Shown one piece after another: positions 1 to 64,000 of a stretch of 64,000 bases of DNA. Source of the DNA: Tautonia plasticadhaerens (GTDB lineage Bacteria > Planctomycetota > Planctomycetia > Isosphaerales > Isosphaeraceae); NCBI RefSeq assembly GCF_007752535.1, contig NZ_CP036426.1, positions 4,526,001 through 4,590,000 of the forward strand. The letters are read 5' to 3'. Within the stretch, counting starts at the first letter, position 1, and each line of letters opens with the position of its first letter. The notes beneath the pieces are model-generated. The model was given only the letters and a program-made list of their open reading frames with translations, was not told the DNA's origin and made no database searches. A program made the translations under genes and the position numbers.

Positions 1-1
1 G

Positions 2-400
2 GTCCAGCTCTATTCCCTGCAGACGGCCTATCGCCGGGTGCTCGGCCTGCCGCCGCTGCCCGAGCCGAACTTCATCGCCGAGGCCAAGCGGGCCCGGTCG
101 AACCGATCGGGTTCGGGAGACGACCGGGAGCCGGGGGACTTCGACCCCGAGACCCGGTCGGACGCGCTGTCCATGGACATCGCCTTCGAGGGGGAGATCC
201 CGAGGGGTTGGTTCCGCATCGGCACCAAGAAGGACGTGCCCAAGGACGCCTGCTACGTCGGCCGCCACGGCGACACCTACGCCTGGGTCACGCCCGACGG
301 GGTCGGCGGGCTCACCCGGTTCACCCTGCTCGTCCTCTCGATCGTGAAGCTCGATGCCACGGGGAGCGAAGGCGGGGGCGGGCTGATGTTCACGCCCTGA
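2..400 (+). CDS. C-terminal part of an unrecognised protein (truncated by window edge)
   Basis: The frame is open from the first bases and ends in TGA, so only the last 132 residues are visible. I do not recognise the product. It has a basic, Ser/Gly/Asp-rich linker (roughly residues 27-50), then a more folded stretch containing the motif RIGTKKDVPKDACYVG, and ends in a hydrophobic TRFTLLVLSIVKL segment and a glycine-rich tail. No signal or catalytic motif can be judged from the fragment. It converges with the sulfatase on the other strand across 90 bases. The coding assignment rests on sensible amino-acid composition and third-position GC preference; function is unknown. Confidence 0.6.
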   Translation, partial: VQLYSLQTAYRRVLGLPPLPEPNFIAEAKRARSNRSGSGDDREPGDFDPETRSDALSMDIAFEGEIPRGWFRIGTKKDVPKDACYVGRHGDTYAWVTPDGVGGLTRFTLLVLSIVKLDATGSEGGGGLMFTP

Positions 401-490
401 TCCGGCCGACGTCGGGCGGGGACGGCCCGGCGACCGGTCCCGACGGGATGGCCCGGATCCGCCCGCCGTCGGTGCGGCCGGGATCGCCCC

Positions 491-1900
491 TCATCGGCCC
501 TCGACCTCCTCGTCTTCGCCCCCGGCCGGCCGCTGCCAGGGGACCCGCGCCGCCTCCTGGACGTGCCGCATCAGCGCCCGGGAGAGGGCCGCGGCGATCG
601 GCCGGTGCTCGGCGGAGACGTCCCGCCGCTCCATCGGGTCGTCGTCGAGGTTGTAGAGCCGGAACGGCTCGAACGGCTGGTCCTGGACGAGCTTCCAGGG
701 CCCGTGCCTCGCCGCGTAGGATTCCCGGCCCAGGTAACGCGGGCCCCCTTCCCGACGGACCCAGAACAGGGGACGCTCGTCGTCCCCTTCCCGATCCCGG
801 CCGAGCAGCGTCGGCACCAGGGACGTCCCGTCGACCTCCCCGGGGACCTCGACCCCGGCCAGCTCGCAGATCGTCGGCAGCAGATCCATCGACAGGACGA
901 CCCGCCCGGTGCTCGACCCGGCCTCGACCTTCCCCGGCCAGCTCGCGGCCATCGGCACGCGGAGGCCCCCCTCGTACATGTCCCCCTTGCCCCCCCGATA
1001 GGGGCCGACCCGGGCGCCGACCGAGCGCTGGCCGCCGTTGTCGCTGGCGAAGACCACCAGGGTCTCCCCCCGCTGGCCGTTCTCCTCCAGGGCGCGGAGG
1101 ATCCGGCCGACGCCGTCGTCCAGGTGCTCGATCAGGGCGACGAGCTTCGCCCGGCCCTCGTCGATCCCCGGCTCCCGGGCCTTGACGCGATCGACCCACG
1201 CCTCGGGGGGCTGGATCGGCGTGTGCGGGGCGTTGTAGGCGAGGTAGAGGAAGAAGGGCTCGGGCCGGCCCTTGCGGGAGTCGAGGTACTCGACCGCCCA
1301 CCGGCTGAAGAGGTCGGTGGCGTGCCCCTCGGGGTCGACCTCCTCGGCCCCGTGCCTCATGTAGTTCCGGCCGTGGCGGCGATGGTCCTCGTAGTCGTCC
1401 ATCATGTCGCCGAGGAAGCCGCGGAACTCGTCGAACCCGCGCTCGAGCGGCGTGTTGGGCGACCGGAGGCCGAGGTGCCACTTGCCGACGATCGCCGAGT
1501 GGTACCCGGCCCCCTTCAGCAGCCCGGGGAGCAGGGGGGCCCCGGGGTCGAGGAACCCCCAGTTGTCCCGGGGGTCGGTCCGGATGACGCCCGGCACGCC
1601 GACCTCGTCCGGATACCGGCCCGAGAGCAGGGCGGCCCTCGTCGGCGAGCAGACCGGGCAATTGGCGTAGGCGTCCTCGAAGCGGAGGCCGGAGGCGACC
1701 AGGGCGTCGATGTTCGGCGTCCGGAGGTCCGGGGCGCCGTAGCAGGAGAGGTCCCCGAAGCCGAGGTCGTCGACCAGGATGACCAGCACGTTGGGCCGCT
1801 CGGCCTCGCCCCGGGCCCGGAGCCCGGACAGGCCGATCGCCCCCATCGCGAGCAGGCTCGGCAGGGCGAAACAGGCGAGCAGGCCCCGGGAGATTCGCAT
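491..1900 (-). CDS. Secreted formylglycine-dependent sulfatase
   Basis: A type I sulfatase of the arylsulfatase A/GALNS family, which hydrolyses sulfate esters, probably of polysaccharides, outside the cytoplasm. The N-terminus (1-32) is a signal peptide. NVLVILVDDLGFGD (37-50) supplies the metal-binding Asp pair D44/D45. C84 in C-S-P-T-R (84-88) is the cysteine converted to formylglycine. GKWHLG (139-144) gives Lys140 and His142, and FASDNGG later supplies further metal ligands. At 469 residues the length is normal for the family. The next gene upstream on the same strand is a Hal2/CysQ-like phosphatase, 63 bases away. The exact substrate cannot be read from the sequence. Confidence 0.93.
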   Translation of the reverse strand: MRISRGLLACFALPSLLAMGAIGLSGLRARGEAERPNVLVILVDDLGFGDLSCYGAPDLRTPNIDALVASGLRFEDAYANCPVCSPTRAALLSGRYPDEVGVPGVIRTDPRDNWGFLDPGAPLLPGLLKGAGYHSAIVGKWHLGLRSPNTPLERGFDEFRGFLGDMMDDYEDHRRHGRNYMRHGAEEVDPEGHATDLFSRWAVEYLDSRKGRPEPFFLYLAYNAPHTPIQPPEAWVDRVKAREPGIDEGRAKLVALIEHLDDGVGRILRALEENGQRGETLVVFASDNGGQRSVGARVGPYRGGKGDMYEGGLRVPMAASWPGKVEAGSSTGRVVLSMDLLPTICELAGVEVPGEVDGTSLVPTLLGRDREGDDERPLFWVRREGGPRYLGRESYAARHGPWKLVQDQPFEPFRLYNLDDDPMERRDVSAEHRPIAAALSRALMRHVQEAARVPWQRPAGGEDEEVEGR

Positions 1901-1963
1901 GGTCGGCCTCGATCGATCGGCGTCGGGATCGGCGGGACGGGGTGGGCGGCGGCCGGGCCTCGC

Positions 1964-2941
1964 TCAGCCCCGGAGGGCCTCGATCACCCGCGGGTGGAGC
2001 CGGCCGTTGGTGGCGACGACGCCCCGGTTGGAGGCCAGGGTGGAGCCGAGGGTGAAGTCCAGCGGCTTGCCGTCGACGTCGGTGACGGTGCCGCCCGCCT
2101 CGGCCACGATCAGCGCCCCGGCGGCGTGGTCCCAGATCCGCTCCCGGTAATCGGCCCGGGTCGGCAGGCGGAGGTAGACGTCGGCCAGCCCGGAGGCGAC
2201 CGTGGCGTACTTGGCCTGGCTGTCGAGCCGTACGGGGGGCTCGGTCACCCCCAGCCGGGCGGCCACGGCGGCCGACTCGTTGTGGGCGCTATGGCCCGAC
2301 TCGACCGACTCGCAGAGCCTCGCCCGGGTCGGGTCGTCCCGGTCCGAGACGGTGATCGGCCGCTCGACGTCGTCGCCGTCCAGCGGGCAGACCGTCGCCC
2401 CCCGGCCCCGGACGGCCAGGAAGACGGCGCCGACCGGCCCGGAGGCCAACCGGGAGACCTCCAGGTTCGGGCAGGCCAGCGCGGCCACTTCCACCCGCCC
2501 CTCGACGATCAGGGCCAGGGCGATGGCGTACTGTTCCCCCCGGAGGAACCCCTTGGTGCCGTCGATCGGGTCGAGCGTCCAGAACCGGGGCTCGAAGCGG
2601 TCGAGGTCCCCCAGGTCGATCCAGCCGAGGGCGGTCTCGGCGTCGGTCCCGGCCCGGATCGCCGCGACCTCGGCGGCCACCCGGTCTCGGACCCCGGCGT
2701 GCTCGGGCTTGCGGAGTTCGGCCGCGTCCTCCTCGGCCATGATCGGGTCGCCGGGGAAGGCGGCGGCGAGGGTGGCGCAGATCAGCGCCTGGCTGCCGAA
2801 GTCGGCCACGGTGACGGGGCTCTTGTCGCCCTTGGCCACCGGGTCGGGGCCGTGCTTGCCCCGCACGGCCCGGCAGATCCGGGCGGCCTCCCGGACGGCC
2901 CGGGAGGCGACCTCCCGCTCTCGATCGAAGGGATGGCTCAC
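1964..2941 (-). CDS. Hal2/CysQ-like 3'(2'),5'-bisphosphate nucleotidase (inositol monophosphatase superfamily)
   Basis: Predicted Mg-dependent, Li-sensitive phosphatase that removes the 3'-phosphate from PAP/PAPS, a by-product of sulfate activation. The superfamily metal site is plain: AEED (69-72), WTLDPIDGTKGF (121-132, Asp124 and Asp127) and the C-terminal WDHAAGALIVAEAGG motif. The Hal2 type is favoured over CysQ or inositol monophosphatase because of the long insert between AEED and WTLDP. I chose the GTG start at 2941 (VSHPFDRE), giving 325 residues; an earlier in-frame start at 3097 would add 52 Pro/Arg-rich residues unlike the family. It precedes the sulfatase on the same strand and may be co-transcribed with it. 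Confidence 0.85.
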   Translation of the reverse strand: MSHPFDREREVASRAVREAARICRAVRGKHGPDPVAKGDKSPVTVADFGSQALICATLAAAFPGDPIMAEEDAAELRKPEHAGVRDRVAAEVAAIRAGTDAETALGWIDLGDLDRFEPRFWTLDPIDGTKGFLRGEQYAIALALIVEGRVEVAALACPNLEVSRLASGPVGAVFLAVRGRGATVCPLDGDDVERPITVSDRDDPTRARLCESVESGHSAHNESAAVAARLGVTEPPVRLDSQAKYATVASGLADVYLRLPTRADYRERIWDHAAGALIVAEAGGTVTDVDGKPLDFTLGSTLASNRGVVATNGRLHPRVIEALRG

Positions 2942-3934
2942 GACGCTTCGGTCCAATCGGGACAGGGGGCGAGACTCCTGGGGACGGCCGCCCAAACTAG
3001 CCGACCTCGGGCCGTCGGACAAGCCGCGGTGTCGCCGGGGGCACGCCCACCGGTCCCGGCGATCGCCGCGACCAGGTGGCGAACCGCCCGGTGGCACCCC
3101 CGCCGGTCCCTACCGCAATCACCTATAACCAATCATGCGTGCATGAATGTGTAGAGGCTCGACGGCCCCCGATCGGCCCCCCTCGGCCGGTCCCGGGGAA
3201 TTTGTGCTTAAATCCGCCCCTTCCCACGATGATGAGGTCGAGGGGCCGGTCGCCGGCCCCGCCGGATCCCCCCTGCGCGGAGCCTCCCCGTTGCCCATCG
3301 CTTCCGCCGATTGCTCTCGACGAGCCCGCCCAATCCCCCGTCCCACCGGGCCGGGGAGACGGGGCCTCGTCATGGCGCGGGAGGGGGTTGCGGCGAACCT
3401 TCGCCGAGGTCACCGCCCCGGGCTCCCGAAACGAACCGGACGCATATTCAGCAACCCTCGATTTTCCATGAGGTTACGCACGAATCGAGGGGCGCACGCG
3501 GGGCGCACCGCCCGGCGATCGGCGGCGCCCCGGCTCGGCCCGATCCCCGACCCGGCCATCGTGACGCAAACAACCCGATCGCCCGACCTCCGTCACCGAA
3601 ACGATCCAGGGCCAAGTGCTCCAATCTCTTCCGGGAAAACACGTTTCGGCACGACACCGGGGCTCACGGCGTGCGCACCGGCCCCCCTTCGCCGCCGTCC
3701 CGGCCGCCCCGCGACTCGGGCCCTCCACGCTCCCCCGGGAGCCGGGCCAGGCCCGGGCCGGGCCGCCCAGGAGACGACGGCCCGGCGGCGGCGAATCAGA
3801 CCCGAGCCGCCGGGCATCTCCTCCCGAAACGGACCCGAGCCCGATCGCCGAAGTCGTGACCTGGCGAATGGTTACTCGCGGTGCCCGGGGCAATCCGGTG
3901 GCGCACCGCCCGCGATCCGGGGGCCGTCGGCCCG
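2942..3934. other. Non-coding or unexplained stretch of about 1 kb
   Basis: No reading frame here has a convincing protein composition; the open frames are Pro/Arg/Gly-rich products of the high GC. It lies upstream of the Hal2-like gene and downstream of the TIM-barrel isomerase gene, both on the minus strand. A few locally AT-richer patches (around 3120-3150, 3200-3215, 3440-3480 and 3600-3650) could hold a promoter or a small RNA. I see no tRNA-like fold, strong hairpin or repeat. Confidence 0.5.
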
Positions 3935-4831
3935 TCAGACGTCGCAGAGGGTCACGGCCTCGGCCAGGCTGGTGAGGGGGTCCCGGGTGGGGATGAACTC
4001 CTGGGCGAGGAAGCCGTCGAAGCCGGTGTCGACGATCGCCCGGCAGATGGCGGGATAGAACAGCTCCTGGGTCTCGTCCAGCTCGTGGCGGCCGGGGTTG
4101 CCGCCGGTGTGGTAGTGGCCGAAGTGGGGGTGGTCCCGCTCGATCGTCCGGATGATGTCCCCCTCCATGATCTGCATGTGGTAGATGTCGTACAGGAGCT
4201 TGAAGTGGTCCGACCCGACCCGCTTGACCAGCTCGACCCCCCAGGCCGAGGTGTCGCACATGTAGTCGGGGTGGTCGACCTTGCTGTTCAGCAACTCCAT
4301 GTTGATCACCACGCCGGCCTGCTCGGCCACCGGGACGACCTCCCGGAGGGCCTTCGCGCAGTGCTCCAGGCCGGTCCGGTCGTCCAGGCCATTGCGGTTG
4401 CCGGAGAAGGTGATGACGTTCCGCCAGCCCTCCTTCGCCGTGGCCTCGATCGCCGCGTTGATGGCGGCCAGGCAGTCGTCGTGGTTGGCGGGGTCGTTGA
4501 GGCCGCGGGCCAGGTCGTGGGTCGAGGTCATCGTGCAGATCAGGCCGTGGGCCTTGACCGCCTCGAAGTCCTCGGGCCTGAGCAGGTCGATGCCGACCAG
4601 CCCCATCCGCTTCGCGGCCCCGGCCAGCTCGTCGATCGGGATCGAGCCGTAGCACCAGCGGCAGGCCGACTGCCGGACGCGGCCCTTCGTCACGGCCGTC
4701 CCCTGGGGCGGGCCCCCGGCCCGGGCCGGCCCGGCCGGGGCGAGGACACCGACGGCCGCGGCGGCGGCGGTCGAGCGGAGCAGGGTCCTTCGAGTCAGCT
4801 CGGGCCGGTCGAGGTCGTCTCGGCGGGGCAT
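3935..4831 (-). CDS. Hydroxypyruvate isomerase-like TIM-barrel protein with Tat signal
   Basis: A xylose-isomerase-like TIM barrel of the hydroxypyruvate isomerase (Hyi) family. The family interconverts hydroxypyruvate and tartronate semialdehyde or acts on related keto-sugars; the substrate of this member is unknown. The N-terminus carries a twin-arginine signal (RRTLLRS near residue 14, then an Ala-rich core ending A-R-A), so it is probably exported. Segments carrying candidate metal ligands are INMELLNSK, LLYDIYHMQ, GHYHTGGNPGRHEL and FLAQEF, matching the Glu-Asp-Gln/His-Glu set of Hyi. At 298 residues it is family-sized plus signal. It stands alone; a second homologue lies at 29405-30331. 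Exported Hyi-like proteins are common in planctomycetes and need not be true isomerases. Confidence 0.85.
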   Translation of the reverse strand: MPRRDDLDRPELTRRTLLRSTAAAAAVGVLAPAGPARAGGPPQGTAVTKGRVRQSACRWCYGSIPIDELAGAAKRMGLVGIDLLRPEDFEAVKAHGLICTMTSTHDLARGLNDPANHDDCLAAINAAIEATAKEGWRNVITFSGNRNGLDDRTGLEHCAKALREVVPVAEQAGVVINMELLNSKVDHPDYMCDTSAWGVELVKRVGSDHFKLLYDIYHMQIMEGDIIRTIERDHPHFGHYHTGGNPGRHELDETQELFYPAICRAIVDTGFDGFLAQEFIPTRDPLTSLAEAVTLCDV

Positions 4832-4954
4832 GGCGGGCGCTCCGTGGCTGCGGTCGGGTGCGGCCGGGCGGGCCGTCCCGCGACCCCGCGGCGGCCTCCC
4901 GGTTCGCCCCCAGTATGGGGCCGACCCCCGCGGACCCGCAACGGACCGACCCGG

Positions 4955-5356
4955 TCAGGTGGGCGAGGGGCCCGACGGGCGCGTCGGGCCCTCGCCGGGC
5001 TCCGCCCCCGGTTCGGGGCCGCCGCCGTGCCGGTCGCAGGCGTCCCGATACTCGTCCGGGACCGGCGGCGTTCCCGACGGCACCCCCCGGCGGTAGGCCG
5101 CCCGGATCAGCAGGTGCGACGACACCGGCGCCGTCATCGCGATGAACAGCACGGCCAGGCAGGCCTTGGTGATCACGTCCACCCGGGGCACCGCCACCGC
5201 CACGCCGACCAGCAGGAAGGCCAGGCCGAAGGTGGTCGTCTTCGTCGGCGGGTGGATCCGGTGGTAGAAGTCGGGCAGCCGCGCCAGCCCCAGCGCCCCC
5301 AGGAACATGAAGGCCGACCCCAGCACCACGGCCACGATGATCACCGCGTCGCTCAC
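4955..5356 (-). CDS. mrpG: Mrp Na+/H+ antiporter subunit G
   Basis: Small membrane subunit (133 residues) of the Mrp/Mnh multisubunit cation/proton antiporter, inner membrane. It has three hydrophobic helices: IIVAVVLGSAFMFLGALGL, a second around TTTFGLAFLLVGVAVAV, and a third around KACLAVLFIAMTAPVSSHL. The family hallmark LARLPDFYHRIHPPTKTTT lies between the first two. The C-terminal tail is long, polar and Gly/Pro-rich. The start is GTG at 5356, overlapping the mrpF stop in a GTGA, so translation is coupled. It is the last gene of the mrpABCDEFG operon. Confidence 0.92.
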   Translation of the reverse strand: MSDAVIIVAVVLGSAFMFLGALGLARLPDFYHRIHPPTKTTTFGLAFLLVGVAVAVPRVDVITKACLAVLFIAMTAPVSSHLLIRAAYRRGVPSGTPPVPDEYRDACDRHGGGPEPGAEPGEGPTRPSGPSPT

Positions 5357-5616
5357 TCGCCGAGCCTCCCCTCTAGGAACGCCGTCAACGCGATCGTGCC
5401 CAGGAACCCCAGCAGCGTCACCACCAGCACGACGTCCAGGAACGCCCCGCTCCGGATCAGGATCGAGTCCAGCAGGATCGCCCCCACCACGTTCAGGGCC
5501 GCCGCGTCGAAGGCCAGCACCCGGTCGAACGCCGAGGGGCCCCGGACGATCCGGTACAGGCAGCACGCCAGGCCGAGTCCCACCACCCCCAGCGCCCCGA
5601 GGACGACCACCTCCAT
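5353..5616 (-). CDS. mrpF: Mrp Na+/H+ antiporter subunit F
   Basis: An 87-residue subunit of the Mrp antiporter with three membrane helices. The MrpF signature CCLYRIVRGPSAFDRVLAFD follows the first helix, then AALNVVGAILLD and FLDVVLVVTLLGFLGTIALTAFLE. The start at 5616 (MEVVVLGALG) overlaps the mrpE stop by one base (TGATG), and its own stop overlaps the mrpG start. Length, order and coupling all match the family. Much longer in-frame extensions upstream are read-through of the mrpE region and have no family similarity. Confidence 0.92.
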   Translation of the reverse strand: MEVVVLGALGVVGLGLACCLYRIVRGPSAFDRVLAFDAAALNVVGAILLDSILIRSGAFLDVVLVVTLLGFLGTIALTAFLEGRLGE

Positions 5617-6167
5617 CAGCCCACCCCCGATCCGCGATGCGACCGCCGCTCTCCTCGGACCGCGACGATCCGGTCGGCGAACTCCCGGAGCCCGGCCCTC
5701 AGTCCCTCCGGGTCCCCGGCATAGATGCTGTGGACGTACAGGGTCGACGCGTCCCGCTCCACGTCGACGGAGATGGTCCCCGGCGTCAGCGAGATCATCG
5801 CCGCCAGGAGCACCACCTCCCCCGGCCTCAGGTCCGGCACGTCGAGGGCCAGCAGCGCCGGCCGGAAGTCGGGCCGGGGCCGGAGCACGTCCCGGGACAG
5901 TTGCAGGTTCGCCTTGGTCAGCTCGACGAGGAAGAACCCGAGCAGCCGGACGGCCGCGATCGAGCCCCGGGCGAGCCGGGCAGGATTCGGGAACGAGACC
6001 GACCGACGGCTGCCGACCTCCCGGCCGTCCTGGGCGATCGTCCACCGGGCGAAGCCCGACACCAGCAACCCGACCGCCAGGCCCGTCAGCGCCGAGGCCA
6101 GGGTCAGCCGACCGAACAGGAGCATCCAGACCAGCGACAGGAAGACGCCCCACATGACGACGCTCAT
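5616..6167 (-). CDS. mrpE: Mrp Na+/H+ antiporter subunit E
   Basis: A 183-residue MrpE subunit. Two N-terminal helices (WGVFLSLVWMLLFGRLTL and ASALTGLAVGLLVSG) and a third (AAVRLLGFFLVELTKANLQ) lead into the cytosolic-type domain with the family motif LLAAMISLTPGTISVDVERD followed by LYVHSIYAGD. Translation starts at ATG 6167, overlapping the mrpD stop as ATGA, and the stop overlaps mrpF. MrpE is needed for assembly or full activity in characterised systems. Confidence 0.93.
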   Translation of the reverse strand: MSVVMWGVFLSLVWMLLFGRLTLASALTGLAVGLLVSGFARWTIAQDGREVGSRRSVSFPNPARLARGSIAAVRLLGFFLVELTKANLQLSRDVLRPRPDFRPALLALDVPDLRPGEVVLLAAMISLTPGTISVDVERDASTLYVHSIYAGDPEGLRAGLREFADRIVAVRGERRSHRGSGVG

Positions 6168-7684
6168 GGCGACACCCCCGCGACCGCCGACGGCCCCGCT
6201 TCGGCGCCCAGGACCGCGTCCTCGTAGGTGGAGCGGTCCAGGAGCTGCACCGCGGCCCGGTCGCAGCGGCCGACCAGCGGCACCACGGCCAGTCCGAGCA
6301 CGACCGTCAACGCCCCCAGGCCGATCGAACCGGCCAGCGGCCCGGCCTCCCGGCCGAGGTCCGGCCGGGCCTGCCCCCCCGGCTCCCCCCAGTAGACCGC
6401 GTTCCAGACCCGGAGCAGCGCGGCCAGCGTCAGCAGGCTGGCGGCCACGGCCACGCCGGTCGCCAGCCAGGCCCCCTCCCGGAAGCCGGCGACGATGATC
6501 AGCAGCTTCCCCCAGAACCCGCTCAGCGGCGGCATCCCGATCAGCGCCAATGCCGGGACCAGGAACGCCGCCGAGGCCCAGCGGTGCGACAGACCCAGCC
6601 CCCGGGCCGCCCCCAGCCTCCCGGTCCCGCCGACCCGCTCGGCGATCCCCCCGGCCAGGAAGATCGCGGCCATGGCGAGCCCGTCGTGGACGATCAGGTA
6701 GAGTCCCCCCGCCACGCCGAGCGTCGACCCCAATCCCAGGCCGAGGGTCAGGTAGCCCACCTGGCCGACGTGCAGGAACGCCAGCACCCCCCGGATCGTC
6801 GGCCTGCCGAGGGCCCCGATCCCTCCCACCACCATCGTCAGGGCCGAGACGGCGACCAGGATCGACCGCAGGTCGTCCGCCTCGGGACCTCCCAGGATTG
6901 GCAGGGTCCGGAACAGGGCGTAGGCGCCGACCTCGGTCATCAGCCCGGCGAACAGGGCACTGATCGGGATCGGGGCCTCGGGATACGAGTCGGGCAGCCA
7001 GAAGAACAACGGCACCAGGGCCGCCTTGGTCGCGAAGACGGCCAGCACGACCGCGACCCCGCCCCGGAAAGCGGGGGGCAGGCCGCCCCGGGAGACGACC
7101 TCCGAGAGTTCCGCCAGGTTCACCGTACCCGCCGAGGCGTAGACCACCCCGATCCCCGCCAGCATCAGCAGCCCGGCGACGAAATTGATGATCACGTAGG
7201 GAAATGCCCGTTCGAACTGCCTCGGCCTCGCCCCCAGGGCGATCTGGACGTACGAGGCCATCAGGAAGACCTCGAAGAAGACGAACAGGTTGAACAGGTC
7301 CCCCGTGACGAAACACCCGTTCACCCCGGCCATCAGGAAGAAGTGCAGGGCCTCGATCGAGTCCGACTCCCGGGGGCCCCGAATCGTCCCCGGCCCGGCC
7401 AGCAGGACGCCCAGGCCGACCGAGGCGGCCAGCAGAAGCATGATCGACGCCGTCGCGTCGACGATCCAGACGATCCCGAGCCGGGCCGACCAGCCCCCCA
7501 GCTCCAGGACCAGGATCTCCTCGTTCCAGGCCGACCGCCAGGCCATCCGCCCGGCCAACGCCAGCAGGGCCGCCCCGACGGCGAGGGCGATCGACCGCTT
7601 CAACGCCGGGCGATCCCCCAGGGCGAGGAGCACGACCGAGGCGGCCAGGGGGAGCACGACGGGGACGCAGACGATGTTGTTCAC
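6164..7684 (-). CDS. mrpD: Mrp Na+/H+ antiporter subunit D (complex I NuoN/M-like)
   Basis: A 506-residue polytopic proton-translocating subunit of the ND2/ND4/ND5 family. The core motifs are present: NLFVFFEVFLMASY with the conserved membrane Glu, and AALVPLFFWLPDSYPEAPIPISALFAGLMTEVGAYALFR with the TM5-TM7 charged residues. The start is GTG at 7684, one base after the mrpC stop; the stop overlaps mrpE. In characterised Mrp complexes MrpA and MrpD provide the two antiporter-like modules. Confidence 0.94.
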   Translation of the reverse strand: MNNIVCVPVVLPLAASVVLLALGDRPALKRSIALAVGAALLALAGRMAWRSAWNEEILVLELGGWSARLGIVWIVDATASIMLLLAASVGLGVLLAGPGTIRGPRESDSIEALHFFLMAGVNGCFVTGDLFNLFVFFEVFLMASYVQIALGARPRQFERAFPYVIINFVAGLLMLAGIGVVYASAGTVNLAELSEVVSRGGLPPAFRGGVAVVLAVFATKAALVPLFFWLPDSYPEAPIPISALFAGLMTEVGAYALFRTLPILGGPEADDLRSILVAVSALTMVVGGIGALGRPTIRGVLAFLHVGQVGYLTLGLGLGSTLGVAGGLYLIVHDGLAMAAIFLAGGIAERVGGTGRLGAARGLGLSHRWASAAFLVPALALIGMPPLSGFWGKLLIIVAGFREGAWLATGVAVAASLLTLAALLRVWNAVYWGEPGGQARPDLGREAGPLAGSIGLGALTVVLGLAVVPLVGRCDRAAVQLLDRSTYEDAVLGAEAGPSAVAGVSP

Positions 7685-7685
7685 G

Positions 7686-8021
7686 TCAGTCCGACTCCGA
7701 TCTCTCGGCCCGGTCCGCCCCCGGCCCCCGGTCGGCGGCGGCCGTCAGGTAGATCAGGTACGCGGTGTTCGCCAGGCCGATCACGATCGCGGTCAGCACG
7801 AACGCCTGGGGCAGGGGGTCGGGGTAGGGGCCCGAGGCCTCCTCCCCGAGCAGGGCCGGAGACGCCCCCCCCGGCAGCCCCGAGGCCGCCAGCACGACGA
7901 GGTTGGTCGCGTTCGCCAGGGCCACGAACCCGAAGACCGCCTGCTGGCGGTCTCCCGAGAGCATCAGGTAGACCGATGCCGAGAACAGCACCCCCACGAC
8001 CAGGGCGGACAGGCCGATCAT
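7686..8021 (-). CDS. mrpC: Mrp Na+/H+ antiporter subunit C (NuoK-like)
   Basis: A 111-residue, three-helix subunit homologous to complex I NuoK. The helices are LSALVVGVLFSASVYLML, AVFGFVALANATNLVVLAASG and the family segment DPLPQAFVLTAIVIGLANTAYLIYL. The start is ATG 8021, overlapping the mrpB stop (8018) as ATGA. The C-terminal tail is charged and variable. Family length and position between B and D make this secure. Confidence 0.93.
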   Translation of the reverse strand: MIGLSALVVGVLFSASVYLMLSGDRQQAVFGFVALANATNLVVLAASGLPGGASPALLGEEASGPYPDPLPQAFVLTAIVIGLANTAYLIYLTAAADRGPGADRAERSESD

Positions 8022-8455
8022 GGCTGCTCCCCCTCCGCTCCGACCGGGTCGACGAACAGGGCGAGCACCGTCGCCGTCGAGCCCACCACCACCAGGAAGA
8101 TGCCGAGGTCGAAGAGCTGGGCCGTCCCCAGCTTCACCGAGGTCCCCAGCACCGGCAGCCCGAACTCGCCGTGGGAATGGGAGAGGAACGGCCTCCCCCG
8201 GGCGATCGGCAGGCCGGCGGCCATCGCGATCGCCAGGCCGAGCCACAGTCCCGGCCGCAGCAGGCTCGCGTAGGTCCTCCGCGTCGGCCCGCCGCCGAAG
8301 GCGAGCGCCTGCAGGACGATCGTCGCCGCCATCACCAGCCCGGCGATGAACCCGCCGCCGGGGCGGTCGTGCCCGCGCAGCAGCAGGTAGAGGGCGAAGA
8401 CCAGGGCCACGGGGAAGACCGCCCGGGCCACCCGCTCGAAGATGATCGAGTTCAC
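8018..8455 (-). CDS. mrpB: Mrp Na+/H+ antiporter subunit B
   Basis: A 145-residue four-helix subunit. The MrpB hallmark GHDRPGGGFIAGLVMAATIV lies at 29-48, followed by RPGLWLGLAIAMAAGL, a GLPVLGTSVKLGTAQLFDLG stretch and a last helix FLVVVGSTATVLALFVDP. The start is GTG at 8455, sharing a GTGA overlap with the mrpA stop. Reading further upstream in this frame only gives the antisense-like shadow of mrpA. Confidence 0.93.
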   Translation of the reverse strand: MNSIIFERVARAVFPVALVFALYLLLRGHDRPGGGFIAGLVMAATIVLQALAFGGGPTRRTYASLLRPGLWLGLAIAMAAGLPIARGRPFLSHSHGEFGLPVLGTSVKLGTAQLFDLGIFLVVVGSTATVLALFVDPVGAEGEQP

Positions 8456-10758
8456 GAGCCGCCCCCCTTCGGCACCCGGGCGGTCCGGTGGAGCACGACC
8501 ACCCCCAGGGCGGCGATCGCCAGCACGGCCACCTCCCCCATCGTGTCCGCCCCCCGGATGTCGGTCAGGATGACGTTCACCACGTTCTGCCCGCCCCCCA
8601 GGGGGTCGGCCAGCAAGAGCTGGGCGTCCCCGGAGGTCCCGGCCGCCCGGTGCGAGGCCGCCGACCACGTGAGCGACGCCATCACCAGCCCGATCCCGAT
8701 CGACGCCGCCCCGTGGAGCAGCACCTTCGGCCACGGCCGACGGCCCGACCGGCGCGCGGGCAGGTGCCGGAGGATCAGGAGCAGCAGGATCAGGCTGATC
8801 GAGTCGGTCAGGATCTGCGTCAGGGCCAGGTCCGGCGCCCGGAAGAGCACGAAGATGCCGATCACGCCGAAGCCGACGACCGAGAGCAGGATCACCTTCG
8901 CCAGCCTCGACGGCATCACCACCAGCAGCAGGCCCCCCGCCACCGCGACCGCCCCGAAGGCCGCCCCCATGCCCAGGTCCGGCCCCCAGGGCCCGGCCAG
9001 GTCGGCCATCGTCGTTCCGTCCCGGAGCAGTTCGGCGGCAGACAGGGCGACGACCGCCAGCAGGATGATCGACAGGTATCTCGGGTATCCCCCCGCCTGT
9101 ACCGCGTCGGCGAACCGCCTCGCCCCGGCGGTCGAGGCCCCGGCCAGCCATTCGGCGGCCGACTGCGGCCCGGGGAGGCTCGGGACCCGCCTCGACCACT
9201 CCCAGCCCAGGAACAGCACCGCCCCGGCGCCGTACGCGACCAGGCTCATCCAGAGCTTCGGATCGACGTGGTGCCAGACCGCCGGGCTCCCCGGCCAGTC
9301 GTGCCCCGGCGAGACGACCCGGGAGAGCAGCCAGTGCGGCACGATCCCGCCGACGACCTGCACCACCAGCAAGATCCCCGGCACGATCAGCAGCCACCTG
9401 GAGAGTTGCTCGGGGGGGCGGCCCTCCACCTCCTCCCGCCGTTCCCCGCCGAGGAAGACCCGGACGAACACCTTCAGCGAGTACCCCACCATCAAGGCGC
9501 TGCCGAGGGCCACCGCCGCGATCGTCGGGGTGATCCGGTCGAATTCCCCGCCGAGGGCGATCCCGTAGAACTCCTCCTTGCTGACGAACCCGAGGGTCAG
9601 CGGCAGGCCCGCCATCGCCGCCGTCCCCAGGGCGAACAGCCCCGCCGCCGCCCGGCTCCGCCTCAACACCCGCTTCGAGCCGAGCCGGACCAGGTCCCTC
9701 GTCCCCGCCGCCTCGTCGAGCCAGCCGACCAGGAAGAACAGCGCCGCCTTGTAGGTCGCATGGTTGAAGATATGAAGCAGTTCGCCCGCCGACGACCCCT
9801 GCCTCCCGGCAAAGCCATAGAAGGCCACGATCAGCCCGAGGAAGCCGCTCGTGCTGTAGGCGAGCAGCTCCTTCAGGTCGGTCGCCCGCAACGCGAGCCA
9901 GCCGGTGATCACGTAGGTCGTCAGGCCGACGGCCACCAGGGTGGGCGTCCAGAGGTCCGAAGCCCCGAAGATCGGCAGGAGCCGACCGATGAGCAGGATC
10001 CCCGCCTTGACCATCGCCGCCGAGTGCAGGAAGGCGCTGACCGGCGTCGGCGCCGCCATCGCCCCCGGCAGCCAGAAATGCAGGGGGAACTGGGCCGACT
10101 TGGAGAACGCCCCGACCAGCATCAGCACCAGGGCCGCCCGGAGCATCGGGTCGGCGACGATCGCGTCGGCCCGGCCCGCGAGTTCGGAGAGGTCGAACGT
10201 CCCCGCCCGGGCGCCGACCAGGCCGATGCCCGCCAGCAGGGCCAGCCCGCCGAGCCCGGTGACGAGGAACGCCTGGATCGCCCCCCGCCTCGACTCGGCC
10301 CGATCCGTGTCCATGCCGATGAGCAGGAACGACGAGACGGTCGTCAGCTCCCAGAAGACGAACAGGAGGACCAGCGAATCGGACAACGCCAGGCCGAGCA
10401 TCGCCCCGAGGAACGCGAGCAAGGCGGCCCAGAACAGGCCGGAGGACCTCTCGCCGAAGTATCCCCGGGCGTACTGGATCGTCCCCAGGCCGACTCCGGC
10501 GGTCAGCAGGACGAAGAAGACGCCGAGCCGGTCGACCCTCAGATCCAGCGAGAACAGCCCCGGCAGCCCGGGCATCGGGACGATGGTCGTCGTCGAGCCG
10601 TCCATGACCCTCGGCCAGAGGGGGGCGGCCATCGCCAGCACGGCGATCGGGGCCAGCAGCGCCAGCCTGCCGGCCCATCGGCCCGGCAGGGTCACCGAGA
10701 CGGCGGCCAGCGCGAACGGGACCCCGATGATCGCGATCAAGAGCCCCGACATGACCAC
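8452..10758 (-). CDS. mrpA: Mrp Na+/H+ antiporter subunit A
   Basis: The large 768-residue subunit, first gene of the operon. It combines an ND5-like antiporter core with the MrpA C-terminal region. Core motifs include LLFVFWELTTVSSFLLIGMD and the proton-channel segment AQFPLHFWLPGAMAAPTPVS followed by SAAMVKAGILLIGRL. Near the C-terminus VLFRAPDLALTQILTDSISL and NVVNVILTDIRGADTMGE are characteristic of MrpA. The first start is GTG 10758; an ATG six bases later (10752) is an equally good choice. The weak ribosome site AGGAAG/AGGTGG precedes it. No regulator is encoded beside the operon. Confidence 0.94.
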   Translation of the reverse strand: MVMSGLLIAIIGVPFALAAVSVTLPGRWAGRLALLAPIAVLAMAAPLWPRVMDGSTTTIVPMPGLPGLFSLDLRVDRLGVFFVLLTAGVGLGTIQYARGYFGERSSGLFWAALLAFLGAMLGLALSDSLVLLFVFWELTTVSSFLLIGMDTDRAESRRGAIQAFLVTGLGGLALLAGIGLVGARAGTFDLSELAGRADAIVADPMLRAALVLMLVGAFSKSAQFPLHFWLPGAMAAPTPVSAFLHSAAMVKAGILLIGRLLPIFGASDLWTPTLVAVGLTTYVITGWLALRATDLKELLAYSTSGFLGLIVAFYGFAGRQGSSAGELLHIFNHATYKAALFFLVGWLDEAAGTRDLVRLGSKRVLRRSRAAAGLFALGTAAMAGLPLTLGFVSKEEFYGIALGGEFDRITPTIAAVALGSALMVGYSLKVFVRVFLGGERREEVEGRPPEQLSRWLLIVPGILLVVQVVGGIVPHWLLSRVVSPGHDWPGSPAVWHHVDPKLWMSLVAYGAGAVLFLGWEWSRRVPSLPGPQSAAEWLAGASTAGARRFADAVQAGGYPRYLSIILLAVVALSAAELLRDGTTMADLAGPWGPDLGMGAAFGAVAVAGGLLLVVMPSRLAKVILLSVVGFGVIGIFVLFRAPDLALTQILTDSISLILLLLILRHLPARRSGRRPWPKVLLHGAASIGIGLVMASLTWSAASHRAAGTSGDAQLLLADPLGGGQNVVNVILTDIRGADTMGEVAVLAIAALGVVVLHRTARVPKGGGS

Positions 10759-10822
10759 CTATCTTCCTCGGTCGGGAGGGACGCCTCGCGGAGGCGGGGA
10801 GTCCGCAAACCCGATGCCGGGT

Positions 10823-10848
10823 CCCCGGGGTCCTGAGTCATCCCGGGG
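10823..10848 (-). terminator. GC-rich hairpin just downstream of the desaturase gene
   Basis: CCCCGGG (10823-10829) can pair with CCCGGGG (10842-10848) around a 12-base loop, starting seven bases after the desaturase stop. A second 6-bp stem, CGCCTC/GAGGCG, lies at 10782-10796. There is no U-tract, so this is only a possible terminator or attenuator between the desaturase and mrpA. Confidence 0.3.
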
Positions 10849-10854
10849 CGCCGC

Positions 10855-12150
10855 TCATCCCCCACCGGCTCCCGGGGCGTCTTCCCGGCCGGGCCGGCCG
10901 TCCGGGCGGGGGGCGGTCAGCACGTCGACGATCGTCGGCCGTCCGAGGCGGTCGGCGAAGGTGCCGTGGCATTCGACGACCTGCGAGGCGTACTCCGGGT
11001 GCTCCTCCCGGAGCAGCCGGTGCAGGGGGCCGAGCCGGTCTTGGGGGATCGTCGGGAACAGGTGGTGCGTGACGTGGTAGCCCTGGCCGTAGACGAACAC
11101 CGCCCAGGTGGTGAAGGGGTCGCAGCGGAAGACCCGGGAGTTGGTCAGCCGTCCCTCATCGGCGTTGGAATGCTGATACACGTCGCGCAGATACATAAAA
11201 TACATGAACGTCGTCGACATCGGCACGAACCAGAGGAGCATCGCGTAGACCGCCGACCTCCCCCCCGTCGCCGGCAGCAGCAGGCCGAGCAGGACGATCA
11301 CCGCCGTGTAATAGGAGAGCCGGAGGGCGCCGGCCGTCCTCGGCCCGTAGGGGTGCCGGATCGGGGGGCGGGCGAAGGCCCGGACGGGCAGACACCTCGT
11401 CGCCAGCAGGACGGCGACCAGGCCGGCCGCCCCGGCGACAACCAGCCAGGCCATCGACCCGACCAGGTAGGAGCCCCAGAGGACCGCCTCCAGCCCCGAG
11501 ACGTAGGCCAACCCCAGGCTCGTCGCCGGGAGGAGCCTGGGCCCGGCCTCGCCTTGCCGCTCGGCGTAGACGTTCCGGCCGATCCCCAGCACGTTGACGG
11601 CGATGTAGGCCCACTGGTAGCGCAGGAACGAACGCGGGGAGGACAGCGGCGCCAGGTAGATCGCCACCAGCAGCTTCCTCCTCGACATCGGGAACTCACC
11701 CGATCGCTTCCCGGGCCCCAGGTTCACCAGGTCCGGGTCCCGGCCCGGGTCGTTGGTGTACTGGTGGTGGGCCAGGTGGAAGGCGCGGTAGGAGTGGATC
11801 GTCGAGAGCAGCGGGAACATGCAGAGCAGGTCGGCCGCGAGGTCGTTGGCGACCTTGTCCCGCAGCAGGCAGGAGTGCGACGCCTCGTGCCCGAGCCCGG
11901 CCAGGCGGTGCTGGATCGCCCCCACCAGCACGATCGCCGAGGCGAACACCGGAACGTTCCAGGCCCAGGCCAGCCCCCAGCCGGCCCGCCCCTCGGCGAA
12001 CACGACCGCGCCGGCGATCACGGCGGCGAGGCAGGCGTATTCGATCGCCAGGTAGCCCAGGCCCCTCAGGGAGTCGACCCGGCGGAGGTCCCGGATTCGC
12101 CGCCGGAGCCCGGGGGCGTTGAAGGCCGGCCTCGGGGTCGTCGAGGCCAT
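10855..12150 (-). CDS. Membrane fatty-acid desaturase
   Basis: A di-iron membrane fatty-acid desaturase, which introduces a double bond into acyl lipids or acyl-CoA in the inner membrane using O2. All three histidine boxes are visible: HEASH (88-92), HLAHH (125-129) and HVTHH (359-363). Several hydrophobic pairs flank them, for example ACLAAVIAGAVVFAEG and a helix-rich middle. At 431 residues it is family-sized. I chose ATG 12150 (MASTTPRPAF): GAGG sits nine bases upstream, whereas the earlier ATG at 12159 would overlap that ribosome site, and still earlier starts lie in a simple repeat. Regiospecificity cannot be told. Confidence 0.9.
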   Translation of the reverse strand: MASTTPRPAFNAPGLRRRIRDLRRVDSLRGLGYLAIEYACLAAVIAGAVVFAEGRAGWGLAWAWNVPVFASAIVLVGAIQHRLAGLGHEASHSCLLRDKVANDLAADLLCMFPLLSTIHSYRAFHLAHHQYTNDPGRDPDLVNLGPGKRSGEFPMSRRKLLVAIYLAPLSSPRSFLRYQWAYIAVNVLGIGRNVYAERQGEAGPRLLPATSLGLAYVSGLEAVLWGSYLVGSMAWLVVAGAAGLVAVLLATRCLPVRAFARPPIRHPYGPRTAGALRLSYYTAVIVLLGLLLPATGGRSAVYAMLLWFVPMSTTFMYFMYLRDVYQHSNADEGRLTNSRVFRCDPFTTWAVFVYGQGYHVTHHLFPTIPQDRLGPLHRLLREEHPEYASQVVECHGTFADRLGRPTIVDVLTAPRPDGRPGREDAPGAGGG

Positions 12151-12461
12151 TCCGTCCATCCTCACGCGATCGCTCCTCCGTCCCATCCCATCCCGTCCCA
12201 TCTCGTTTCATCCCGGCCGGCGGCCGGGGACCGGTTGCCCGGCGGGGGCCTGTCACGCGAAATCAGTGCCGGACGCCCGTCACCGAGGGCGGCCCCATCC
12301 GACGTCCCCGTCGAGAGCCGAAGTCGGGAGGCGCACGGGCCGTCGCCGGGCCGGGGCGGGGATCCGGCATTGACGGTCACGGCGCTCTCGGGCAGAGTGG
12401 GCCGGCGAGTCGGGGACCGCGCCGATGGAGGCCGGTTGCGCCGTCCCGCCGGGAGGCAAGG
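12151..12461. other. Divergent intergenic region between desaturase and AsmA-like gene
   Basis: This 311-base stretch separates two divergent genes and must hold both promoters. It contains the pentamer-like repeat described separately and, on the plus strand, TTGACG (12370-12375) followed after 17 bases by CAGAGT (12393-12398), a weak sigma70-like candidate for the plus-strand gene. No gene is seen. Confidence 0.45.
12179..12215. repeat. Imperfect CCCAT/CCCGT simple repeat
   Basis: About seven imperfect 5-base units of the type TCCCA/TCCCG/TCTCG/TTTCA run in tandem, just upstream of the desaturase start on the minus strand (read there as GGGAT/GGGAC). It ends about 30 bases before the chosen start codon, so length changes could alter the leader or promoter spacing. 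Confidence 0.7.
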
Positions 12462-13802
12462 ATGCTGACCCTGTCCCGTCCGCAACGCCAGGTGCTGTTC
12501 ACGCTGGGGATCGTCGCCGCGACGATGGCCCCGACCGCGATCGTCGCCGTCACGGCCTGGCAGGTCAACCGGCCCGGCCACCGGCACGACGTGGAGGCCT
12601 CGCTCGGCCGCCAGCTCGGCCTGAAGGTCACGCTCGACGGGGTCCGCTACCCCCGGCCCGGGGAGGTCGTCTACACCGGGCTCGCCCTCTGGCAGCATGA
12701 GCCGAGGCGGGAGACCCATTTCGTCAAGGTCGCCCAGGCCGGGCTCCTGAAGATCGCCCGGGAGGGCCGCCGCCTCGTCCTCCGGGCCGAGGGGCTGGCG
12801 GTGGCCGCCGAGGGGCCGAGGCAGGCGATGGAGCAGGTCGGCGGGCTGCTCAGCCGGGCCGCGGCCGACGAGTCGTGGGAGCGCGTCGACCTCTCGGCCG
12901 ACTCCTGCACGCTGGACCTCGGCGACGGCCTGTCCTACGACCTGGCCGACCTCGGCGGCTCGTTCCTGATCGAGGGCGGCTCCCCGACCGTCACGGCGAG
13001 CTACCAGTTCGCCTCGACCGAGGGGGCGTCCACCCGCTGCGAGCTGAAGCTCGTCCGGGACCGCAGCGGGGAGGAGCCGACGACCGCCCTGACCTTCCAG
13101 ACCGCCGGCGACGGCCTGCCGCTGCCGGCCCGGGTGCTCGACCCGCTCTTCGCCTCCGAGGAGTGGGTCGGCCCGTCGGCCCGGGTGATGGGGAAGCTGG
13201 AGCTCTCCCGGGTCGGCGCCGGTGACTGGCGGGCGACGTTCTCGGGAGAGCTGATCGACGTGGACCTGGGCACGCTCGTCGGCCGCCGGGTGCCGGAGCA
13301 CCGGCTCGACGGGCCGGCCCGGCTGGTGGTCGAGTCGGCCGAGTGGGGCCCCCGGCCGGGGGCGCCGGGCCCGGGATGGCTGTCGGCCTCGGGGGAACTC
13401 CGGGCGGGTCCGGGTGCCGTCAGCCCGGGGCTGCTCCGGGCGCTCCAGTCGGAGATGCACTTCCTGCTGGCCGACGCGTTCCGGATCCGGGCGGTCTCCA
13501 CCGGGAACGAGCCGGCGGTCGCCTTCCGGGACCTCGGATTCCGGTTCGCCATCGAGCCCGACGGCTCGGTCTACCTCGACGGCGCCCTGGGAGACGCCTA
13601 CGAGCCCGGCGTCGTGATGACCGAGCCCGACGGCCTGGATCCGATCGCCTTCGCCCCCGCCGAGGGGTCCAACCTGATCGGCCTCCGCCGCACCCTCGCC
13701 CCCTCCGACCCCGTCCTCGTCCCGGCCGACCCGGAGCTGGACTTCCTCGACTTCCTCCCCCAGGGCGGCGTCCCCCGCTCGGACGTGATCCGGGCTAACT
13801 GA
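12462..13802 (+). CDS. Membrane-anchored protein of unknown function, AsmA-like
   Basis: A 446-residue protein with one N-terminal membrane helix (about 12-32, LFTLGIVAATMAPTAIVAVTA) and a large, beta-rich exported region. The stretch after the helix (VEASLGRQLGLKVTLDGVRYPRPGEVVYTGLAL) resembles the start of AsmA/TamB-type domains, in which a membrane-bound protein carries a long periplasmic beta structure used in lipid transport. That likeness is by eye only and the family is uncertain. GGGAGG lies seven bases before ATG 12462. The gene is followed on the same strand by a GT39-type glycosyltransferase, 226 bases on. Confidence 0.75.
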   Translation: MLTLSRPQRQVLFTLGIVAATMAPTAIVAVTAWQVNRPGHRHDVEASLGRQLGLKVTLDGVRYPRPGEVVYTGLALWQHEPRRETHFVKVAQAGLLKIAREGRRLVLRAEGLAVAAEGPRQAMEQVGGLLSRAAADESWERVDLSADSCTLDLGDGLSYDLADLGGSFLIEGGSPTVTASYQFASTEGASTRCELKLVRDRSGEEPTTALTFQTAGDGLPLPARVLDPLFASEEWVGPSARVMGKLELSRVGAGDWRATFSGELIDVDLGTLVGRRVPEHRLDGPARLVVESAEWGPRPGAPGPGWLSASGELRAGPGAVSPGLLRALQSEMHFLLADAFRIRAVSTGNEPAVAFRDLGFRFAIEPDGSVYLDGALGDAYEPGVVMTEPDGLDPIAFAPAEGSNLIGLRRTLAPSDPVLVPADPELDFLDFLPQGGVPRSDVIRAN

Positions 13803-14028
13803 TCGGGCGGCCGACACCGGGGCGATGAATCGACCTCGACCGAAGGCGGGCCGACCGCTGGCCGATGGCAGATCACGTCACGTCCCCGGGGTGCCGACGT
13901 CGCGAGACCGGCGAACCGTCGGGACCACCCTCGGGCTTATGCCGCTCGGCATCCGGCCCCCGGACCCCTCAACTACTTCCCCGACCCGAACCCCGGTCCG
14001 ACCCCCGACGACCGGATCGGAGGCGACG

Positions 14029-15744
14029 ATGACCGACGACGCACCGCCCCGGCACGACGACATGACGGCCCCCGAGGCCCCATCGGGGCCATTCCGGAGG
14101 GTGGCGTGGGTCGCCTCGATCGGCGCCGTCCTGGCGGTGCTCGCGCTGGCGGGCTGGTTCCGGTTGAGCAGCCTGGGGGCGATCCCGGTCCACCTGGCGG
14201 ACGAGTCGTATTACGGCCTGCAGTCGTCCCGGATGGCCCGGGGCGAGTCGTTCCGGATGCACACGACCTCGGGGAACCTCGTCGACCCGTTCCTGCTGCT
14301 CCCCCAGGCGGCCCTGCACCTGGCCTTCGAGCCGTCGACCTGGGTCATGCGGCTTCCGGTCGCGCTGTCGGGCCTGGCGGCGGTGGGGATGCTGTTCCTC
14401 GCCGCCCGGCGGCTCGACCGGGGGACGGCGACCCTGGCCGCCGTCCTCCTGGCGACGACGCCCAAGGCGATCATGTTCTCGAGGATCGGTTGCGAGTTCG
14501 GCCAGACGCCGCTGGTCGGTGCCGTCGCGGCCTGGTTCGCGCTGCGGGGCAGGGGGGTCGGCCTGGTGCTCACGCTGCTGGCGGGGCAGCTGGTGCACCC
14601 GACCAACGTGCTGCTGGTGCCGATCCTCGTGCCGGTGTTCCTCGTCCGCTTCCGGGGCCGGTTCGCCGACGACCCGGGTGGCCTCCGCCGGGCGTTCCGA
14701 CGCTGGTCGATCGCCGCGGGGGTGGCGGTGCTCGGGGTGGCGGTCGCCCTGCTCCGCAGGCCCTTCCTGAGGCAGATGCTCCGGGCCCGGTTCGAGGGCT
14801 GGTCGTGGTCGGATGCGCCGATTTACCTCGATTTGGCCGCGCTGTTCCCCTTCCACGGCACCCTCCTCGGGCTGGACGCCGATCGGCATGGGAGGCTTGT
14901 CTGGGCGGTGGCGCTGGCGGTCCTGCTGCCCGGCGTCATCCGGCTGGCGATCGGGAGGCGGTGGGACCGGCTGGCGATCGTCGCCGGGGCCACCCTGGGC
15001 CTGGCGTCGCTCTACGTCCTCGGCGGGGCGACCGTCCTCGGCCCGACCGACCGCTACGGGACCGTGCTGCTCGTGCCGGGGGCGCTGGCCTCGGGATGCC
15101 TGATCATGGCCCTGCTCCCCGGCCGTCGATCCGCCCCGGCCCCGGCCCCGGCCGTCGACCGGCCCCGGCCTCCCGTCGCCCCCAACCTGCTGGCGGCGGC
15201 GATCGGCGGGGGCCTGCTGGTCGTCTCCTACGCCAATGTCGTCTCCCCGGTCGCCAACGCCCCGGAGTCGATCTGGACCTTCCGTGACGAAGCCCGGGAT
15301 CCCTACCGCCGGGCGATCGAGGTCATCGAGGCGGACATGGCCGGGTCGGACTCGGGGGCCCCGGCCGGTCGCCCCCGGCTGATCATCGCCCAGGATTACT
15401 TCGTCTCGACCCCCCTGAGCTACCTGGCCGGGGGCCGGGGCGATTTGGTGGTGGCCGAGCTGATCACGATCCCCGAGCTGGGAGAGCTCGTCGTCGGCCG
15501 GGACCCGCTGGCCGCCGAGCGCCCCCGGCTGGCCGATCGGCTGGCCGAGGGGGACTACGCCGTCAGCGGGCACAGCATCTTCCCGCAACTCATGGCGTTC
15601 ATCGGCGAGGTCGCCCGGGACGGCTTCCCCGCCGACCGGGTCCGGCACTGGCCGGTCTCCGGGCCGCTGAACCTCGCCGTCTACCGGGTCGCCCCCCCGG
15701 CCCGGGCCGTCGCCCGGGACGGGCCGGACGCCCGTCGCCGCTGA
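14029..15744 (+). CDS. GT39-type polytopic glycosyltransferase (ArnT/PMT-like)
   Basis: A 571-residue integral membrane GT-C glycosyltransferase. These use polyprenyl-phosphate sugars to glycosylate lipids or proteins on the outer face of the membrane. The acidic GT-C motif is HLADESYYG (55-63, Asp58/Glu59) just after the first helix (27-45). About ten further hydrophobic helices follow, with a soluble C-terminal part from about residue 420. ATG 14029 is preceded by GGAGG five bases upstream; an earlier in-frame ATG at 13825 would add a 68-residue Pro/Arg/Thr-rich leader. A tandem repeat overlaps the stop codon. Acceptor and sugar are unknown. Confidence 0.85.
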   Translation: MTDDAPPRHDDMTAPEAPSGPFRRVAWVASIGAVLAVLALAGWFRLSSLGAIPVHLADESYYGLQSSRMARGESFRMHTTSGNLVDPFLLLPQAALHLAFEPSTWVMRLPVALSGLAAVGMLFLAARRLDRGTATLAAVLLATTPKAIMFSRIGCEFGQTPLVGAVAAWFALRGRGVGLVLTLLAGQLVHPTNVLLVPILVPVFLVRFRGRFADDPGGLRRAFRRWSIAAGVAVLGVAVALLRRPFLRQMLRARFEGWSWSDAPIYLDLAALFPFHGTLLGLDADRHGRLVWAVALAVLLPGVIRLAIGRRWDRLAIVAGATLGLASLYVLGGATVLGPTDRYGTVLLVPGALASGCLIMALLPGRRSAPAPAPAVDRPRPPVAPNLLAAAIGGGLLVVSYANVVSPVANAPESIWTFRDEARDPYRRAIEVIEADMAGSDSGAPAGRPRLIIAQDYFVSTPLSYLAGGRGDLVVAELITIPELGELVVGRDPLAAERPRLADRLAEGDYAVSGHSIFPQLMAFIGEVARDGFPADRVRHWPVSGPLNLAVYRVAPPARAVARDGPDARRR

Positions 15745-15780
15745 TCCGGCCTCCCCCCGCCGCTGATCCGGCCTCCCCCC
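15737..15780. repeat. 22-bp tandem duplication spanning a stop codon
   Basis: The 22-base unit at 15737-15758 is repeated exactly at 15759-15780, with the first ten bases starting a third copy. The first unit contains the TGA stop (15742-15744) of the glycosyltransferase gene, so the duplicated TGA lies out in the 3' region. Confidence 0.9.
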
Positions 15781-16344
15781 GCCTCCCCTCCGGCCGGGCT
15801 CGCCCGCCGGGACCCCGGCCCTCCGGGCTCGGGTTCCGCACCACCCTCGGCAGTCCCCCCGCGGCCCCGACCGGGCTGAGCCCCCGGACGGCCGGCCGCC
15901 GAGAAGTGCAACCACCGGATCAGGAACACCCGCCGGCCGATTTTTTTCCCACCCGGGGCGGAATATTCCCGTCCCAAGCCGGGCGGTTCCGTGCTCAGTG
16001 GGGTGGGGACCGAGGGCTGGTGAGTCGCGAACTCCCCCAGGTCGCTTCTGAGCGTAGTCACGTCGTTTTTTCGCGAATCCCAGGCCGGTGAAAATAAGCA
16101 GCAATAGGTTCCAATAGAATTTTAGGTCGGTATGAATAGACGGTCATAACTGGATCTTAGGCCGATGTGAGTCGACACTCTTCCTAATAACTAGGCAGGT
16201 CTTTGGGACGATGAGTGTTGCGGTCTAGCGGGAGACGGCCTGATCGAGTGGGGGCCTTCGACCGGTCGGCACGAGACAGCCCTGGTCAGTCATCCGAATC
16301 GGGGTGACTGGCCAGGGCTGGTGTCGTCCGGTCGGATGGGCCGG
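15745..16344. other. Low-GC non-coding island
   Basis: A 600-base intergenic region between two convergent genes. From about 16040 to 16230 the composition drops sharply, with runs such as GTTTTTTCGCG, GAAAATAAGCAG and CCTAATAACTAGG, unlike anything else in the window. Three loosely similar segments starting TTTTAGGTCGGTATGA (16120), TCTTAGGCCGATGTGA (16155) and TCTTTGGGACGATGAG (16200) suggest degenerate direct repeats. No open reading frame, tRNA or transposase remnant is visible. The strong hairpin at 16277-16320 closes the region. Confidence 0.6.
16277..16320 (-). terminator. 16-bp hairpin after the WD40 kinase gene
   Basis: CAGCCCTGGTCAGTCA (16277-16292) pairs with TGACTGGCCAGGGCTG (16305-16320) with one G-U type position and a 12-base loop. 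It begins 24 bases beyond the kinase stop codon on the minus strand. A U-tract is lacking in either direction, so it may act with Rho, as a bidirectional terminator, or protect the 3' end. Confidence 0.7.
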
Positions 16345-19300
16345 TCACCCGGACGGGTCGGACTCGGGGGCCGATCGCCAGAGGCGGACCGACCCGTCGT
16401 GGCAGCTGGAGACGAGGGTGCGGCCGTCGGGGGAGAAGGCCAGGGCATTGACCTGCTGCTGATGCCCCTCCAGGGTCAGCACCTCCTGGCCGGCGACCGG
16501 GTCCCAGACGCGGATGGTCCGGGAGACCCCGGCGGCGGCCAGCGCCCGGCCGTCGGGGCTGAACGCCAGGGCGAGGATCTCCCCCTCGTCCCCCCGGAGC
16601 ACGTCGGATCGCGTCCAGGTTTCCGTGTCGAGCAAGTGGACCGCCCCCGCCTCGTCGGCCACGGCGAGCAGGCGGCCGTCGGGGCTGAACTCCAGGGTCG
16701 TGTAGGCGTCGGAGCGGTCGAGCACGACCCGGCCGGTCCGGGTCTCCAGGTCCCAGAGCCGGACCACCCCGCCGTTGTCGCAGGAGGCCAGGGATCGGCC
16801 GTCGGGGCCGAAGGCGACCCGACGCACGGTCTCGCCGGAGCCGGACAGGACCATCAGCCGACGACGGGACCCGACGTCCCAGACCTGGATCGTCCGGTCC
16901 GAGCCGGAGGAGGCGAGCAGGCACCCGTCGGGGCTGAAGGCGACCGTCCGGACCTTGTCCGCGTGGCCGACCAGATCGGCGACCAGGTCGCCCGTCCCCG
17001 GGTCCCAGAGCCGGAGATTCTCCCCCGCCTCCAGGCCGGCCGAGGCCAGCAGGCCCCCGCAGGGGCTGAAGGCCAGGGCGCAGACCGTCCCCCAGCCGTG
17101 GGCGTCCCATCCCCGGACCAGCCGGCCGGTGGCCACGTCCCAGAGCTTCAAGGTCGACGGATCGTCGGGGGTGTCCGACCCGGTGGCGAGCAGGAGGCCG
17201 TCGGGGCTGAAGGCGACCCCCCACGCCTCGTCCAGGTGCCCGGCGGGCTGGGGGGGGACGGCCGGCGGGTCGAGCTTCCAGCGCCGGAGGTCCTGGCCGG
17301 TGGCGATGATCACGCTCCGGCCGTCGGGCGAGAAGGCCAGGTCGCTGACCGCGCGATCCCCGTCGGGATAGGTCGCCAGCACCGAGCCGACCCGGCTGCA
17401 CCGGATCGTCGTCGGTTCGAGGTAGCCGGTCGTGTTCCAGAAGCTCAGGGCCAGCAGGAGGCCGTCGGGGGAGAGGGCGACCCGGGCGACGGTGCCCCGG
17501 ACCCGGCGGTCCGCCGCCCGGAGGACCAGCGGCTCCCCCCCCGACCGCCGGAGCACGGTGACCGCCCCGTCCTGGTCGACCAGCGCGGCCGCCGCGCCGC
17601 AGGCGGAAACGACGGGCCTCGTCAGCGGGGTGGCGGCGGTCGCCCGGGAGAGGATCGCCCCGGTCGTCGCACACCGGAGGCTGAACTCGCCCCGGTCGTC
17701 GCACACGGCCAGGGTCCCGCCGTCGAGCGAGACCGACACCGCGATCGGCCGACCGGGGGGGGCGGGGAGGGCCCGGATCGGGCGGCCGTCCCTCGGGTCG
17801 AGCAGGGCGAGGCGCCCGGGGGCGGCCTCCACCACGAGGCCCCCGAGCGCGATGCATGCGTCCTCGGCGACTGGGATCGTCGCCACCGGGACGGGACGTT
17901 CGGGTTCGACGACCGACCAGACCCGGAGGAACTTCCCCCCCCCGACGGCCGCCCAGGCCCCGGCGAACAGGTCGGCCGCGGGGAAGCCGAACCCGAGGGG
18001 CGGCCCCTCGGCCTCGTCGGGGGCGAACCGGCAGAGGAACCGCCCGGTGAGGCCGTCCCACATCGCCAGGCCGAGCCGACGATCGACGCCCGTCCCGTCG
18101 GTCTCGTTCGAGGCCACCAACCGGCCGTCGGGGGAGAACACCGGGTAGGTCGCGCCCCGGATCGCGCCGGTCAGCTCGATCGGGGCGTCCGGGTCCTCGG
18201 GTCGGTGGAGGATCAGCGTCTCCCCCTTCCCGACCGAGGCGACCGCGCCCTCTCGGGGATCGACGGCCAGCTGGATCACCCGCCGACGGTGCCCGCGGAG
18301 GGCGTCGATCTCGCGGCCGGCCTGGAGCCGGAGGTAGTCCCGGACGAAGCCGCCGGCGCCGGGCCCGTCCTGGAGGTGTCGGAGGTCGTCGAGGATGTCC
18401 ATGGCCCGCTCGACTTCCCCCCGGTTCAACGCGTCGTCGGCCTGCTTCAGCCGGGCGGCGCCGAAGCGGCGGTCGGCGATCTCCCGCTGGTGCGTCTCCC
18501 GGGAGGCGATCCGTTCCAGCTCCAGGCGGTGGGAGGAGAGGACGGCGTCCCGGGCGACCAGGACGCCGAAGGCCAGCGTCGCCAGGGTGGCCAGCAGGGC
18601 AAGGCCCGAGGCCCGGAGCGGCCGCCGTCGGGCCCAGAGGCGGAGGTGCTCCGAGGCCGAGGCCGGCCGGGCCGAGATCGGCTCGCCGGCGAGCCAGCGG
18701 CGGAGGTCGGCCGCCAGGGCCGAGGCCGATTCGTACCGCCGCGCCGGCTCCTTCCTCAGGCAGGTCAGGCAGATCGTCTCCAGGTCCCGGGGCAGGCCGG
18801 GGCGGAGCAGCCGGGGGGGGACCGGCTCCTCGGAGAGGACCAGGGCGATGGTCTCCATCTGGCACTCGCCCCGGAACGGCGGCCGGCCGGTGAGGATCTC
18901 GTAGAGGATGGCCCCCAGGCCGTAGACGTCGGCCGCCGGGCCGACCTCCCGGTGCCTGCCGGCGGCCTGCTCGGGGCTCATGTACGAGGGGGAGCCCATC
19001 GGCACGCCGCTCCTGGACTCCTCGCCGGCCTCCCGGATCAGCTTGGCCAGGCCGAAGTCGGCCAGCCGGGGGGTGGGCAGCCCGGGGTTCACCCCGCCGC
19101 CGTCGACCCCCTGGAGCAGCACGTTCCCGGGCTTCAGGTCGCGGTGCAGGACCCCCCGGTCGTGGGCATGCTGCACCGCCTCGGCCATCTCGGCCGTCAA
19201 CGCGGCCGCGTCCCCCGGGGGGAGGGGATCGATCCGCTGCCGGAGCCAGGCGGAGAGGGTCGGGCCGTCGACGAAGGCGGCCGCCAGGAAGCAGAGCGGC

Positions 19301-19812
19301 CCGTCCTCGCCGGCCTCGAAGACCGGCACGATGTTGGGGTGCTCGAGGGCGCCCGCGGCCCGGGCCTCCCGGAGGAACCGGCGACGGAGTTCGGGCAGGG
19401 CGAGGCCCTCGACCTTCGGCACCTTCAGGGCGACCACCCGCCGGAGCAGCGGGTCGAAGGCCCGGTAGACGATGCCGAAGCCGCCCCGGCCGCGTTCCTC
19501 CAGCAACTCGAACCGGCCGATCCGACGCGGCCCCCCCTCGCCGCGGTCCCTCGGGCGGGGCCAGGTGCCGATCGCCTGCCTCAGGCACTCCCCGAGCTCG
19601 AGGAGCAGGGCGGTCGACTCCCCGTCCGGGCCGGCCGGCCCTGCGCCCAGGGGGCCGATCGTGCCGGCCCGGTCGAGCGACTTCAGCAGGGAGACCAGCC
19701 CGTGGAGGTCCCGCGGAGGCGACTCGTCGCCGATCGGCGAGGTCGGCAGGGACGAGGACCAGTCCGGGGCGGGCTCGGAATCCAGGTCCGTATCGGTGTC
19801 GTCTCGGGACAT
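16345..19812 (-). CDS. Membrane Ser/Thr protein kinase with C-terminal WD40 repeats
   Basis: A 1155-residue PknB-like kinase fused to a WD40 propeller. The kinase spans about 98-375 with GRGGFG (108-113), catalytic Lys130, HRDLKPGN (223-230, Asp225), DFG (252-254) and GSPSYMSPEQ (273-282). A membrane helix follows at about 401-420, so the kinase is cytoplasmic and the propeller is on the other face. The exported part has a linker and about ten recognisable WD40 units of the pattern FSPDGRxLAS...LWD, the last seven consecutive. The fold is intact with no missing catalytic residue. Two FHA genes lie just upstream on the same strand, suggesting a phosphorylation-and-recognition module. The ligand of the propeller is unknown. 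Confidence 0.95.
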   Translation of the reverse strand: MSRDDTDTDLDSEPAPDWSSSLPTSPIGDESPPRDLHGLVSLLKSLDRAGTIGPLGAGPAGPDGESTALLLELGECLRQAIGTWPRPRDRGEGGPRRIGRFELLEERGRGGFGIVYRAFDPLLRRVVALKVPKVEGLALPELRRRFLREARAAGALEHPNIVPVFEAGEDGPLCFLAAAFVDGPTLSAWLRQRIDPLPPGDAAALTAEMAEAVQHAHDRGVLHRDLKPGNVLLQGVDGGGVNPGLPTPRLADFGLAKLIREAGEESRSGVPMGSPSYMSPEQAAGRHREVGPAADVYGLGAILYEILTGRPPFRGECQMETIALVLSEEPVPPRLLRPGLPRDLETICLTCLRKEPARRYESASALAADLRRWLAGEPISARPASASEHLRLWARRRPLRASGLALLATLATLAFGVLVARDAVLSSHRLELERIASRETHQREIADRRFGAARLKQADDALNRGEVERAMDILDDLRHLQDGPGAGGFVRDYLRLQAGREIDALRGHRRRVIQLAVDPREGAVASVGKGETLILHRPEDPDAPIELTGAIRGATYPVFSPDGRLVASNETDGTGVDRRLGLAMWDGLTGRFLCRFAPDEAEGPPLGFGFPAADLFAGAWAAVGGGKFLRVWSVVEPERPVPVATIPVAEDACIALGGLVVEAAPGRLALLDPRDGRPIRALPAPPGRPIAVSVSLDGGTLAVCDDRGEFSLRCATTGAILSRATAATPLTRPVVSACGAAAALVDQDGAVTVLRRSGGEPLVLRAADRRVRGTVARVALSPDGLLLALSFWNTTGYLEPTTIRCSRVGSVLATYPDGDRAVSDLAFSPDGRSVIIATGQDLRRWKLDPPAVPPQPAGHLDEAWGVAFSPDGLLLATGSDTPDDPSTLKLWDVATGRLVRGWDAHGWGTVCALAFSPCGGLLASAGLEAGENLRLWDPGTGDLVADLVGHADKVRTVAFSPDGCLLASSGSDRTIQVWDVGSRRRLMVLSGSGETVRRVAFGPDGRSLASCDNGGVVRLWDLETRTGRVVLDRSDAYTTLEFSPDGRLLAVADEAGAVHLLDTETWTRSDVLRGDEGEILALAFSPDGRALAAAGVSRTIRVWDPVAGQEVLTLEGHQQQVNALAFSPDGRTLVSSCHDGSVRLWRSAPESDPSG

Positions 19813-19943
19813 GGTCCGGATCCTCGTCGAGCCGCCCGATCCGATCAGGCTTGCATGCCTCGGATCGAGCGCGAGCCGGCGACGGGGCCGATCCCGGCCC
19901 CGGGGCGATTATCGCCTCCGGACGCCGGACGGATCAAGGGTTG

Positions 19944-19956
19944 CTTTTCAGAAAAG
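19944..19956. promoter_or_regulatory. AT-rich 13-bp palindrome between FHA gene and kinase gene
   Basis: CTTTTCAGAAAAG is a perfect 6-bp inverted repeat around one base. It lies 25 bases after the FHA1 stop and about 130 bases before the kinase start, in an otherwise GC-rich gap. It could be an operator, a promoter element or a short hairpin; nothing more can be said from sequence alone. Confidence 0.35.
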
Positions 19957-19980
19957 TCGTTCAAGGCTCGTCCAGCGGCA

Positions 19981-20334
19981 TCAGGTCGCCGTCGTCCGCC
20001 GGGGGGGGGGGCCGACCGACGGCGGGCGGGCGGCCTGGGCGGCCGGGTCGGGGCATTCCAGCCGGAAGAGGATCGGGCCGATGGCCACCTCATCACCGTG
20101 CTCGAGGGCCGCCTCGTCGATCGGGACGCCGTTGACCCGGACGCCGGTCCGGCTGCCGAGGTCGCGGATGACCAGGCGATCGGCGACCTGCACGACGCAG
20201 CAGTGGCGCCGGGAGATGCGAGGGTGGGGGATCTGGGCGTCGCACTCCAGGTGTCGGCCGACCAGCAAGACGGGCCGTTCCAGGGGAATCGGCCGGGTCA
20301 GCCCCGGGCTGAGAGGGACGAGTCGGGCGGGCAT
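19981..20334 (-). CDS. Small FHA-domain protein (FHA1)
   Basis: A 117-residue protein that is almost only a forkhead-associated domain, a phosphothreonine-peptide reader. Conserved positions are Arg27 (GRH), Ser41 and His44 (SRRHCC) and Gly64; the usual Asn of the T-N-G turn is replaced by Thr63 (SRTG). It is clearly a paralogue of the FHA protein encoded just upstream, sharing the M-P-x-R-L-V start, the SRRHCC motif and the NG turn. Its start lies 37 bases inside the end of that gene, so the pair is translationally linked. An 11-base C/G run (20001-20011) falls in the last codons, making the true C-terminus uncertain. Confidence 0.88.
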   Translation of the reverse strand: MPARLVPLSPGLTRPIPLERPVLLVGRHLECDAQIPHPRISRRHCCVVQVADRLVIRDLGSRTGVRVNGVPIDEAALEHGDEVAIGPILFRLECPDPAAQAARPPSVGPPPRRTTAT

Positions 20335-20885
20335 GGGTCGTCGGATTCCGGGGTCTGGGCCTCGGCGTCCGGATCCGGCTCGGGGCCGGAGGCGACGCTC
20401 TCATCCTGGGGCATCTGGACAATGACCTGGATGCGGCATCGGTCGGCCATCGCGGCCGGGAGCAGCTCCCGGACCGCGGCCGCCAGCGGATTCTCCGGGG
20501 CGGGCAGCGGCCCGGGCACCGGCGGCAGGCCCCTCCCCGGGAGAATCCGGGAGGGGGAGGCGTGGTCCGCCGGGATGGTCTCGGCCAGCGTCAACTCCTC
20601 GGCGTGGCCGGCCTCCATCCGGAATCGGATGTGGGCGATCGACAGCTCATCCCCCGGACGGAGCTTCCCCTCCTCCACCCGCTGCCCGTTGATGCGGATG
20701 CCGTTGGTGCTGCCCAGGTCGCGCACCACCACATTCTCCTTGTCCTGCATCATGCAGCAATGGCGGCGGGAGACCCGGATGGAATCGAGCCGCGCGTCAC
20801 ACTGGGGATGGCGTCCGACGATGAGCATGGCCCGATCGATCGTGATGTCGGGCCCCTCGTCGAGGGCTACCAGGCGAATGGGCAT
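20298..20885 (-). CDS. FHA-domain protein with a long acidic tail (FHA2)
   Basis: A 195-residue protein: an N-terminal FHA domain (about 1-92) with Arg25, Ser39, His42 and the T-N-G turn (Thr60-Asn61-Gly62), all expected phosphopeptide-binding positions, then a Pro/Glu-rich, probably disordered tail to the end. ATG 20885 (MPIRLVALDEG) aligns exactly with the start of FHA1; an earlier ATG at 20978 adds an unrelated leader. It is first in the FHA2-FHA1-kinase gene row, and is the likelier of the two to bind phosphothreonine because its binding loop is intact. Confidence 0.88.
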   Translation of the reverse strand: MPIRLVALDEGPDITIDRAMLIVGRHPQCDARLDSIRVSRRHCCMMQDKENVVVRDLGSTNGIRINGQRVEEGKLRPGDELSIAHIRFRMEAGHAEELTLAETIPADHASPSRILPGRGLPPVPGPLPAPENPLAAAVRELLPAAMADRCRIQVIVQMPQDESVASGPEPDPDAEAQTPESDDPCPPDSSLSARG

Positions 20886-21114
20886 GAGACTAAGCCCTCG
20901 ACCGCCCGGACGGTCATGAGCGTGTTCAACAGCCCGGGGGGGCTGGCCATCAGCGACTACAAAATCATTGTCACGCATTCTAGCCGGGCCCTCCAGCCGG
21001 ATCCACCAAGAAAATCCGTTTCCCCGAGGAGGTCGGACAGGCGAAGTGCGGGGCGTTGCCGGCGATCAGTGCACCAGAGGATGCCAAGTTATTCTCCACC
21101 GCCCGGGCGACCCG

Positions 21115-22161
21115 TCAAGAAGATTTCGATAAAGTTCGGGGCAATTCGCATACCGCCCCTCCCCGCAGCGGGGGGATGGCCCCGCGATCCGAGAGCCATC
21201 GGGCCGCCTCGCCCAGCGACGAGCGGATCGGCCTCGGGGAGAGCCCCAACTCCTGCAGGCTCCTCGACGCGTCGAAGTGCATCGACCGCCTCGTCAGCCG
21301 GACGCCCGTGACCGTCGCCTGCGGCGCCCCCCCCCCGAGGTGATCGGCATAGAATTCGCTCACATAAGCAGAGACAATCGCAACCGCGTAGGGGACCCGG
21401 AGCCGAGGGGGCCGGACGCCGCAGATTTCCCCCATCAGTCCCAGCAGGCGGAGCAGGGAGAGGTTCTCCCCGCCCAGCAAGTACCGCCGGCCCGGCCTGC
21501 CGACCTCCATCGCCCTCCGGAGCCCCTCGGCCACGTCCCGGACGTCGATCAGGTTCAGCGTGCAGTCCATGACCGCGGGCAGCCGGCCGTTGCAGAAATC
21601 CATCAGCAGCCGGGTCGGCGGCGACGGGCCCCGGTCTCCGGGGCCGACCGGCATCGTCGGGTTGGCGACCACCACCGGCGCCCCGGCCCGGGCCCGGTCC
21701 ATCGCCTCGCGCTCGGCCCGGAGCTTGGACAGGCAGTACGGGCCGACCGCGTCCCGCTCGGTCACCTGCACGTCCTCGGCGATCGGCCCGGAGGCCCGGG
21801 CCCGGGTCAGGATGCTCTCGGTGCTGCAATGCAGCACCCGCTCGGCCCCCCCCGCCAGCGCGGCGTCGAGCACGTGGACCGTCCCCCGGTGGTTGACCGC
21901 GTCGAATTCCCGGCGGTCCCGCACCCAGAGGTTCGGGTTGGCCGCCAGGTGGTAGACCCGACGGCCCCCGGCCATCGCCCGGCCGACGGCGGCCCGGTCC
22001 CTGATGTCGGCGAAGACCACCTCCACCCCGGGCGGAAGGTGCGACACGTCGGCACCCGGCCGCTCGACGACCCGGACCCGATGCCCCCGGCCCGCCAGCC
22101 GGTCGACCAGGTGGCTCCCGATGAACCCGGCGCCGCCGGTCACGATCGTCAACTCGTCCAT
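21115..22161 (-). CDS. NAD-dependent epimerase/dehydratase, HpnA-like
   Basis: A 348-residue extended short-chain dehydrogenase. The Rossmann motif is TGGAGFIGSH (8-17); the active site has a Ser/Thr in HCSTES (111-116) and Y142-x3-K146. The order of motifs and a C-terminal region resembling dihydroflavonol reductase resemble HpnA, the sugar epimerase associated with hopanoid genes, but no hopanoid cyclase gene is in the window. A UGT-like glycosyltransferase lies 72 bases upstream on the same strand, so a role in glycosylating a lipid or secondary metabolite is plausible. A run of ten C/G (21327-21336) encodes three glycines and keeps frame. Confidence 0.85.
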   Translation of the reverse strand: MDELTIVTGGAGFIGSHLVDRLAGRGHRVRVVERPGADVSHLPPGVEVVFADIRDRAAVGRAMAGGRRVYHLAANPNLWVRDRREFDAVNHRGTVHVLDAALAGGAERVLHCSTESILTRARASGPIAEDVQVTERDAVGPYCLSKLRAEREAMDRARAGAPVVVANPTMPVGPGDRGPSPPTRLLMDFCNGRLPAVMDCTLNLIDVRDVAEGLRRAMEVGRPGRRYLLGGENLSLLRLLGLMGEICGVRPPRLRVPYAVAIVSAYVSEFYADHLGGGAPQATVTGVRLTRRSMHFDASRSLQELGLSPRPIRSSLGEAARWLSDRGAIPPLRGGAVCELPRTLSKSS

Positions 22162-22233
22162 GTCGCCGGGCAGTGCCCCCCTCCGTTGACCGCCAAAATA
22201 AGAACACGCGGGCCGATCGCTCCGCGTCCGGGA

Positions 22234-23598
22234 CTAGCGGGCCGCCCGCCCCCGAGACACGAGGGCCTCGATGGCGTCGGCGGCGGCGGCGGGCCCGTCC
22301 TCGGCCCGGACGAGGTGGCCGACCTCGGCCGACCGGGAGGCGAAGCCCGGGTCGTCGAGCAGCGGGCGAAGTGCGTCGGCCACCCGGGACGCGGTGTAGC
22401 GGGGCCGGGAGAGCGTCCGGGCGATGCCGAGCCGGGAGACCCGATCGGCGTTGTCATGCTGGTCGAACCCGTGGGGGACGACCAGCATCGGCCGGCCGGC
22501 CCTCATCGCCTGGGCGGTCGTGCCCACCCCCCCCTGGTGGACGATGGCGGCGCAGCGGGGGAAGAGGCCTGAATACGGGGCGTACCCGGTGGCCAGCACC
22601 CCCGGGGGTAGGCCCGAGGGCCGGGCGTTGGCCCCCTCGGGGCCGGTCAGCAGGATGGCCCGGCAGCCGAGCCGGCGGACCGCCCCCAGGCTCTCGTTGA
22701 AGAATCGGCCCGGCGCCCAGACGGCGGACGACCCGAGGGTGAAGACGACCGGGGGGGGGCCGTCGTCGAGGAACCGGAGCAGCTCCTCCGGCGAGTCGTC
22801 CTCGGCCGAGTCCCGGTCGAAGAAGCTGAAGCCGGTGACCACGGCGTTCGGGGGCCAGTCGGGCTGGGGGGCACCCAGGAGCTTCGAGAACATCGCCAGC
22901 ACGAGATCCGGGGCGTGCTGGCCCTCGAAGACCGGGCTCTCGCCCGTCGGGGGCAGCCCCAGCTCGGCCCTCAGCCGGCGCCAGGGGCGTTCCCAGGGGG
23001 CCACCAGGAGTCGGAAGCCCCGGAACAACGGCCGGTGGAACCTGGGGCCCAGCCTCCGGAGCCCCGACAGCGCGGGGGCGGCGGGCAGGGTGGGCGGGTC
23101 GAAGGCCGAGAGGAAGGACATCGGCGCCAGGACCGAGGAGGCCCAGGGGATCCCCCCGGCCTCGGCCACCAGCCTGACGGCGAAGGTCAGAGGGTGGGAG
23201 ACCAGCAGGTCGGCCCCCTCGGCGGCGGCCCGGGTGTCCTCGAAGGACTCCCGGAGGCTCGGCATCATCACCTCGGAGATGACCACCTTCGGCCCCCGCC
23301 GGGGGTCGAAGAGGCGGGCCATCAGGTCGTGCATCGCGTCGGGGTCGGGGGCATCGGGGCGGACCGGGGAGAAATCGATCCCCTCCTGCTCGACCTTCGG
23401 CCGCCAGTATGCGCTGGTGGCGATGCTCGGCCGGTGCCCCCGTCGCTTCAGCTCCCGGGCGAGGGCGACGTATGGGTGGACGTCCCCCAGGGAACCGAAG
23501 GTCCCCAGGACAATCCGCCTGGCGGTCGGCCGTCGGCCGGCGTCGGGGGAAGGGGAGGTGTCGTCGGCGGTGGGTCTCGGGTCGGTCTGGGCGGTCAT
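22234..23598 (-). CDS. UGT-like (GT1/GT28) nucleotide-sugar glycosyltransferase
   Basis: A 454-residue cytoplasmic GT-B glycosyltransferase of the MGT/rhamnosyltransferase type, which moves a sugar from a nucleotide donor to a lipid or small-molecule acceptor. The N-terminal domain starts with LGTFGSLGDVHPYVALAREL; the donor-binding signature is HQGGVGTTAQAMRAGRPMLV followed by PHGFDQHDNADR. ATG 23598 overlaps the stop of the upstream membrane glycosyltransferase as ATGA, so the two are coupled. It probably works with the HpnA-like gene downstream. Nothing is missing from the fold. Confidence 0.88.
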   Translation of the reverse strand: MTAQTDPRPTADDTSPSPDAGRRPTARRIVLGTFGSLGDVHPYVALARELKRRGHRPSIATSAYWRPKVEQEGIDFSPVRPDAPDPDAMHDLMARLFDPRRGPKVVISEVMMPSLRESFEDTRAAAEGADLLVSHPLTFAVRLVAEAGGIPWASSVLAPMSFLSAFDPPTLPAAPALSGLRRLGPRFHRPLFRGFRLLVAPWERPWRRLRAELGLPPTGESPVFEGQHAPDLVLAMFSKLLGAPQPDWPPNAVVTGFSFFDRDSAEDDSPEELLRFLDDGPPPVVFTLGSSAVWAPGRFFNESLGAVRRLGCRAILLTGPEGANARPSGLPPGVLATGYAPYSGLFPRCAAIVHQGGVGTTAQAMRAGRPMLVVPHGFDQHDNADRVSRLGIARTLSRPRYTASRVADALRPLLDDPGFASRSAEVGHLVRAEDGPAAAADAIEALVSRGRAAR

Positions 23599-25292
23599 GG
23601 CGATCGGGCATCCTGGGGGCCGGGCCGGGGGGGCCCGAGCACCCGGTAGAGGAGGTGGTCCGGGCCCATCGCGACCGGGGGGGCCAGCACCCCGGAGTCC
23701 TCGAGGTCGTCGAACAGGCCCCGGGTCACGGCGGGAGAGAACCCATAACCCCCCGGCCGGTCGTGCCGGGCGATCTCGACCCAGTCGACATAGACGTGGG
23801 TCACGCCCATCCGGTCCAACTGCGCACGGATCTCCCCCGGCGACCTGCCGGCGACGATCCCCTCGATCCGCTCCCGGTCGAAGACGGTGTTGTAGAGCAC
23901 CGGCCGGTCGACCGGGAAGACTCCCGCCTGGCCGACGAGCAGGGGCTTCGCGCCGGGCGGCAGGCTCGCGTCGAGCCGGGCCAGCGGCGGATTCGCGGCC
24001 TCGGCGGCCGCCCGTCGGAGGCGGCCCAGGTCGCCCGTCCCGTCGGTCGGCCCGCAGAGCGGCGTGGTGATGAACACGAGGTTGGCCAGGACGGGGAGGG
24101 CCGTGACCAGCGCCAGCCATCCCGGCCAGGGGCGTGATCGGGTCCAGTCGGCCCCCAGGCCCGCCAGCACCGCCGCCGCCGGCAGGAGCGGGAGCCAGAA
24201 GCGGTCGAGCCGATGGGTCAACAGGAACCAGGTGGCGAACAGGTACAGGACATACGCCCCCAGGACGGCGGCAAACCCCCGGGATCCCCTCCTCAGGAAC
24301 GCCAGCGGCACGAGCAGCAGATAAAGCGGCGAGTGCCAGTCGGACCGCCCCGCTACGTCGATCACGGCCGAGGCGAGGGCCCCGCCGGTGGCGGGCCGGG
24401 GGCCGTGGGCGGCCCACCACTTGGCGTCGAGCCCGGGATCCCAGTCGAGCCCGCCGAAGATCCCGAAGGCGAGCGGGTAGACCGGGTTCCCGGTGTCCGC
24501 CAGGTTGCGGATCAGCCAGGGCCCCACCCCCACCGCCACCCCCACCGCGAAGGCCGCCGCGATCCGCCACGACCGACGACGCCCCGCCTCGGCCGCCGCC
24601 ACGAGGCCGAACGGCACGACCGCCGAGACGAGCCCCGGGTACTTGCAGGCCATCGCCCCCCCCGCCAGCAACCCCGCGAACCCCCAGGGGGCCCAGGGTC
24701 GGGGGCCGAGACCCTCCCGGGCCGTCCACCCCGACGCCGCCACGAACACCAGGGCCGCATGGAAACCGCAGAGCGGGCCCTCGACGAACGGGAAGGTCCC
24801 CAGGCGGAAGACCCAGGGGGTCGTCAGGTAGACCAGGGCGGCGAACCAGGCCGCCCGGGGGGAGCCCCACCGCAGGGCCGTCGCGGCCACGAGGGCGGCC
24901 GTCGCCGGGGCGAAGGCGGCGACCAGGAGCTGACCGGCCAGGGCGCCGAGCCACCAGTCGTCGAGCACGGTCATCCCCAGCAGGTGGAGCATCTCCACGC
25001 CCGACGGCATGCTCGTATAGACGTTATGCGGCAGGAAGGCGATCCGCCCGGCCTGGTAATACTCCTTGGGCCCTTGGAGGTGGTACTCCAGCGCGTCGAA
25101 CTCGATCGTCGGCTGCATCGCCCCCAGGGCCATCAGGCCGAGCACCGGGCCGAGGATCAGGCCGAGCCCGACCAGGGGCCAGGGGAAGCGCCGGCCCGGT
25201 CCGGCCCCACCTCGCCGGACGCGGGGAGGGGGTCGAAATGCGGGAAGAGTTCGGGGACGACGGGCCTTGCGCCCGGTCGACGGGTCCCTCAC
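23595..25292 (-). CDS. GT-C membrane glycosyltransferase, probably the main part of a split gene
   Basis: A 565-residue polytopic protein of the GT39/PMT type. After a basic, unstructured N-terminus and a first helix (39-58) comes the acidic motif PTIEFDALEYHLQGPKEYY (61-79, Asp66/Glu69), followed by LPHNVYTSMPSG, a pattern common in bacterial GT-C proteins. About nine more helices and a soluble C-terminal domain follow. GTG 25292 shares a GTGA overlap with the upstream membrane gene. In similar proteins I know, the segment before the acidic motif contains further helices like those encoded upstream, and the two frames are joined by a -1 shift at the ten-G tract 25304-25313. I therefore suspect a single original gene. 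Confidence 0.82.
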   Translation of the reverse strand: MRDPSTGRKARRPRTLPAFRPPPRVRRGGAGPGRRFPWPLVGLGLILGPVLGLMALGAMQPTIEFDALEYHLQGPKEYYQAGRIAFLPHNVYTSMPSGVEMLHLLGMTVLDDWWLGALAGQLLVAAFAPATAALVAATALRWGSPRAAWFAALVYLTTPWVFRLGTFPFVEGPLCGFHAALVFVAASGWTAREGLGPRPWAPWGFAGLLAGGAMACKYPGLVSAVVPFGLVAAAEAGRRRSWRIAAAFAVGVAVGVGPWLIRNLADTGNPVYPLAFGIFGGLDWDPGLDAKWWAAHGPRPATGGALASAVIDVAGRSDWHSPLYLLLVPLAFLRRGSRGFAAVLGAYVLYLFATWFLLTHRLDRFWLPLLPAAAVLAGLGADWTRSRPWPGWLALVTALPVLANLVFITTPLCGPTDGTGDLGRLRRAAAEAANPPLARLDASLPPGAKPLLVGQAGVFPVDRPVLYNTVFDRERIEGIVAGRSPGEIRAQLDRMGVTHVYVDWVEIARHDRPGGYGFSPAVTRGLFDDLEDSGVLAPPVAMGPDHLLYRVLGPPRPGPQDARSP

Positions 25293-25897
25293 CCGGTCTC
25301 CGGCCCCCCCCCCGAGGACGGGGGATCGGGTCGGGAGGCCTCACGCATGGGCAAGAGGACGCGAAGCCGGCTGGCCAACCAGGCCACCAGCAGCAGCCCC
25401 AGGCCGATCCTCGTCGGCCGGGGCGAGAGCCAGCCGAGCCGGCCCGCCCCCAGGGTGAGGCTCGCCAGCAGGGTCGAGCCGGAGGCGAAGGCGAGCGGCC
25501 ACCGGGCCAGCCCCGGGAAGCTCGAGGCCAGGCCGAGGCCCCGCATCGTCACGTCCCCCAGGGCGAGGGCGGCCCCGCCGATCAGCAGGGCGGCGAGCAC
25601 GATCGGCAGCCGCTGGCGGAGGTGTCCCGCATCGGAGAGATTCGCCAGCGCCCGCGAGAGGTGGTCGTCGGCGGTGAGCAGGAAGTCCCCCCTGCGGAGG
25701 CTGGGGAGACCGGACGCCCCTCCCGGACCGTCGCCGGCCCGGGCCCGGGCGTCGAGGCGCTGGGCCTCGACGCTCGGCAGCGGGACGGCGAGGAGCCAGA
25801 TCAGCGCGGCCAGTTGCAAGACGGCGACCAGGGCGACCGCCCAGGGCCCCCGGCCCGGGCCCGGCGGGGGTGTCAGAGCGTCGGCCCGATCGACCAC
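25289..25897 (-). CDS. Four-helix membrane protein, probable N-terminal part of the next glycosyltransferase
   Basis: A 202-residue protein with helices at about 18-39, 97-115, 131-150 and 163-182 and a polar loop (41-95) that contains a GDFLLTADDHLSRAL stretch. The last two helices and the GAGRLGWLSP turn resemble the N-terminal membrane part of large GT-C glycosyltransferases. The C-terminus ends in three glycines encoded by ten Gs, then Pro-Glu-Thr-Gly and a stop that overlaps the start of the following glycosyltransferase. It overlaps the end of the altronate dehydratase gene by 25 bases. As a free-standing protein I do not recognise it. Confidence 0.7.
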   Translation of the reverse strand: MVDRADALTPPPGPGRGPWAVALVAVLQLAALIWLLAVPLPSVEAQRLDARARAGDGPGGASGLPSLRRGDFLLTADDHLSRALANLSDAGHLRQRLPIVLAALLIGGAALALGDVTMRGLGLASSFPGLARWPLAFASGSTLLASLTLGAGRLGWLSPRPTRIGLGLLLVAWLASRLRVLLPMREASRPDPPSSGGGPETG

Positions 25898-27450
25898 GGG
25901 GCGAACTCCTCCTCGCCGACGCCCGCCGACTCGCTCCTCGTCTGCGAGCCGCCGGCCACGTCCAGGATCAGGTCGAACAGGCGTCGGCCGACCGACTCGA
26001 CCGGCTCCCCGGCCAGCACGGTCCCGGCGTCGAGGTCCATGTCCTCCCGGAGCCGGTCATACATCGGGGTATTCGTGGCCACCTTCACCGTCGGGGTCGG
26101 CTTCAGGCCGGAGACGCTCCCCCGGCCGGTGGTGAAGACGAGCACGTTGCACCCCCCCGCGGCCAGGCCGGTCAGGCTCACCGGGTCGTAGCCGGGGGTG
26201 TCCATGAACAGGAAGCCGGGCCTGGTGATCGGCTCGGCGTACCCGAGCACGTCGACCAGGGCGGTCGAGCCCCCCTTGGCCACGGCGCCGAGCGACTTCT
26301 CGTAGATCGTCGTCAGCCCCCCCTCCTTGTTACCGGGGGAGGGGTTATTGTTGATCTCGGCCCCGAAGACGCCGGTGTACCACTCCCACCATTTGATGCG
26401 ATCGACCAGCTTCCGCCCGACCTCCTCGCTGACAGCCCGTCGCGTGAGCAGGTGCTCGGCCCCGTAGATCTCGGGCGTCTCGGCGAGGACGGCGGAGCCC
26501 CCCTGGGCCACGATCAGGTCGGCGGCCACGCCGAGGGCGGGGTTCGCGGTAACCCCGGAGTTCCCGTCGGAGCCGCCGCACTCCAGGCCGACGACGAGCT
26601 TCGAGGCCGGTTGCTCCGTCCTTCGCCAGTCGTTGGCGGCGGGCATCAGGCGGTGGACGGCCTCGACGGCCGCCTCGACCGTCCGGGCGATGCCGCCCTC
26701 CTCCTGGATGTTCAGGACCCGGGGGCGGGCGGGATCGACCGGACGGCCGCCCTCCCGGGCGCTCCCCAGGGTGACGAGGTCCCGGGACTCGACCAGGTGG
26801 CCGGCGAAGCCGACCTCGCAGCCGAGGCCGATCAGGACGTAACCGGCCACGTTCGGGTGGTTGGCGAATCCGGCCAGGACGCGTTGGAGCTGCCGGTGGT
26901 CGGGCCCCTCGAACTGGAGCCCGCAGCCCCCCTTGTGGGTGATGGCGAAGACGCCGTCGAGGTTGGGATATTCGCGTTTCCAGGAGCCGTCCCGGAAGCG
27001 GTCGGCCACGTACTTCGAGACGCTGGCCGAGCAGTTCACCGTGCTGATGACCGCCAGGTAGTTCCTCGTGCCGACCCGGCCGTCGGGCCTGAGGAAGCCG
27101 GGGAAGGTGCGCAGACGGTCGGCGACCGGGGCCTCGGGCCGCTCCGAGGCGAAGGCATAGTCGCGCTCGAACAGGTCGGCCCGGACGTTGTGGACGTGCA
27201 CCCAGGTCCCGGCGGGGATGGCGACCGAGGCGAAGCCGATGATCTGCCCGTACTTGAGCACGGGGGCCCCTTCCGGGATGTCGACCACGGCCATCTTGTG
27301 CCCCGGGCGGATCGGCCCCCGGGCCTCGACCTCCAGGCCGTCGACCGGGACGGCGGCCCCCTGCGGGATCCCCCTGGCCGCGACGGCCACGTTGTCGCTC
27401 TCCCGTAACCGGACCGCCGCCGGTGCTCGATCGCCGATCGCCGTCGCCAT
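25873..27450 (-). CDS. uxaA: Altronate dehydratase (UxaA family)
   Basis: A 525-residue UxaA-type dehydratase, which removes water from D-altronate to give 2-keto-3-deoxygluconate in galacturonate breakdown; relatives act on galactarate or other aldonates. An N-terminal SAF domain (about 10-95, with GHKMAVVDIPEGAPVLKYGQ) is followed by the large catalytic part with GTRNYLAVISTVNCSA, HKGGCG, GLGCEVG and ECGGSDGNSGVTANPA. Full length and undamaged. No uronate isomerase or mannonate gene is nearby. The downstream membrane gene overlaps it by 25 bases, so transcription may be shared though the functions differ. Confidence 0.92.
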   Translation of the reverse strand: MATAIGDRAPAAVRLRESDNVAVAARGIPQGAAVPVDGLEVEARGPIRPGHKMAVVDIPEGAPVLKYGQIIGFASVAIPAGTWVHVHNVRADLFERDYAFASERPEAPVADRLRTFPGFLRPDGRVGTRNYLAVISTVNCSASVSKYVADRFRDGSWKREYPNLDGVFAITHKGGCGLQFEGPDHRQLQRVLAGFANHPNVAGYVLIGLGCEVGFAGHLVESRDLVTLGSAREGGRPVDPARPRVLNIQEEGGIARTVEAAVEAVHRLMPAANDWRRTEQPASKLVVGLECGGSDGNSGVTANPALGVAADLIVAQGGSAVLAETPEIYGAEHLLTRRAVSEEVGRKLVDRIKWWEWYTGVFGAEINNNPSPGNKEGGLTTIYEKSLGAVAKGGSTALVDVLGYAEPITRPGFLFMDTPGYDPVSLTGLAAGGCNVLVFTTGRGSVSGLKPTPTVKVATNTPMYDRLREDMDLDAGTVLAGEPVESVGRRLFDLILDVAGGSQTRSESAGVGEEEFAPWSIGPTL

Positions 27451-27552
27451 GCCCCGCCCCCGCTGACCCCACCCCTTCGGATCCCGGATCGTCCCCCGTC
27501 CAGTCTATTGCCCGCCCCCCGTCGCCGCGAGGCGGTTCGGCCGGGCGGGGGA

Positions 27553-28185
27553 TCAGGCGCGATCGGCGGGGCGGGCCCCGTAGGAGTGCAGGTGCCCCAG
27601 GAGCTGGTCGACCACGGTCCGCAGGGGGGCCACCGACCCTCGGGTCTTCGCCAGCAGGATGCCGCCCTGGATCGCGGCGAGGCAGAACTCGGAGAGGGCC
27701 TCGGGGTCGGCGTCGGCCCGGAGCAGGCCGGCGGCCCGCATCGTCGAGAGGCCCCGGCCGAGGTGGCCCCGCCAGCGCCCGAAGTAGCGCTCGATCTCCT
27801 CCCGGACCTCCGGGTCGTGGTCCGCCATCTCGTAGGCGATCCGGCCGATGGGGCAGCCGGGGCAGCACCGGAGGTCGTGGGAGGCGGCCATCGCCTCGAA
27901 CCAGTCCCGGAGCCCGTCCCACGACCCGAGCCCGGCGAGCAGCGCCCCCTGGGACTCGAAGACGCGGTCGGCCCGGTCCCTCAGGGCGGCCCGGACGAGG
28001 GACTCCTTGCTGCCGAAGTGGTGGTAGAACTGCCCCTTGCCCGTCCCGGAGGCCTCCAGGATGTCGTCGACGCTCGTGGCGTGGACCCCCTTCGAGTGGA
28101 ACAGGTCGGTCGCCGCCCGCAGGATCGTCTCCCGGGTCCGGCGGCCCCGAGCGGTCGGGGAGGTGGGTGTCTGGGATTTGCTCAT
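27553..28185 (-). CDS. TetR-family transcriptional regulator
   Basis: A 210-residue repressor-type protein. The helix-turn-helix is at about 17-62 (RETILRAATDLFHSKGVHAT, then DDILEASGTGKGQFYHHFGSKE). The C-terminal ligand domain begins with a CCPGCPIG motif, as in the LmrA/YxaF-type regulators. ATG 28185 overlaps the stop of the upstream YkgJ-type gene as ATGA, so the regulator is translationally coupled to it and may control that pair. The altronate dehydratase gene lies 102 bases downstream and is another possible target. Confidence 0.92.
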   Translation of the reverse strand: MSKSQTPTSPTARGRRTRETILRAATDLFHSKGVHATSVDDILEASGTGKGQFYHHFGSKESLVRAALRDRADRVFESQGALLAGLGSWDGLRDWFEAMAASHDLRCCPGCPIGRIAYEMADHDPEVREEIERYFGRWRGHLGRGLSTMRAAGLLRADADPEALSEFCLAAIQGGILLAKTRGSVAPLRTVVDQLLGHLHSYGARPADRA

Positions 28186-28970
28186 GATTCCACATCACAG
28201 TCGGTCGATCCGCCGCCGTCCCCCCGGATCCGGCCGGCGGGGGCATCAACCCCCCCGAGCGCCGAGGCGAGGGCCACGTCCAGCGGCATCATCGAGCCCG
28301 GGTCGAGGTGCCCCGCCGTCCATCGCGACAGGGCGACCCGGGCGGCCCCCCAGATGACATCATAGCGGACCAGTCGGAGCGAAGAATCCTCGACCTCGGG
28401 ATCGGCCCGGTAGCGCCGGCAGATCTCGACGTCGGTCGAGTTCTCCCGCCGGCAGTTCACCGGGCGGGCCTCGTAGGCCCGGCATCGGCCCCCCGCCTCG
28501 TCGAGCAGCGGGCAGGGCCTCCGGACCCGGGCCAGCGCCTTCGGGTCGTCGGCGATCTGCCGGAACCGGGCCGACTCGCCCTCGAGCCGGGCACGAAGGG
28601 CCGCAACTTCCTCTGCCGACCAGCGGCCCCGGACGTAATCGGCCAGGGTCAGGGCCTCCAGCCCCGTCACGGCGACGTGCTGGTAGCAGCAGTGGGCACA
28701 TCCCGTCGCGCAGGCGGGCTCCGGCGCGATCGGCAGGCCGGCGTCGGCCGATCGTCGCCTCCACATGGCGTCCCGCTCGGCCGCCCAGGCGTCGACGATC
28801 CGGTAGAGCCGCCCGAGCGGGGGATCCCCCGGGAGGGGGGGGAGGAGGGCGTCCAGCCGCCCCAGGAGTTCCGAGACGAGTCCCTCCAGCGACCAGCCGT
28901 CCCTCGCCGGGCGTGACCGGAGCCTCCGGGCTCGAGGACGTCGGCGGTGGGGGCGTCGGGGGCGTGACAC
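28182..28970 (-). CDS. YkgJ-family cysteine-cluster protein (metal-chelating)
   Basis: A protein of the YkgJ/CxxCxxCC family, small metal-binding proteins of unclear role. The two Cys clusters are plain: ACATGCAHCCYQHV and CPLLDEAGGRCRAYEARPVN followed by C and a later C. The family usually binds Fe or Zn. The start is uncertain: I give GTG 28970, the only good upstream start, which puts a very basic 20-residue leader before the conserved part; a start nearer residue 24 of this call, using a rare codon, is possible. Its stop overlaps the TetR start (ATGA). Confidence 0.8.
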   Translation of the reverse strand: MSRPRRPHRRRPRARRLRSRPARDGWSLEGLVSELLGRLDALLPPLPGDPPLGRLYRIVDAWAAERDAMWRRRSADAGLPIAPEPACATGCAHCCYQHVAVTGLEALTLADYVRGRWSAEEVAALRARLEGESARFRQIADDPKALARVRRPCPLLDEAGGRCRAYEARPVNCRRENSTDVEICRRYRADPEVEDSSLRLVRYDVIWGAARVALSRWTAGHLDPGSMMPLDVALASALGGVDAPAGRIRGDGGGSTDCDVES

Positions 28971-29010
28971 GGTGCTCGGCCTCGGTGCAGGGGGGGCGGG
29001 CGGCGGGCCG

Positions 29011-29289
29011 TCAGGCCAGTGGGCTCTCCCCGGCGAAGACGGCGCGGAAGCGGCCGGGGGCGTCGGCGTCGGGGGAGACGTGGTCGATGGCGAGATCCCC
29101 GGTCCGGCCGTCCTCCAGCATGAGTGTGTACATGATGCCCGGGCGGACGGCGTCCTCCTCCGAGACGACGAGGTAGCCGTTCCAGTTCGGCTTCGTCCCG
29201 TCCTGGGCGCCGAGGTACTCGATGTAGACGTTGGCGGGCGAGAGGCAGGGCTCGGGCCCGTCGAGCAGCCGTCCTCGGAAGTGGTGCAT
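29011..29289 (-). CDS. Small protein of unknown function, 92 residues
   Basis: A compact, well-composed small protein (MHHFRGRLLDGPEPCLSPAN start, then VYIEYLGAQDGTKPNWNGYL) with no signal peptide, helix or known motif. Asp/Glu/Gly content and predicted alternating strands suggest a small beta fold. It lies 40 bases downstream of the chosen YkgJ start and 115 bases from the stop of the TIM-barrel isomerase gene, all on one strand. I judge it real because its composition is unlike the Arg/Pro-rich false frames around it. Confidence 0.65.
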   Translation of the reverse strand: MHHFRGRLLDGPEPCLSPANVYIEYLGAQDGTKPNWNGYLVVSEEDAVRPGIMYTLMLEDGRTGDLAIDHVSPDADAPGRFRAVFAGESPLA

Positions 29290-29404
29290 GGTCCGGTCCT
29301 CAGCGGGGGAAGCGGCCGGGGGGTGCGGCCCGATCCCGCGTCGGGGTCGGGCGCGGGATCGGGGCGGGCCGTCGGGGTGCGGCCCGCCCCTTCGAGGGCC
29401 GGGG

Positions 29405-30331
29405 TCAGAACGAGTCGCACTCGATGTAGGCGTTGATCACGGCGAGCTCGCCCTCCTTGCCGGGGCGGGAGTTGCCGTGCTCCATGCCGAGGATGCCGTC
29501 GAAGCCCCTCCCGTGGATGTGCTTGAAGATGTTCCGATAGTTCATCTCGCCGGTGGTCGGCTCCTTCCGGCCGGGGTTGTCCCCCGTCTGGAAGTAGGCG
29601 ACCTCGGACCAGGCGGTGTCGATGTTGGGGATGATGTTCCCCTCGCTGATCTGCTGGTGGTACATGTCGAAGAGGATCTTGCAAGACGGGTGCCCGACCG
29701 ACTTGCAGACGAGGTACGCCTGCGGGATCTGCCAGAGGAACAGCTCGGGGTGGTTGGCGTAATGGTTCAGGGGCTCCAGGACCATGACCAGGCCGCTCGG
29801 CTCGCAGAGGTCGCAGCAGCGCTTGAGCAGCTCGACGACGTTCACCGTCTGGTAGTCCAGCGGCAAGCGGTGGTCGAAGATGCCGGGGACGACCGTGGTC
29901 CACTTCGCGTTGACCCGCTTGGCCGTCTCGACGGCCTGCTTGACGTCGGCCAGCACCTTCTCGGCGGAGTCGGGGTTCCCGGAGGCGAAGGTCGGCTCCT
30001 CGAAGCTCCCGGTGGCGACGAAGACCCCCATCTCCAGGCCCAGTCGCCCCATCTCCCGGGCGATCTGCTCCTGCTCCTCGACGGGCCGCCGCATCATGCC
30101 GTTGTCCTCGAGGGCGCGGAAGCCGACGTCCTTGATGAACTTCAGCTCGTCGATCACCCCGCCGGGGGCGTGGGCGCGGAACATGTCGAAGTGCGGCGCG
30201 TACTTCAGCCTGAAGTCGTGATGAGGGGCCTCTCCGGAGGTGTCCTGCCCGGCGGCGGCGGGGGAGGCGGCCCCCAGGGAGGCGCCGGCGGCCAGGCCGG
30301 CGGCGACGAACTCTCGGCGGTTGATCGACAT
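29405..30331 (-). CDS. Second hydroxypyruvate isomerase-like TIM-barrel protein with Tat signal
   Basis: A 308-residue exported TIM barrel of the Hyi/xylose-isomerase-like superfamily. The Tat signal is clear: NRREFVAAGLAAGASLGAAS at 4-23 then a PAAAGQ cleavage region. Candidate metal-site segments are VMVLEPLNHY, CKILFDMYHQQ, YFQTGDNPGRKEP and GILGMEHGN. It differs clearly from the first homologue (3935-4831) in the barrel core, so the two are old paralogues. It is transcribed divergently from a glycosyltransferase gene 359 bases away. Substrate unknown; extracytoplasmic location suggests a role other than central metabolism. Confidence 0.85.
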   Translation of the reverse strand: MSINRREFVAAGLAAGASLGAASPAAAGQDTSGEAPHHDFRLKYAPHFDMFRAHAPGGVIDELKFIKDVGFRALEDNGMMRRPVEEQEQIAREMGRLGLEMGVFVATGSFEEPTFASGNPDSAEKVLADVKQAVETAKRVNAKWTTVVPGIFDHRLPLDYQTVNVVELLKRCCDLCEPSGLVMVLEPLNHYANHPELFLWQIPQAYLVCKSVGHPSCKILFDMYHQQISEGNIIPNIDTAWSEVAYFQTGDNPGRKEPTTGEMNYRNIFKHIHGRGFDGILGMEHGNSRPGKEGELAVINAYIECDSF

Positions 30332-30690
30332 GGAGAGGCTCGCTCGATTCGATTCGGGAAGAGTATCCGTCCGCCGCCCGGCCCTCCGGGCGGCGATCCG
30401 AATTCCCCCGAATGTACCACCGGGGGCGCCCGCGACAACGGCCCTGCGCCGGAGAGGGTCGGGATCTCATCCGGAGTCGCGGAGTCGCGGAGGGATCGGG
30501 GGAGGACCGGGCATCGCTCGGGGACCCCGGACCGCCCTTTCGGCTGGCTTCTCCCCGTCTCCGGGTGGGATCCCCCCTCCGGATCCGCCTTGGCAGGATC
30601 GGCCGATCGGCTAAGATCGCGGCCACCCATCGTCCGAGCCCCGCCGTGGCGACCCCCCGGCATCGGTCGAGATCCGTCAGGGAGGACGGC
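30332..30690. other. Divergent intergenic region
   Basis: It holds the promoters of the TIM-barrel gene (minus) and the glycosyltransferase operon (plus). An 8-base tandem repeat GGAGTCGC occurs twice and a half at 30473-30492. No gene is seen. A good promoter candidate is listed separately. Confidence 0.6.
30590..30617 (+). promoter_or_regulatory. Sigma70-like promoter for the glycosyltransferase/bi-kinase operon
   Basis: TTGGCA (30590-30595), a 16-base spacer, then TAAGAT (30612-30617), 74 bases before the start codon at 30691. It is among the best matches to a -35/-10 pair I see in the window. Confidence 0.5.
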
Positions 30691-31770
30691 ATGAAGGCCC
30701 TGGCACTGGTCGAGTCCCCCGACCACGTCTGTTGCCGATACCGGATCCGGCCCTTCGAGGCCGCCCTGGCGGGCCTCGGGTGGTCGCTGGCGGTGGAGGG
30801 GCTCGCCCGGGGGCCGGTCGCCAGACCGGCGCAACTGCGGGGGGCCCGGCGATTCGACGCGGTGATCCTCCAGCGGAAGCTGCCCTCGGCCTGGGAGTTC
30901 GAGGTCCTCCGACGGTCGAGCCGGCGACTCGTCTTCGACCTCGACGACGCCGTCTTCTGGCGGGACTCCTACCACCCCCGGGGGCAGCAGAGCGCCTCCC
31001 GATGGGCCCGATTCTCCCGGCTCGCCCGGCGGGCCGACGCGGTGATCGCCGGCAACGATTTCCTCGCCGGCCGGGCGCTGCGCGCCGGGGCCGGCGAGGG
31101 GGCCGTCCATCGCATCCCCACCTGCGTCGACCCCGCCCGCTATCCGATCCGGGAGCACGCGCCGGGCGCCCCGGTCCGACTGGCATGGATCGGCTCGTCG
31201 AGCACGATGCGGGGGATCGAGGGACGCCGGGACCTCTGGGACCGGATCGCCCGGGAGGTGCCGGGCATCCGGATGAGGGTCATCAGCGACCGGGCCCCCG
31301 ACCTGGGGGCGATGCCCGTCGAGTTCGTCCCCTGGTCCGAGGCGACCGAGGCCGCCGCCCTGGCGGAGTGCGACGCGGGGGTCTCCTGGACGCCGGACGA
31401 CCCCTGGAGCCGGGGCAAGTGCGGCCTCAAGGTGCTCCAGTACCTCGCCGCGGGCCTGCCCGTCGTGGCCAACCCGGTCGGCGTGCACGGGGAGATGGTG
31501 GCGAACGGCCGGTCGGGATTCCTGGTCGACTCGGACGACGACTGGCTCGTCGCCGTCGGCCGGCTCGCCGACGATGCCGACCTCCGGCGCCGGTTGGGCC
31601 GGGAGGCCCGGGGGGCGGTCGAGCGGGATTTCTCGGCCGACCGCTGGGCGTCCCGGTTCGCCGAGGTGGTGACGGGCCGGGCGGTCGGCTCGACGCCCCG
31701 GCCCCGCCTCGGGCCGGGGGATGTCCGTGGCGCGTGTCGCCCGGGACCGGCCGGGGGCTCTCGGCGATGA
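30691..31770 (+). CDS. GT4-like glycosyltransferase
   Basis: A 359-residue GT-B glycosyltransferase. The N-terminal domain begins with KALALVESPDHVCCRYRIRP; the C-terminal domain has the usual pattern with VRLAWIGSSSTMRGIE, a GKCGLKVLQYLAAGLPVVAN segment (nucleotide-sugar site) and GVHGEMVANGRSGFLV. GGGAGGACGGC precedes ATG 30691. The stop overlaps the start of the tandem kinase gene (ATGA), so the two proteins are coupled. Such pairs suggest building and phosphorylating a surface lipid glycan. Donor and acceptor unknown. Confidence 0.88.
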   Translation: MKALALVESPDHVCCRYRIRPFEAALAGLGWSLAVEGLARGPVARPAQLRGARRFDAVILQRKLPSAWEFEVLRRSSRRLVFDLDDAVFWRDSYHPRGQQSASRWARFSRLARRADAVIAGNDFLAGRALRAGAGEGAVHRIPTCVDPARYPIREHAPGAPVRLAWIGSSSTMRGIEGRRDLWDRIAREVPGIRMRVISDRAPDLGAMPVEFVPWSEATEAAALAECDAGVSWTPDDPWSRGKCGLKVLQYLAAGLPVVANPVGVHGEMVANGRSGFLVDSDDDWLVAVGRLADDADLRRRLGREARGAVERDFSADRWASRFAEVVTGRAVGSTPRPRLGPGDVRGACRPGPAGGSRR

Positions 31771-33566
31771 GCACGATCGACCAATCGCCCCGGACCCGGC
31801 CGGAAGCCCGTCCGACGGCCCCCGGGCCCGAGGGCCGGATCTTCCAGCCCCCGGACTGGGAATGGGCCCATGCCGGGGAGGTCGGCTGGTGGGTCCTCCC
31901 GGAGTGGCGAGGCGTCCTGCTGACGCCCGACGGGAGGCTCCGGCTGGACGAGTGGCGCGACCTCGGGCTGGTCGAGACGGTCAAGTCGGGCCCGCACCGG
32001 GTCGTCTGGCGGGTGGCGTTGCCGACCGGCGCCATCTACGTCAAGCAGTTCCTCGTGCCCACCTGGCGCGAGGTGCTCCGCCAGTGGTTCCGCCGCGGCA
32101 AGGGCCGGAACGAGGGGAAGCGGGCCCGGATGCTGGCGCGGATCGGCGTGCCGACCATCCGCCCGGTGGCCCTGGGGGAGCGTCGGGTCCGGAGGTTCCT
32201 GTTCGAGAACTTCCTGATCTCCCCGGAGATCGCCGACGCCACCCCGCTGGACCGCTTCCTCCGGGACGACCTGCCGGCCATGCCCCCCCGCCGGGCGGCG
32301 ATCGTCCGGCGTCGCGTGACGGTGGCGCTCGGCGCGCTCACCGCCCGCCTGCACGCCTGCGGCATGAGGCACGACGACTTCCACCCGGGGAATCTGCTGC
32401 TCCGGCTCGACGACGGCGACCGCCCCCGGCTGGCGATGATCGACCTGGACGCCCTCCGACTGGGCAAGCCGCTCGGGCCCCCCCAGGCGGCCTCGAACCT
32501 GGCCCGACTCAACCACGCCTCGCTGCTGCTGGCCTCGCGGGCCGATCGGCAGCGGTTCCTCGACGCCTACGTCGAGGCCCGGGGCGGCGAGATCGGCGAC
32601 CTGGCCCATTTCTCCCGACGCGTCGTCGGCCTGACCCGGCGCTGGGCCGAGCGGCTCTGGAGGCGACGGGCCCGCCGCTGCGTCGGCTCGAACCAGGACT
32701 TCGAGGCGATCCGACGCCGGGACCGCTGGGTCGTCTCCGGCCGATCCATCGACGCCACGACGCTCCATTCCCTGCTCGACGACCCGGACGCGCCGTTCTC
32801 CGACCCCTCGGCCGTGCTCCTGAAACACTCCCGGACGACCACGGTCGCCGAGCTGACCCTGCCGGTCGGCGGCCGGCCGACCCGGGTCGTCTACAAGCGA
32901 TTCAACCGCAAGAAGCGGCTCGAAGCCCTCCTGACGACCGTCCGGCCGTCCCGGGCCTGGCGGGCCTGGCGGGCGAACCACCACCTCCGGAGCCGGGGGC
33001 TTCCGACCCCCCCCGACTTGCTCGTCCTCGGCCGAGATGGGCGACGGGGGCCGATCCGGCTGCCGGCCGGGCCGACCGAGACGTACCTGATGACCGTCAA
33101 GGCCGAGCCGTCGACGACGCTGGCCGACTTCCTCCGGGAGGCGCTGCCGAGTCTCCCCGAGGGGGATCAACTGGCGATCCGTCGACGGCTCGCCTCGTCG
33201 CTCGGCCGGCTGCTCCGGGACCTGCACGAGCGCTGCCTGTCCGACCGGGATCTGAAGGCGTCGAATATCCTGATCGAGGGGGACCCCGGGGCGACCCGGC
33301 CGAGCCTGAGCCTGATCGACCTGGTGGGCGTCCGGCTCATCAGCCCGCTGCCGGAGGATCGCCGGATCCAGAACCTCGCCCGCCTGCTCGCCAGCCTGGC
33401 GGAACAGCCGGGGTGGTCGAGGACCGATTCGCTCCGCCTGCTGCGGGCGTACCTGCCCCAGCACGAGGCGGCGGCCGGTCGCTGGAAAGCGACCTGGCGG
33501 CGAATCTCCCGCCGGATCGACCGCAAGCGCGCCCGGAACCGGCGGCGGGGCCGCCCGATGTCCTGA
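31767..33566 (+). CDS. Tandem WaaP/Kdo-kinase-like protein with two kinase domains
   Basis: A 599-residue protein made of two lipopolysaccharide-kinase-like domains. Domain 1 (about 65-290) has Lys93 (IYVKQF), the catalytic loop HDDFHPGN (202-209) and the metal Asp226 (MIDLDAL). Domain 2 (about 345-560) has Lys377 (VYKRF), the loop SDRDLKASN (492-500) and Asp518 (LIDLVGV). Both keep the residues expected for catalysis. WaaP/KdkA relatives phosphorylate heptose or Kdo of the LPS core; here the target is unknown. No membrane helix; the ends are basic, suiting the inner face of the membrane. It overlaps the preceding glycosyltransferase gene. Confidence 0.85.
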   Translation: MSTIDQSPRTRPEARPTAPGPEGRIFQPPDWEWAHAGEVGWWVLPEWRGVLLTPDGRLRLDEWRDLGLVETVKSGPHRVVWRVALPTGAIYVKQFLVPTWREVLRQWFRRGKGRNEGKRARMLARIGVPTIRPVALGERRVRRFLFENFLISPEIADATPLDRFLRDDLPAMPPRRAAIVRRRVTVALGALTARLHACGMRHDDFHPGNLLLRLDDGDRPRLAMIDLDALRLGKPLGPPQAASNLARLNHASLLLASRADRQRFLDAYVEARGGEIGDLAHFSRRVVGLTRRWAERLWRRRARRCVGSNQDFEAIRRRDRWVVSGRSIDATTLHSLLDDPDAPFSDPSAVLLKHSRTTTVAELTLPVGGRPTRVVYKRFNRKKRLEALLTTVRPSRAWRAWRANHHLRSRGLPTPPDLLVLGRDGRRGPIRLPAGPTETYLMTVKAEPSTTLADFLREALPSLPEGDQLAIRRRLASSLGRLLRDLHERCLSDRDLKASNILIEGDPGATRPSLSLIDLVGVRLISPLPEDRRIQNLARLLASLAEQPGWSRTDSLRLLRAYLPQHEAAAGRWKATWRRISRRIDRKRARNRRRGRPMS

Positions 33567-33631
33567 ACCCGAATGCCGAGCTGCTCCGCACCCGACCGAT
33601 TCCACACCCCCGGCGAGGAGGGCCGCCCCCG

Positions 33632-34708
33632 ATGACGCGACGATCCCGCTCCGATCGCCCGACCCCGGCCCCGGACCGGCCGTCCCCCCCGGCCCGGATC
33701 GCCCGCCTCGTCCTCGTCCTGGGGATCCTCGCCGCGACCGGGTGTTCCACGCTTCCGACCCGGGATCCGGCGATCGGATCGACCGGCAACCCGCTGATCC
33801 CGACGCGGCACCAGGCCCGGGTCGGCGCGTTCCGGGTCTCCTCGAACGTGCCGATCGAGGAGGACGACCCCGCCCTGGAGGCACTGGCCGGCCTGGAGGG
33901 CAGGCTGGGGCGCGTGCTCGGCCTCCGGGCCCCGGACGCCGACCCGCCGATCGACGTGTACATCCTCGATGATGAGCACGCCTTCACCACGTTCCTCACC
34001 TTCCACCACCCCGAGCTCCCCACCCGTCGCGCCTTCTTCCTGGCCGCCGGCGAGGAGGCGGCCGTCTACACCGCCCGGGGCGAGCACCTCGAGGAGGACC
34101 TCCGCCACGAGGCCACCCACGCGCTGCTCCACCGGGCCGGGGGCGAGGTGCCGCTCTGGCTCGACGAGGGACTCGCCGAGTACTTCGAGGTCGAGCCGGG
34201 GACGCTCGCCCCGGAGGCCGTCGCCCGGTTCCGCAAGCTCGCCTCGGCCTATCGGGACGGCTGGCGGCCGGATCTGGCGCGCCTCGAAGCGCTCGACGAC
34301 GTGGCCGCCATGAGCCCGACCGACTACCGAGAAGCCTGGGCCTGGACCCTGCTCCTGCTGCACGGCCCCGGCCGTGACGAGCTGGTGGCGCACCTCGATC
34401 GGCTTCGCACCGACCCGGGCATCTCCCCGGCGCTCTCGGAGTCGATCCGGGCCGACCTCGCCACGCTCAACCGCCAGTTCCTCGCCCGGGTCGCCCCGGG
34501 CAAGGCCGACCCGGACGGCTCCCCCCGGCTGACCCGGCTCCAGAGCCCCCCCGCGTCGGCCCCCCGCCGGGTCGTCCTCCCGGCCGATCCGCCCCGGACG
34601 GTGACTGTCGAGCCGGCCCCCCCCCTTCAGGGATTCTTCGGCCGGGTGCGGTCGGGGATCGGGGACTTCCTCGGCCTCAGCCCTTCGTCGCGACGGGGAC
34701 CCGGTTGA
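33632..34708 (+). CDS. Putative lipoprotein with HExxH zinc-peptidase motif
   Basis: A 358-residue exported protein. A basic, Pro-rich start and helix (24-35) end in a lipobox-like ATGC, with Cys38 as the likely lipidated residue. The metalloprotease motif is HEATH (159-163), followed by LDEGLAEYFE (178-187), whose Glu would be the third zinc ligand, as in gluzincins and the DUF1570 group. It lies 65 bases after the bi-kinase gene on the same strand. Its 3' end overlaps the convergent dehydratase gene by 32 bases. Whether it is an active peptidase is inferred from the motif only. Confidence 0.82.
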   Translation: MTRRSRSDRPTPAPDRPSPPARIARLVLVLGILAATGCSTLPTRDPAIGSTGNPLIPTRHQARVGAFRVSSNVPIEEDDPALEALAGLEGRLGRVLGLRAPDADPPIDVYILDDEHAFTTFLTFHHPELPTRRAFFLAAGEEAAVYTARGEHLEEDLRHEATHALLHRAGGEVPLWLDEGLAEYFEVEPGTLAPEAVARFRKLASAYRDGWRPDLARLEALDDVAAMSPTDYREAWAWTLLLLHGPGRDELVAHLDRLRTDPGISPALSESIRADLATLNRQFLARVAPGKADPDGSPRLTRLQSPPASAPRRVVLPADPPRTVTVEPAPPLQGFFGRVRSGIGDFLGLSPSSRRGPG

Positions 34709-35036
34709 TCTTCGCCGCCAGGATGAAGTCGTTCTCCGACAGCCCGCCGATGGCGTGCGTCGTCAGCTCGATCGCCAGGTTCCGGTAGCCGACGAGGTGC
34801 AGGTCGGGGTGATGCCCCTCCTCCTCGGCCAGCTCGGCGACGTTGTTCAGGAACGCCATCGCCGCGACGAAATTCTTCGCCGTCCATTCCCGGCGGATGA
34901 CCTTGCCGTCGGCCGAGATGGCCCAGCCCTCAACGTTCGAGGCCAGCTCCTGAGCCTCCTTCGAGGACAGGGGCGGGACGCCTCCCTCGCAGGGGGCACA
35001 CTTCTTCTTCGTGAGTTGCTCGGCGGTGGTCGTCAT
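34677..35036 (-). CDS. phhB: Pterin-4a-carbinolamine dehydratase
   Basis: A 119-residue PCD/DCoH enzyme that recycles the pterin cofactor of aromatic amino-acid hydroxylases, or supports molybdopterin-type metabolism. The family motif is EEGHHPDLHLVGYRNLAIEL with the catalytic histidines, followed by THAIGGLSENDFILAAKI. A short Cys-containing N-terminal stretch (KKKCAPCEGGVPPL) is typical of bacterial members. Complete and of normal length. It converges on and overlaps the lipoprotein gene at the 3' end. Confidence 0.93.
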   Translation of the reverse strand: MTTTAEQLTKKKCAPCEGGVPPLSSKEAQELASNVEGWAISADGKVIRREWTAKNFVAAMAFLNNVAELAEEEGHHPDLHLVGYRNLAIELTTHAIGGLSENDFILAAKINRVPVATKG

Positions 35037-35090
35037 GATTTCGCTCCGGTCGTCGAAAGGTCTTTCCCGAGGCCAACGGGCCGGGACCGC

Positions 35091-35594
35091 TCAATGCGAC
35101 CCCCGATCCCGGGACAGCTCGGCCAGCGTTCGGCCGTCGCGGTAGAAGCTTGCATAGGTGATCCGATCCGAATCGCTTGTCCTCATCGTGGAGAACTCCG
35201 CGGGATCGTCCCGATCGAATCTCAAGTGCAGCCCGCCAGTCGGCTGGAGGATCTGGACCCGGGCCGGTTTCCCATCCACCTTCGCGTCCACGGTAACGAT
35301 CCGATCCGGGCGGACGGAATAGGATTCCGAATACCCATGGTATTTGCCGAACGTCATTCCCCTGATCGCGCTAATTCCCCCCCTGAGCCACGACCGGTCT
35401 AGCCCCAGGATCGCCAGGGCCTCGGCGCGAGGCATCCCGTATTCCAGCCGCTCGAAGCGTGCGGGGATTCCCCGGACAACCGACCGGGATGGGATGCCTT
35501 GCCGGAACTCGACGAAGGTGACGAGCGCGATCGCGACGGCCGCCACCATCGCCATCAATGCCCTGACGCTGACCCGAAGGTGTGGGATTCGCAT
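35091..35594 (-). CDS. Small membrane-anchored protein of unknown function
   Basis: A 167-residue protein with one N-terminal helix (RALMAMVAAVAIALVTFVEF, about 11-30) preceded by the HLRVSVR pattern often seen at the start of planctomycete membrane proteins, and an exported beta-rich domain. GGAGG sits eight bases before ATG 35594; a TTG five codons earlier is the other possible start. It contains a GMPRAEALAILG stretch reminiscent of small SmpA/BamE-like domains, but the match is weak. No partner is evident. Confidence 0.7.
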   Translation of the reverse strand: MRIPHLRVSVRALMAMVAAVAIALVTFVEFRQGIPSRSVVRGIPARFERLEYGMPRAEALAILGLDRSWLRGGISAIRGMTFGKYHGYSESYSVRPDRIVTVDAKVDGKPARVQILQPTGGLHLRFDRDDPAEFSTMRTSDSDRITYASFYRDGRTLAELSRDRGSH

Positions 35595-35645
35595 GACTCG
35601 TCCCTCCAACCGTCCCCGAGTGCGTCGTGGCCTGCTCGCGCCTCG

Positions 35646-37238
35646 TCACGGTGTCGGGGAGGAGGAGGACCGTTCCCGGATCCACCCCCGAAGCTCCCGG
35701 GCCGCCGCGGAGGGGGGCTTCTTGTCGGCGTCCCGGTCGACCAGGCCGTTGGCCGATCGCATCAGGTCCTCGCCGATCTCGCCGACGAGCGGTGAGAGGG
35801 CGGCGGCCACGTCCTCCCGGTCGGCCACCCGAGGGGAGAGCAGGAGCAGGGCGTCATAGGGTGGGATGGCGCCCCGCGGGTCGTCGAGGACGACGAGGTC
35901 GAAGGCGTCGATGCGGCCGTCGGTGGTGAAGGCGGAGATCACGTCGACCTGGCCGGTGGCGGCGGCCTGGTACATGAACGTGGAGTCGAAGGTGTCCTCC
36001 CGGGAGAAGTCGATGTCGTACGTGTCCCGGATCGACCGCCACTCGGGCCGCTCGAAGAACTCGTAGTCGCCGCCGATGGAGAGCTTCGAGGCGTGCGGGG
36101 CGAGGTCGGCGATCGTCTCGATCCCGAGTTCCTCGGCCTGGTCGCGACGCATGGCCAGGGCGTAGGCGTTCTCGAAGCCGAGGCTGCCGAGCGACCGGAT
36201 CCCTCGTTCGGCGGAGAGCCATTCCGTCACCTCGGCGAGCACCCGCTCGCGGTCGTCGGGGCCCGAGCGCTTCATCGAGTTCGCCCAGATGGTGCCGGTG
36301 TAGTCGACGAAGACGTCGATCTCCCCCTGGGCCAGCGCATCGAGGCCGAAGGTCGACCCGAGGTTCTCCACCCGTCGGGAGGGGATCCCGGCGTCGTTGA
36401 ACGTCTGCTGGAACAGCGAGGCGAGGATGTATTGCTCGGTGAACGTCTTCGAGCCGATCGACACCGCGTCCGAACCGCCCGTCCCCCGGTACTGCGCCAC
36501 CAGGGTCGGCGCCACCAGGCCGCCGCCGAACAGCAGGGCGAGCCCGGCGAACGCGGCGACGGCGAGCTTCCTGCTCCGCTCGGCGGCGGCGCGTTCGAGG
36601 GCGCCGATCAGGAAGTCGAGCGTCACCGCCAGGGCCGCCGCGGCCACGCAGCCGAACAGGACGGCGAGCCAGTTGCGCGTCTGCAATCCGCTGAAAATAT
36701 AATTGCCCAGCGATCGCTGCCCGACGGGGGTCGCCAGCGTGGCCGTGCCCACCACCCAGACCGTGGCCGTTCGCAGGCCGGCGACGATCACCGGCAGGGC
36801 CAGCGGCAGCTCGACCCTGAACAGGGCCTGCCGGTCGGTCATCCCCAGCCCCCGGGCGGCCTCGGTGAGCGTCGGCTCGACGCCGAGGATCCCGGTGACC
36901 GAGTTCCGGACGATCGGCAGGAGGCTGTAGAGGGACAGGGCCGCCACCGTCGGGTAGAGGCCGAAGAACGAGAAGCCGGTGCCGGAGAGGCTCAGGCTCC
37001 ACTCGCTGAGCTTCGCCATCAGCGGGACCATCAGGGCCAGTAGCGCGAGGCTGGGCACGGTCTGGATCACGCCGATCGCCGTCAGCACCGGGTAGCGCAG
37101 CGCCTTCTTGCGGGCGATCAGGATCGACAGCGGCAGGCCGATGACCACGCCGATCGCCAGGGCGATCACGGTGATCTTCAGGTGATGCGACAGGTTCAGC
37201 GGCAGGATCTCGAACTGCCGGGCGAGGTTGTCGTTCAT
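35646..37238 (-). CDS. Osmoprotectant ABC transporter permease fused to substrate-binding domain
   Basis: A 530-residue fusion of an OpuC/ProW-type permease and a glycine-betaine/choline-type binding protein. The permease (about 1-230) has five or six helices and the EAA loop EAARGLGM (126-133). A further helix (227-247) leads to the binding domain (about 257-530), which starts SIGSKTFTEQYILASL, carries VDYTGTIWAN and ends in a charged tail. The fusion tethers the receptor to the membrane; such fused Opu systems are known in other bacteria. ATG 37238 overlaps the ATPase stop (ATGA). Likely cargo is choline, betaine or a related compatible solute. Confidence 0.9.
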   Translation of the reverse strand: MNDNLARQFEILPLNLSHHLKITVIALAIGVVIGLPLSILIARKKALRYPVLTAIGVIQTVPSLALLALMVPLMAKLSEWSLSLSGTGFSFFGLYPTVAALSLYSLLPIVRNSVTGILGVEPTLTEAARGLGMTDRQALFRVELPLALPVIVAGLRTATVWVVGTATLATPVGQRSLGNYIFSGLQTRNWLAVLFGCVAAAALAVTLDFLIGALERAAAERSRKLAVAAFAGLALLFGGGLVAPTLVAQYRGTGGSDAVSIGSKTFTEQYILASLFQQTFNDAGIPSRRVENLGSTFGLDALAQGEIDVFVDYTGTIWANSMKRSGPDDRERVLAEVTEWLSAERGIRSLGSLGFENAYALAMRRDQAEELGIETIADLAPHASKLSIGGDYEFFERPEWRSIRDTYDIDFSREDTFDSTFMYQAAATGQVDVISAFTTDGRIDAFDLVVLDDPRGAIPPYDALLLLSPRVADREDVAAALSPLVGEIGEDLMRSANGLVDRDADKKPPSAAARELRGWIRERSSSSPTP

Positions 37239-38014
37239 CGGGCACCCCCGGCGGGGTCGAGCAGGTTGCCCAGGCGTTCGGCCTGGCGTCGAGGGGTCTC
37301 CAGCAACTCGGCCACGTAGGGGACGCCCGGCTCGGCGACCAGGTCGGCGGGCTCTCCCAGGCGGATCAGCCTCCCCGCGCTCATCACGGCGATCCGGTCG
37401 GCCAGGATCAGCGACTCGGTGATGTCGTGCGTGACCATCACGGTCGTCAGCCCGAGTTCCCGGTGGATGTTCAGGTATTCCATCTGGAGGTGGTCCCGGG
37501 TGATCGGGTCGAGCGCCCCGAACGGCTCGTCCATGAGGACGATCCTCGGCCGTCCCGCCAGCGCCCGGGCGATCCCCACCCGCTGCCGCTGGCCGCCGGA
37601 CAGCTCCGCCGGGGCCCGCGATCGGTAGGTCTTCGGGTCGAGCTTCACCAGGCCGAGCAGCTCGTCGACCCGGGCCTCGCGCTCCGTCCGAGGCCAGCCG
37701 AGCAGCGTGGGCACCAGCGCCACGTTCTCGGCCACGGTCAGGTGCGGGAACAGGCCGATCCCCTGGAAGACGTAGCCGATCCTCCTCCTGAGCATCACCT
37801 GATCGACCCCGGCGATGTCGTCCCCCTCGACGACGATCGTCCCGGAGGTCGGGGCGACCAGGCCATTGAGCATCTTCAAGGTCGTCGTCTTGCCGCTGCC
37901 CGACTCGCCGAGCAGCACCAGGAGCTCCCCGTCCCGGACGTCGAGGTCCAGGTCCCGGACGGAGTGGGTCAGGCCGCCGTCGAACGACTTCGAGACGGAA
38001 TGCGCCGAGATCAT
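37235..38014 (-). CDS. Osmoprotectant ABC transporter ATP-binding protein (no CBS domains)
   Basis: A 259-residue ABC ATPase of the OpuA/ProV type. Walker A is GESGSGKTT (36-44), the signature LSGGQRQRV, Walker B IVLMDEPFGALD with the switch His in TVMVTHD. Unlike classical ProV/OpuAA (about 400 residues) it stops without the paired CBS domains that sense ionic strength, so gating must differ. ATG 38014 is clear; longer in-frame starts upstream are Pro/Arg-rich. First gene of the two-gene operon. Confidence 0.92.
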   Translation of the reverse strand: MISAHSVSKSFDGGLTHSVRDLDLDVRDGELLVLLGESGSGKTTTLKMLNGLVAPTSGTIVVEGDDIAGVDQVMLRRRIGYVFQGIGLFPHLTVAENVALVPTLLGWPRTEREARVDELLGLVKLDPKTYRSRAPAELSGGQRQRVGIARALAGRPRIVLMDEPFGALDPITRDHLQMEYLNIHRELGLTTVMVTHDITESLILADRIAVMSAGRLIRLGEPADLVAEPGVPYVAELLETPRRQAERLGNLLDPAGGAR

Positions 38015-38484
38015 GGTCGCGGGTTCGATGTCACGCTCCGGGCTAGTCCCTACGATGATGATGCCGCCGGACGACGGCCTTGATGCGGCCCCCGGCGGCC
38101 GAGTCCGCCTCGATCGGCAGACCGGCGGGCAACCGCACCCGGTCGAGCCGCTTGGAGTCGATCGAGTCCTCGACGGCGACGGTCGGGGCGGCGCCGGAGG
38201 GGAGACCGGGAGGACGTCGTCTCCCCCGGCGATCTCGACGGGCAGGGCATCCGGGGCCGATCGGGGGACGACCCGCACTCGGGAGTCGATGACCGGGACG
38301 CCCCCTCGCGATTCCGTCGCCGTCCCGCGACCCCCGGGCTTCGCCTTGATCAATCTCCGGTTGGATCGTATGGTCTGCGGCACCCTCAAACAAGCCGGGT
38401 TCGGACCGCGCGATCGAGTCGGCATGGGGCAGGCCCATTCGAACCGTGGTGATGCGGATGATCGGGGAACGGAGTCCTCGCCGG
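38015..38484. other. Divergent intergenic region
   Basis: About 470 bases between the Opu ATPase (minus) and an alpha/beta hydrolase (plus). No gene of convincing composition. A promoter-like pair for the plus-strand gene is listed separately. Confidence 0.5.
38346..38374 (+). promoter_or_regulatory. Possible promoter of the alpha/beta hydrolase gene
   Basis: TTGATC (38346-38351), 17 bases, then TATGGT (38369-38374), about 110 bases before the chosen start. Fair match to sigma70. Confidence 0.35.
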
Positions 38485-39639
38485 ATGCGCAGGGATCGCA
38501 TCGTGCTGGCGGTGGTGGCGGGTTGCGTCCTGGCGCTCGGCAGCCTCGGGTGCGCCTCGCTGCGGAGGCTGAACCTCAACCGGGACCTCCGGCCGTGCAG
38601 CGACGGCTTCGCCCGGACGGCCGACGGCTGGATGCTCGGGGTCCGCCATTATCACCCGATCGACCCGAAGCCGGGGGCCCTGCCGGTCGTCCTCTGCCAC
38701 GGCCTGGGCCTCAACGGCACCTTCTGGACGATCACCGACGACCACCTGCCCTCGCAGCTCGCCGGGCGCGGGTATGAGGTGTTCCTGGTGGACATGAGGG
38801 GCTCGGGGGCGAGCTACCGGGATGGCACCGTCGGCTGGGTGAACGCGGGGCTCCGGCAGACGATCATCCCCGAGTACGGCAACGACGAGTGGACGATGGA
38901 CGACCAGGCGCTCTACGACGTGCCGGCGATCCTCGACTACGTCCATTCCCAGACCGGCCACGACCGCGTCAACTGGGTCGGCCACAGCCTGGGAGGGATG
39001 CTGATGTTCGCCTTCCTGGAGCGCTCGGAGCACGCGGACCGGATCGCCAACTTCGTGGCCATGGGCAGCCCGGCCTGCGTGTCGGAGTCTCCCGAATCGA
39101 AGCGGGTCCTCAAGGCCAACCGGGGCCTCCGGACGCTGATGAAGGCCATCAGCACCAGCCGGATCGCCCGGCCGATGTCCATCGCCCGGCCCCCGGGCCT
39201 GGACCAGATCGACCGCTTCTACTACTCGGCCGACAACGTCGACCGCGAGACCGTCGACCGCTTCTACGGCTCGACCCTGGAAGACCCCGGCCCCGGCGCC
39301 CTGAAGCAGATGGATCGCTACCTGGAGTCCGGTCGGTTAGTCTCGGAGGACGGCTCGATCGACTACTTCGCCGGCCTCCCGGAGATCCGCACGCCCACGC
39401 TCTTCGTCGCCGGGGACGGCGACATCCTGGCCGACCTGTTCTCGAAGTGGAAGACCTACGAGGCCATGGGCAGCGCCGACAAGACCTTCCTCCGCTTCGG
39501 CCGCTCCCAGGGGCACGTCGCCGACTATGGCCACTGCGACCTCGTCTGGAGCCGGCACGCCCCGAAGGAGATCTTCCCGGAGATCATCGACTGGCTCGAC
39601 GCCCGGCAGCAGGCCGTCCGCCCGAGCCCCCAGCGCTGA
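38485..39639 (+). CDS. Exported alpha/beta hydrolase (acid-lipase-like)
   Basis: A 384-residue alpha/beta hydrolase. The signal helix (6-21) is followed by Cys23, a possible lipid-attached Cys although the box SLGC is imperfect. The fold shows LCHGLGLNGTFW (oxyanion region, 70-81), GHSLGG (166-171, nucleophile Ser168), an Asp in LFVAGDGDILAD and a catalytic His in YGHCDLVW. The cap is like that of lysosomal acid lipase/AB-hydrolase-associated proteins. The start is uncertain between GTG 38446, ATG 38458 and ATG 38485; I prefer 38485 because the signal peptide then begins normally and GGAG precedes it. Confidence 0.83.
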   Translation: MRRDRIVLAVVAGCVLALGSLGCASLRRLNLNRDLRPCSDGFARTADGWMLGVRHYHPIDPKPGALPVVLCHGLGLNGTFWTITDDHLPSQLAGRGYEVFLVDMRGSGASYRDGTVGWVNAGLRQTIIPEYGNDEWTMDDQALYDVPAILDYVHSQTGHDRVNWVGHSLGGMLMFAFLERSEHADRIANFVAMGSPACVSESPESKRVLKANRGLRTLMKAISTSRIARPMSIARPPGLDQIDRFYYSADNVDRETVDRFYGSTLEDPGPGALKQMDRYLESGRLVSEDGSIDYFAGLPEIRTPTLFVAGDGDILADLFSKWKTYEAMGSADKTFLRFGRSQGHVADYGHCDLVWSRHAPKEIFPEIIDWLDARQQAVRPSPQR

Positions 39640-39661
39640 TCGGCCGGAAGGAGGCCGCACC

Positions 39662-40477
39662 ATGTTCCTGGCCGCCGCCGTGCAGATGACCTCCACCTCC
39701 GACGCCGAGGCCAACTGGCGGCAGGCCCGCTCGCTGGTCGAACGCGCCGCGGGGTACGGGGCCGCGCTCGTCGCCACGCCCGAGAACACGAACTTCCTCG
39801 GCCCGGCGCCGGAGAAGGTCCGCCTCGCCGAGCCGATCGACGGCCCCACCTGCCGGCGGTTCGGGGATCTGGCCCGTTCGCTGGGCATCCACCTGCTGCT
39901 CGGCTCGTTCAACGAGCGGATCGAGCGCGACCCGGCCCGGTGCCACAACACCAGCGTGCTATTCGGCCCCGACGGCCAGGTGCAGGCGACCTACCGGAAG
40001 ATCCACCTGTTCGACGTGGACGTCTCGGAGTCGGTCCGCTACCGAGAGTCGGACCAGATCGCCCCTGGGTCGGCCGCCGTCGTGACCAGGACGCCGCTCG
40101 GCACACTCGGGCTGTCGATCTGCTACGACCTCCGGTTCGGCAACCTCTACCGCCGGCTCGTCCGGGAGGGGGCCGAGATCCTCTGCGTCCCTTCCGCCTT
40201 CACCCTGACGACCGGCCGGGCCCACTGGGAGCCGCTGGTCCGGGCCCGGGCGATCGAGTGCCAGGGCTTCGTGATCGCCCCGGCCCAATGCGGCCGGCAC
40301 GACGACGAGGGCCTCCGGGAGACCTTCGGCCACGCCATGATCGTCGACCCCTGGGGCCAGGTCCTCGCCACCGCCGCCGACGGGCCCGGCCTCGCCCTGG
40401 CCGAGATCGACCCGGGCCTCGTGGCGCGGGTCCGACGCTCGATCCCGGTGGCCGACCACCTGCACCCGGAGCTGTGA
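39662..40477 (+). CDS. Nitrilase-superfamily carbon-nitrogen hydrolase (Nit1/omega-amidase-like)
   Basis: A 271-residue cytosolic amidase. The catalytic triad is Glu41 (PENTNF), Lys113 (YRKIHLFD) and Cys154 (ICYDLRF). The whole pattern, including LRFGNLYRRL and GHAMIVDPWGQVLA, matches Nit1-type enzymes, which repair deaminated glutathione or act on alpha-keto amides. AAGGAGG lies seven bases before ATG 39662. It follows the hydrolase gene by 22 bases on the same strand, probably one transcript, and converges on the next gene with 13 bases between stops. Confidence 0.92.
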   Translation: MFLAAAVQMTSTSDAEANWRQARSLVERAAGYGAALVATPENTNFLGPAPEKVRLAEPIDGPTCRRFGDLARSLGIHLLLGSFNERIERDPARCHNTSVLFGPDGQVQATYRKIHLFDVDVSESVRYRESDQIAPGSAAVVTRTPLGTLGLSICYDLRFGNLYRRLVREGAEILCVPSAFTLTTGRAHWEPLVRARAIECQGFVIAPAQCGRHDDEGLRETFGHAMIVDPWGQVLATAADGPGLALAEIDPGLVARVRRSIPVADHLHPEL

Positions 40478-40490
40478 GCCGGGCCCGTCG

Positions 40491-41636
40491 TCACTCCTCC
40501 ACGGGCAGGTGCCGCTCGAACCAGGCGACCATCTCGTCTTTCATCTCCGGCAGGTATTCGTGGCCGGTGCCGGAGTAGACCACGCTCCGGAAATGCTCGG
40601 GGACGCCGTGGAGCGCGTAGACCTCCTGGAGCTTCCGCTCCAGGACCTCGATCCCGTCGAGCGGCGCCCCGCCGTCCTCGTCGCCGGAGAGCTGGAGCAT
40701 GGGCCGGGGCGCGACGAGGGCGTAGATGGCCTCGGTGTCGAAGTGGTCGAGCAGGCCGGGCACGAAGTAATAGATCCCGTGCCGCCGGAGGTCGCCGTGG
40801 GAGATCAGCTCGGCGTACCGGGTGAAGCAGGCCACGCCGACGATCGCGTCGACCCGGTCGTCGATCGCCGCCAGCCACCAGGCCCGGGTGCATCCCATGC
40901 TCATCCCGGTGGCGCCGATCCGGGAGGCGTCGACCTCGGGCCGCGTCTCCAGGTAATCGATCAGGCATTGTTCATCCCGGAGCATCATGCCCCAGAGGGT
41001 CCGGCCGAGCCAGAGGTTGAGCTTGAACAGGCTGTGCTCCTGGCCGAGCTTGTCGTCGTTGACCCCGCCGGGGCCCTTGCCGATCCGATCGCCGTTGAAA
41101 TAGGCGTCGATGGCCGCGACGACGTAGCCCTTCCTCGCCAGCATCGGGCCGACGTACTGGCCGTGCCCCTCATCCGTGCAGATGCTCTCCTTGGAGCTGC
41201 CGTGCCCGTGCAGGCCGACGATCGCCGGGGCGGGCTCCGTCAATCCGTCGGGGATGAGCAGGATGCCGGGCACGACCATGTCGACGCCGTTGTGGAACCG
41301 GAACCGCTCCAGGGAGTAGCCGTCGTGCTGCTCCCGGGAGACGACCTCGACCCGGCCCGGGTCGGGCCTCGGGGGCAGTTCGCCCAGCAGTTCGAGGAGC
41401 GTTGACCGGACTTCCGCCCGGCCCTGTCCTTCCCAGCGGGGCAGGTCCGTCGGCACCGGCCAGTCGGGCAGGTCGAGGTCGCGGAACGTCTCGGGGACGA
41501 CCGCCCAGGGCTCGCCCGAGGTGGTCCCCCCGCGCGCAGATTCGGGGGTGACCCGGACCTGGGCCGTCGCCCCGGGGGCGGCGATCGCGAAGAAGACCAG
41601 GGACCAGGGGAGTCCGAGCCGGTGATGGCGTCGCAT
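40491..41636 (-). CDS. Secreted alpha/beta hydrolase (dienelactone-hydrolase/acetyl-xylan-esterase-like)
   Basis: A 381-residue exported hydrolase. After a signal peptide (1-26, ending A-T-A-Q) the catalytic domain shows VGLHGHGSSKES (oxyanion region, 140-151), GMSMGC (244-249, Ser246), an Asp in LQLSGDEDGG and His in YSGTGHEYLPEM. The long insertion and layout fit the large planctomycete group of acetyl-xylan-esterase-like hydrolases acting on polysaccharides. GGAGGAGCG precedes ATG 41636; an earlier start would not leave a signal peptide at the N-terminus. Confidence 0.85.
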   Translation of the reverse strand: MRRHHRLGLPWSLVFFAIAAPGATAQVRVTPESARGGTTSGEPWAVVPETFRDLDLPDWPVPTDLPRWEGQGRAEVRSTLLELLGELPPRPDPGRVEVVSREQHDGYSLERFRFHNGVDMVVPGILLIPDGLTEPAPAIVGLHGHGSSKESICTDEGHGQYVGPMLARKGYVVAAIDAYFNGDRIGKGPGGVNDDKLGQEHSLFKLNLWLGRTLWGMMLRDEQCLIDYLETRPEVDASRIGATGMSMGCTRAWWLAAIDDRVDAIVGVACFTRYAELISHGDLRRHGIYYFVPGLLDHFDTEAIYALVAPRPMLQLSGDEDGGAPLDGIEVLERKLQEVYALHGVPEHFRSVVYSGTGHEYLPEMKDEMVAWFERHLPVEE

Positions 41637-41965
41637 GGGGGTCGCTCCTCCTGCCGTCGGGACCATCGAGTCGAGGGGCAAGATACCCCCGGGGTCGCCC
41701 CATCGCCACGCCCCTCCCGGAGGATTCCGGCCGTCGCGTTCTCATGGCGTTGATCGGCGCCCGAAGGTTCCTGCATGCCGAGGAAGGCATCGGCGGGTCC
41801 GATCGTGTCGCCCGTGCGGGTCGTGCCGCCGGCCGTCCCCCCGGGCGCCACCCCGCGGTGGCGCCCCTCGATGCGGTCGGCCGATCCAGGGCCGTGGGCC
41901 CGGGCCGGGGACCGAGTCGGGGCCCCGGGATGATCGTCCGCCGGGATCGCTCGGGAGCATTGCAG
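41637..41965. other. Divergent intergenic region
   Basis: 329 bases between the secreted hydrolase (minus) and the VanZ-like gene (plus). On the minus strand a GGTATCTTGCC stretch near 41670-41685 could be a promoter -10 region. Nothing else is seen. Confidence 0.4.
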
Positions 41966-42439
41966 ATGCGATCATTCCTGATCGTGGTGGTCTCGACGGC
42001 CTACCTGCTCGCGCTGGTCGAGCTGACGCTCGTCCGGTTCCACCAGGACTCCCCGGAGCCGAACCTCGTCCCGATGCGGACGGTCGCCGCCTGTTGTGCG
42101 AGCGGCGGTCGGACCATGGCGCTGAACGTGGCCGGCAACCTCGCGCTGCTCGCCCCCGTCGGGGTGCTCCTCCCGCTGGCGAGGCCGGGGAGAGTCTCGA
42201 CGGCGCAGGTGGTCCTGGCCGCGTCCCTGCTCAGCGGGGCGATCGAGGCGGCCCAGTTCGCCGGCGGGCGTCGCACCGCAGACGTGGACGACCTGATCCT
42301 CAACACGATCGGCGCCCTGGCGGCCTACACGACCCTGAGGGTGGTATCGACCGCGTCCCGGAGCTTCACGCCGATCGGCACAGCGGGTCCGCGTCGCCCC
42401 GCATTCGCCGGCCCGCGGGGGGCGGGGGCCGGACGCTGA
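41966..42439 (+). CDS. VanZ-like membrane protein
   Basis: A 157-residue protein with four helices: SFLIVVVSTAYLLALVELTL, NVAGNLALLAPVGVLLPLA, VVLAASLLSGAIEAAQF and DLILNTIGALAAYTTLRVV. The pattern NVAGNLALLAPVGVLLPL followed by IEAAQFAGGRRTADVDDLILNTIGA is the hallmark of VanZ/DUF2809-type proteins. VanZ gives low-level teicoplanin resistance in enterococci, but most relatives have no known role. GGAG precedes ATG 41966 by eight bases; ATG 41930 is an alternative. Confidence 0.85.
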   Translation: MRSFLIVVVSTAYLLALVELTLVRFHQDSPEPNLVPMRTVAACCASGGRTMALNVAGNLALLAPVGVLLPLARPGRVSTAQVVLAASLLSGAIEAAQFAGGRRTADVDDLILNTIGALAAYTTLRVVSTASRSFTPIGTAGPRRPAFAGPRGAGAGR

Positions 42440-42562
42440 TCGACGCCGACAATCCCGTCGACTCCCCGACGCCCGGGTCGGTAGCATTGGGGATCGACGC
42501 CGGTCGGCCCCTTCCCCGGGGGAGCCCGGCCGATCGAGCCGAGGCCCGAGGAGGAGGCGACG

Positions 42563-43045
42563 ATGGCCCGCACCCTGGAATTCCGAGTCAACGGCACTCC
42601 CCGACGGATCCCGGCCGAGCCCGAGCGCCCCCTGCTCGGCGTGCTCCGCGACGAGCTGGGCCTGACCGGCAGCAAATACGGCTGCGGCGAGGGCCAGTGC
42701 GGCGCATGCACCGTCCTCATCGACGGGACGGCCACCCGCTCCTGCGTCGTCCGCCTCGGGAACGTGGCCGACCGCGAGATTACGACCATCGAGGGGCTCG
42801 AATCCGACGACGGGACGCTCCACCCGGTCCAGCAGGCGTTCCTCGACTGCGACGCGCTGCAGTGCGGCTACTGCACCCCCGGCATGATCGTCGCCTCCGC
42901 CGCGCTGCTGGCCGAGGAGCCCGAGCCGACCCGGGAACGGGTCGTCGACGCCCTGCGACGGAACGTCTGCCGTTGCGGCACCTACGCGCGGATCCTCGAC
43001 GCCGTCGCCCTGGCCGCCGATCGGATGAAGGGGGGTGACCGATGA
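42563..43045 (+). CDS. Molybdenum hydroxylase small subunit, two [2Fe-2S] clusters
   Basis: A 160-residue iron-sulfur subunit of the xanthine oxidase family (like IorA or CoxS). Plant-type cluster cysteines are C41, C46, C49 and C61; the second cluster uses C101, C104, C136 and C138 (CGYCTPG, CRCG). It passes electrons from the molybdenum subunit. GAGGAGGCGACG precedes ATG 42563. Its stop overlaps the large-subunit start (ATGA). It has no signal of its own, so export, if any, would be together with the large subunit. Confidence 0.93.
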   Translation: MARTLEFRVNGTPRRIPAEPERPLLGVLRDELGLTGSKYGCGEGQCGACTVLIDGTATRSCVVRLGNVADREITTIEGLESDDGTLHPVQQAFLDCDALQCGYCTPGMIVASAALLAEEPEPTRERVVDALRRNVCRCGTYARILDAVALAADRMKGGDR

Positions 43046-45216
43046 GCCGTTCGCAGGATCGCTCCTTCATCGAAGACCTCGAACCCGAACGCTACGAGCT
43101 GCTCCCCTCGATCGCGCGGGTCCAGCTCGACCGCCGCGACTTCCTCCGCTCGGTCGGCGGCGGGCTGGTGGTCCTCTGCCTGCTCCGGGGGGCCTCGGCC
43201 CAGGAGTCGGGACGGGGGAGAGGCAGAGGCCAGTCCGAGGAGCCCCGGGAGGTCGGCGCCTGGATCCGGATCGCCGAGGACGGCACGATCTCGGCGTTCA
43301 CCGGCAAGGTCGAGGTCGGGCAGAATGCCCGGACGTCGCTCTCCCAGGCGGTGGCCGACGAGCTCCGGGTCCCGATCGATTCGGTCCGGATGGTGATGGG
43401 TGACACCGACCTCGTGCCCTACGACCGGGGCACCTTCGGCAGCCGGACCACCCCGACGATGGCCCCGCAGCTCCGCCGGGCCGCCGCCTCGGCGCGGTCG
43501 ACCCTGGAGGGGCTTGCCGCCGAGCGATGGGGGGTCGACCGCGCCGAGGTCGCCGTCGCCGACGGGACCGTGTCGCACCCGCCTTCGAGCCGCTCGGCCG
43601 GGTTCGGCGAGCTGACCGAGGGCCGCCGACTCGTCGGCGCGATCGAGGAGGACGACGAGCCGACTCCCCCCGGACGCTGGCAACTCGCCGGGACCGACGC
43701 CCGGAAGGTCGACGGGAAGGACTTCGTCACCGGCCGTCATGCCTATGCGTCCGACGTCACCCGGCCGGGGATGCTCCGCGGCAAGGTCCTCCGTCCGCCG
43801 CACTACGGGGCGACCCTGGAATCGATCGACGCCAGCGACGCCGAGGCGATCGACGGCGTGACCGTCGTCCGGGACGGCGATTTCATCGGCGTGGCCGCCA
43901 CCGACGAGCCGACCGCCGAGCGCGCGATCTCCGCGCTCCGGCCCGTCTGGACGGGCCCCGAGGAGGGCCGCCCGTCGGATTCGAGCGTCTTCGATTACTT
44001 CAAGGAGCATCCCGGCGACGTCCAGCGTCGCGACGAGGCCGAGGATCGCGGCGACGGCCCGATCGACCGCGCCCTGGCCGCCTCCGACGCGGTCGTCGAG
44101 TCCCGCTACCGGATCGCCTATATCGCCCACGCACCGCTGGAGCCCCGGGCCGCCGTGGCCGAGTGGGACGGCGACCGCCTGACCGTCTGGACCGGCACCC
44201 AGCGGCCCTTCGGCGTCCGGGAGGAACTGGTCGCGGCGTTCGACCTCACCGAAGACAGCGTCCGGGTGATCGTCCCCGACACCGGAAGCGGCTACGGCGG
44301 CAAGCACACCGGCGAGGCGGCGATCGAGGCCGCCCGACTCGCCCGGGGCTCGGGAAGGCCGGTGAAGCTGACCTGGACCCGCACCGAGGAATTCACCTGG
44401 GCCTATTTCCGCCCGGCCGGGGTGATCGACGCCCGGGTCGGCTGCCGGGACGACGGGCGGCTGACGGCCTGGCAATTCCACAACTCCAACTCGGGAGCCT
44501 CGGGGATCGAGCCCCCCTACGCGACCGAGGCCCGGGACCTCGGCTTCATCCCGGTCGATTCGCCGCTGCGGCAGGGGTCGTACCGGGCCCTGGCCTCCAC
44601 GGCGAACCACTTCGCCAGGGAGTCGCTCGTCGATGACCTCGCCGCGGCCATCGGCATGGACCCGCTCGCCTTCCGCCTGAAGAACCTGGACGTCGACCGC
44701 GTCCGGGCCGTGCTGGAGGCCGCCGCCGATCGCTTCGGCTGGGGAGCCTCCGAGCCCGGCCCCGGCCGGGGCTTCGGCCTGGCCTGCGGGATGGAGAAGG
44801 GGGGGCACGTCGCCTCGTGTGCCGAGGTCGCCGTCGACGAGGACTCGGGCCGGGTCGACGTCATCCGGGCCGTGACCGCCTTCGAGTGCGGGGCGATCGT
44901 CAATCCCTTGCACCTGCACAACCAGGTGGAAGGGGCGGTCGTCCAGGGGCTCGGCGGCGCCCTGTTCGAGCGGATCCGGTTCGAGGGCGGCACGATCCGG
45001 TCCGACCGCTTCTCCCGCTATCGCGTGCCGAGGTTCACCGACCTCCCCTCCCTCGAGATCGTGCTGATCGACCGCCCCGACCTCCCCTCCAGTGGCGCGG
45101 GCGAGACGCCGATCGTGGCGATCGCCCCGGCGATCGGCAACGCGATCCGCGCCGCGACCGGGGTGCGAATCCGGTCCCTCCCCCTTGTCCCCGAGGGGTT
45201 CCGGGGCGAAGGATAG
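43042..45216 (+). CDS. Molybdenum hydroxylase large subunit with Tat signal (IorB-like)
   Basis: A 724-residue Mo-pterin subunit of the aldehyde oxidase/xanthine dehydrogenase family. A twin-arginine motif (LDRRDFLRS, Arg31-Arg32) and hydrophobic stretch (38-53) sit behind an unusual 30-residue cytosolic-looking lead. Mo-domain motifs include GTGSGYGGKHTGEAAIEA-type binding near the middle (PDTGSGYGGKHTGEAA), PLRQGSYRALASTANHFA and SSGAGETPI with the catalytic Glu688. There is no FAD subunit gene, as in isoquinoline oxidoreductase IorAB, so electrons probably go to a cytochrome or quinone. Substrate unknown. Confidence 0.9.
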   Translation: MSRSQDRSFIEDLEPERYELLPSIARVQLDRRDFLRSVGGGLVVLCLLRGASAQESGRGRGRGQSEEPREVGAWIRIAEDGTISAFTGKVEVGQNARTSLSQAVADELRVPIDSVRMVMGDTDLVPYDRGTFGSRTTPTMAPQLRRAAASARSTLEGLAAERWGVDRAEVAVADGTVSHPPSSRSAGFGELTEGRRLVGAIEEDDEPTPPGRWQLAGTDARKVDGKDFVTGRHAYASDVTRPGMLRGKVLRPPHYGATLESIDASDAEAIDGVTVVRDGDFIGVAATDEPTAERAISALRPVWTGPEEGRPSDSSVFDYFKEHPGDVQRRDEAEDRGDGPIDRALAASDAVVESRYRIAYIAHAPLEPRAAVAEWDGDRLTVWTGTQRPFGVREELVAAFDLTEDSVRVIVPDTGSGYGGKHTGEAAIEAARLARGSGRPVKLTWTRTEEFTWAYFRPAGVIDARVGCRDDGRLTAWQFHNSNSGASGIEPPYATEARDLGFIPVDSPLRQGSYRALASTANHFARESLVDDLAAAIGMDPLAFRLKNLDVDRVRAVLEAAADRFGWGASEPGPGRGFGLACGMEKGGHVASCAEVAVDEDSGRVDVIRAVTAFECGAIVNPLHLHNQVEGAVVQGLGGALFERIRFEGGTIRSDRFSRYRVPRFTDLPSLEIVLIDRPDLPSSGAGETPIVAIAPAIGNAIRAATGVRIRSLPLVPEGFRGEG

Positions 45217-45284
45217 CCCGAGGGTATGCCCCGACCCTCCCGATCGGGCTCGTCGGCGGCCCCGGGGCGATCGGGAGGGTCGGG

Positions 45285-46742
45285 ATGAGGCGATTCGTGT
45301 TCCCCGCGCTCGGCCTGCTGGAGCTGGCGGCGGCCTCGGCGCTGGTCGCCCTGGCGGCCACGCTCCCGGGAGGGGACGAAGTCCGCCTCGGTTTCGAGGG
45401 GACCCTGCGGGTGACGGCGGCGGCCGAGGAACAGGTGGCGATCGCCCGGCGCGAGCTCCGGGGGCTCCGCGACTCCGGATTCCCCGAGCGGGCCGAGGCG
45501 CTCGCCGCCTCGGCCCGGACGATCTCGGGGATCTCCGAGCGTTCCCGTGTCGACTTCGACGCGCTCGAAGCCCTCCGGGACGGCCTCGGCCGGGCCGCCG
45601 AGGGCTTGTCGGCCCTCGCCGGGGCGGTCGACCCCGGGGGCCTGGCCGCGCTCGGGGATGACCTCTCCGGCGCGGCCGAGGTGATCGACGATCACATCGT
45701 CCCCTCGGCGCTCGACGCGGCCGATCGGATCGAATCCGCCTCGGCGCCGATGGGTCAGGCGGCCGGGCGACTGGCCGACGCGATCGGCGCGATGCCGCTC
45801 GACCTGGCCCCGCTCCGGGAGATCCGGGACGGCATCGCCCGGCTCGACGAGGGGCTGGCCGCGAGCGAGGCGATGCTCGACCCGGGGCGGGTCGCCGCGA
45901 TCGGCGACGCGGCCGGCGGGGCCGAGGGGGTGGTGGACGAGGCCGCCCGGCTGACGGACCGCGCGGCGAGCTACTCGTACCCGGTCGTCGAGCTGGACGG
46001 GCTCACCCCCCGCATCCGCAACCGCCCGTTCTGGCCGAGGGCCCGCCAAGTCGGCACGGATCTCCGCCGGGTCGCCGCCGGGATGGAGGCCGCCGGGGAC
46101 CAGGCCGACGCGATCGCCCGGGAACTGCCCGCCATCCGGGCCTCGATCGCCGAGAGTCGTCGGGGCCTGACCTCGACCCGCGGGGTGCTCGACGAGGCCC
46201 TCGAACGCCAGGCCGAGGTCGATCGCCTGCTCGCCGAACTCCCCGGGCGGGCGGCCGAGCTGGCGGAGGCCCTCCCCCGACTCGGCATCGGGCTGTCGGA
46301 GTCCCTCCGGGCCGCCTCCCGGCTGGGGGCGTTGTCGGACTCGCTCCGGGAGGCCCGACGGTCGATCGACGAGGCCGGGGCGCGCTGGCCCCGGGTGCAA
46401 TCCGGTCTCCTCGGCGCCGCCGAGGTGCTCCGGTCGGCCCGGGACCAGGCCGACCTGGCGATCCGCAACCGATCGGCCTATGAGTCGGCGACGGCCGACC
46501 TCTCCCGGCTCTCCGACCTCGTCGCCGACGGCCTGCCCGCCCTCGCCGACCGGCTCGACGAGGAGGATCGCACCCTCGGCGCGATGGCCGGCGGCCTGGG
46601 CCAGCTCGACGCGGTCTTGCCGGCCTACGAGCGGGCATTAATCCGATCGCTGGGGATCGGCCGGTGGCTGGCCGTGCTGGTGGCGGCCACCGCGGGGCTG
46701 CACGGGTGCTCCCTGATCGTCGTCGGGAGATCGGGCCGCTGA
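45285..46742 (+). CDS. Long coiled-coil protein with terminal membrane helices, function unknown
   Basis: A 485-residue, Ala/Leu/Glu/Arg/Asp-rich protein. One helix lies at the N-terminus (FPALGLLELAAASALVALAA, about 5-24) and another near the C-terminus (LGIGRWLAVLVAATAGLHGCSLIVV). Between them is an almost continuous helical, coiled-coil-like region with repeated LADAIGA/LREARRS/LRRVAAG patterns and no catalytic motif. The layout recalls methyl-accepting or phage-tape-like spacers, but nothing specific. GGGAGGGTCGGG precedes ATG 45285. It follows the molybdenum hydroxylase pair by 68 bases and may be co-transcribed. Confidence 0.78.
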   Translation: MRRFVFPALGLLELAAASALVALAATLPGGDEVRLGFEGTLRVTAAAEEQVAIARRELRGLRDSGFPERAEALAASARTISGISERSRVDFDALEALRDGLGRAAEGLSALAGAVDPGGLAALGDDLSGAAEVIDDHIVPSALDAADRIESASAPMGQAAGRLADAIGAMPLDLAPLREIRDGIARLDEGLAASEAMLDPGRVAAIGDAAGGAEGVVDEAARLTDRAASYSYPVVELDGLTPRIRNRPFWPRARQVGTDLRRVAAGMEAAGDQADAIARELPAIRASIAESRRGLTSTRGVLDEALERQAEVDRLLAELPGRAAELAEALPRLGIGLSESLRAASRLGALSDSLREARRSIDEAGARWPRVQSGLLGAAEVLRSARDQADLAIRNRSAYESATADLSRLSDLVADGLPALADRLDEEDRTLGAMAGGLGQLDAVLPAYERALIRSLGIGRWLAVLVAATAGLHGCSLIVVGRSGR

Positions 46743-46852
46743 CCCGATCGAGATCGCCGGGCCGGGCGAGCCCGACCGGCGCGAACCGGCCGCCCTCGCG
46801 AATCCATTCGTCTCCATCGACACGGCCCACCAATTTCGACCGGGAGCCTTTG

Positions 46853-47410
46853 ATGCGAACCGAGCGGGAGAAGATGCTGGCGGGGGAACTCTACGACCCA
46901 ATGGATCCGGAGCTCGTCCGGGACCGCGACCGCGCGAGGGACCTCTGCCAGGACCTGAACGCGACCCGGGAGGCGCATGTCGAGGAACGGAGGGATCTGC
47001 TGCGTCGCCTCTTCGGCAAGGGGGGGGACACCGTCTGGATGCAGCCGCCGTTCTACTGCGACTACGGGTCGAACATCCTGCTCGGCGAGCGGGTCTTCTT
47101 CAACTTCAACTGCGTCGTGCTGGACGTCTGCCGGGTGACGATCGGCGACTACACGCTCTTCGGGCCCGCGGTCCAGGTCTACACGGCGACGCACCCGATG
47201 AACGCCGAGCTGCGCCGCAAGCAGGAGTTCGCCAAGCCCATCGAGATCGGCTCCGACGTCTGGGTCGGCGGCGGGGCGATCATCTGCCCGGGGGTCCGGA
47301 TCGGCTCCCGGTCCGTCATCGGGGCCGGGAGCGTGGTCACCCGGGACGTGCCCGACGGCGTCTTCGCCGCGGGGAACCCCTGCCGGGTGGTCCGGGAGAT
47401 CACGGAGTAG
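46853..47410 (+). CDS. Maltose/galactoside O-acetyltransferase (LacA/Maa/NodL type)
   Basis: A 185-residue left-handed beta-helix acetyltransferase that transfers acetyl from acetyl-CoA to a sugar hydroxyl. The N-terminal helical cap (MRTEREKMLAGELYDPMDPE) is that of Maa/LacA. The hexapeptide rungs and catalytic His114 (YTATHPMN) are present, with the C-terminal IGAGSVVTRDVPDGVFAAGN. GGGAGCC lies upstream of ATG 46853. Complete. It converges on the peptidase gene with only 20 bases between stops. Confidence 0.93.
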   Translation: MRTEREKMLAGELYDPMDPELVRDRDRARDLCQDLNATREAHVEERRDLLRRLFGKGGDTVWMQPPFYCDYGSNILLGERVFFNFNCVVLDVCRVTIGDYTLFGPAVQVYTATHPMNAELRRKQEFAKPIEIGSDVWVGGGAIICPGVRIGSRSVIGAGSVVTRDVPDGVFAAGNPCRVVREITE

Positions 47411-47430
47411 GGGACGGGCGGTCGGCGGGC

Positions 47431-49434
47431 TCACTCGGAACCGAAGGACGAGTATTCGAGCATCTGGGCCTCCAGGTCCCTCGGGTACGAGATCGCCACG
47501 TCGACGATCTCGCCGTCGTCGCCGTACTCCGGCTCCAGCCGGGGCATGACGAAGCCGGTGTAGGAGGGGAGGTCCAGCGCCTCCACCCGGGAGACGACCT
47601 GGTCGCGGAGGTCGGGGTCGAAGGTGATCCCGTAGGTGTCGAACAGCGCCTTGGCGGCGGCGTAATCCCCCTCAGACTTGATCCGCTGCACCTCGGCGAG
47701 CAGCGTACCGACGCCGGCCCGGAAGGCCTCGGGGTCGACCATGACGTAATAGGTCTTTCCGTCCCGCTCCCGGACCTCGATGGCCTCGGTGTTGTCGATC
47801 AGCCAGCGGACGACCATCTGGCGGTTCCGCATGTGGTCCTCCTCGATCTGCGCCCCCTCGGGGACGCGGCGGAGCTGGACCAGGGCGTTGCGGGTGTAGT
47901 CCTCGAAGGCGGCCCGGGCCATCTCGGGCTGGTCCTCGGCGGCGACCAGCCCCAGCTCGGCCAGCCGGGGATCGGCCATGAAATACAGGGCGATCAGGTC
48001 GGCCCGGCCCTCCTCCAGGGCGGAATAGTACTCCTTGATCGCGTCCTGGGGCTGCCCCTCCAGCGCGTCGGAGACCCGGCCGGAGGCGTGGCCGATGACC
48101 TCGTGCATGTTCACGAGCAGTTCCTTGGAGAGTCCGCCCCACTCCTCGGCCCGGGCGGCCTCCTCGCCGGTCCAGGAGAACTCGGCGTGGAAGGCGGTGG
48201 GGGTCGACTCCGCGTACGCCTCGATGACGTTCGAGAGGGAGACGGACTTGCTGCCGTATTGCTCGCGCACCTCCTGGTCGTTCGGCAGGTTGATGCCGAT
48301 GGGGGTGACGGGGCCGCAGTCTCCCGTCTCGATGACGACCTCGATGGCGTTGGCGGTGATCCCCTGCACGTCGGGCTTGCGGTAATCCGGCGCCCAGGGC
48401 ATGCGGTCCTCGAACCACTGGGCCTCGGCCGCGATCTTCTTGATGTCGGCCGTCTTCTCCTCGTTCACGTAGAAGACGGCGGACTCCCAGGAGCCCTTCA
48501 CCCCCCGGGCGTCCATGTAGACCTCGGTGAACCCGTTGATCGTGTCGACCGAGGCATCGGCGTCCCGGACCCAGGCGATGTCGTACGCCTTGCGGTCCTC
48601 GACGGTGCCCGACTCGTAGTAGGTGACCAGCGCCAGCAGGGCCTCGGCCGTCGGCCCGGGGGCCACGGCCGAGGCGTCCTTCAAATGCTCGATGATCCGC
48701 CGGATCTGCTCCGAATAGCGGCCGCCGATGCGATAAGGCTCCTCGACGAGCGTCCCGTCGGGCCGCTTCACCAGCCGGGAGTTGAGCGGATAGGCCTCCT
48801 CGAACCCGGCCAGGTCCTTCGAGGACACGTCGACATACAGGTTGTTGGCGCTGTCGAGTAGGATGTCGCCCCCGGGCCCGGGGCTCTTGTTGGTGACGAT
48901 CGGCTCGAAGGCGGGGTCGAAGAACATGGGGCCCAGTCGCCCGACCATCGCATCGAGAGACTCGCCCGGACCCGTCGGGAACTCGGCGCCATCCTCGGCG
49001 GCGGCGTTCACGGCGGCCAGGAAGGCGTCGGGCGGGCATTCGAGCACGAACTTCCGGGCCGTCAGGTGGTTGTACGGGCCGGAGTTGATCCAGAAGAGCT
49101 TGGTGTAGCGGCGGATCTCGGCCAGAGTGTCGGCCTCGACGTGCGCGCCGTGGGTGAGGACGGCCTCCAGGACGGCCCGCATCTCCAGGGCGTGGGCGGA
49201 GCGCTGGTCGTAGTAGATGTCACGCCCGGCGAGGGCGGCCTGGTAGAGGTGCCAGGCGAGGAGCTTCTCCTCCAGGGGGAGTCCCTCGAAGCCGTCGGCG
49301 TAGATCTGGACGACGGCGGCATCGCCGATGCGTTCGAGCAGGTACTCCCGCCCGGCCTCGGGCTCCTCGGCCTGGGGGACGGGTGCGAGCGCGCACCAGA
49401 GCGCGACGGGGAGGATCAGCGGGTTCGCGGGCAT
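47431..49434 (-). CDS. Secreted dipeptidyl peptidase III (M49 family)
   Basis: A 667-residue zinc peptidase that releases dipeptides from the N-termini of oligopeptides. The M49 hallmarks are HEVIGH (444-449), the six-residue zinc motif, and EEGRAD (474-479), matching the family EECRAD with Gly in place of the Cys. A signal peptide (1-22, ending P-Q-A) makes it exported. The N-terminal and C-terminal domains are both complete and family-like in length. It is transcribed divergently from the papain-like protease gene. Confidence 0.93.
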   Translation of the reverse strand: MPANPLILPVALWCALAPVPQAEEPEAGREYLLERIGDAAVVQIYADGFEGLPLEEKLLAWHLYQAALAGRDIYYDQRSAHALEMRAVLEAVLTHGAHVEADTLAEIRRYTKLFWINSGPYNHLTARKFVLECPPDAFLAAVNAAAEDGAEFPTGPGESLDAMVGRLGPMFFDPAFEPIVTNKSPGPGGDILLDSANNLYVDVSSKDLAGFEEAYPLNSRLVKRPDGTLVEEPYRIGGRYSEQIRRIIEHLKDASAVAPGPTAEALLALVTYYESGTVEDRKAYDIAWVRDADASVDTINGFTEVYMDARGVKGSWESAVFYVNEEKTADIKKIAAEAQWFEDRMPWAPDYRKPDVQGITANAIEVVIETGDCGPVTPIGINLPNDQEVREQYGSKSVSLSNVIEAYAESTPTAFHAEFSWTGEEAARAEEWGGLSKELLVNMHEVIGHASGRVSDALEGQPQDAIKEYYSALEEGRADLIALYFMADPRLAELGLVAAEDQPEMARAAFEDYTRNALVQLRRVPEGAQIEEDHMRNRQMVVRWLIDNTEAIEVRERDGKTYYVMVDPEAFRAGVGTLLAEVQRIKSEGDYAAAKALFDTYGITFDPDLRDQVVSRVEALDLPSYTGFVMPRLEPEYGDDGEIVDVAISYPRDLEAQMLEYSSFGSE

Positions 49435-49800
49435 CGGTCGATCACTCCGGGGATTCAGGGGCGGTCCGAGTCCGAGTATCATAGCCGCGAGGCCCGCCGG
49501 GGCCCAGGAGTCGAATGGCCCGTCGTCTCTCCATGTGCCGTCCCTGAGGGGACCGGGAAGGGGTCCGGACACGGCCTGGGTGATTCCCCCTCCTTCGGCC
49601 CATCCACGAATCCCCGGGGCCCGGCGATCGGGTTCCCGCACCGGTCGTCTCGGCTCCCCGCTTGATCCGGGGCCACGGGCCCGCCGACAATGAGCCGTCC
49701 CGACCGAGGCCGACCCGGGGGGACCGGCCGGACGACCGACCCGGAGTCCGGCCGGGCGGCGAAGCCGGTGACGACTTCCTCCTTGCCGACGAGGGTGGGC
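49435..49800. other. Divergent intergenic region
   Basis: 366 bases between peptidase (minus) and papain-like protease (plus) genes. Frames inside it are Pro/Arg/Gly-rich and not convincing. No promoter of good quality stands out. Confidence 0.45.
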
Positions 49801-50565
49801 ATGCCTCGATCGATCGCGCGATACGGCTGGATCCCCGACCTCCCCGACCAGCGTGACCGCCGCTATTCGGCGGAGCAGGCGACCCTGCAATCACTGCCCC
49901 GGGATGTCGACCTCCGGCCCCGGTGCCCGGCGGTCTACGACCAGGGCCAGCTCGGCAGTTGCACGGCCAACGCCATCGCCGGGGCGATGGAATTCCTCCA
50001 GATGGAGGAGCAGCTCTCCCCGGTATTCACGCCGTCACGCCTGTTCATCTATTACAATGAGCGGGAGATTGAGGGGACGGTCGGGACCGACTCGGGCGCC
50101 TCGCTGCGGGACGGGATGAAGTCGGTCGCCTCGCAGGGCGCGCCGCCGGAGGCGGACTGGCCCTACGACCCGGCCCGATTCGCGGAACGGCCGCCCGAGT
50201 CGGCGTATCAGGCCGCCGAGGCGGACCGGGCCCTGCTGTACCTGGGAGTGCCGAGGAGCCTGGTCCAGATGCGGGCCTGCCTGGCGTCCGGCTACCCGTT
50301 CGCCTTCGGCTTCACCGTCTACGAGGGCTTCGAGGGGCCGGAGGTGGCCCGGACCGGGGTGGCGTCGCTGCCCGGCTACGGCGAGTCGGTCGTGGGAGGC
50401 CACGCGGTGCTCGCCGTCGGCTACGACGACGACTCGGCCCGGTTCCTCGTCCGGAACTCCTGGGGGCCGGGCTGGGGGATGGGCGGCTATTTCACCATGC
50501 CGTTCGCCTACCTGACCGACCCGGACCTGTCGAACTCCTTCTGGACGATCCGGGTCGTGGAGTGA
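49801..50565 (+). CDS. Papain-like (C1A) cysteine protease without signal or propeptide
   Basis: A 254-residue C1A peptidase. Active-site residues are Gln48 and Cys54 (DQGQLGSCTANA), His201 (GGHAVLAVGYDD) and Asn219 (RNSWGPGWG). The core starts only about 30 residues from the N-terminus, so there is no inhibitory propeptide and no signal peptide: the protein is likely cytoplasmic. The RYGWIPDLPDQRD start resembles short bacterial C1A proteins. A GGGTGGGC-type weak ribosome site precedes ATG 49801. The next gene (membrane protein) begins five bases after the stop, so the two are probably one unit. Confidence 0.92.
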   Translation: MPRSIARYGWIPDLPDQRDRRYSAEQATLQSLPRDVDLRPRCPAVYDQGQLGSCTANAIAGAMEFLQMEEQLSPVFTPSRLFIYYNEREIEGTVGTDSGASLRDGMKSVASQGAPPEADWPYDPARFAERPPESAYQAAEADRALLYLGVPRSLVQMRACLASGYPFAFGFTVYEGFEGPEVARTGVASLPGYGESVVGGHAVLAVGYDDDSARFLVRNSWGPGWGMGGYFTMPFAYLTDPDLSNSFWTIRVVE

Positions 50566-50570
50566 ATTCC

Positions 50571-51410
50571 ATGGAGAGCACGACCCCCACCGCCCCCGGA
50601 GCCCCCCCGAGCCTGGCGCCGGCCGGCCGGGCCTTGCGATGGTCCCGGGCGACCTCGATGGCGATGGCCCTCGGCCTGGTCCTGGTCGCGGCGGCGGGGA
50701 TGGTCGTCGTCCCCCGGTCGCACCTCGGGGGGTGGGCGGCGGTGATCTCGGTCCTGACGCTGATGATCGTCGTCGTCGGGCGGGCGACCACGGGGAGGGC
50801 GGCCGGGGCCCTGATCGATCGTCGCAACCGGTTCAGCCTCTCCCGCCTCCAGTTGCTCGCATGGACCGTCCTGGTCCCCTCGGCCGCCTACGTCGCGTGC
50901 ATGGCGAACATCGGCTCCCGGGCCCCGGACCCGCTGCGGGTCGACGTGCCCCAGACGCTCTGGGCGCTGATGGGGCTCGGGGTGACCTCGGCGGTCGGGG
51001 CGCCGATGATCCGGGAGGCCAAGACGCGTCGGAAGGTCGACCCCGGGGAGCTGCATCGGGCCATGCAGTCCCGGGTCGAGCGGGCCGGGACCTCGGTCCC
51101 GGCCGATTGCTTCTCCAACGTCGGCCCGATCCTCGTCAACCGGGGCGCCGAGGGGGCCTCGTTCTCGGACCTGCTGACCGGCGACGAGGTCGGGGACGCC
51201 CCCTTCACCAGCCTCGGCAAGCTCCAGTTCGCCCTCGTCTCGATGCTGGTGCTGATCCTCTACGCCGCCGCCCTCGCCGGGGTCCTGGGCCAGCCGGCGC
51301 CGATCCGGGCATTGCCGGCGCTCGACAACGGGCTGGTCACCCTGATGGGCATCAGCCACGCGGGCTACCTCGCCCACCAGGCGGCCCCCCAGAGCCTCTC
51401 CCCGGCCTGA
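50571..51410 (+). CDS. Membrane protein with an internally repeated two-helix module
   Basis: A 279-residue protein of unknown function with about six helices (31-47, 53-70, 95-113, 127-145, 218-238, 250-268). A module made of an S-x-L/R-L-Q stretch, a helix, a short Pro-containing loop and a second helix ending LMG(L/I) occurs twice: 88-145 (FSLSRLQLLAWT...ALMGLG) and 197-268 (SFSDLLTGDE...KLQFALVS...LMGISHAGYLA). The module is one I recognise as widespread in bacterial membrane proteins, without a known role. GGAG lies eight bases before ATG 50571; a GTG nine bases earlier is the other start. It directly follows the protease gene. Confidence 0.75.
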   Translation: MESTTPTAPGAPPSLAPAGRALRWSRATSMAMALGLVLVAAAGMVVVPRSHLGGWAAVISVLTLMIVVVGRATTGRAAGALIDRRNRFSLSRLQLLAWTVLVPSAAYVACMANIGSRAPDPLRVDVPQTLWALMGLGVTSAVGAPMIREAKTRRKVDPGELHRAMQSRVERAGTSVPADCFSNVGPILVNRGAEGASFSDLLTGDEVGDAPFTSLGKLQFALVSMLVLILYAAALAGVLGQPAPIRALPALDNGLVTLMGISHAGYLAHQAAPQSLSPA

Positions 51411-51422
51411 CCCGGGGGCCGG

Positions 51423-52070
51423 TCACCAGGCGAAGTAGTAGTAGGTCACCGGGGCCACCGGCCCGGACGCCGGGCCGACCCACTGCTGCTGCGGCGTCTC
51501 GATGAACGGCCACGAGGAGGGGACGACGGGCCAGGAGACGTAGGAGACCGGCTGCACCGGATAGACGTAGACGACGGGATAGGTGAATTCCGTCGGCCCG
51601 AAGAACGGGAAGGGGGGCGACGGCGAAGGGCCAGGGGTCGGTCCGTTCGCGGGGGAGGGCGACGGATCGGGAGGGTCGGGGCGGGGAGTCGGGGTCGGGG
51701 TCGGAGCCGGGTCCGGGGCGGGCGTCCCCCCAAGGATCCGGGCGACCAATCGGCCGGCCTGCGCCCGGAGTGCCGGGCCCAGGTCCATGGTGTCGGCCCC
51801 CGGCTCTCCGGCCACCTCGGCGAACTCGTTGAGGACGTATTGCGTCAGGATCCGCTCCCGGTCCGCCCGGCTCAGCCCGGCGATCTCCCCGGCGATCCCC
51901 TCGGCCATCCGGCGGACGTGGGCGAGCTGCCCGGCCGACAGCGCAGGGCCGTCCTCCGGATGCGGGGCGTCCTGGCCCGGGGCGGCGATCGGCGCGAGCG
52001 CGATCAGCAGGGTCGCCGCGACCGCGAGGGTCGGGCGGGGGGCGGGCTGCGGTCGATGGTCGGTCGGCAT
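51423..52070 (-). CDS. Secreted proline-rich protein of unknown function
   Basis: A 215-residue protein: signal peptide (about 14-35, TLAVAATLLIALAPIAAPGQ), a helical middle (about 45-115), a low-complexity stretch of Pro-Thr/Pro-Asp/Pro-Ser repeats (about 117-155) and a Tyr/Val/Pro-rich C-terminal part (YPVVYVYPVQPVSYVSWPVV). The repeat is likely to vary in length. I chose ATG 52070; no strong ribosome site is visible. It ends 12 bases from the convergent membrane-protein gene. No known domain. Confidence 0.68.
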   Translation of the reverse strand: MPTDHRPQPAPRPTLAVAATLLIALAPIAAPGQDAPHPEDGPALSAGQLAHVRRMAEGIAGEIAGLSRADRERILTQYVLNEFAEVAGEPGADTMDLGPALRAQAGRLVARILGGTPAPDPAPTPTPTPRPDPPDPSPSPANGPTPGPSPSPPFPFFGPTEFTYPVVYVYPVQPVSYVSWPVVPSSWPFIETPQQQWVGPASGPVAPVTYYYFAW

Positions 52071-52301
52071 GGGTCGGATCCCGGGCGGACTGGGACGGCT
52101 CGTCACGCGACGGCCCTCCCCAAGCTTATCCCCCCGCCTGGACGATCGGCGATCCGGTTCCCGCGATTCGGGGCGGCGGCCGGGTCCGCCCGACCCGGGG
52201 GGGCGACCTATCCGGGGGGCTCGCGTCGTCCGGGGCCCCGGCCCAGATCGCCAAGAACCGGGGACGGCCGGGGCGGATGGGCTCGCCGAGGAGCCCGACG
52301 C

Positions 52302-52318
52302 TCACTATGCTATAGTGA
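52302..52318 (+). promoter_or_regulatory. Palindromic operator overlapping the promoter of the APC permease-pcs operon
   Basis: TCACTAT-GCT-ATAGTGA is a 7-bp inverted repeat with three bases between, 47 bases before the start at 52365. It contains TATGCT and TATAGT, either of which could serve as a -10 box, in an otherwise GC-rich region. A repressor bound here would block transcription. No matching regulator gene is next to it. Confidence 0.55.
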
Positions 52319-52364
52319 ATTTTCGACGAGAATTCCTTGATCTCCCCATGGTGAGGCTCCCCGA

Positions 52365-53912
52365 GTGTCGCAGGAGGATTCGAGCCGAGACGCCCAGGAA
52401 CTGGCCGACTTCGGGTACCGGCAACGGCTGGACCGGACCCTGGGCAGCTTCTCCTCATTCGCCGTCGGCTTCTCGTACCTGTCCATCCTGACCGGCCTGC
52501 CGCAGCTCTTCTACCTGGGCTACGGGGCCGGCGGGCCCGCCTTCTTCTGGACCTGGCCGGCGGTCTTCCTCGGGCAGTTCCTGGTGGCGCTCTGCTTCGC
52601 GGAGCTGGCCTCGGAGTTTCCCCTCTCGGGGGGCGTCTACCAGTGGTCCAAGCACGCCGGTTCGCCCGGCGTGGGATGGATGGCCGGCTGGGTGTACCTG
52701 GCCTGCTCGGCGATCACCCTCTCGGCCGTGGCGCTGGCGTTGCAGGTGACGCTCCCGCAGCTCTCCCCGGCGTTCCAGTTCATCGGCTCGGGCGACGACC
52801 CGACCGACGCCGCCCGCAACGCCGTGCTGCTGGGCTGCGTGCTGCTGGTCTTCAGCACGCTGGTCAACTCGGTGGGCGTCCGGCTGCTCTCGCGGATCAA
52901 CAACGTGGGGGTCTTCGCCGAGATCGTCGGCGCGGTGCTGCTGGTGGTCCTGCTCGCCTCGGCCATGAAGCGGAGCCCGGCCATCGTGCTGGAGACCTAC
53001 GACCGGGGGGAGGGCCACCCGCTGGGCTACCTCGGCGCCTTCCTCGGCGCCGCCCTGACGGCGACCTACGTGATGTACGGCTTCGACACCGCCGGGTCGC
53101 TCGCCGAGGAGACGGACGAGCCCCGACGCCGGGCCCCCCGGGCGATCCTCGGGGCACTCGGCTCGGTCGGGCTGGTCGGGGCGCTGCTGATCGTCACGGC
53201 CCTCTGCGCCGTCTCCGATCCGGCCGACCCGATGCTGGGGCAGGTGACCGGCGGCATGCCGTACGTCATCACCCAGGTCCTGGGGTCGGCGCTGGGGCGG
53301 CCCCTGCTTTGCTTGCTGGTCGTGGCGGTCACCGTCTGCACGCTCACCGTGCACGCCGCCGCCGTCCGCCTGATGTTCGCGATGGCCCGGGACAACAACC
53401 TGCCCTTCTCCGAGGGGCTGGCCCGGATTTCGGAGACCTCGCGCACCCCCACCCTGCCGGCCGTCTTCCTCGGGGCCTGCGCGGTGGTGCTGCTGGTGGT
53501 GAACGTGAACTACCCGAGGGTGATCGAGGTCATGGCCTCCGTCTCGATCGTCTGGGCGAACCTCGCCTACCTGCTGGTGACGGCGCCGCTGCTCCTCCGC
53601 CGGATCCGGACCGGGGCCCGGGGCTCCGGCCCGTTCTCGCTGGGCAAATGGGGGCTGCCGATCAACGCCCTGGCCGTGGCCTGGGGGGCATTCGTGATCG
53701 TCAACCTCGGCTGGCCGAGGGCGGAGGTCTACGGCGACGGCCCGCTCCGCCGGTTCTGCGCCCCGCTGATGACGGCCGCGATGCTGCTCATCGGGGGCTC
53801 GTACTACCTGCTGGTCCGCCGTCACAAGACCGGCGTGCTGGAGACCCACCGGGCGCCGGCGATGGCCCCCGGGTCGATGTTGCTCGATCACGACGGGGGA
53901 GGACGCGGATGA
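52365..53912 (+). CDS. APC-superfamily permease (amino acid/choline transporter group)
   Basis: A 515-residue, about twelve-helix transporter. Its start (ELADFGYRQRLDRTLGSFSS followed by FAVGFSYLSILTG) and TM1-2 pattern are those of the ACT group (GABA, amino-acid and choline permeases) of the APC superfamily. Conserved SEFPLSGGVYQWSKH and a later GFDTAGSLAEETDEPRRRAP loop also fit. GTG 52365 follows GAGG by about eight bases. The stop overlaps the pcs start (ATGA), so permease and phosphatidylcholine synthase are made together; choline is therefore an attractive but unproven substrate. Confidence 0.88.
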   Translation: MSQEDSSRDAQELADFGYRQRLDRTLGSFSSFAVGFSYLSILTGLPQLFYLGYGAGGPAFFWTWPAVFLGQFLVALCFAELASEFPLSGGVYQWSKHAGSPGVGWMAGWVYLACSAITLSAVALALQVTLPQLSPAFQFIGSGDDPTDAARNAVLLGCVLLVFSTLVNSVGVRLLSRINNVGVFAEIVGAVLLVVLLASAMKRSPAIVLETYDRGEGHPLGYLGAFLGAALTATYVMYGFDTAGSLAEETDEPRRRAPRAILGALGSVGLVGALLIVTALCAVSDPADPMLGQVTGGMPYVITQVLGSALGRPLLCLLVVAVTVCTLTVHAAAVRLMFAMARDNNLPFSEGLARISETSRTPTLPAVFLGACAVVLLVVNVNYPRVIEVMASVSIVWANLAYLLVTAPLLLRRIRTGARGSGPFSLGKWGLPINALAVAWGAFVIVNLGWPRAEVYGDGPLRRFCAPLMTAAMLLIGGSYYLLVRRHKTGVLETHRAPAMAPGSMLLDHDGGGRG

Positions 53913-54700
53913 GTACGCCGGGATCCGGGGGCGAGGGGCTGATTCGCCGAGGGCTCGCCTGGGGCGTCCACCTGTACACGGCGATGGGGCTGGTGATCGC
54001 CTCGGCGGTCGCCGTGCTGCTGGTGCAGGGGGGGGGCGAGGCGTTCCGGGGCGCCTTCCTGCTGATGGTCATCGCCACGCTCGTCGACGCCACCGACGGC
54101 ACCATGGCCCGCAAGATTGGCGTGAAGCGCGTCCTGCCCGGCTTCGACGGCCGGAAGCTCGACGACCTGACCGACTACCTCACCTACACCTTCCTCCCCC
54201 TCTTGCTCATCTGGCGGGCCGAGCTGCTGCCCCCGGGGCAGGAGGGCTGGCTCGTGCTGGCCCTGCTCGCCAGCGCCTACGGCTTCTGCCAGGTCGAGGC
54301 CAAGACCGACGACGGCTACTTCCTTGGCTTCCCCTCGCTCTGGAACGCCGTGGCCTTCTACCTGTACGTGCTCCAGCTCCCGGGCTGGGCGGCGCTGGGC
54401 TTCGTCATCCTCTTCAGCCTGATGACCTTCGTCCCCAGCCGATACCTCTACCCGTCGCAGCCGGGTACGATCAACAAGCTGAGCAACGTCCTGGCCGTGC
54501 CCTGGTCGATCCTGCTGATCTGGATCCTCTGGAGGCTGCCCACCGAGACGACCCCCACCGCCGACGACCCGGCCTACCCGCTGGCGGTCGCCTCGCTGTT
54601 CTACCCGGTCTACTACATGGGCGCCTCGTGGATCATCACCGTGAGGCGGTGGCTCCAGGGAGACCCGCCCCACCGGGAGGCCCCGGCCGCATCGGCCTGA
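53909..54700 (+). CDS. pcs: Phosphatidylcholine synthase (Pcs, CDP-alcohol phosphotransferase)
   Basis: A 263-residue inner-membrane enzyme making phosphatidylcholine directly from CDP-diacylglycerol and choline. The motif is D63-G-x2-A-R (63-68), then twelve residues to Gly81, x3, Asp85, x3, Asp89. The long spacing between A-R and G is the pattern of Pcs rather than of PgsA or phosphatidylserine synthase. About seven or eight helices; the CQVEAKTDDGYFLGFPSLWN segment is also Pcs-like. ATG 53909 overlaps the permease stop. Confidence 0.88.
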   Translation: MSTPGSGGEGLIRRGLAWGVHLYTAMGLVIASAVAVLLVQGGGEAFRGAFLLMVIATLVDATDGTMARKIGVKRVLPGFDGRKLDDLTDYLTYTFLPLLLIWRAELLPPGQEGWLVLALLASAYGFCQVEAKTDDGYFLGFPSLWNAVAFYLYVLQLPGWAALGFVILFSLMTFVPSRYLYPSQPGTINKLSNVLAVPWSILLIWILWRLPTETTPTADDPAYPLAVASLFYPVYYMGASWIITVRRWLQGDPPHREAPAASA

Positions 54701-54735
54701 CCACCTCCCGGCCGGACCGGTCGAGCCGATCGCGT

Positions 54736-55524
54736 TCAGTCCAGCGGCAGCAGCTCGACCTTCCGGAACTCGATCGGGTGGCTCTCCGACTGCAAGGCGA
54801 TGTGACCGCCGGTCAGCAGCAGGTCGTCGCCGTCCCTCAGTCGTCGGGCGTCGGCGTCGTCGGGGTCGAGCTGGGGATCCCGGTACTCGATCACGACCTC
54901 GCCGTCGACGAGGTGCCGGATCAGCCCGTCGCCGTTCACCTCGACCTCGACCGTCACCCACCGATCCCCCCGGTAGGTCTCGGAAGTCGAGTCCGTGCAG
55001 TGCCGGGTGAGCAACTCGCCGTCCATCTCGACGTGGGTGCCGGGGGTGCAGAGGTTCGCCGTCGGCCGCTCCCCCTGCTCCAGCCCGCCGAGGAACTGGA
55101 CCTCGATTGAGACGGGGAACTCCTGGTCCGTCCTCATGCTCTCGGCCGACTGCGAATGGATCATCGCCCCGCTGTTGCGGATCGCCCAGCCCGGCCCCCC
55201 GGGACACTGGTCGCCTACGAACCGGTACTCGACCCGGAGCCGGTAGCTGGAATACGACTCGTCCGACACGAGGTGCCCGAACCGGCCCCCGAACTCGTCA
55301 TAGCCGTCGAACGACACCTTGAGCAAGCCGTCCTCGACCCGGAAGGTGTCGGCGTAGTTCTCCCCGGCCTCGGACCCGGTGATCTTGGGCGTCCAGCCGG
55401 TCAGGTCCTTGCCGTTGAACAGGGCGATCCACCCCTCCTCGGCCGGGGCCTCCTGGGCGGTCGCCGGGCCCGGGACGACGAGGCAGAGGGCGAGCAACGG
55501 GGCGATTCTCGTTCTGGCGGTCAT
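54736..55524 (-). CDS. Secreted DUF1080 (3-keto-disaccharide hydrolase-like) protein
   Basis: A 262-residue exported concanavalin-like beta sandwich. Signal peptide 1-23 (ending A-T-A-Q), then the DUF1080 start GWIALFNGKDLTGWTPK and motifs GGRFGHLVSDESYSSYRLRV, GWAIRNSGAMIH and GGHIALQSESHPIEFRKVEL. Some members hydrolyse 3-keto-glucosides; others bind glycans. It follows the rhamnose-transport genes by 31 bases on the same strand and is probably the last gene of that operon. Substrate not identifiable. GGAG lies before ATG 55524. Confidence 0.88.
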   Translation of the reverse strand: MTARTRIAPLLALCLVVPGPATAQEAPAEEGWIALFNGKDLTGWTPKITGSEAGENYADTFRVEDGLLKVSFDGYDEFGGRFGHLVSDESYSSYRLRVEYRFVGDQCPGGPGWAIRNSGAMIHSQSAESMRTDQEFPVSIEVQFLGGLEQGERPTANLCTPGTHVEMDGELLTRHCTDSTSETYRGDRWVTVEVEVNGDGLIRHLVDGEVVIEYRDPQLDPDDADARRLRDGDDLLLTGGHIALQSESHPIEFRKVELLPLD

Positions 55525-55555
55525 GGCGATGCTCCGGGTGCGGGGAGGGCGTCGA

Positions 55556-57664
55556 TCAGAAGTCGAATTGGTCGATGTTTTCCTCGGTGAACGTGAACGG
55601 CTCGCCGAGCAGGATGTTGTCCCCCCGGATGTCGACCGTCCCGAGGCGTCCGGCGTCGAACCGCTCGTCGCCCGCCTCCAGGGTGCCGTCTTCCAGGGCC
55701 TTGGCGGCGTGGACCGTGAGGTATCCCAGGTCCATCGAGTTCCAGAGGATGACCGCCTCGGTGATCCCGTCGTGGACGTACCGCTTGTTGTCGTTCGGCA
55801 GGCCCAGGCCGATCACCTTCACGTCGTCCCGGCCCGACTGCTTCACGGCCTCGGCCGCGCCGGGCACGGCCGGGGTGCAGATCGCCATGATCAGCTCGAC
55901 GTCGGGGTGGGCGTTCATGATGTTGTTCGCCTCGTCGTACGCCTTCTGCTGGAGGTCGTCGCAGGGGCGGAGCACGGCCATCTCGATGTCGGGGTACGCC
56001 TCCTCGCGCCTCAGCTCGATCTGCTCCTGCCAGGAGATCATGTTCGCCGCCGTCAGCGAGGCGGTGATGATGGCGAACTCGCCTTCTCCCCCCATGATCT
56101 CGGCCGCGGTATCCATCAACGCCCGGCCGATCCCCTCCGGCGTCGCCTGGTTGACGAAGAAGGTGCGGGCGTCGGTGGCCGCGTCGGCGTCCCAGGTGAT
56201 CACCTTGATCCCCCGGTCCTGGGCCTTCTTCAACACCGAGGCGATCCCGTCCCGGTTCTCGACCGCCACGGCGATCACGTCCACGCCCCGGGTGATCCAG
56301 GTGTCGATGATCTGGTTCTGCCGCGCCGGGTCCGGGTCGGTCGGCCCGTCCCAGATCAGATTGACCCCCAGCTCCCGGGCCGCCTCCTCCGCCCCCTGCC
56401 GGCAGGCGATGAAGTAGGCGTTCCCCTTGCTCTTGGGCATCATCGCCACGGTGATCGGCCGGTCGGCGGGGTCGCCGCCCCGGTCGGCGACCGGGGCTGA
56501 GTTGCCCCCGGCCCCCGCCCCGACCAGCCGATCGGCGATCGTCCGCACCATGTAAACATTGCTGGCCGCGATGATCGCCCCGGCCGCGAGGATCACGGCG
56601 CAGATCACGGCCACCTGCGAGTTCTTCACGGTCCACTCCCCTTCATGTTCGTCCTGAGAGCGATCCCTCGGATGCGGGGCCGTCGCCCTCCCCGGCCTCC
56701 GGTCGAGGCCGATCGCCACGAGCAGGAGCACCCCGGTGAGCACCCCCGACAGCTCGGCCGGCAGGTCCGCCAGCCTCATCCCGTTCTGCAGGACCGCGAT
56801 GGTGAACAGCCCGAGCAGCGTGCCGACCACGCTCCCCCGTCCCCCGAAGATCGACGTGCCGCCGAGCACCACCGCCGTGATCGCGAGCAGCTCGTAGCCG
56901 AGCCCCGCGTCCGCCTTCGCCTGGCCCAAGTGCGACACGTAGACCACTGCCGCCAGGCCCGACGCCGCCCCCGAGAGCACGTAGACCAGCCAGACCAGCC
57001 GATCCACCCGCAGTCCCGCGTGCCTCGCCCCCTCGGGCGAGTACCCCACCGCCACCAGCCCTCGGCCGATCGTGCTCCGGTGCAGCAGCACCCAGAACCC
57101 CAGGGCCACGGCCGCGAAGATCGGCACCTGCGTCGGCAGGACGCCCGAGACGTACCCCTGGCCCAGGAACAGGAACGGCGCCGGGAAGTCGGTGAAGTTG
57201 TCGACGCCGCCCGTCATCCCCTCGGCCAGCCCCCGGAACAGCGAATACGTGCCGAGTGTGACGATCAGCGGCGGGATGCGCAATCGCGTGATCAAGATCC
57301 CATTCAGCGACCCCGCCAGCGCCCCCAGGCCGATCGCCAGCGCCGCCGCCAGCGGGATCGGCAACCCCGCGTCCCGCCAGAGCATCCCGAAGACGACCGC
57401 CGCCAGCCCCATCAGGGAGCCGACCGACAGGTCGATGCCACCGCTCACGATCACCGGCGTCAGCGCCACCGCGAGCAACCCGATCTCGACGCTCAGCCTC
57501 AGCACCTCGAAGCCGTTGCCGACCGTGAAGAAGTTCGTGCCGATGGCCGCGAAGACCAGGATTTCCAGCCCCAGCAAGGCCGCCAGCGCCGCCTGGGCCG
57601 GCTCGAGCGAGCCCGGCCTCGGCGGGGTCGACCGGCCAACGGTCGCCTCGGTGGTCGTCGCCAT
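55556..57664 (-). CDS. Sugar ABC transporter: RbsC-type permease fused to substrate-binding protein (rhamnose type)
   Basis: A 702-residue fusion. Residues about 25-330 are a ribose/rhamnose-type permease (PVIVSGGIDLSVGSLMGL, VTLGTYSLFRGLAEGMTGG and GGTSIFGGRGSVVGTLLG are hallmarks). From about 346 begins what is normally a separate binding protein, with its own signal-like helix (AVICAVILAAGAIIAAS) and a periplasmic sugar-binding fold (ITVAMMPKSKGNAYFIACRQ, TDPDPARQNQIIDTWITRGV). The join is in frame with no stop. An internal GTG at 56629 has the strong ribosome site GGGGAG eight bases upstream, so the binding part may also be made alone. Confidence 0.88.
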   Translation of the reverse strand: MATTTEATVGRSTPPRPGSLEPAQAALAALLGLEILVFAAIGTNFFTVGNGFEVLRLSVEIGLLAVALTPVIVSGGIDLSVGSLMGLAAVVFGMLWRDAGLPIPLAAALAIGLGALAGSLNGILITRLRIPPLIVTLGTYSLFRGLAEGMTGGVDNFTDFPAPFLFLGQGYVSGVLPTQVPIFAAVALGFWVLLHRSTIGRGLVAVGYSPEGARHAGLRVDRLVWLVYVLSGAASGLAAVVYVSHLGQAKADAGLGYELLAITAVVLGGTSIFGGRGSVVGTLLGLFTIAVLQNGMRLADLPAELSGVLTGVLLLVAIGLDRRPGRATAPHPRDRSQDEHEGEWTVKNSQVAVICAVILAAGAIIAASNVYMVRTIADRLVGAGAGGNSAPVADRGGDPADRPITVAMMPKSKGNAYFIACRQGAEEAARELGVNLIWDGPTDPDPARQNQIIDTWITRGVDVIAVAVENRDGIASVLKKAQDRGIKVITWDADAATDARTFFVNQATPEGIGRALMDTAAEIMGGEGEFAIITASLTAANMISWQEQIELRREEAYPDIEMAVLRPCDDLQQKAYDEANNIMNAHPDVELIMAICTPAVPGAAEAVKQSGRDDVKVIGLGLPNDNKRYVHDGITEAVILWNSMDLGYLTVHAAKALEDGTLEAGDERFDAGRLGTVDIRGDNILLGEPFTFTEENIDQFDF

Positions 57665-57665
57665 C

Positions 57666-58598
57666 TCAGCGTCCCCCCCGGTCGAGGGCGTCGGTGGCGA
57701 CGGCCAGCAGGATGATCATCCCCTGGACCGCCTTCTCCCACTGCGGCTCGGTGCCGAGGAACACCAGCGCCGGCCCGATCGCCCCCAGCAGCGCCACGCC
57801 GATCAGGGCCCCGATCGGCGTCCCCCGGCCCCCCGAGATCGCCACCCCGCCGACGACCACCGCCGCGATCACCCGCAATTCCAGCCCCGTGCCCGCGTTC
57901 GGGTCCACGTCCACGAACCGGACGGCGCTCAGCAAGGCCGCCAGGCCCGTCAGCGCCCCCATCGCCGCGAAGGCCCCGAACACCACCCGGTTCGGCCGGA
58001 CCCCGGCCAGCCGGGCCGCCTCGGGGTCGGACCCCGTCGCGTACACCGCACGGCCGGCCGCGAGGTTCCGCAGGCCCCACGCAAATAGGAGGAACACCAG
58101 CAAGGAGGCCGCGAGGATTACCCACTGGCCCGTCGACTGCCCGGCCCCGAACCACTGGAATTGCGCCGGCAGGTCGCGCACGAAGGCCCCCTGCCGGCCG
58201 TAGCGCAGCGCCTCCCGCCAGATCACCATCGTCGCCAGCGTCACCACGATCGACGGCAGCCCGACCATCGCCACCAGCCAGCCGTTGACCGCCCCCAGCA
58301 TCCCCCCGACCAGCAGCGTGCCGACGGCCACCATCGGGATCGGCACCCCGGCCCTCGCCATCAGGCCCGCCGCCACGCCGCAGAGGGCGAACTGGGAGCC
58401 GATCGAGATGTCGATCTGGCGGCAGAGGATGACCATCGTCATCCCCACGGCGGCCACGACGACCGACGCGTTGCTCACCGCCATCGCCATCAGCTGTTCC
58501 GGGCGGAAGAACCGGGGCGCCAGCACCCCCAGCACCGCGAGCAGCGCGGCCAGGGCGAGGGCCACCGAGAGTTCCCGACGAAACCGACCCAGCCTCAT
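57666..58598 (-). CDS. Sugar ABC transporter permease (rhamnose type)
   Basis: A 310-residue RbsC-family permease with about nine helices. Signatures are MTMVILCRQIDISIGSQFAL, MVAVGTLLVGGMLGAVNGW and GGVAISGGRGTPIGALIGVA. It pairs with the permease part of the downstream fusion gene to form the channel. ATG 58598 overlaps the ATPase stop (ATGA); its own stop is one base from the next start. All of this fits a four-gene import operon. Clean and full length. Confidence 0.92.
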   Translation of the reverse strand: MRLGRFRRELSVALALAALLAVLGVLAPRFFRPEQLMAMAVSNASVVVAAVGMTMVILCRQIDISIGSQFALCGVAAGLMARAGVPIPMVAVGTLLVGGMLGAVNGWLVAMVGLPSIVVTLATMVIWREALRYGRQGAFVRDLPAQFQWFGAGQSTGQWVILAASLLVFLLFAWGLRNLAAGRAVYATGSDPEAARLAGVRPNRVVFGAFAAMGALTGLAALLSAVRFVDVDPNAGTGLELRVIAAVVVGGVAISGGRGTPIGALIGVALLGAIGPALVFLGTEPQWEKAVQGMIILLAVATDALDRGGR

Positions 58599-60106
58599 CG
58601 CCCCGCGACCTCCCCCGCCTCGTGCCCGATCGCCAGGTGGAGGATCTCCTCCTGCGTCGCGTCCTCGCGGTCCAGCGTCCCCACGATCGTCCCCCCCCGC
58701 ATCACGGCGATCCGGTCGCTCATGCCCAGGATCTCGGGCAATTCGGACGAGATCATGAGGATCGCCATCCCGTCCCGCGCCAGCACCCCCATGAGCCGGT
58801 GGATCTCGGCCTTGGCCCCCACGTCGATCCCCTGCGTCGGTTCGTCCAGGATCAGGACCCGCGGCCGGCTCGCCAGCCATCGGGCCAGGGCCACCTTCTG
58901 CTGGTTCCCGCCCGAAAGGTCCCCCACCGGCGTGTCGATCGAGGGCGTCTTGACCCCCATCCGACGCGTCATCGCCTCGGCAAGCGAGCGTTCCTTGCCC
59001 CGATCGAGCAGGCCGCCGCGGGAGATCTCCCGGAGGGTCGCCAGCGTCGCGTTCGAGGCGACCGACATCGGCGGGATGACCCCGTGGCGGCGGCGGTCCT
59101 CGGGCACGTAGGCGATCCCCAGGCCGACCGCCTCGTCCGGCGACCCGATCGTCACCGGCCGGCCGCCCACCCGGATCGTCCCCGAGTCGGCCGGCGTCAG
59201 ACCGAACAGCACGCGGGCCGCTTCCGTCCTCCCCGCGCCCACGAGCCCGGCCAGCCCCAGGATCTCCCCCTCCCGGACCGAGAGGCCCACCTCCCGGACC
59301 CCCGACTCCCGGCAGCCGATCCCCTCGGCCTCCAGCACCACCCCGCCCGGCTCGACCTCCACCTTCGGGAAGACCGCCGACAATTCCCGGCCGACCATCA
59401 TCCGGATCAGCTCCGAGCGGTCGACCTCCGCCATCATCCGGGTGCCGACGAGGTGGCCGTCCCGCAGGGCGGTCACGCGGTCGGCCACCCGGGGCAGCTC
59501 CTCCAGGCGATGCGAGATGTAGATGATCCCGACCCCGTGCCCCTTCAGCTCACGGGCCACGCCGAGCAGGTGCTCGACCTCCTGCTCGCCGAGCGAGGCC
59601 GTCGGCTCGTCCATGATCAGGATCCGGGCGTCCGCCCCGAGGGCCCGGGCGATCTCGACGAGCTGCTGCTCCGGCATCGTCAGCCGGCGGACCTCGACCT
59701 CGGGGTCGATCGCCGCGCCGATCCGGTCGAGCAGCCTCCTGGCCCTCGATCGCCGCTCCCCCCACCGGATCCGCCTCCAGGGGCCGCCCGGCTCCAGGCC
59801 GAGGGCGATGTTCTCGGCCACCGTCAGGTCGGGGAACAGCACCGGTTGCTGGTAGATCGCGGCGATCCCCAGGGCCCGCGACCGCACCGGGTCGTTCTCC
59901 TCGACCCGAAGGCCGAGCACCTCCATCGTCCCCTCGTCGGGACGGTGGGCGCCGGTGATGACCTTGATCAGGGTCGACTTGCCCGCGCCGTTCTCCCCCA
60001 CCAGCGCGTGGACCTCGCCCGCCCTCAGGTCGAACGAGACCCCCTCCAGGGCCCGCACGCCCGAGAACGACTTGCCGATGCCGTCGAGCCGGAGCAGCGT
60101 CTCCAC
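58595..60106 (-). CDS. Sugar ABC transporter ATP-binding protein, two domains (rhamnose type)
   Basis: A 503-residue RbsA/RhaT-like ATPase with tandem nucleotide-binding domains. Domain 1 Walker A is GENGAGKST (37-45), signature LTMPEQQLVEIARAL and Walker B ILIMDEPTASLGE. Domain 2 has the degenerate Walker A GLVGAGRTE, signature LSGGNQQKVALARWL and Walker B VLILDEPTQGID. The unusual signatures are normal for this sugar group, and one active site is expected. ATG 60106 lies two bases after the isomerase stop (60109). Confidence 0.93.
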   Translation of the reverse strand: METLLRLDGIGKSFSGVRALEGVSFDLRAGEVHALVGENGAGKSTLIKVITGAHRPDEGTMEVLGLRVEENDPVRSRALGIAAIYQQPVLFPDLTVAENIALGLEPGGPWRRIRWGERRSRARRLLDRIGAAIDPEVEVRRLTMPEQQLVEIARALGADARILIMDEPTASLGEQEVEHLLGVARELKGHGVGIIYISHRLEELPRVADRVTALRDGHLVGTRMMAEVDRSELIRMMVGRELSAVFPKVEVEPGGVVLEAEGIGCRESGVREVGLSVREGEILGLAGLVGAGRTEAARVLFGLTPADSGTIRVGGRPVTIGSPDEAVGLGIAYVPEDRRRHGVIPPMSVASNATLATLREISRGGLLDRGKERSLAEAMTRRMGVKTPSIDTPVGDLSGGNQQKVALARWLASRPRVLILDEPTQGIDVGAKAEIHRLMGVLARDGMAILMISSELPEILGMSDRIAVMRGGTIVGTLDREDATQEEILHLAIGHEAGEVAGR

Positions 60107-60108
60107 GG

Positions 60109-61383
60109 TCAGGTCCCCGCCCCGGATCGCGTCGACAGCACCTCGCGCTCATACGCCCGGATCGCGTCGAGCCAGGCGATCCCCGCCGGCACCCCCCGCT
60201 CCTGGCAGTGGTAGTCCCAGACCGCCCCGGAGGGCAGCAGCTTCGCCTCCTCCAGCAGGGCGAGCCGCCCGGTCAGGTCGCCCGAGGCCTCCATCTCCCG
60301 GAGCCGGTCGATCGGCTCCAGCAGGGCCCGGAGCATCGCCTTCAGCAGGTTCCGGCAGCCGATCACCCAGGCAGCCACCCGGTTGATGCTGGCGTCGAAG
60401 AAGTCGAGCCCCAGGCGAACCCGGCCGAGGTAATCCCCCCGCACCAGTTCCTGAGCGATCGCGTCCAGCTCGTCCGAGAGCGTGACGACATGATCACTGT
60501 CCCACCGGACCCCCCGGCTCACGTGCAGGAGCGCCTCGCCCAGGAACCCCATCACGGCCGAGAGCTTGTCGGAGAGCACCTCCGTGGGGTGATAGTGCCC
60601 GGCGTCGAGGCAGAGCAATATCCCCCGGGAGACGGCATAGGCCAGATAATATTCATACGAGCCGACCGTATACGCCTCGGCCCCGATGCCGAACAGCTTC
60701 CCCTCCACCGCGTCCCGGTTCAGGGCCGGGTCGATCGGCCCGGCGAAGATCGCGTCGAGCGACTCCGTCAGCCGCTCCCGGGGGCCCTTGCGGTCGACGG
60801 GCGTGTCCTTCGAGCCGTCCGGGATCCAGACGTTCGTCACGCAAGGGGTCCCGGTCGCCTCGCCGAAGGCGGCGCCGATGCGACGGCAGGCGATCCCGTG
60901 GTCGACCCAGAAGCGTCGGACGGCCGGGTCCGGGTGGGCGAGGGTCATCCCGTCTTCGGCGAGCCGGTGGGCGAAGAAGGTGGGGTTGAAGTCGAGTCCG
61001 ACCTTGCGCTCCCGGGCCCAGTCCATCCAGCGGGAGAAATGCTCGGGGAGCAGGGCATCGCGCTCCACCCTCGTCCCGCCGGTCTCGGCGTAGCTGGCGT
61101 GCAGGTTCAGGCGGTGCGAGCCGGGGATCAGGCCGAGCGCCTGGTCGAGGTCGGCCCGCAGTTCGTCGGCCGTCCGGGCCCGCCCCGGGTAGCTCCCGGT
61201 CACGGCCAGGCCGCCGCCGATCGCGCCGGTGCCGCCCTCGAAGCCGACCACGTCGTCGCCCTGCCAGCAATGCAGCGAGACGGAGATCGACGCCAGGCGA
61301 TCCAGCGCCGAGTCCACGTCGACCCCGAGTTCGGCGTAGCGCTCACGGGCCAGCGCGAACGCCTCGCGGACGCCCCGATCCAT
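60109..61383 (-). CDS. rhaA: L-rhamnose isomerase
   Basis: A 424-residue metal-dependent isomerase that converts L-rhamnose to L-rhamnulose, the first step of rhamnose use, in the cytoplasm. The pattern [46 protein letters not shown] with ESLDAIF, and [18 protein letters not shown] with the metal ligands is that of RhaA. Slightly longer than the E. coli enzyme. It heads an operon of uptake genes, which fixes the cargo as L-rhamnose or a close 6-deoxy sugar. Kinase and aldolase genes are not in the window. Confidence 0.94.
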
Positions 61384-61449
61384 AGACTCGACCCCCAGTC
61401 GGCAGAGCGATTGCGGGGTGGCCGCCCTCGGCGAGGCCCCCCGGGATCG

Positions 61450-61462
61450 CCCTACTCTAGGG
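61450..61462. promoter_or_regulatory. Short palindrome upstream of rhaA
   Basis: CCCTA-CTC-TAGGG, a 5-bp inverted repeat with three bases between, sits 67 bases before the rhaA start in the 116-base gap after the DUF1501 gene. On the minus strand it includes TAGAGT, a possible -10 box. Weak support only. Confidence 0.3.
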
Positions 61463-61499
61463 GATGACGGGGCCCGACGCGAGGCGCCAGGCCCCCCGC

Positions 61500-62954
61500 T
61501 CAGGCCAGCAATTCCGGCACGACCCGGCCGTGGACGTCGGTCAGGCGGAAGTCCCGGCCCTGGAACCGGAAGGTGAGCCGCTCGTGGTCGAAGCCGAGCT
61601 GGTGCAGGATCGTCGCCTGGAGGTCGTGGACGTGCACCGGATCCTCGACCACCGAGAACCCCAGCTCGTCCGTCTCGCCGTGGCAGTAGCCGCCCCGGAC
61701 GCCGCCGCCGGCCATGAACAGGGAGAAGCAGTCGGGGTAGTGGTCCCGGCCGAGGATCTCGCTGTTGGCGGTCCGGCCCTCCCGGAAGGGCGTGCGGCCG
61801 AACTCGCCCCCCCAGATCACCAGCGTCTCATCCAGCAGCCCCCGGGCCTTCAAATCCCGGATCAGGGCCGAGACGGGCCGATCGGTCTTCGAGCACTTCT
61901 CCGTCAGCCCGTCTCGGAGGTCCTCGTTCGGGCCGGTGCCGTGGAAGTCCCAGCCCCAGTCGAACAGTTGGACGTAGCGGACGCCCTGCTCGACCAGCCG
62001 CCGGGCCAGCAGGCAGTTGTTCGCGAAGCTCGCCCCGCCCGGCTCGGCGCCGTACTCGGCGATCGTCGCCTCGGACTCCCGGGAGATGTCCATCACCTCG
62101 GGCACCGACATCTGCATCCGGAACGCAAGTTCATATTGCGCGATCCGCGTATTCGTCTCCGGGTGGCCGAACTGCTCGGCCTGCATCGCGTTCAACTCGT
62201 TCAGGGCGTCGAGGCTCCGACGCCTCAGGTCCCGGTCCATCCCCGGCGGGTCGGAGACGTACAGCACCGGGTCCCCCTTCGACCGGCACTGCACCCCCTG
62301 GAAGACCGACGGCAGGAACCCGCTCCCCCAGGCCCCCTGGCCGGCGCTCGGCTGCACGCCGTTGGAGATGAGCACCACGAACCCCGGCAGGTCCCGGCTC
62401 TCCGACCCCAGGCCGTAGGTCACCCAGGAGCCGAACGACGGCCTCCCCTGCCTCGGCGAGCCGGTGAACAGCAGCAGCTCGGCCGGGGCGTGGTTGAACT
62501 GGTCGGTGTGCATCGACTTGATGACGCACAGCTCGTCGGCCACCCCGTGGAAGTTCGGGATCGCGTCGGACATCCAGATGCCCGACTCTCCCGCTCGGGA
62601 GAAGGTCCGCGGCGTCCCCAGCAGCTTCGGCGTCCCGGAGGTGAAGGCGAAGCGACGGCCCTCCAGGAACTCCTGCGGGCAGTCCTTGCCGCTGTGCTTC
62701 ACGAGTTCCGGCTTGTAGTCGAACAGGTCGAGGTGCGGCGGGGCACCGGACATGTGCAGATAGATGACGTTCTTCGCCTTCGGGGCGAAGTGGGGCGGCT
62801 TCGGGGCGAGCGGAGCGTCGAGCGAGGCCCGGTCGGCCCCCCGGGCGCCCTCGCCGAGCATCGAGGCGAGCGCGACGGCCCCGAGGCCGACCGGCATCTC
62901 CTTCAGGAAGTGCCGGCGGGTGGTGTGCTGCAGGCGTTCGGTGCGGGGGTCCAT
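61500..62954 (-). CDS. DUF1501 protein with Tat signal
   Basis: A 484-residue planctomycete-type DUF1501 protein, related to alkaline-phosphatase/sulfatase-fold proteins and exported. The Tat motif is TRRHFLKEM near residue 12, followed by [12 protein letters not shown]. Family motifs are [40 protein letters not shown] and [12 protein letters not shown]. It always travels with DUF1549/DUF1553 genes, as here: the DUF1553 gene ends 60 bases upstream. The biochemical role is not established. Confidence 0.94.
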
Positions 62955-63014
62955 CGTCGATTGCCTCCGGGGGGCCTGAGATGCTCCGGTCGATCGATCA
63001 GTCGTCCGGCCAAC

Positions 63015-64000
63015 TCAACGCTTCAGGAACATCTCATCCAGGTTCAGCAGCACGTTCCCGACCACCGTCCACGCCGCCAGCTCCGCCGGATCCATGCCCT
63101 CGGGCAGCGGGCCGAGCGGGTCGGTGGCCATCGCCCGGGCCGCGTCCCCGTCGGCGGAGAAGCCCGACCGGGCGTCCTCGAACAGCGAGAGGATCCGGTC
63201 GAGTTCGTCGGTCGACGGCTCCCGGGCCAGGCAGAGCCGGAACCCGTGCCGGGCCTGATCCTCGGTCGAATCGCCCCCCTCGGCCACCATCCGCCTCGCC
63301 AGGGCCTGGGCCGCCTCGATGTAGACCGGGTCGTTCAGGGTGACGAGGGCCTGGAGCGGGGTATTCGTCCGATCGCGCCGGACGATGCAGATCTCCCGGT
63401 TCGGGGCGTCGAAGGTCGTCATCGAGGGATAGGGGTTGGACCGCCGCCACTCGGTGTAGAGGGCGCGACGGTAGCGGTCCTGGCCCTCGCTCGTCCCCCG
63501 GTCGATCGCGCTGCCGAAGGCGGCCCGCAAGCCGGTCTCGGGCCGGGGAGGATTCACCGGCGGCCCGTACATCCTCGGGCTGAGCAGGCCGGAGACGAAG
63601 AGCGCCTGGTCCCGGATCATCTCGGCCGAGAGGCGGAACCGGGGCCCCCGGGCGAGCAGGGCGTTGTCCGGATCCCGATCCAGCAATCTCGGGCTCACCG
63701 TCGACGATTGCCGATAGGTGCTCGACGTGACGAGCAGCCTGAAGGACGCCTTGAGGTCCCAGCCCGATCGGACCAACTCGGTCGCCAACCAGTCGAGCAG
63801 CTCGGGGTGGGTCGGCGGATCGCCCTGCGAGCCGAACTCCTCGCTCGTCCCCACCAGCCCCCGGCCGAAGACCTGCTCCCAGCACCGGTTCGCGATCACC
63901 CGGCCCGTGAGCGGGTTCTCCCCCGAGACGAGCCACCGGGCCAGCCCGAGCCGGTCGGGTTCCTCCCCGTCCGGGAGCGGGTGGAACGACTCGGGCACGT
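63015..64000 (-). CDS. DUF1553-type planctomycete protein, C-terminal part (truncated by window edge)
   Basis: The last 328 residues of a larger protein read off the right end of the window. DUF1553 motifs are clear: [20 protein letters not shown] followed by [56 protein letters not shown]-like ([20 protein letters not shown]) and [19 protein letters not shown]. In full-length relatives this follows a cytochrome-c-type domain (PSD1) and DUF1549. It ends MFLKR, the usual C-terminus, and precedes DUF1501 as in many planctomycete pairs. Confidence 0.94.

Follow-up and report, generated by a model that had tools for sequence, protein, structure and literature searches.

A tandem Kdo/WaaP-family kinase of Tautonia plasticadhaerens, encoded between a GT4-like glycosyltransferase and a probable lipoprotein, as a candidate two-site sugar kinase of the planctomycete envelope

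We describe a three-gene operon of Tautonia plasticadhaerens whose central gene encodes two consecutive kinase domains of the Kdo/WaaP family, each with most of its active-site residues in place, and the reading that we favour, if only moderately, is that of two accessory sugar kinases of the LPS core, fused in one chain, that would work together with the GT4-like transferase encoded directly upstream. The tandem arrangement extends through the phylum, and the three-gene set characterizes the family Isosphaeraceae.

Results

The operon and its genes

Positions refer to the window, that is, the whole stretch of 64,000 nucleotides that was analysed.

30691–31770, + strand: GT4-like glycosyltransferase P0001, 359 aa; Pfam group-1 glycosyltransferase families above the cut-off
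31767–31770, + strand: ATGA stop/start overlap of the glycosyltransferase and kinase genes, seen in the sequence; translational coupling probable
31767–33566, + strand: tandem Kdo/WaaP-family kinase P0002, 599 aa, with two PF06293 stretches
31944–32666, + strand: kinase domain 1, residues 60–300, with K93, alphaC E116, H202, D204, N209, and D226; WaaP profile match and residue conservation
32814–33536, + strand: kinase domain 2, residues 350–590, with K377, D495, N500, and D518, and A400 in place of the alphaC Glu; WaaP profile match and residue conservation
33632–34708, + strand: probable lipoprotein P0003, 358 aa, DUF1570, with a zinc-peptidase-like motif HExxH...WLxEGxAE; Pfam score and conserved motif

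The first two genes, which a preliminary description had called translationally coupled, do overlap by ATGA. Of the 43 Isosphaeraceae loci, 34 were tested for such an overlap, and 19 of these would allow one of 4 or 1 bases. The probable lipoprotein with a zinc-protease motif that the same description had placed 65 bases behind the kinase gene (spacer 33567–33631) was found there as well, with coordinates, reading frames, and HExxH motif all confirmed. The operon sits between unrelated genes of the opposite strand. Chance or antisense open reading frames are ruled out because the genes are conserved in relatives and because of the dN/dS of both kinase domains, which by a simple count is 0.145/1.19 and 0.152/1.23 between P0002 and L032; also in comparison with three congeners, dN is alike in both P0002 domains.

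Both halves of P0002 match the WaaP family

When searched singly against PF06293, the two halves of P0002 scored 59 and 39.8 bits (Pfam cut-off 21.3), and E. coli WaaP, with most of its length covered, matched the domain-1 and domain-2 profiles (65 rows each) with 110.9 and 89.4 bits, respectively. As to the kinase fold, both halves appear by sequence to be WaaP-family kinase domains; AlphaFold2, run on P0002 and one relative (L113), gave a model that was too poor to use (mean pLDDT 47.6, pTM 0.33). Against the NCBIfam equivalogs, P0002 reached 90.4 bits over two stretches for RfaP, below the cut-off of 170 bits, and 46.6 bits for the Kdo kinase KdkA, below the cut-off of 142 bits. LPS kinases are not the only proteins that PF06293 detects, and it also has matches in control genomes without LPS: at an E-value of 0.01, 12 of 14 control genomes were matched, including Gram-positive and archaeal ones (8 above the cut-off), and at 1e-5 there were matches in 5 of the 14.

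The preliminary description had assumed two complete kinase sites. Residue counts were made on 65 aligned tandem kinases, picked by similarity to the tandem query. In domain 1, the Lys, the Asn, and the metal Asp are present in all 65, and the catalytic Asp in 60, with a Glu in the other five, all of which belong to one family (f46). In domain 2, the Asn is found in all 65 and the Lys, the catalytic Asp, and the metal Asp in 64 each; the active site of this domain is lost in a relative of the same class (G152). The assumption therefore holds for these four residues in both domains, but not for the alphaC Glu that corresponds to E78 of WaaP, which is found in 65/65 first domains and is replaced by Ala, Ser, or Gly in 63/65 second domains (the remaining two have one Glu and one Asp). 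Without this residue, domain 2 may be weak or regulatory. The acceptor side also deviates. The position of WaaP Y165 is occupied by His in 64/65 first domains and by Lys in 60/65 second domains, the position of H168 by Asn in all 65 of either domain, and Arg is found at the position of R191 in only 10/65 and 16/65, respectively. Y165 and H168 are given as substrate-binding residues in a WaaP study (PMC6147952), and as they are absent from both domains, the acceptor probably differs from that of WaaP.

The flanking gene products

P0001 scores above the Pfam cut-offs of PF13692, PF13524, and PF00534. Classical GT4 enzymes carry an EX7E motif, which P0001 lacks: Gly242 and Gln250 occupy the positions of the WaaG Glu residues, and both are invariant in 42/42 rows, as are G, K, C, K, and Q of a GKCxxKxLQ motif. 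P0003 shares the HExxH...WLxEGxAE motif with the DUF1570/Peptidase MA superfamily, and the residues H, E, H, W, E, G, and E, the downstream Glu included, are invariant in 42/42 rows; its score is only marginal (23.2 bits for DUF1570 at a cut-off of 22, and Peptidase_MA_2 below the cut-off), and zinc binding and a peptidase role are putative. A PDB sequence search with P0003 found no relative. A Cys follows a hydrophobic stretch in P0003, and a simple lipobox pattern fits 23 of the 42 rows, some of them maybe by chance and with start codons that are not fixed; several of the other 19 rows, with the same reservation about starts, also have Gly-Cys after a hydrophobic stretch. Adjacency is the one link between P0003 and the chemistry of the kinase and the glycosyltransferase.

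Spread in the Planctomycetota and origin of the fusion

Matches to P0002 were found in 44 of 45 Isosphaeraceae genomes and, at 1e-5, in 214 of the 392 genomes of the phylum, with 178 lacking a match. Tandem reading frames are present in at least 15 of 59 genomes, or at least 16 if T. plasticadhaerens is counted. A scan of genome contigs with one protein returned a single locus, in Tautonia sociabilis, and tblastn of plasmid records for the tandem kinase found nothing. The order glycosyltransferase–kinase–lipoprotein is conserved in the Isosphaeraceae, with the transferase gene upstream and the lipoprotein gene downstream of the kinase gene each in 39 of 43 loci, and only one genome of the family lacks both despite contig to spare. 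Other tandem WaaP-type proteins do exist across the phylum, and inspection of their neighbours showed that the trio is bound to the family: outside of it the set breaks up, and only parts of the unit recur. Of the undescribed unit that had been postulated, the three-gene set thus stands as specific to Isosphaeraceae, but the tandem kinase is phylum-wide and no local oddity.

For a domain tree, 41 of the 65 tandem proteins were used, which contributed 41 first and 40 second domains (the degenerate second domain of L013 was left out), together with 13 single-domain proteins and E. coli WaaP. All 40 second domains form one clade, with a support of 99/91 and presence in all 200 bootstrap trees, which fits a single old fusion. 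The first domains do not form a clade alone: E. coli WaaP is placed among them together with 5 single-domain proteins, and the remaining 8 of the 13 group in a clade of their own. The history may therefore include later losses or splits. A recent duplication in the Tautonia genome was also considered and is ruled out by the identity of the two halves, which is 35% over 144 aa, and by the phylum-wide clade of second domains.

Genomic links to LPS biosynthesis

GT9 is the heptosyltransferase family. Among 20 genomes from outside the Isosphaeraceae, 10 have the tandem kinase gene at most 10 kb from a GT9 gene (0.41 expected), and the other 10 have none within this distance. Distances were worked out by hand, and the test was chosen after heptosyltransferase-like genes had been noticed at some of the same loci, so that its P value is post hoc; GT9 matches also occur in 5 of the 14 control genomes, and GT9 is therefore not a strict LPS marker. 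Single-domain Kdo/WaaP-family genes are found near the tandem kinase in several relatives, and GT2, GT4, and O-antigen-ligase-like genes (the ligase label was assigned by eye) surround it in some. The operon of T. plasticadhaerens is about 152 kb away from the nearest GT9 gene, and a separate LPS-core locus in this genome comprises LpxK, GT9, a single-domain WaaP, and GT4. With a WaaA-type Kdo transferase, five GT9 genes, and LpxK beside a single-domain WaaP encoded in the genome, an LPS-type acceptor is plausible.

Discussion

Among the closest known systems is the heptose(I) kinase WaaP/RfaP of E. coli and P. aeruginosa (PDB 6dfl), which shares PF06293 and the ATP-site residues with domain 1, and in E. 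coli, waaG and waaP also form a transferase–kinase pair, with an overlap of 8 bases. However, WaaP has a single domain, whereas P0002 has two per chain, lacks the equivalents of Y165 and H168, and has no alphaC Glu in domain 2; furthermore, T. plasticadhaerens encodes its own single-domain WaaP apart from the tandem kinase. The heptose(II) kinase WaaY of E. coli has the D-x-H-x-G-N catalytic loop of domain 1, but it is single-domain and much less similar (25.2 bits against the domain-1 and 11.1 bits against the domain-2 profile). According to two articles, P. aeruginosa encodes several LPS kinases together, namely WaaP, WapP, WapQ, and PA5006 (PMC8005017, PMC8707732). Unlike the fused domains of P0002, WaaP, WapP, and WapQ are separate genes; PA5006, with at least 493 residues, may also be double.

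On this basis, P0002 would be a cytoplasmic two-site sugar kinase that is translated together with the glycosyltransferase. The transferase would work on the cytoplasmic side of the inner membrane, where it would add or prepare a sugar on an LPS core under synthesis or on a related glycolipid, and the fused domains would spend ATP to phosphorylate two hydroxyls, either of two sugars or at two positions of one. The added phosphates would give the surface a negative charge, and divalent cations could then bridge it. By analogy to the several heptose kinases of P. aeruginosa, the tandem kinase would act beside the single-domain WaaP and not instead of it, and P0003 would be an exported companion that probably acts on envelope proteins.

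Two other readings seem unlikely to us. One is that a single half is catalytically active and the other is a kinase-like regulatory or substrate-holding half that positions the glycolipid. The loss of the alphaC Glu from nearly all second domains would agree with this, as would the degenerate domain 2 of G152 and the Glu in place of the catalytic Asp in five first domains, but the four remaining key residues of domain 2 are kept in 64–65 of 65 proteins, the constraint on domain 2 is about as strong as that on domain 1, and the alphaC mutant E78A of P. aeruginosa WaaP still grew, with an EDTA MIC shifted 128-fold, as stated in the WaaP study (PMC6147952). The other, which we rate as just as improbable, is that the tandem kinase serves an exopolysaccharide or another glycolipid and not the LPS core. 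Here, the position of the operon outside the LPS-core locus, the membership of P0001 in a glycosyltransferase group without EX7E, and the acceptor residues that are unlike those of WaaP are in favour, and the association of the relatives' tandem kinases with GT9 genes in half of the 20 genomes and with single-domain Kdo/WaaP-family genes in several speaks against it.

That P0002 is a protein kinase and its sugar-kinase family name misleading is very improbable. A DLKxxN loop is a Ser/Thr kinase motif, and domain 2 has such a loop; in single-sequence PDB searches, this domain matched TP53RK best (5e-6, ahead of RfaP with 2e-5), and many protein kinases are also among the matches of the alignment profile, which hits 529 PDB sequences at 0.001. 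However, the profiles of domains 1 and 2 both give good matches to E. coli WaaP, the best PDB match of alignment A1 is RfaP (6dfl, 6e-35, as compared to 5e-17 for TP53RK), and the relatives' tandem kinases are located among glycosyltransferase genes.

Beyond the fused pair of accessory core kinases that we favour, a more far-reaching proposal is tentative, and we would rather doubt than expect it: an early single fusion in planctomycetes, a core sugar, of a type not known from proteobacteria, that is phosphorylated in two different ways, catalysis by domain 2 without an alphaC Glu, and a near-universal three-gene envelope unit of the Isosphaeraceae with an EX7E-less glycosyltransferase and a zinc-peptidase lipoprotein. 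In open-licence PMC text, we found neither a tandem WaaP-type kinase nor any LPS kinase of planctomycetes described, and no study of LPS-core phosphorylation in planctomycetes.

Whether planctomycetes have an outer membrane of the Gram-negative type has long been disputed, as PMC3422733 recounts; the word "kinase" does not occur in that article. If a whole family carries a two-site LPS-type kinase almost without exception, this would be a direct genetic handle on the question. If the two-site reading is true, P0002 would furthermore be a naturally occurring protein that combines two phosphorylations, and it would allow a test of whether activity persists in a kinase domain that lacks the alphaC glutamate.

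Gene order and active sites of the tandem kinase

The three genes and their order, as given in the preliminary description, were confirmed in the window sequence (G000:C1:4526001-4590000 of the 9.4-Mb Tautonia genome):

29405-30331, strand opposite to the trio: xylose-isomerase-like protein, flanking gene
30691-31770: P0001, GT4-like glycosyltransferase
31767-33566: P0002, tandem Kdo/WaaP-family kinase
33632-34708: P0003, probable DUF1570 lipoprotein
34677-35036, strand opposite to the trio: pterin-4a-carbinolamine dehydratase, flanking gene

The glycosyltransferase stop and the kinase start share the bases ATGA, and a 65-base gap lies between the kinase and lipoprotein genes. As the flanking genes on both sides lie on the opposite strand, the layout suggests that the trio is probably transcribed as a separate small unit. 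Both strands carry very long open frames at 24134-30694 of the window (e.g., 28182-30692, minus strand, 836 aa), which look like by-products of the 71-75% G+C content rather than genes, and a weak match to the kinase at 19063-19266 on the minus strand (36% over 71 aa, within a 1187-codon frame) is perhaps an unrelated Ser/Thr-type kinase.

The Kdo/WaaP family PF06293 occurs twice in P0002, and either half exceeds the cut-off when searched separately, in agreement with the two domains originally described. PF06293 is a broad family: at E 0.01, 12/14 control genomes also have matches, and most of its 17 matches in the Tautonia genome (9 over the cut-off) are probably other kinases. Conservation was assessed in 65 tandem kinases (the window protein, 31 others of the Isosphaeraceae and 33 from outside this family), whose selection by similarity to the tandem query biases the set towards intact proteins. 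In domain 1, the ATP-binding Lys, the Asn, the metal Asp and the alphaC Glu are present in all 65, and the catalytic residue is Asp in 60 and Glu in 5; these five sequences, all from family f46 (L019, L023, L024, L094, L097), have the motif HGELHAEN, and their listed domain 2 residues are intact. Domain 2 has the Lys, the catalytic Asp and the metal Asp in 64 sequences each and the Asn in all 65, and its alphaC position is occupied by Ala (37), Ser (23), Gly (3), Asp (1) or Glu (1). The proposal of two intact sites thus holds for the four near-invariant residues in both halves, but not for the alphaC Glu, which domain 2 has in only 1/65. The active site of domain 2 is lost in genome G152 (L013/L085), where a DUF1570-like lipoprotein is still found downstream. 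Between the window and three congeners, dN is 0.14-0.16 and dS 0.5-1.4 in both kinase domains.

Relation to WaaP and origin of the fusion

E. coli WaaP matched the profiles of domains 1 and 2 with 110.9 and 89.4 bits, respectively, over most of its length, and WaaY matched weakly (25.2 and 11.1 bits). With a profile of 25 aligned sequences, the best solved structure was P. aeruginosa WaaP (6dfl, 6e-35), followed by TP53RK (5e-17) and then many protein kinases. A structural study of P. aeruginosa WaaP names Y165, H168 and R191 as residues that bind the substrate and whose loss by mutation abolishes growth (PMC6147952). Unlike WaaP, the tandem kinases have His (64/65) and Asn (domain 1) or Lys (60/65) and Asn (domain 2) at the Y165/H168 positions, and mostly another residue at the R191 position; because of these substitutions, the acceptor probably differs from that of WaaP. 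Although a member of PF06293, P0002 is not a WaaP sensu stricto.

In a tree of 95 kinase domains, all 40 second domains formed a single clade (99/91; every one of 200 bootstrap trees), and the first domains were not separated from the branch with E. coli WaaP and the Tautonia genome's own single-domain WaaP. The simplest account of this topology would be one old fusion that preceded the split of the sampled families. P0002 matches at 1e-5 were found in 214/392 Planctomycetota genomes (110/217 of the good ones), and many genomes of the same class had none. Among 59 genomes drawn from the phylum (completeness of 90% or more, some shared with the P0002 survey), 54 had PF06293 over the cut-off and at least 15 had two matches in one frame, or at least 16 counting the Tautonia genome. 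Within the Isosphaeraceae, 44/45 genomes had a match (26/26 of the good ones), some being partial at contig ends; the order-level set comprises the same 45 genomes. A Tautonia sociabilis protein is 75% identical to P0002.

Conservation of the trio

The glycosyltransferase gene lies directly upstream of the kinase on the same strand in 39/43 family loci, the lipoprotein gene downstream in 39/43, and both in 36/43. In six of the seven remaining loci, the contig stops at the locus or shortly beyond it on the side of the missing gene, and only G397 (L125), with a 44% identical kinase, lacks both neighbors despite contig room. A glycosyltransferase/kinase overlap of 4 or 1 bases is possible in 19 of 34 family loci tested. 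The genes around the trio vary between genomes, with certain recurring blocks, which supports the trio as a conserved unit. A divergent tandem kinase in G403 (L131), encoded by one 753-codon frame with two separate matching segments (residues 15-272 and 388-599), retains both neighbors. Of 27 outside-family loci that match the kinase, some of them without the tandem form, none showed the full trio; the lipoprotein follows the kinase in two (L085, L134), and a close glycosyltransferase relative adjoins it in L088, L089 and L094 (E < 1e-120) and, by clustering, L097, downstream rather than upstream as in the family.

P0001 falls in GT4-like families and has little similarity to WaaG (25.8 bits); in place of the two Glu of the WaaG EX7E motif it has Gly242 and Gln250, and GKCxxKxLQY is near-invariant in 42 glycosyltransferase rows. 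The HExxH and WLxEGxAE motifs of P0003 are kept in 42/42 rows; any role of P0003 would be a guess, conserved adjacency being its sole link to the kinase.

A possible function in LPS modification

A heptosyltransferase-family (GT9) gene lies within 10 kb of the tandem kinase in 10/20 outside-family genomes versus 0.41 expected (P ~1e-12, assuming independent genomes, which they are not; 6/12 when counted by taxonomic family), in a post hoc test picked after such genes had been noticed in some of the same loci. Several loci also contain GT2 and GT4 genes, a gene for a single-domain kinase and one resembling an O-antigen ligase (labelled by eye). GT9 matches in 5/14 control genomes show that this family does not mark LPS strictly, and the distance of ~152 kb to the nearest GT9 gene in the Tautonia genome counts against an LPS link. 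That GT9 gene belongs to a separate LPS-core locus of this genome:

L136:3783-12113 (G000:C1, about 4705800-4714100): LpxK, GT9, epimerase, PMT_2, single-domain Kdo/WaaP kinase, GT4, nucleotidyl transferase

Its single-domain kinase (HKDLYLCH...IDLHR) keeps the WaaP acceptor residues and seems to fill the ordinary WaaP role.

No description of such a tandem kinase was found in the open-licence literature searched. The observation in the preliminary description was borne out, and its interpretation as two phosphorylations is partly supported. The tandem kinase is ancient and widespread in the phylum, and P0002 probably functions in the manner of two LPS-core kinases. WapP and WapQ add further phosphates in P. 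aeruginosa, according to a table in PMC8005017. If the single-domain kinase fills the WaaP role, the tandem kinase would, by analogy with these two enzymes, most likely add further phosphates.
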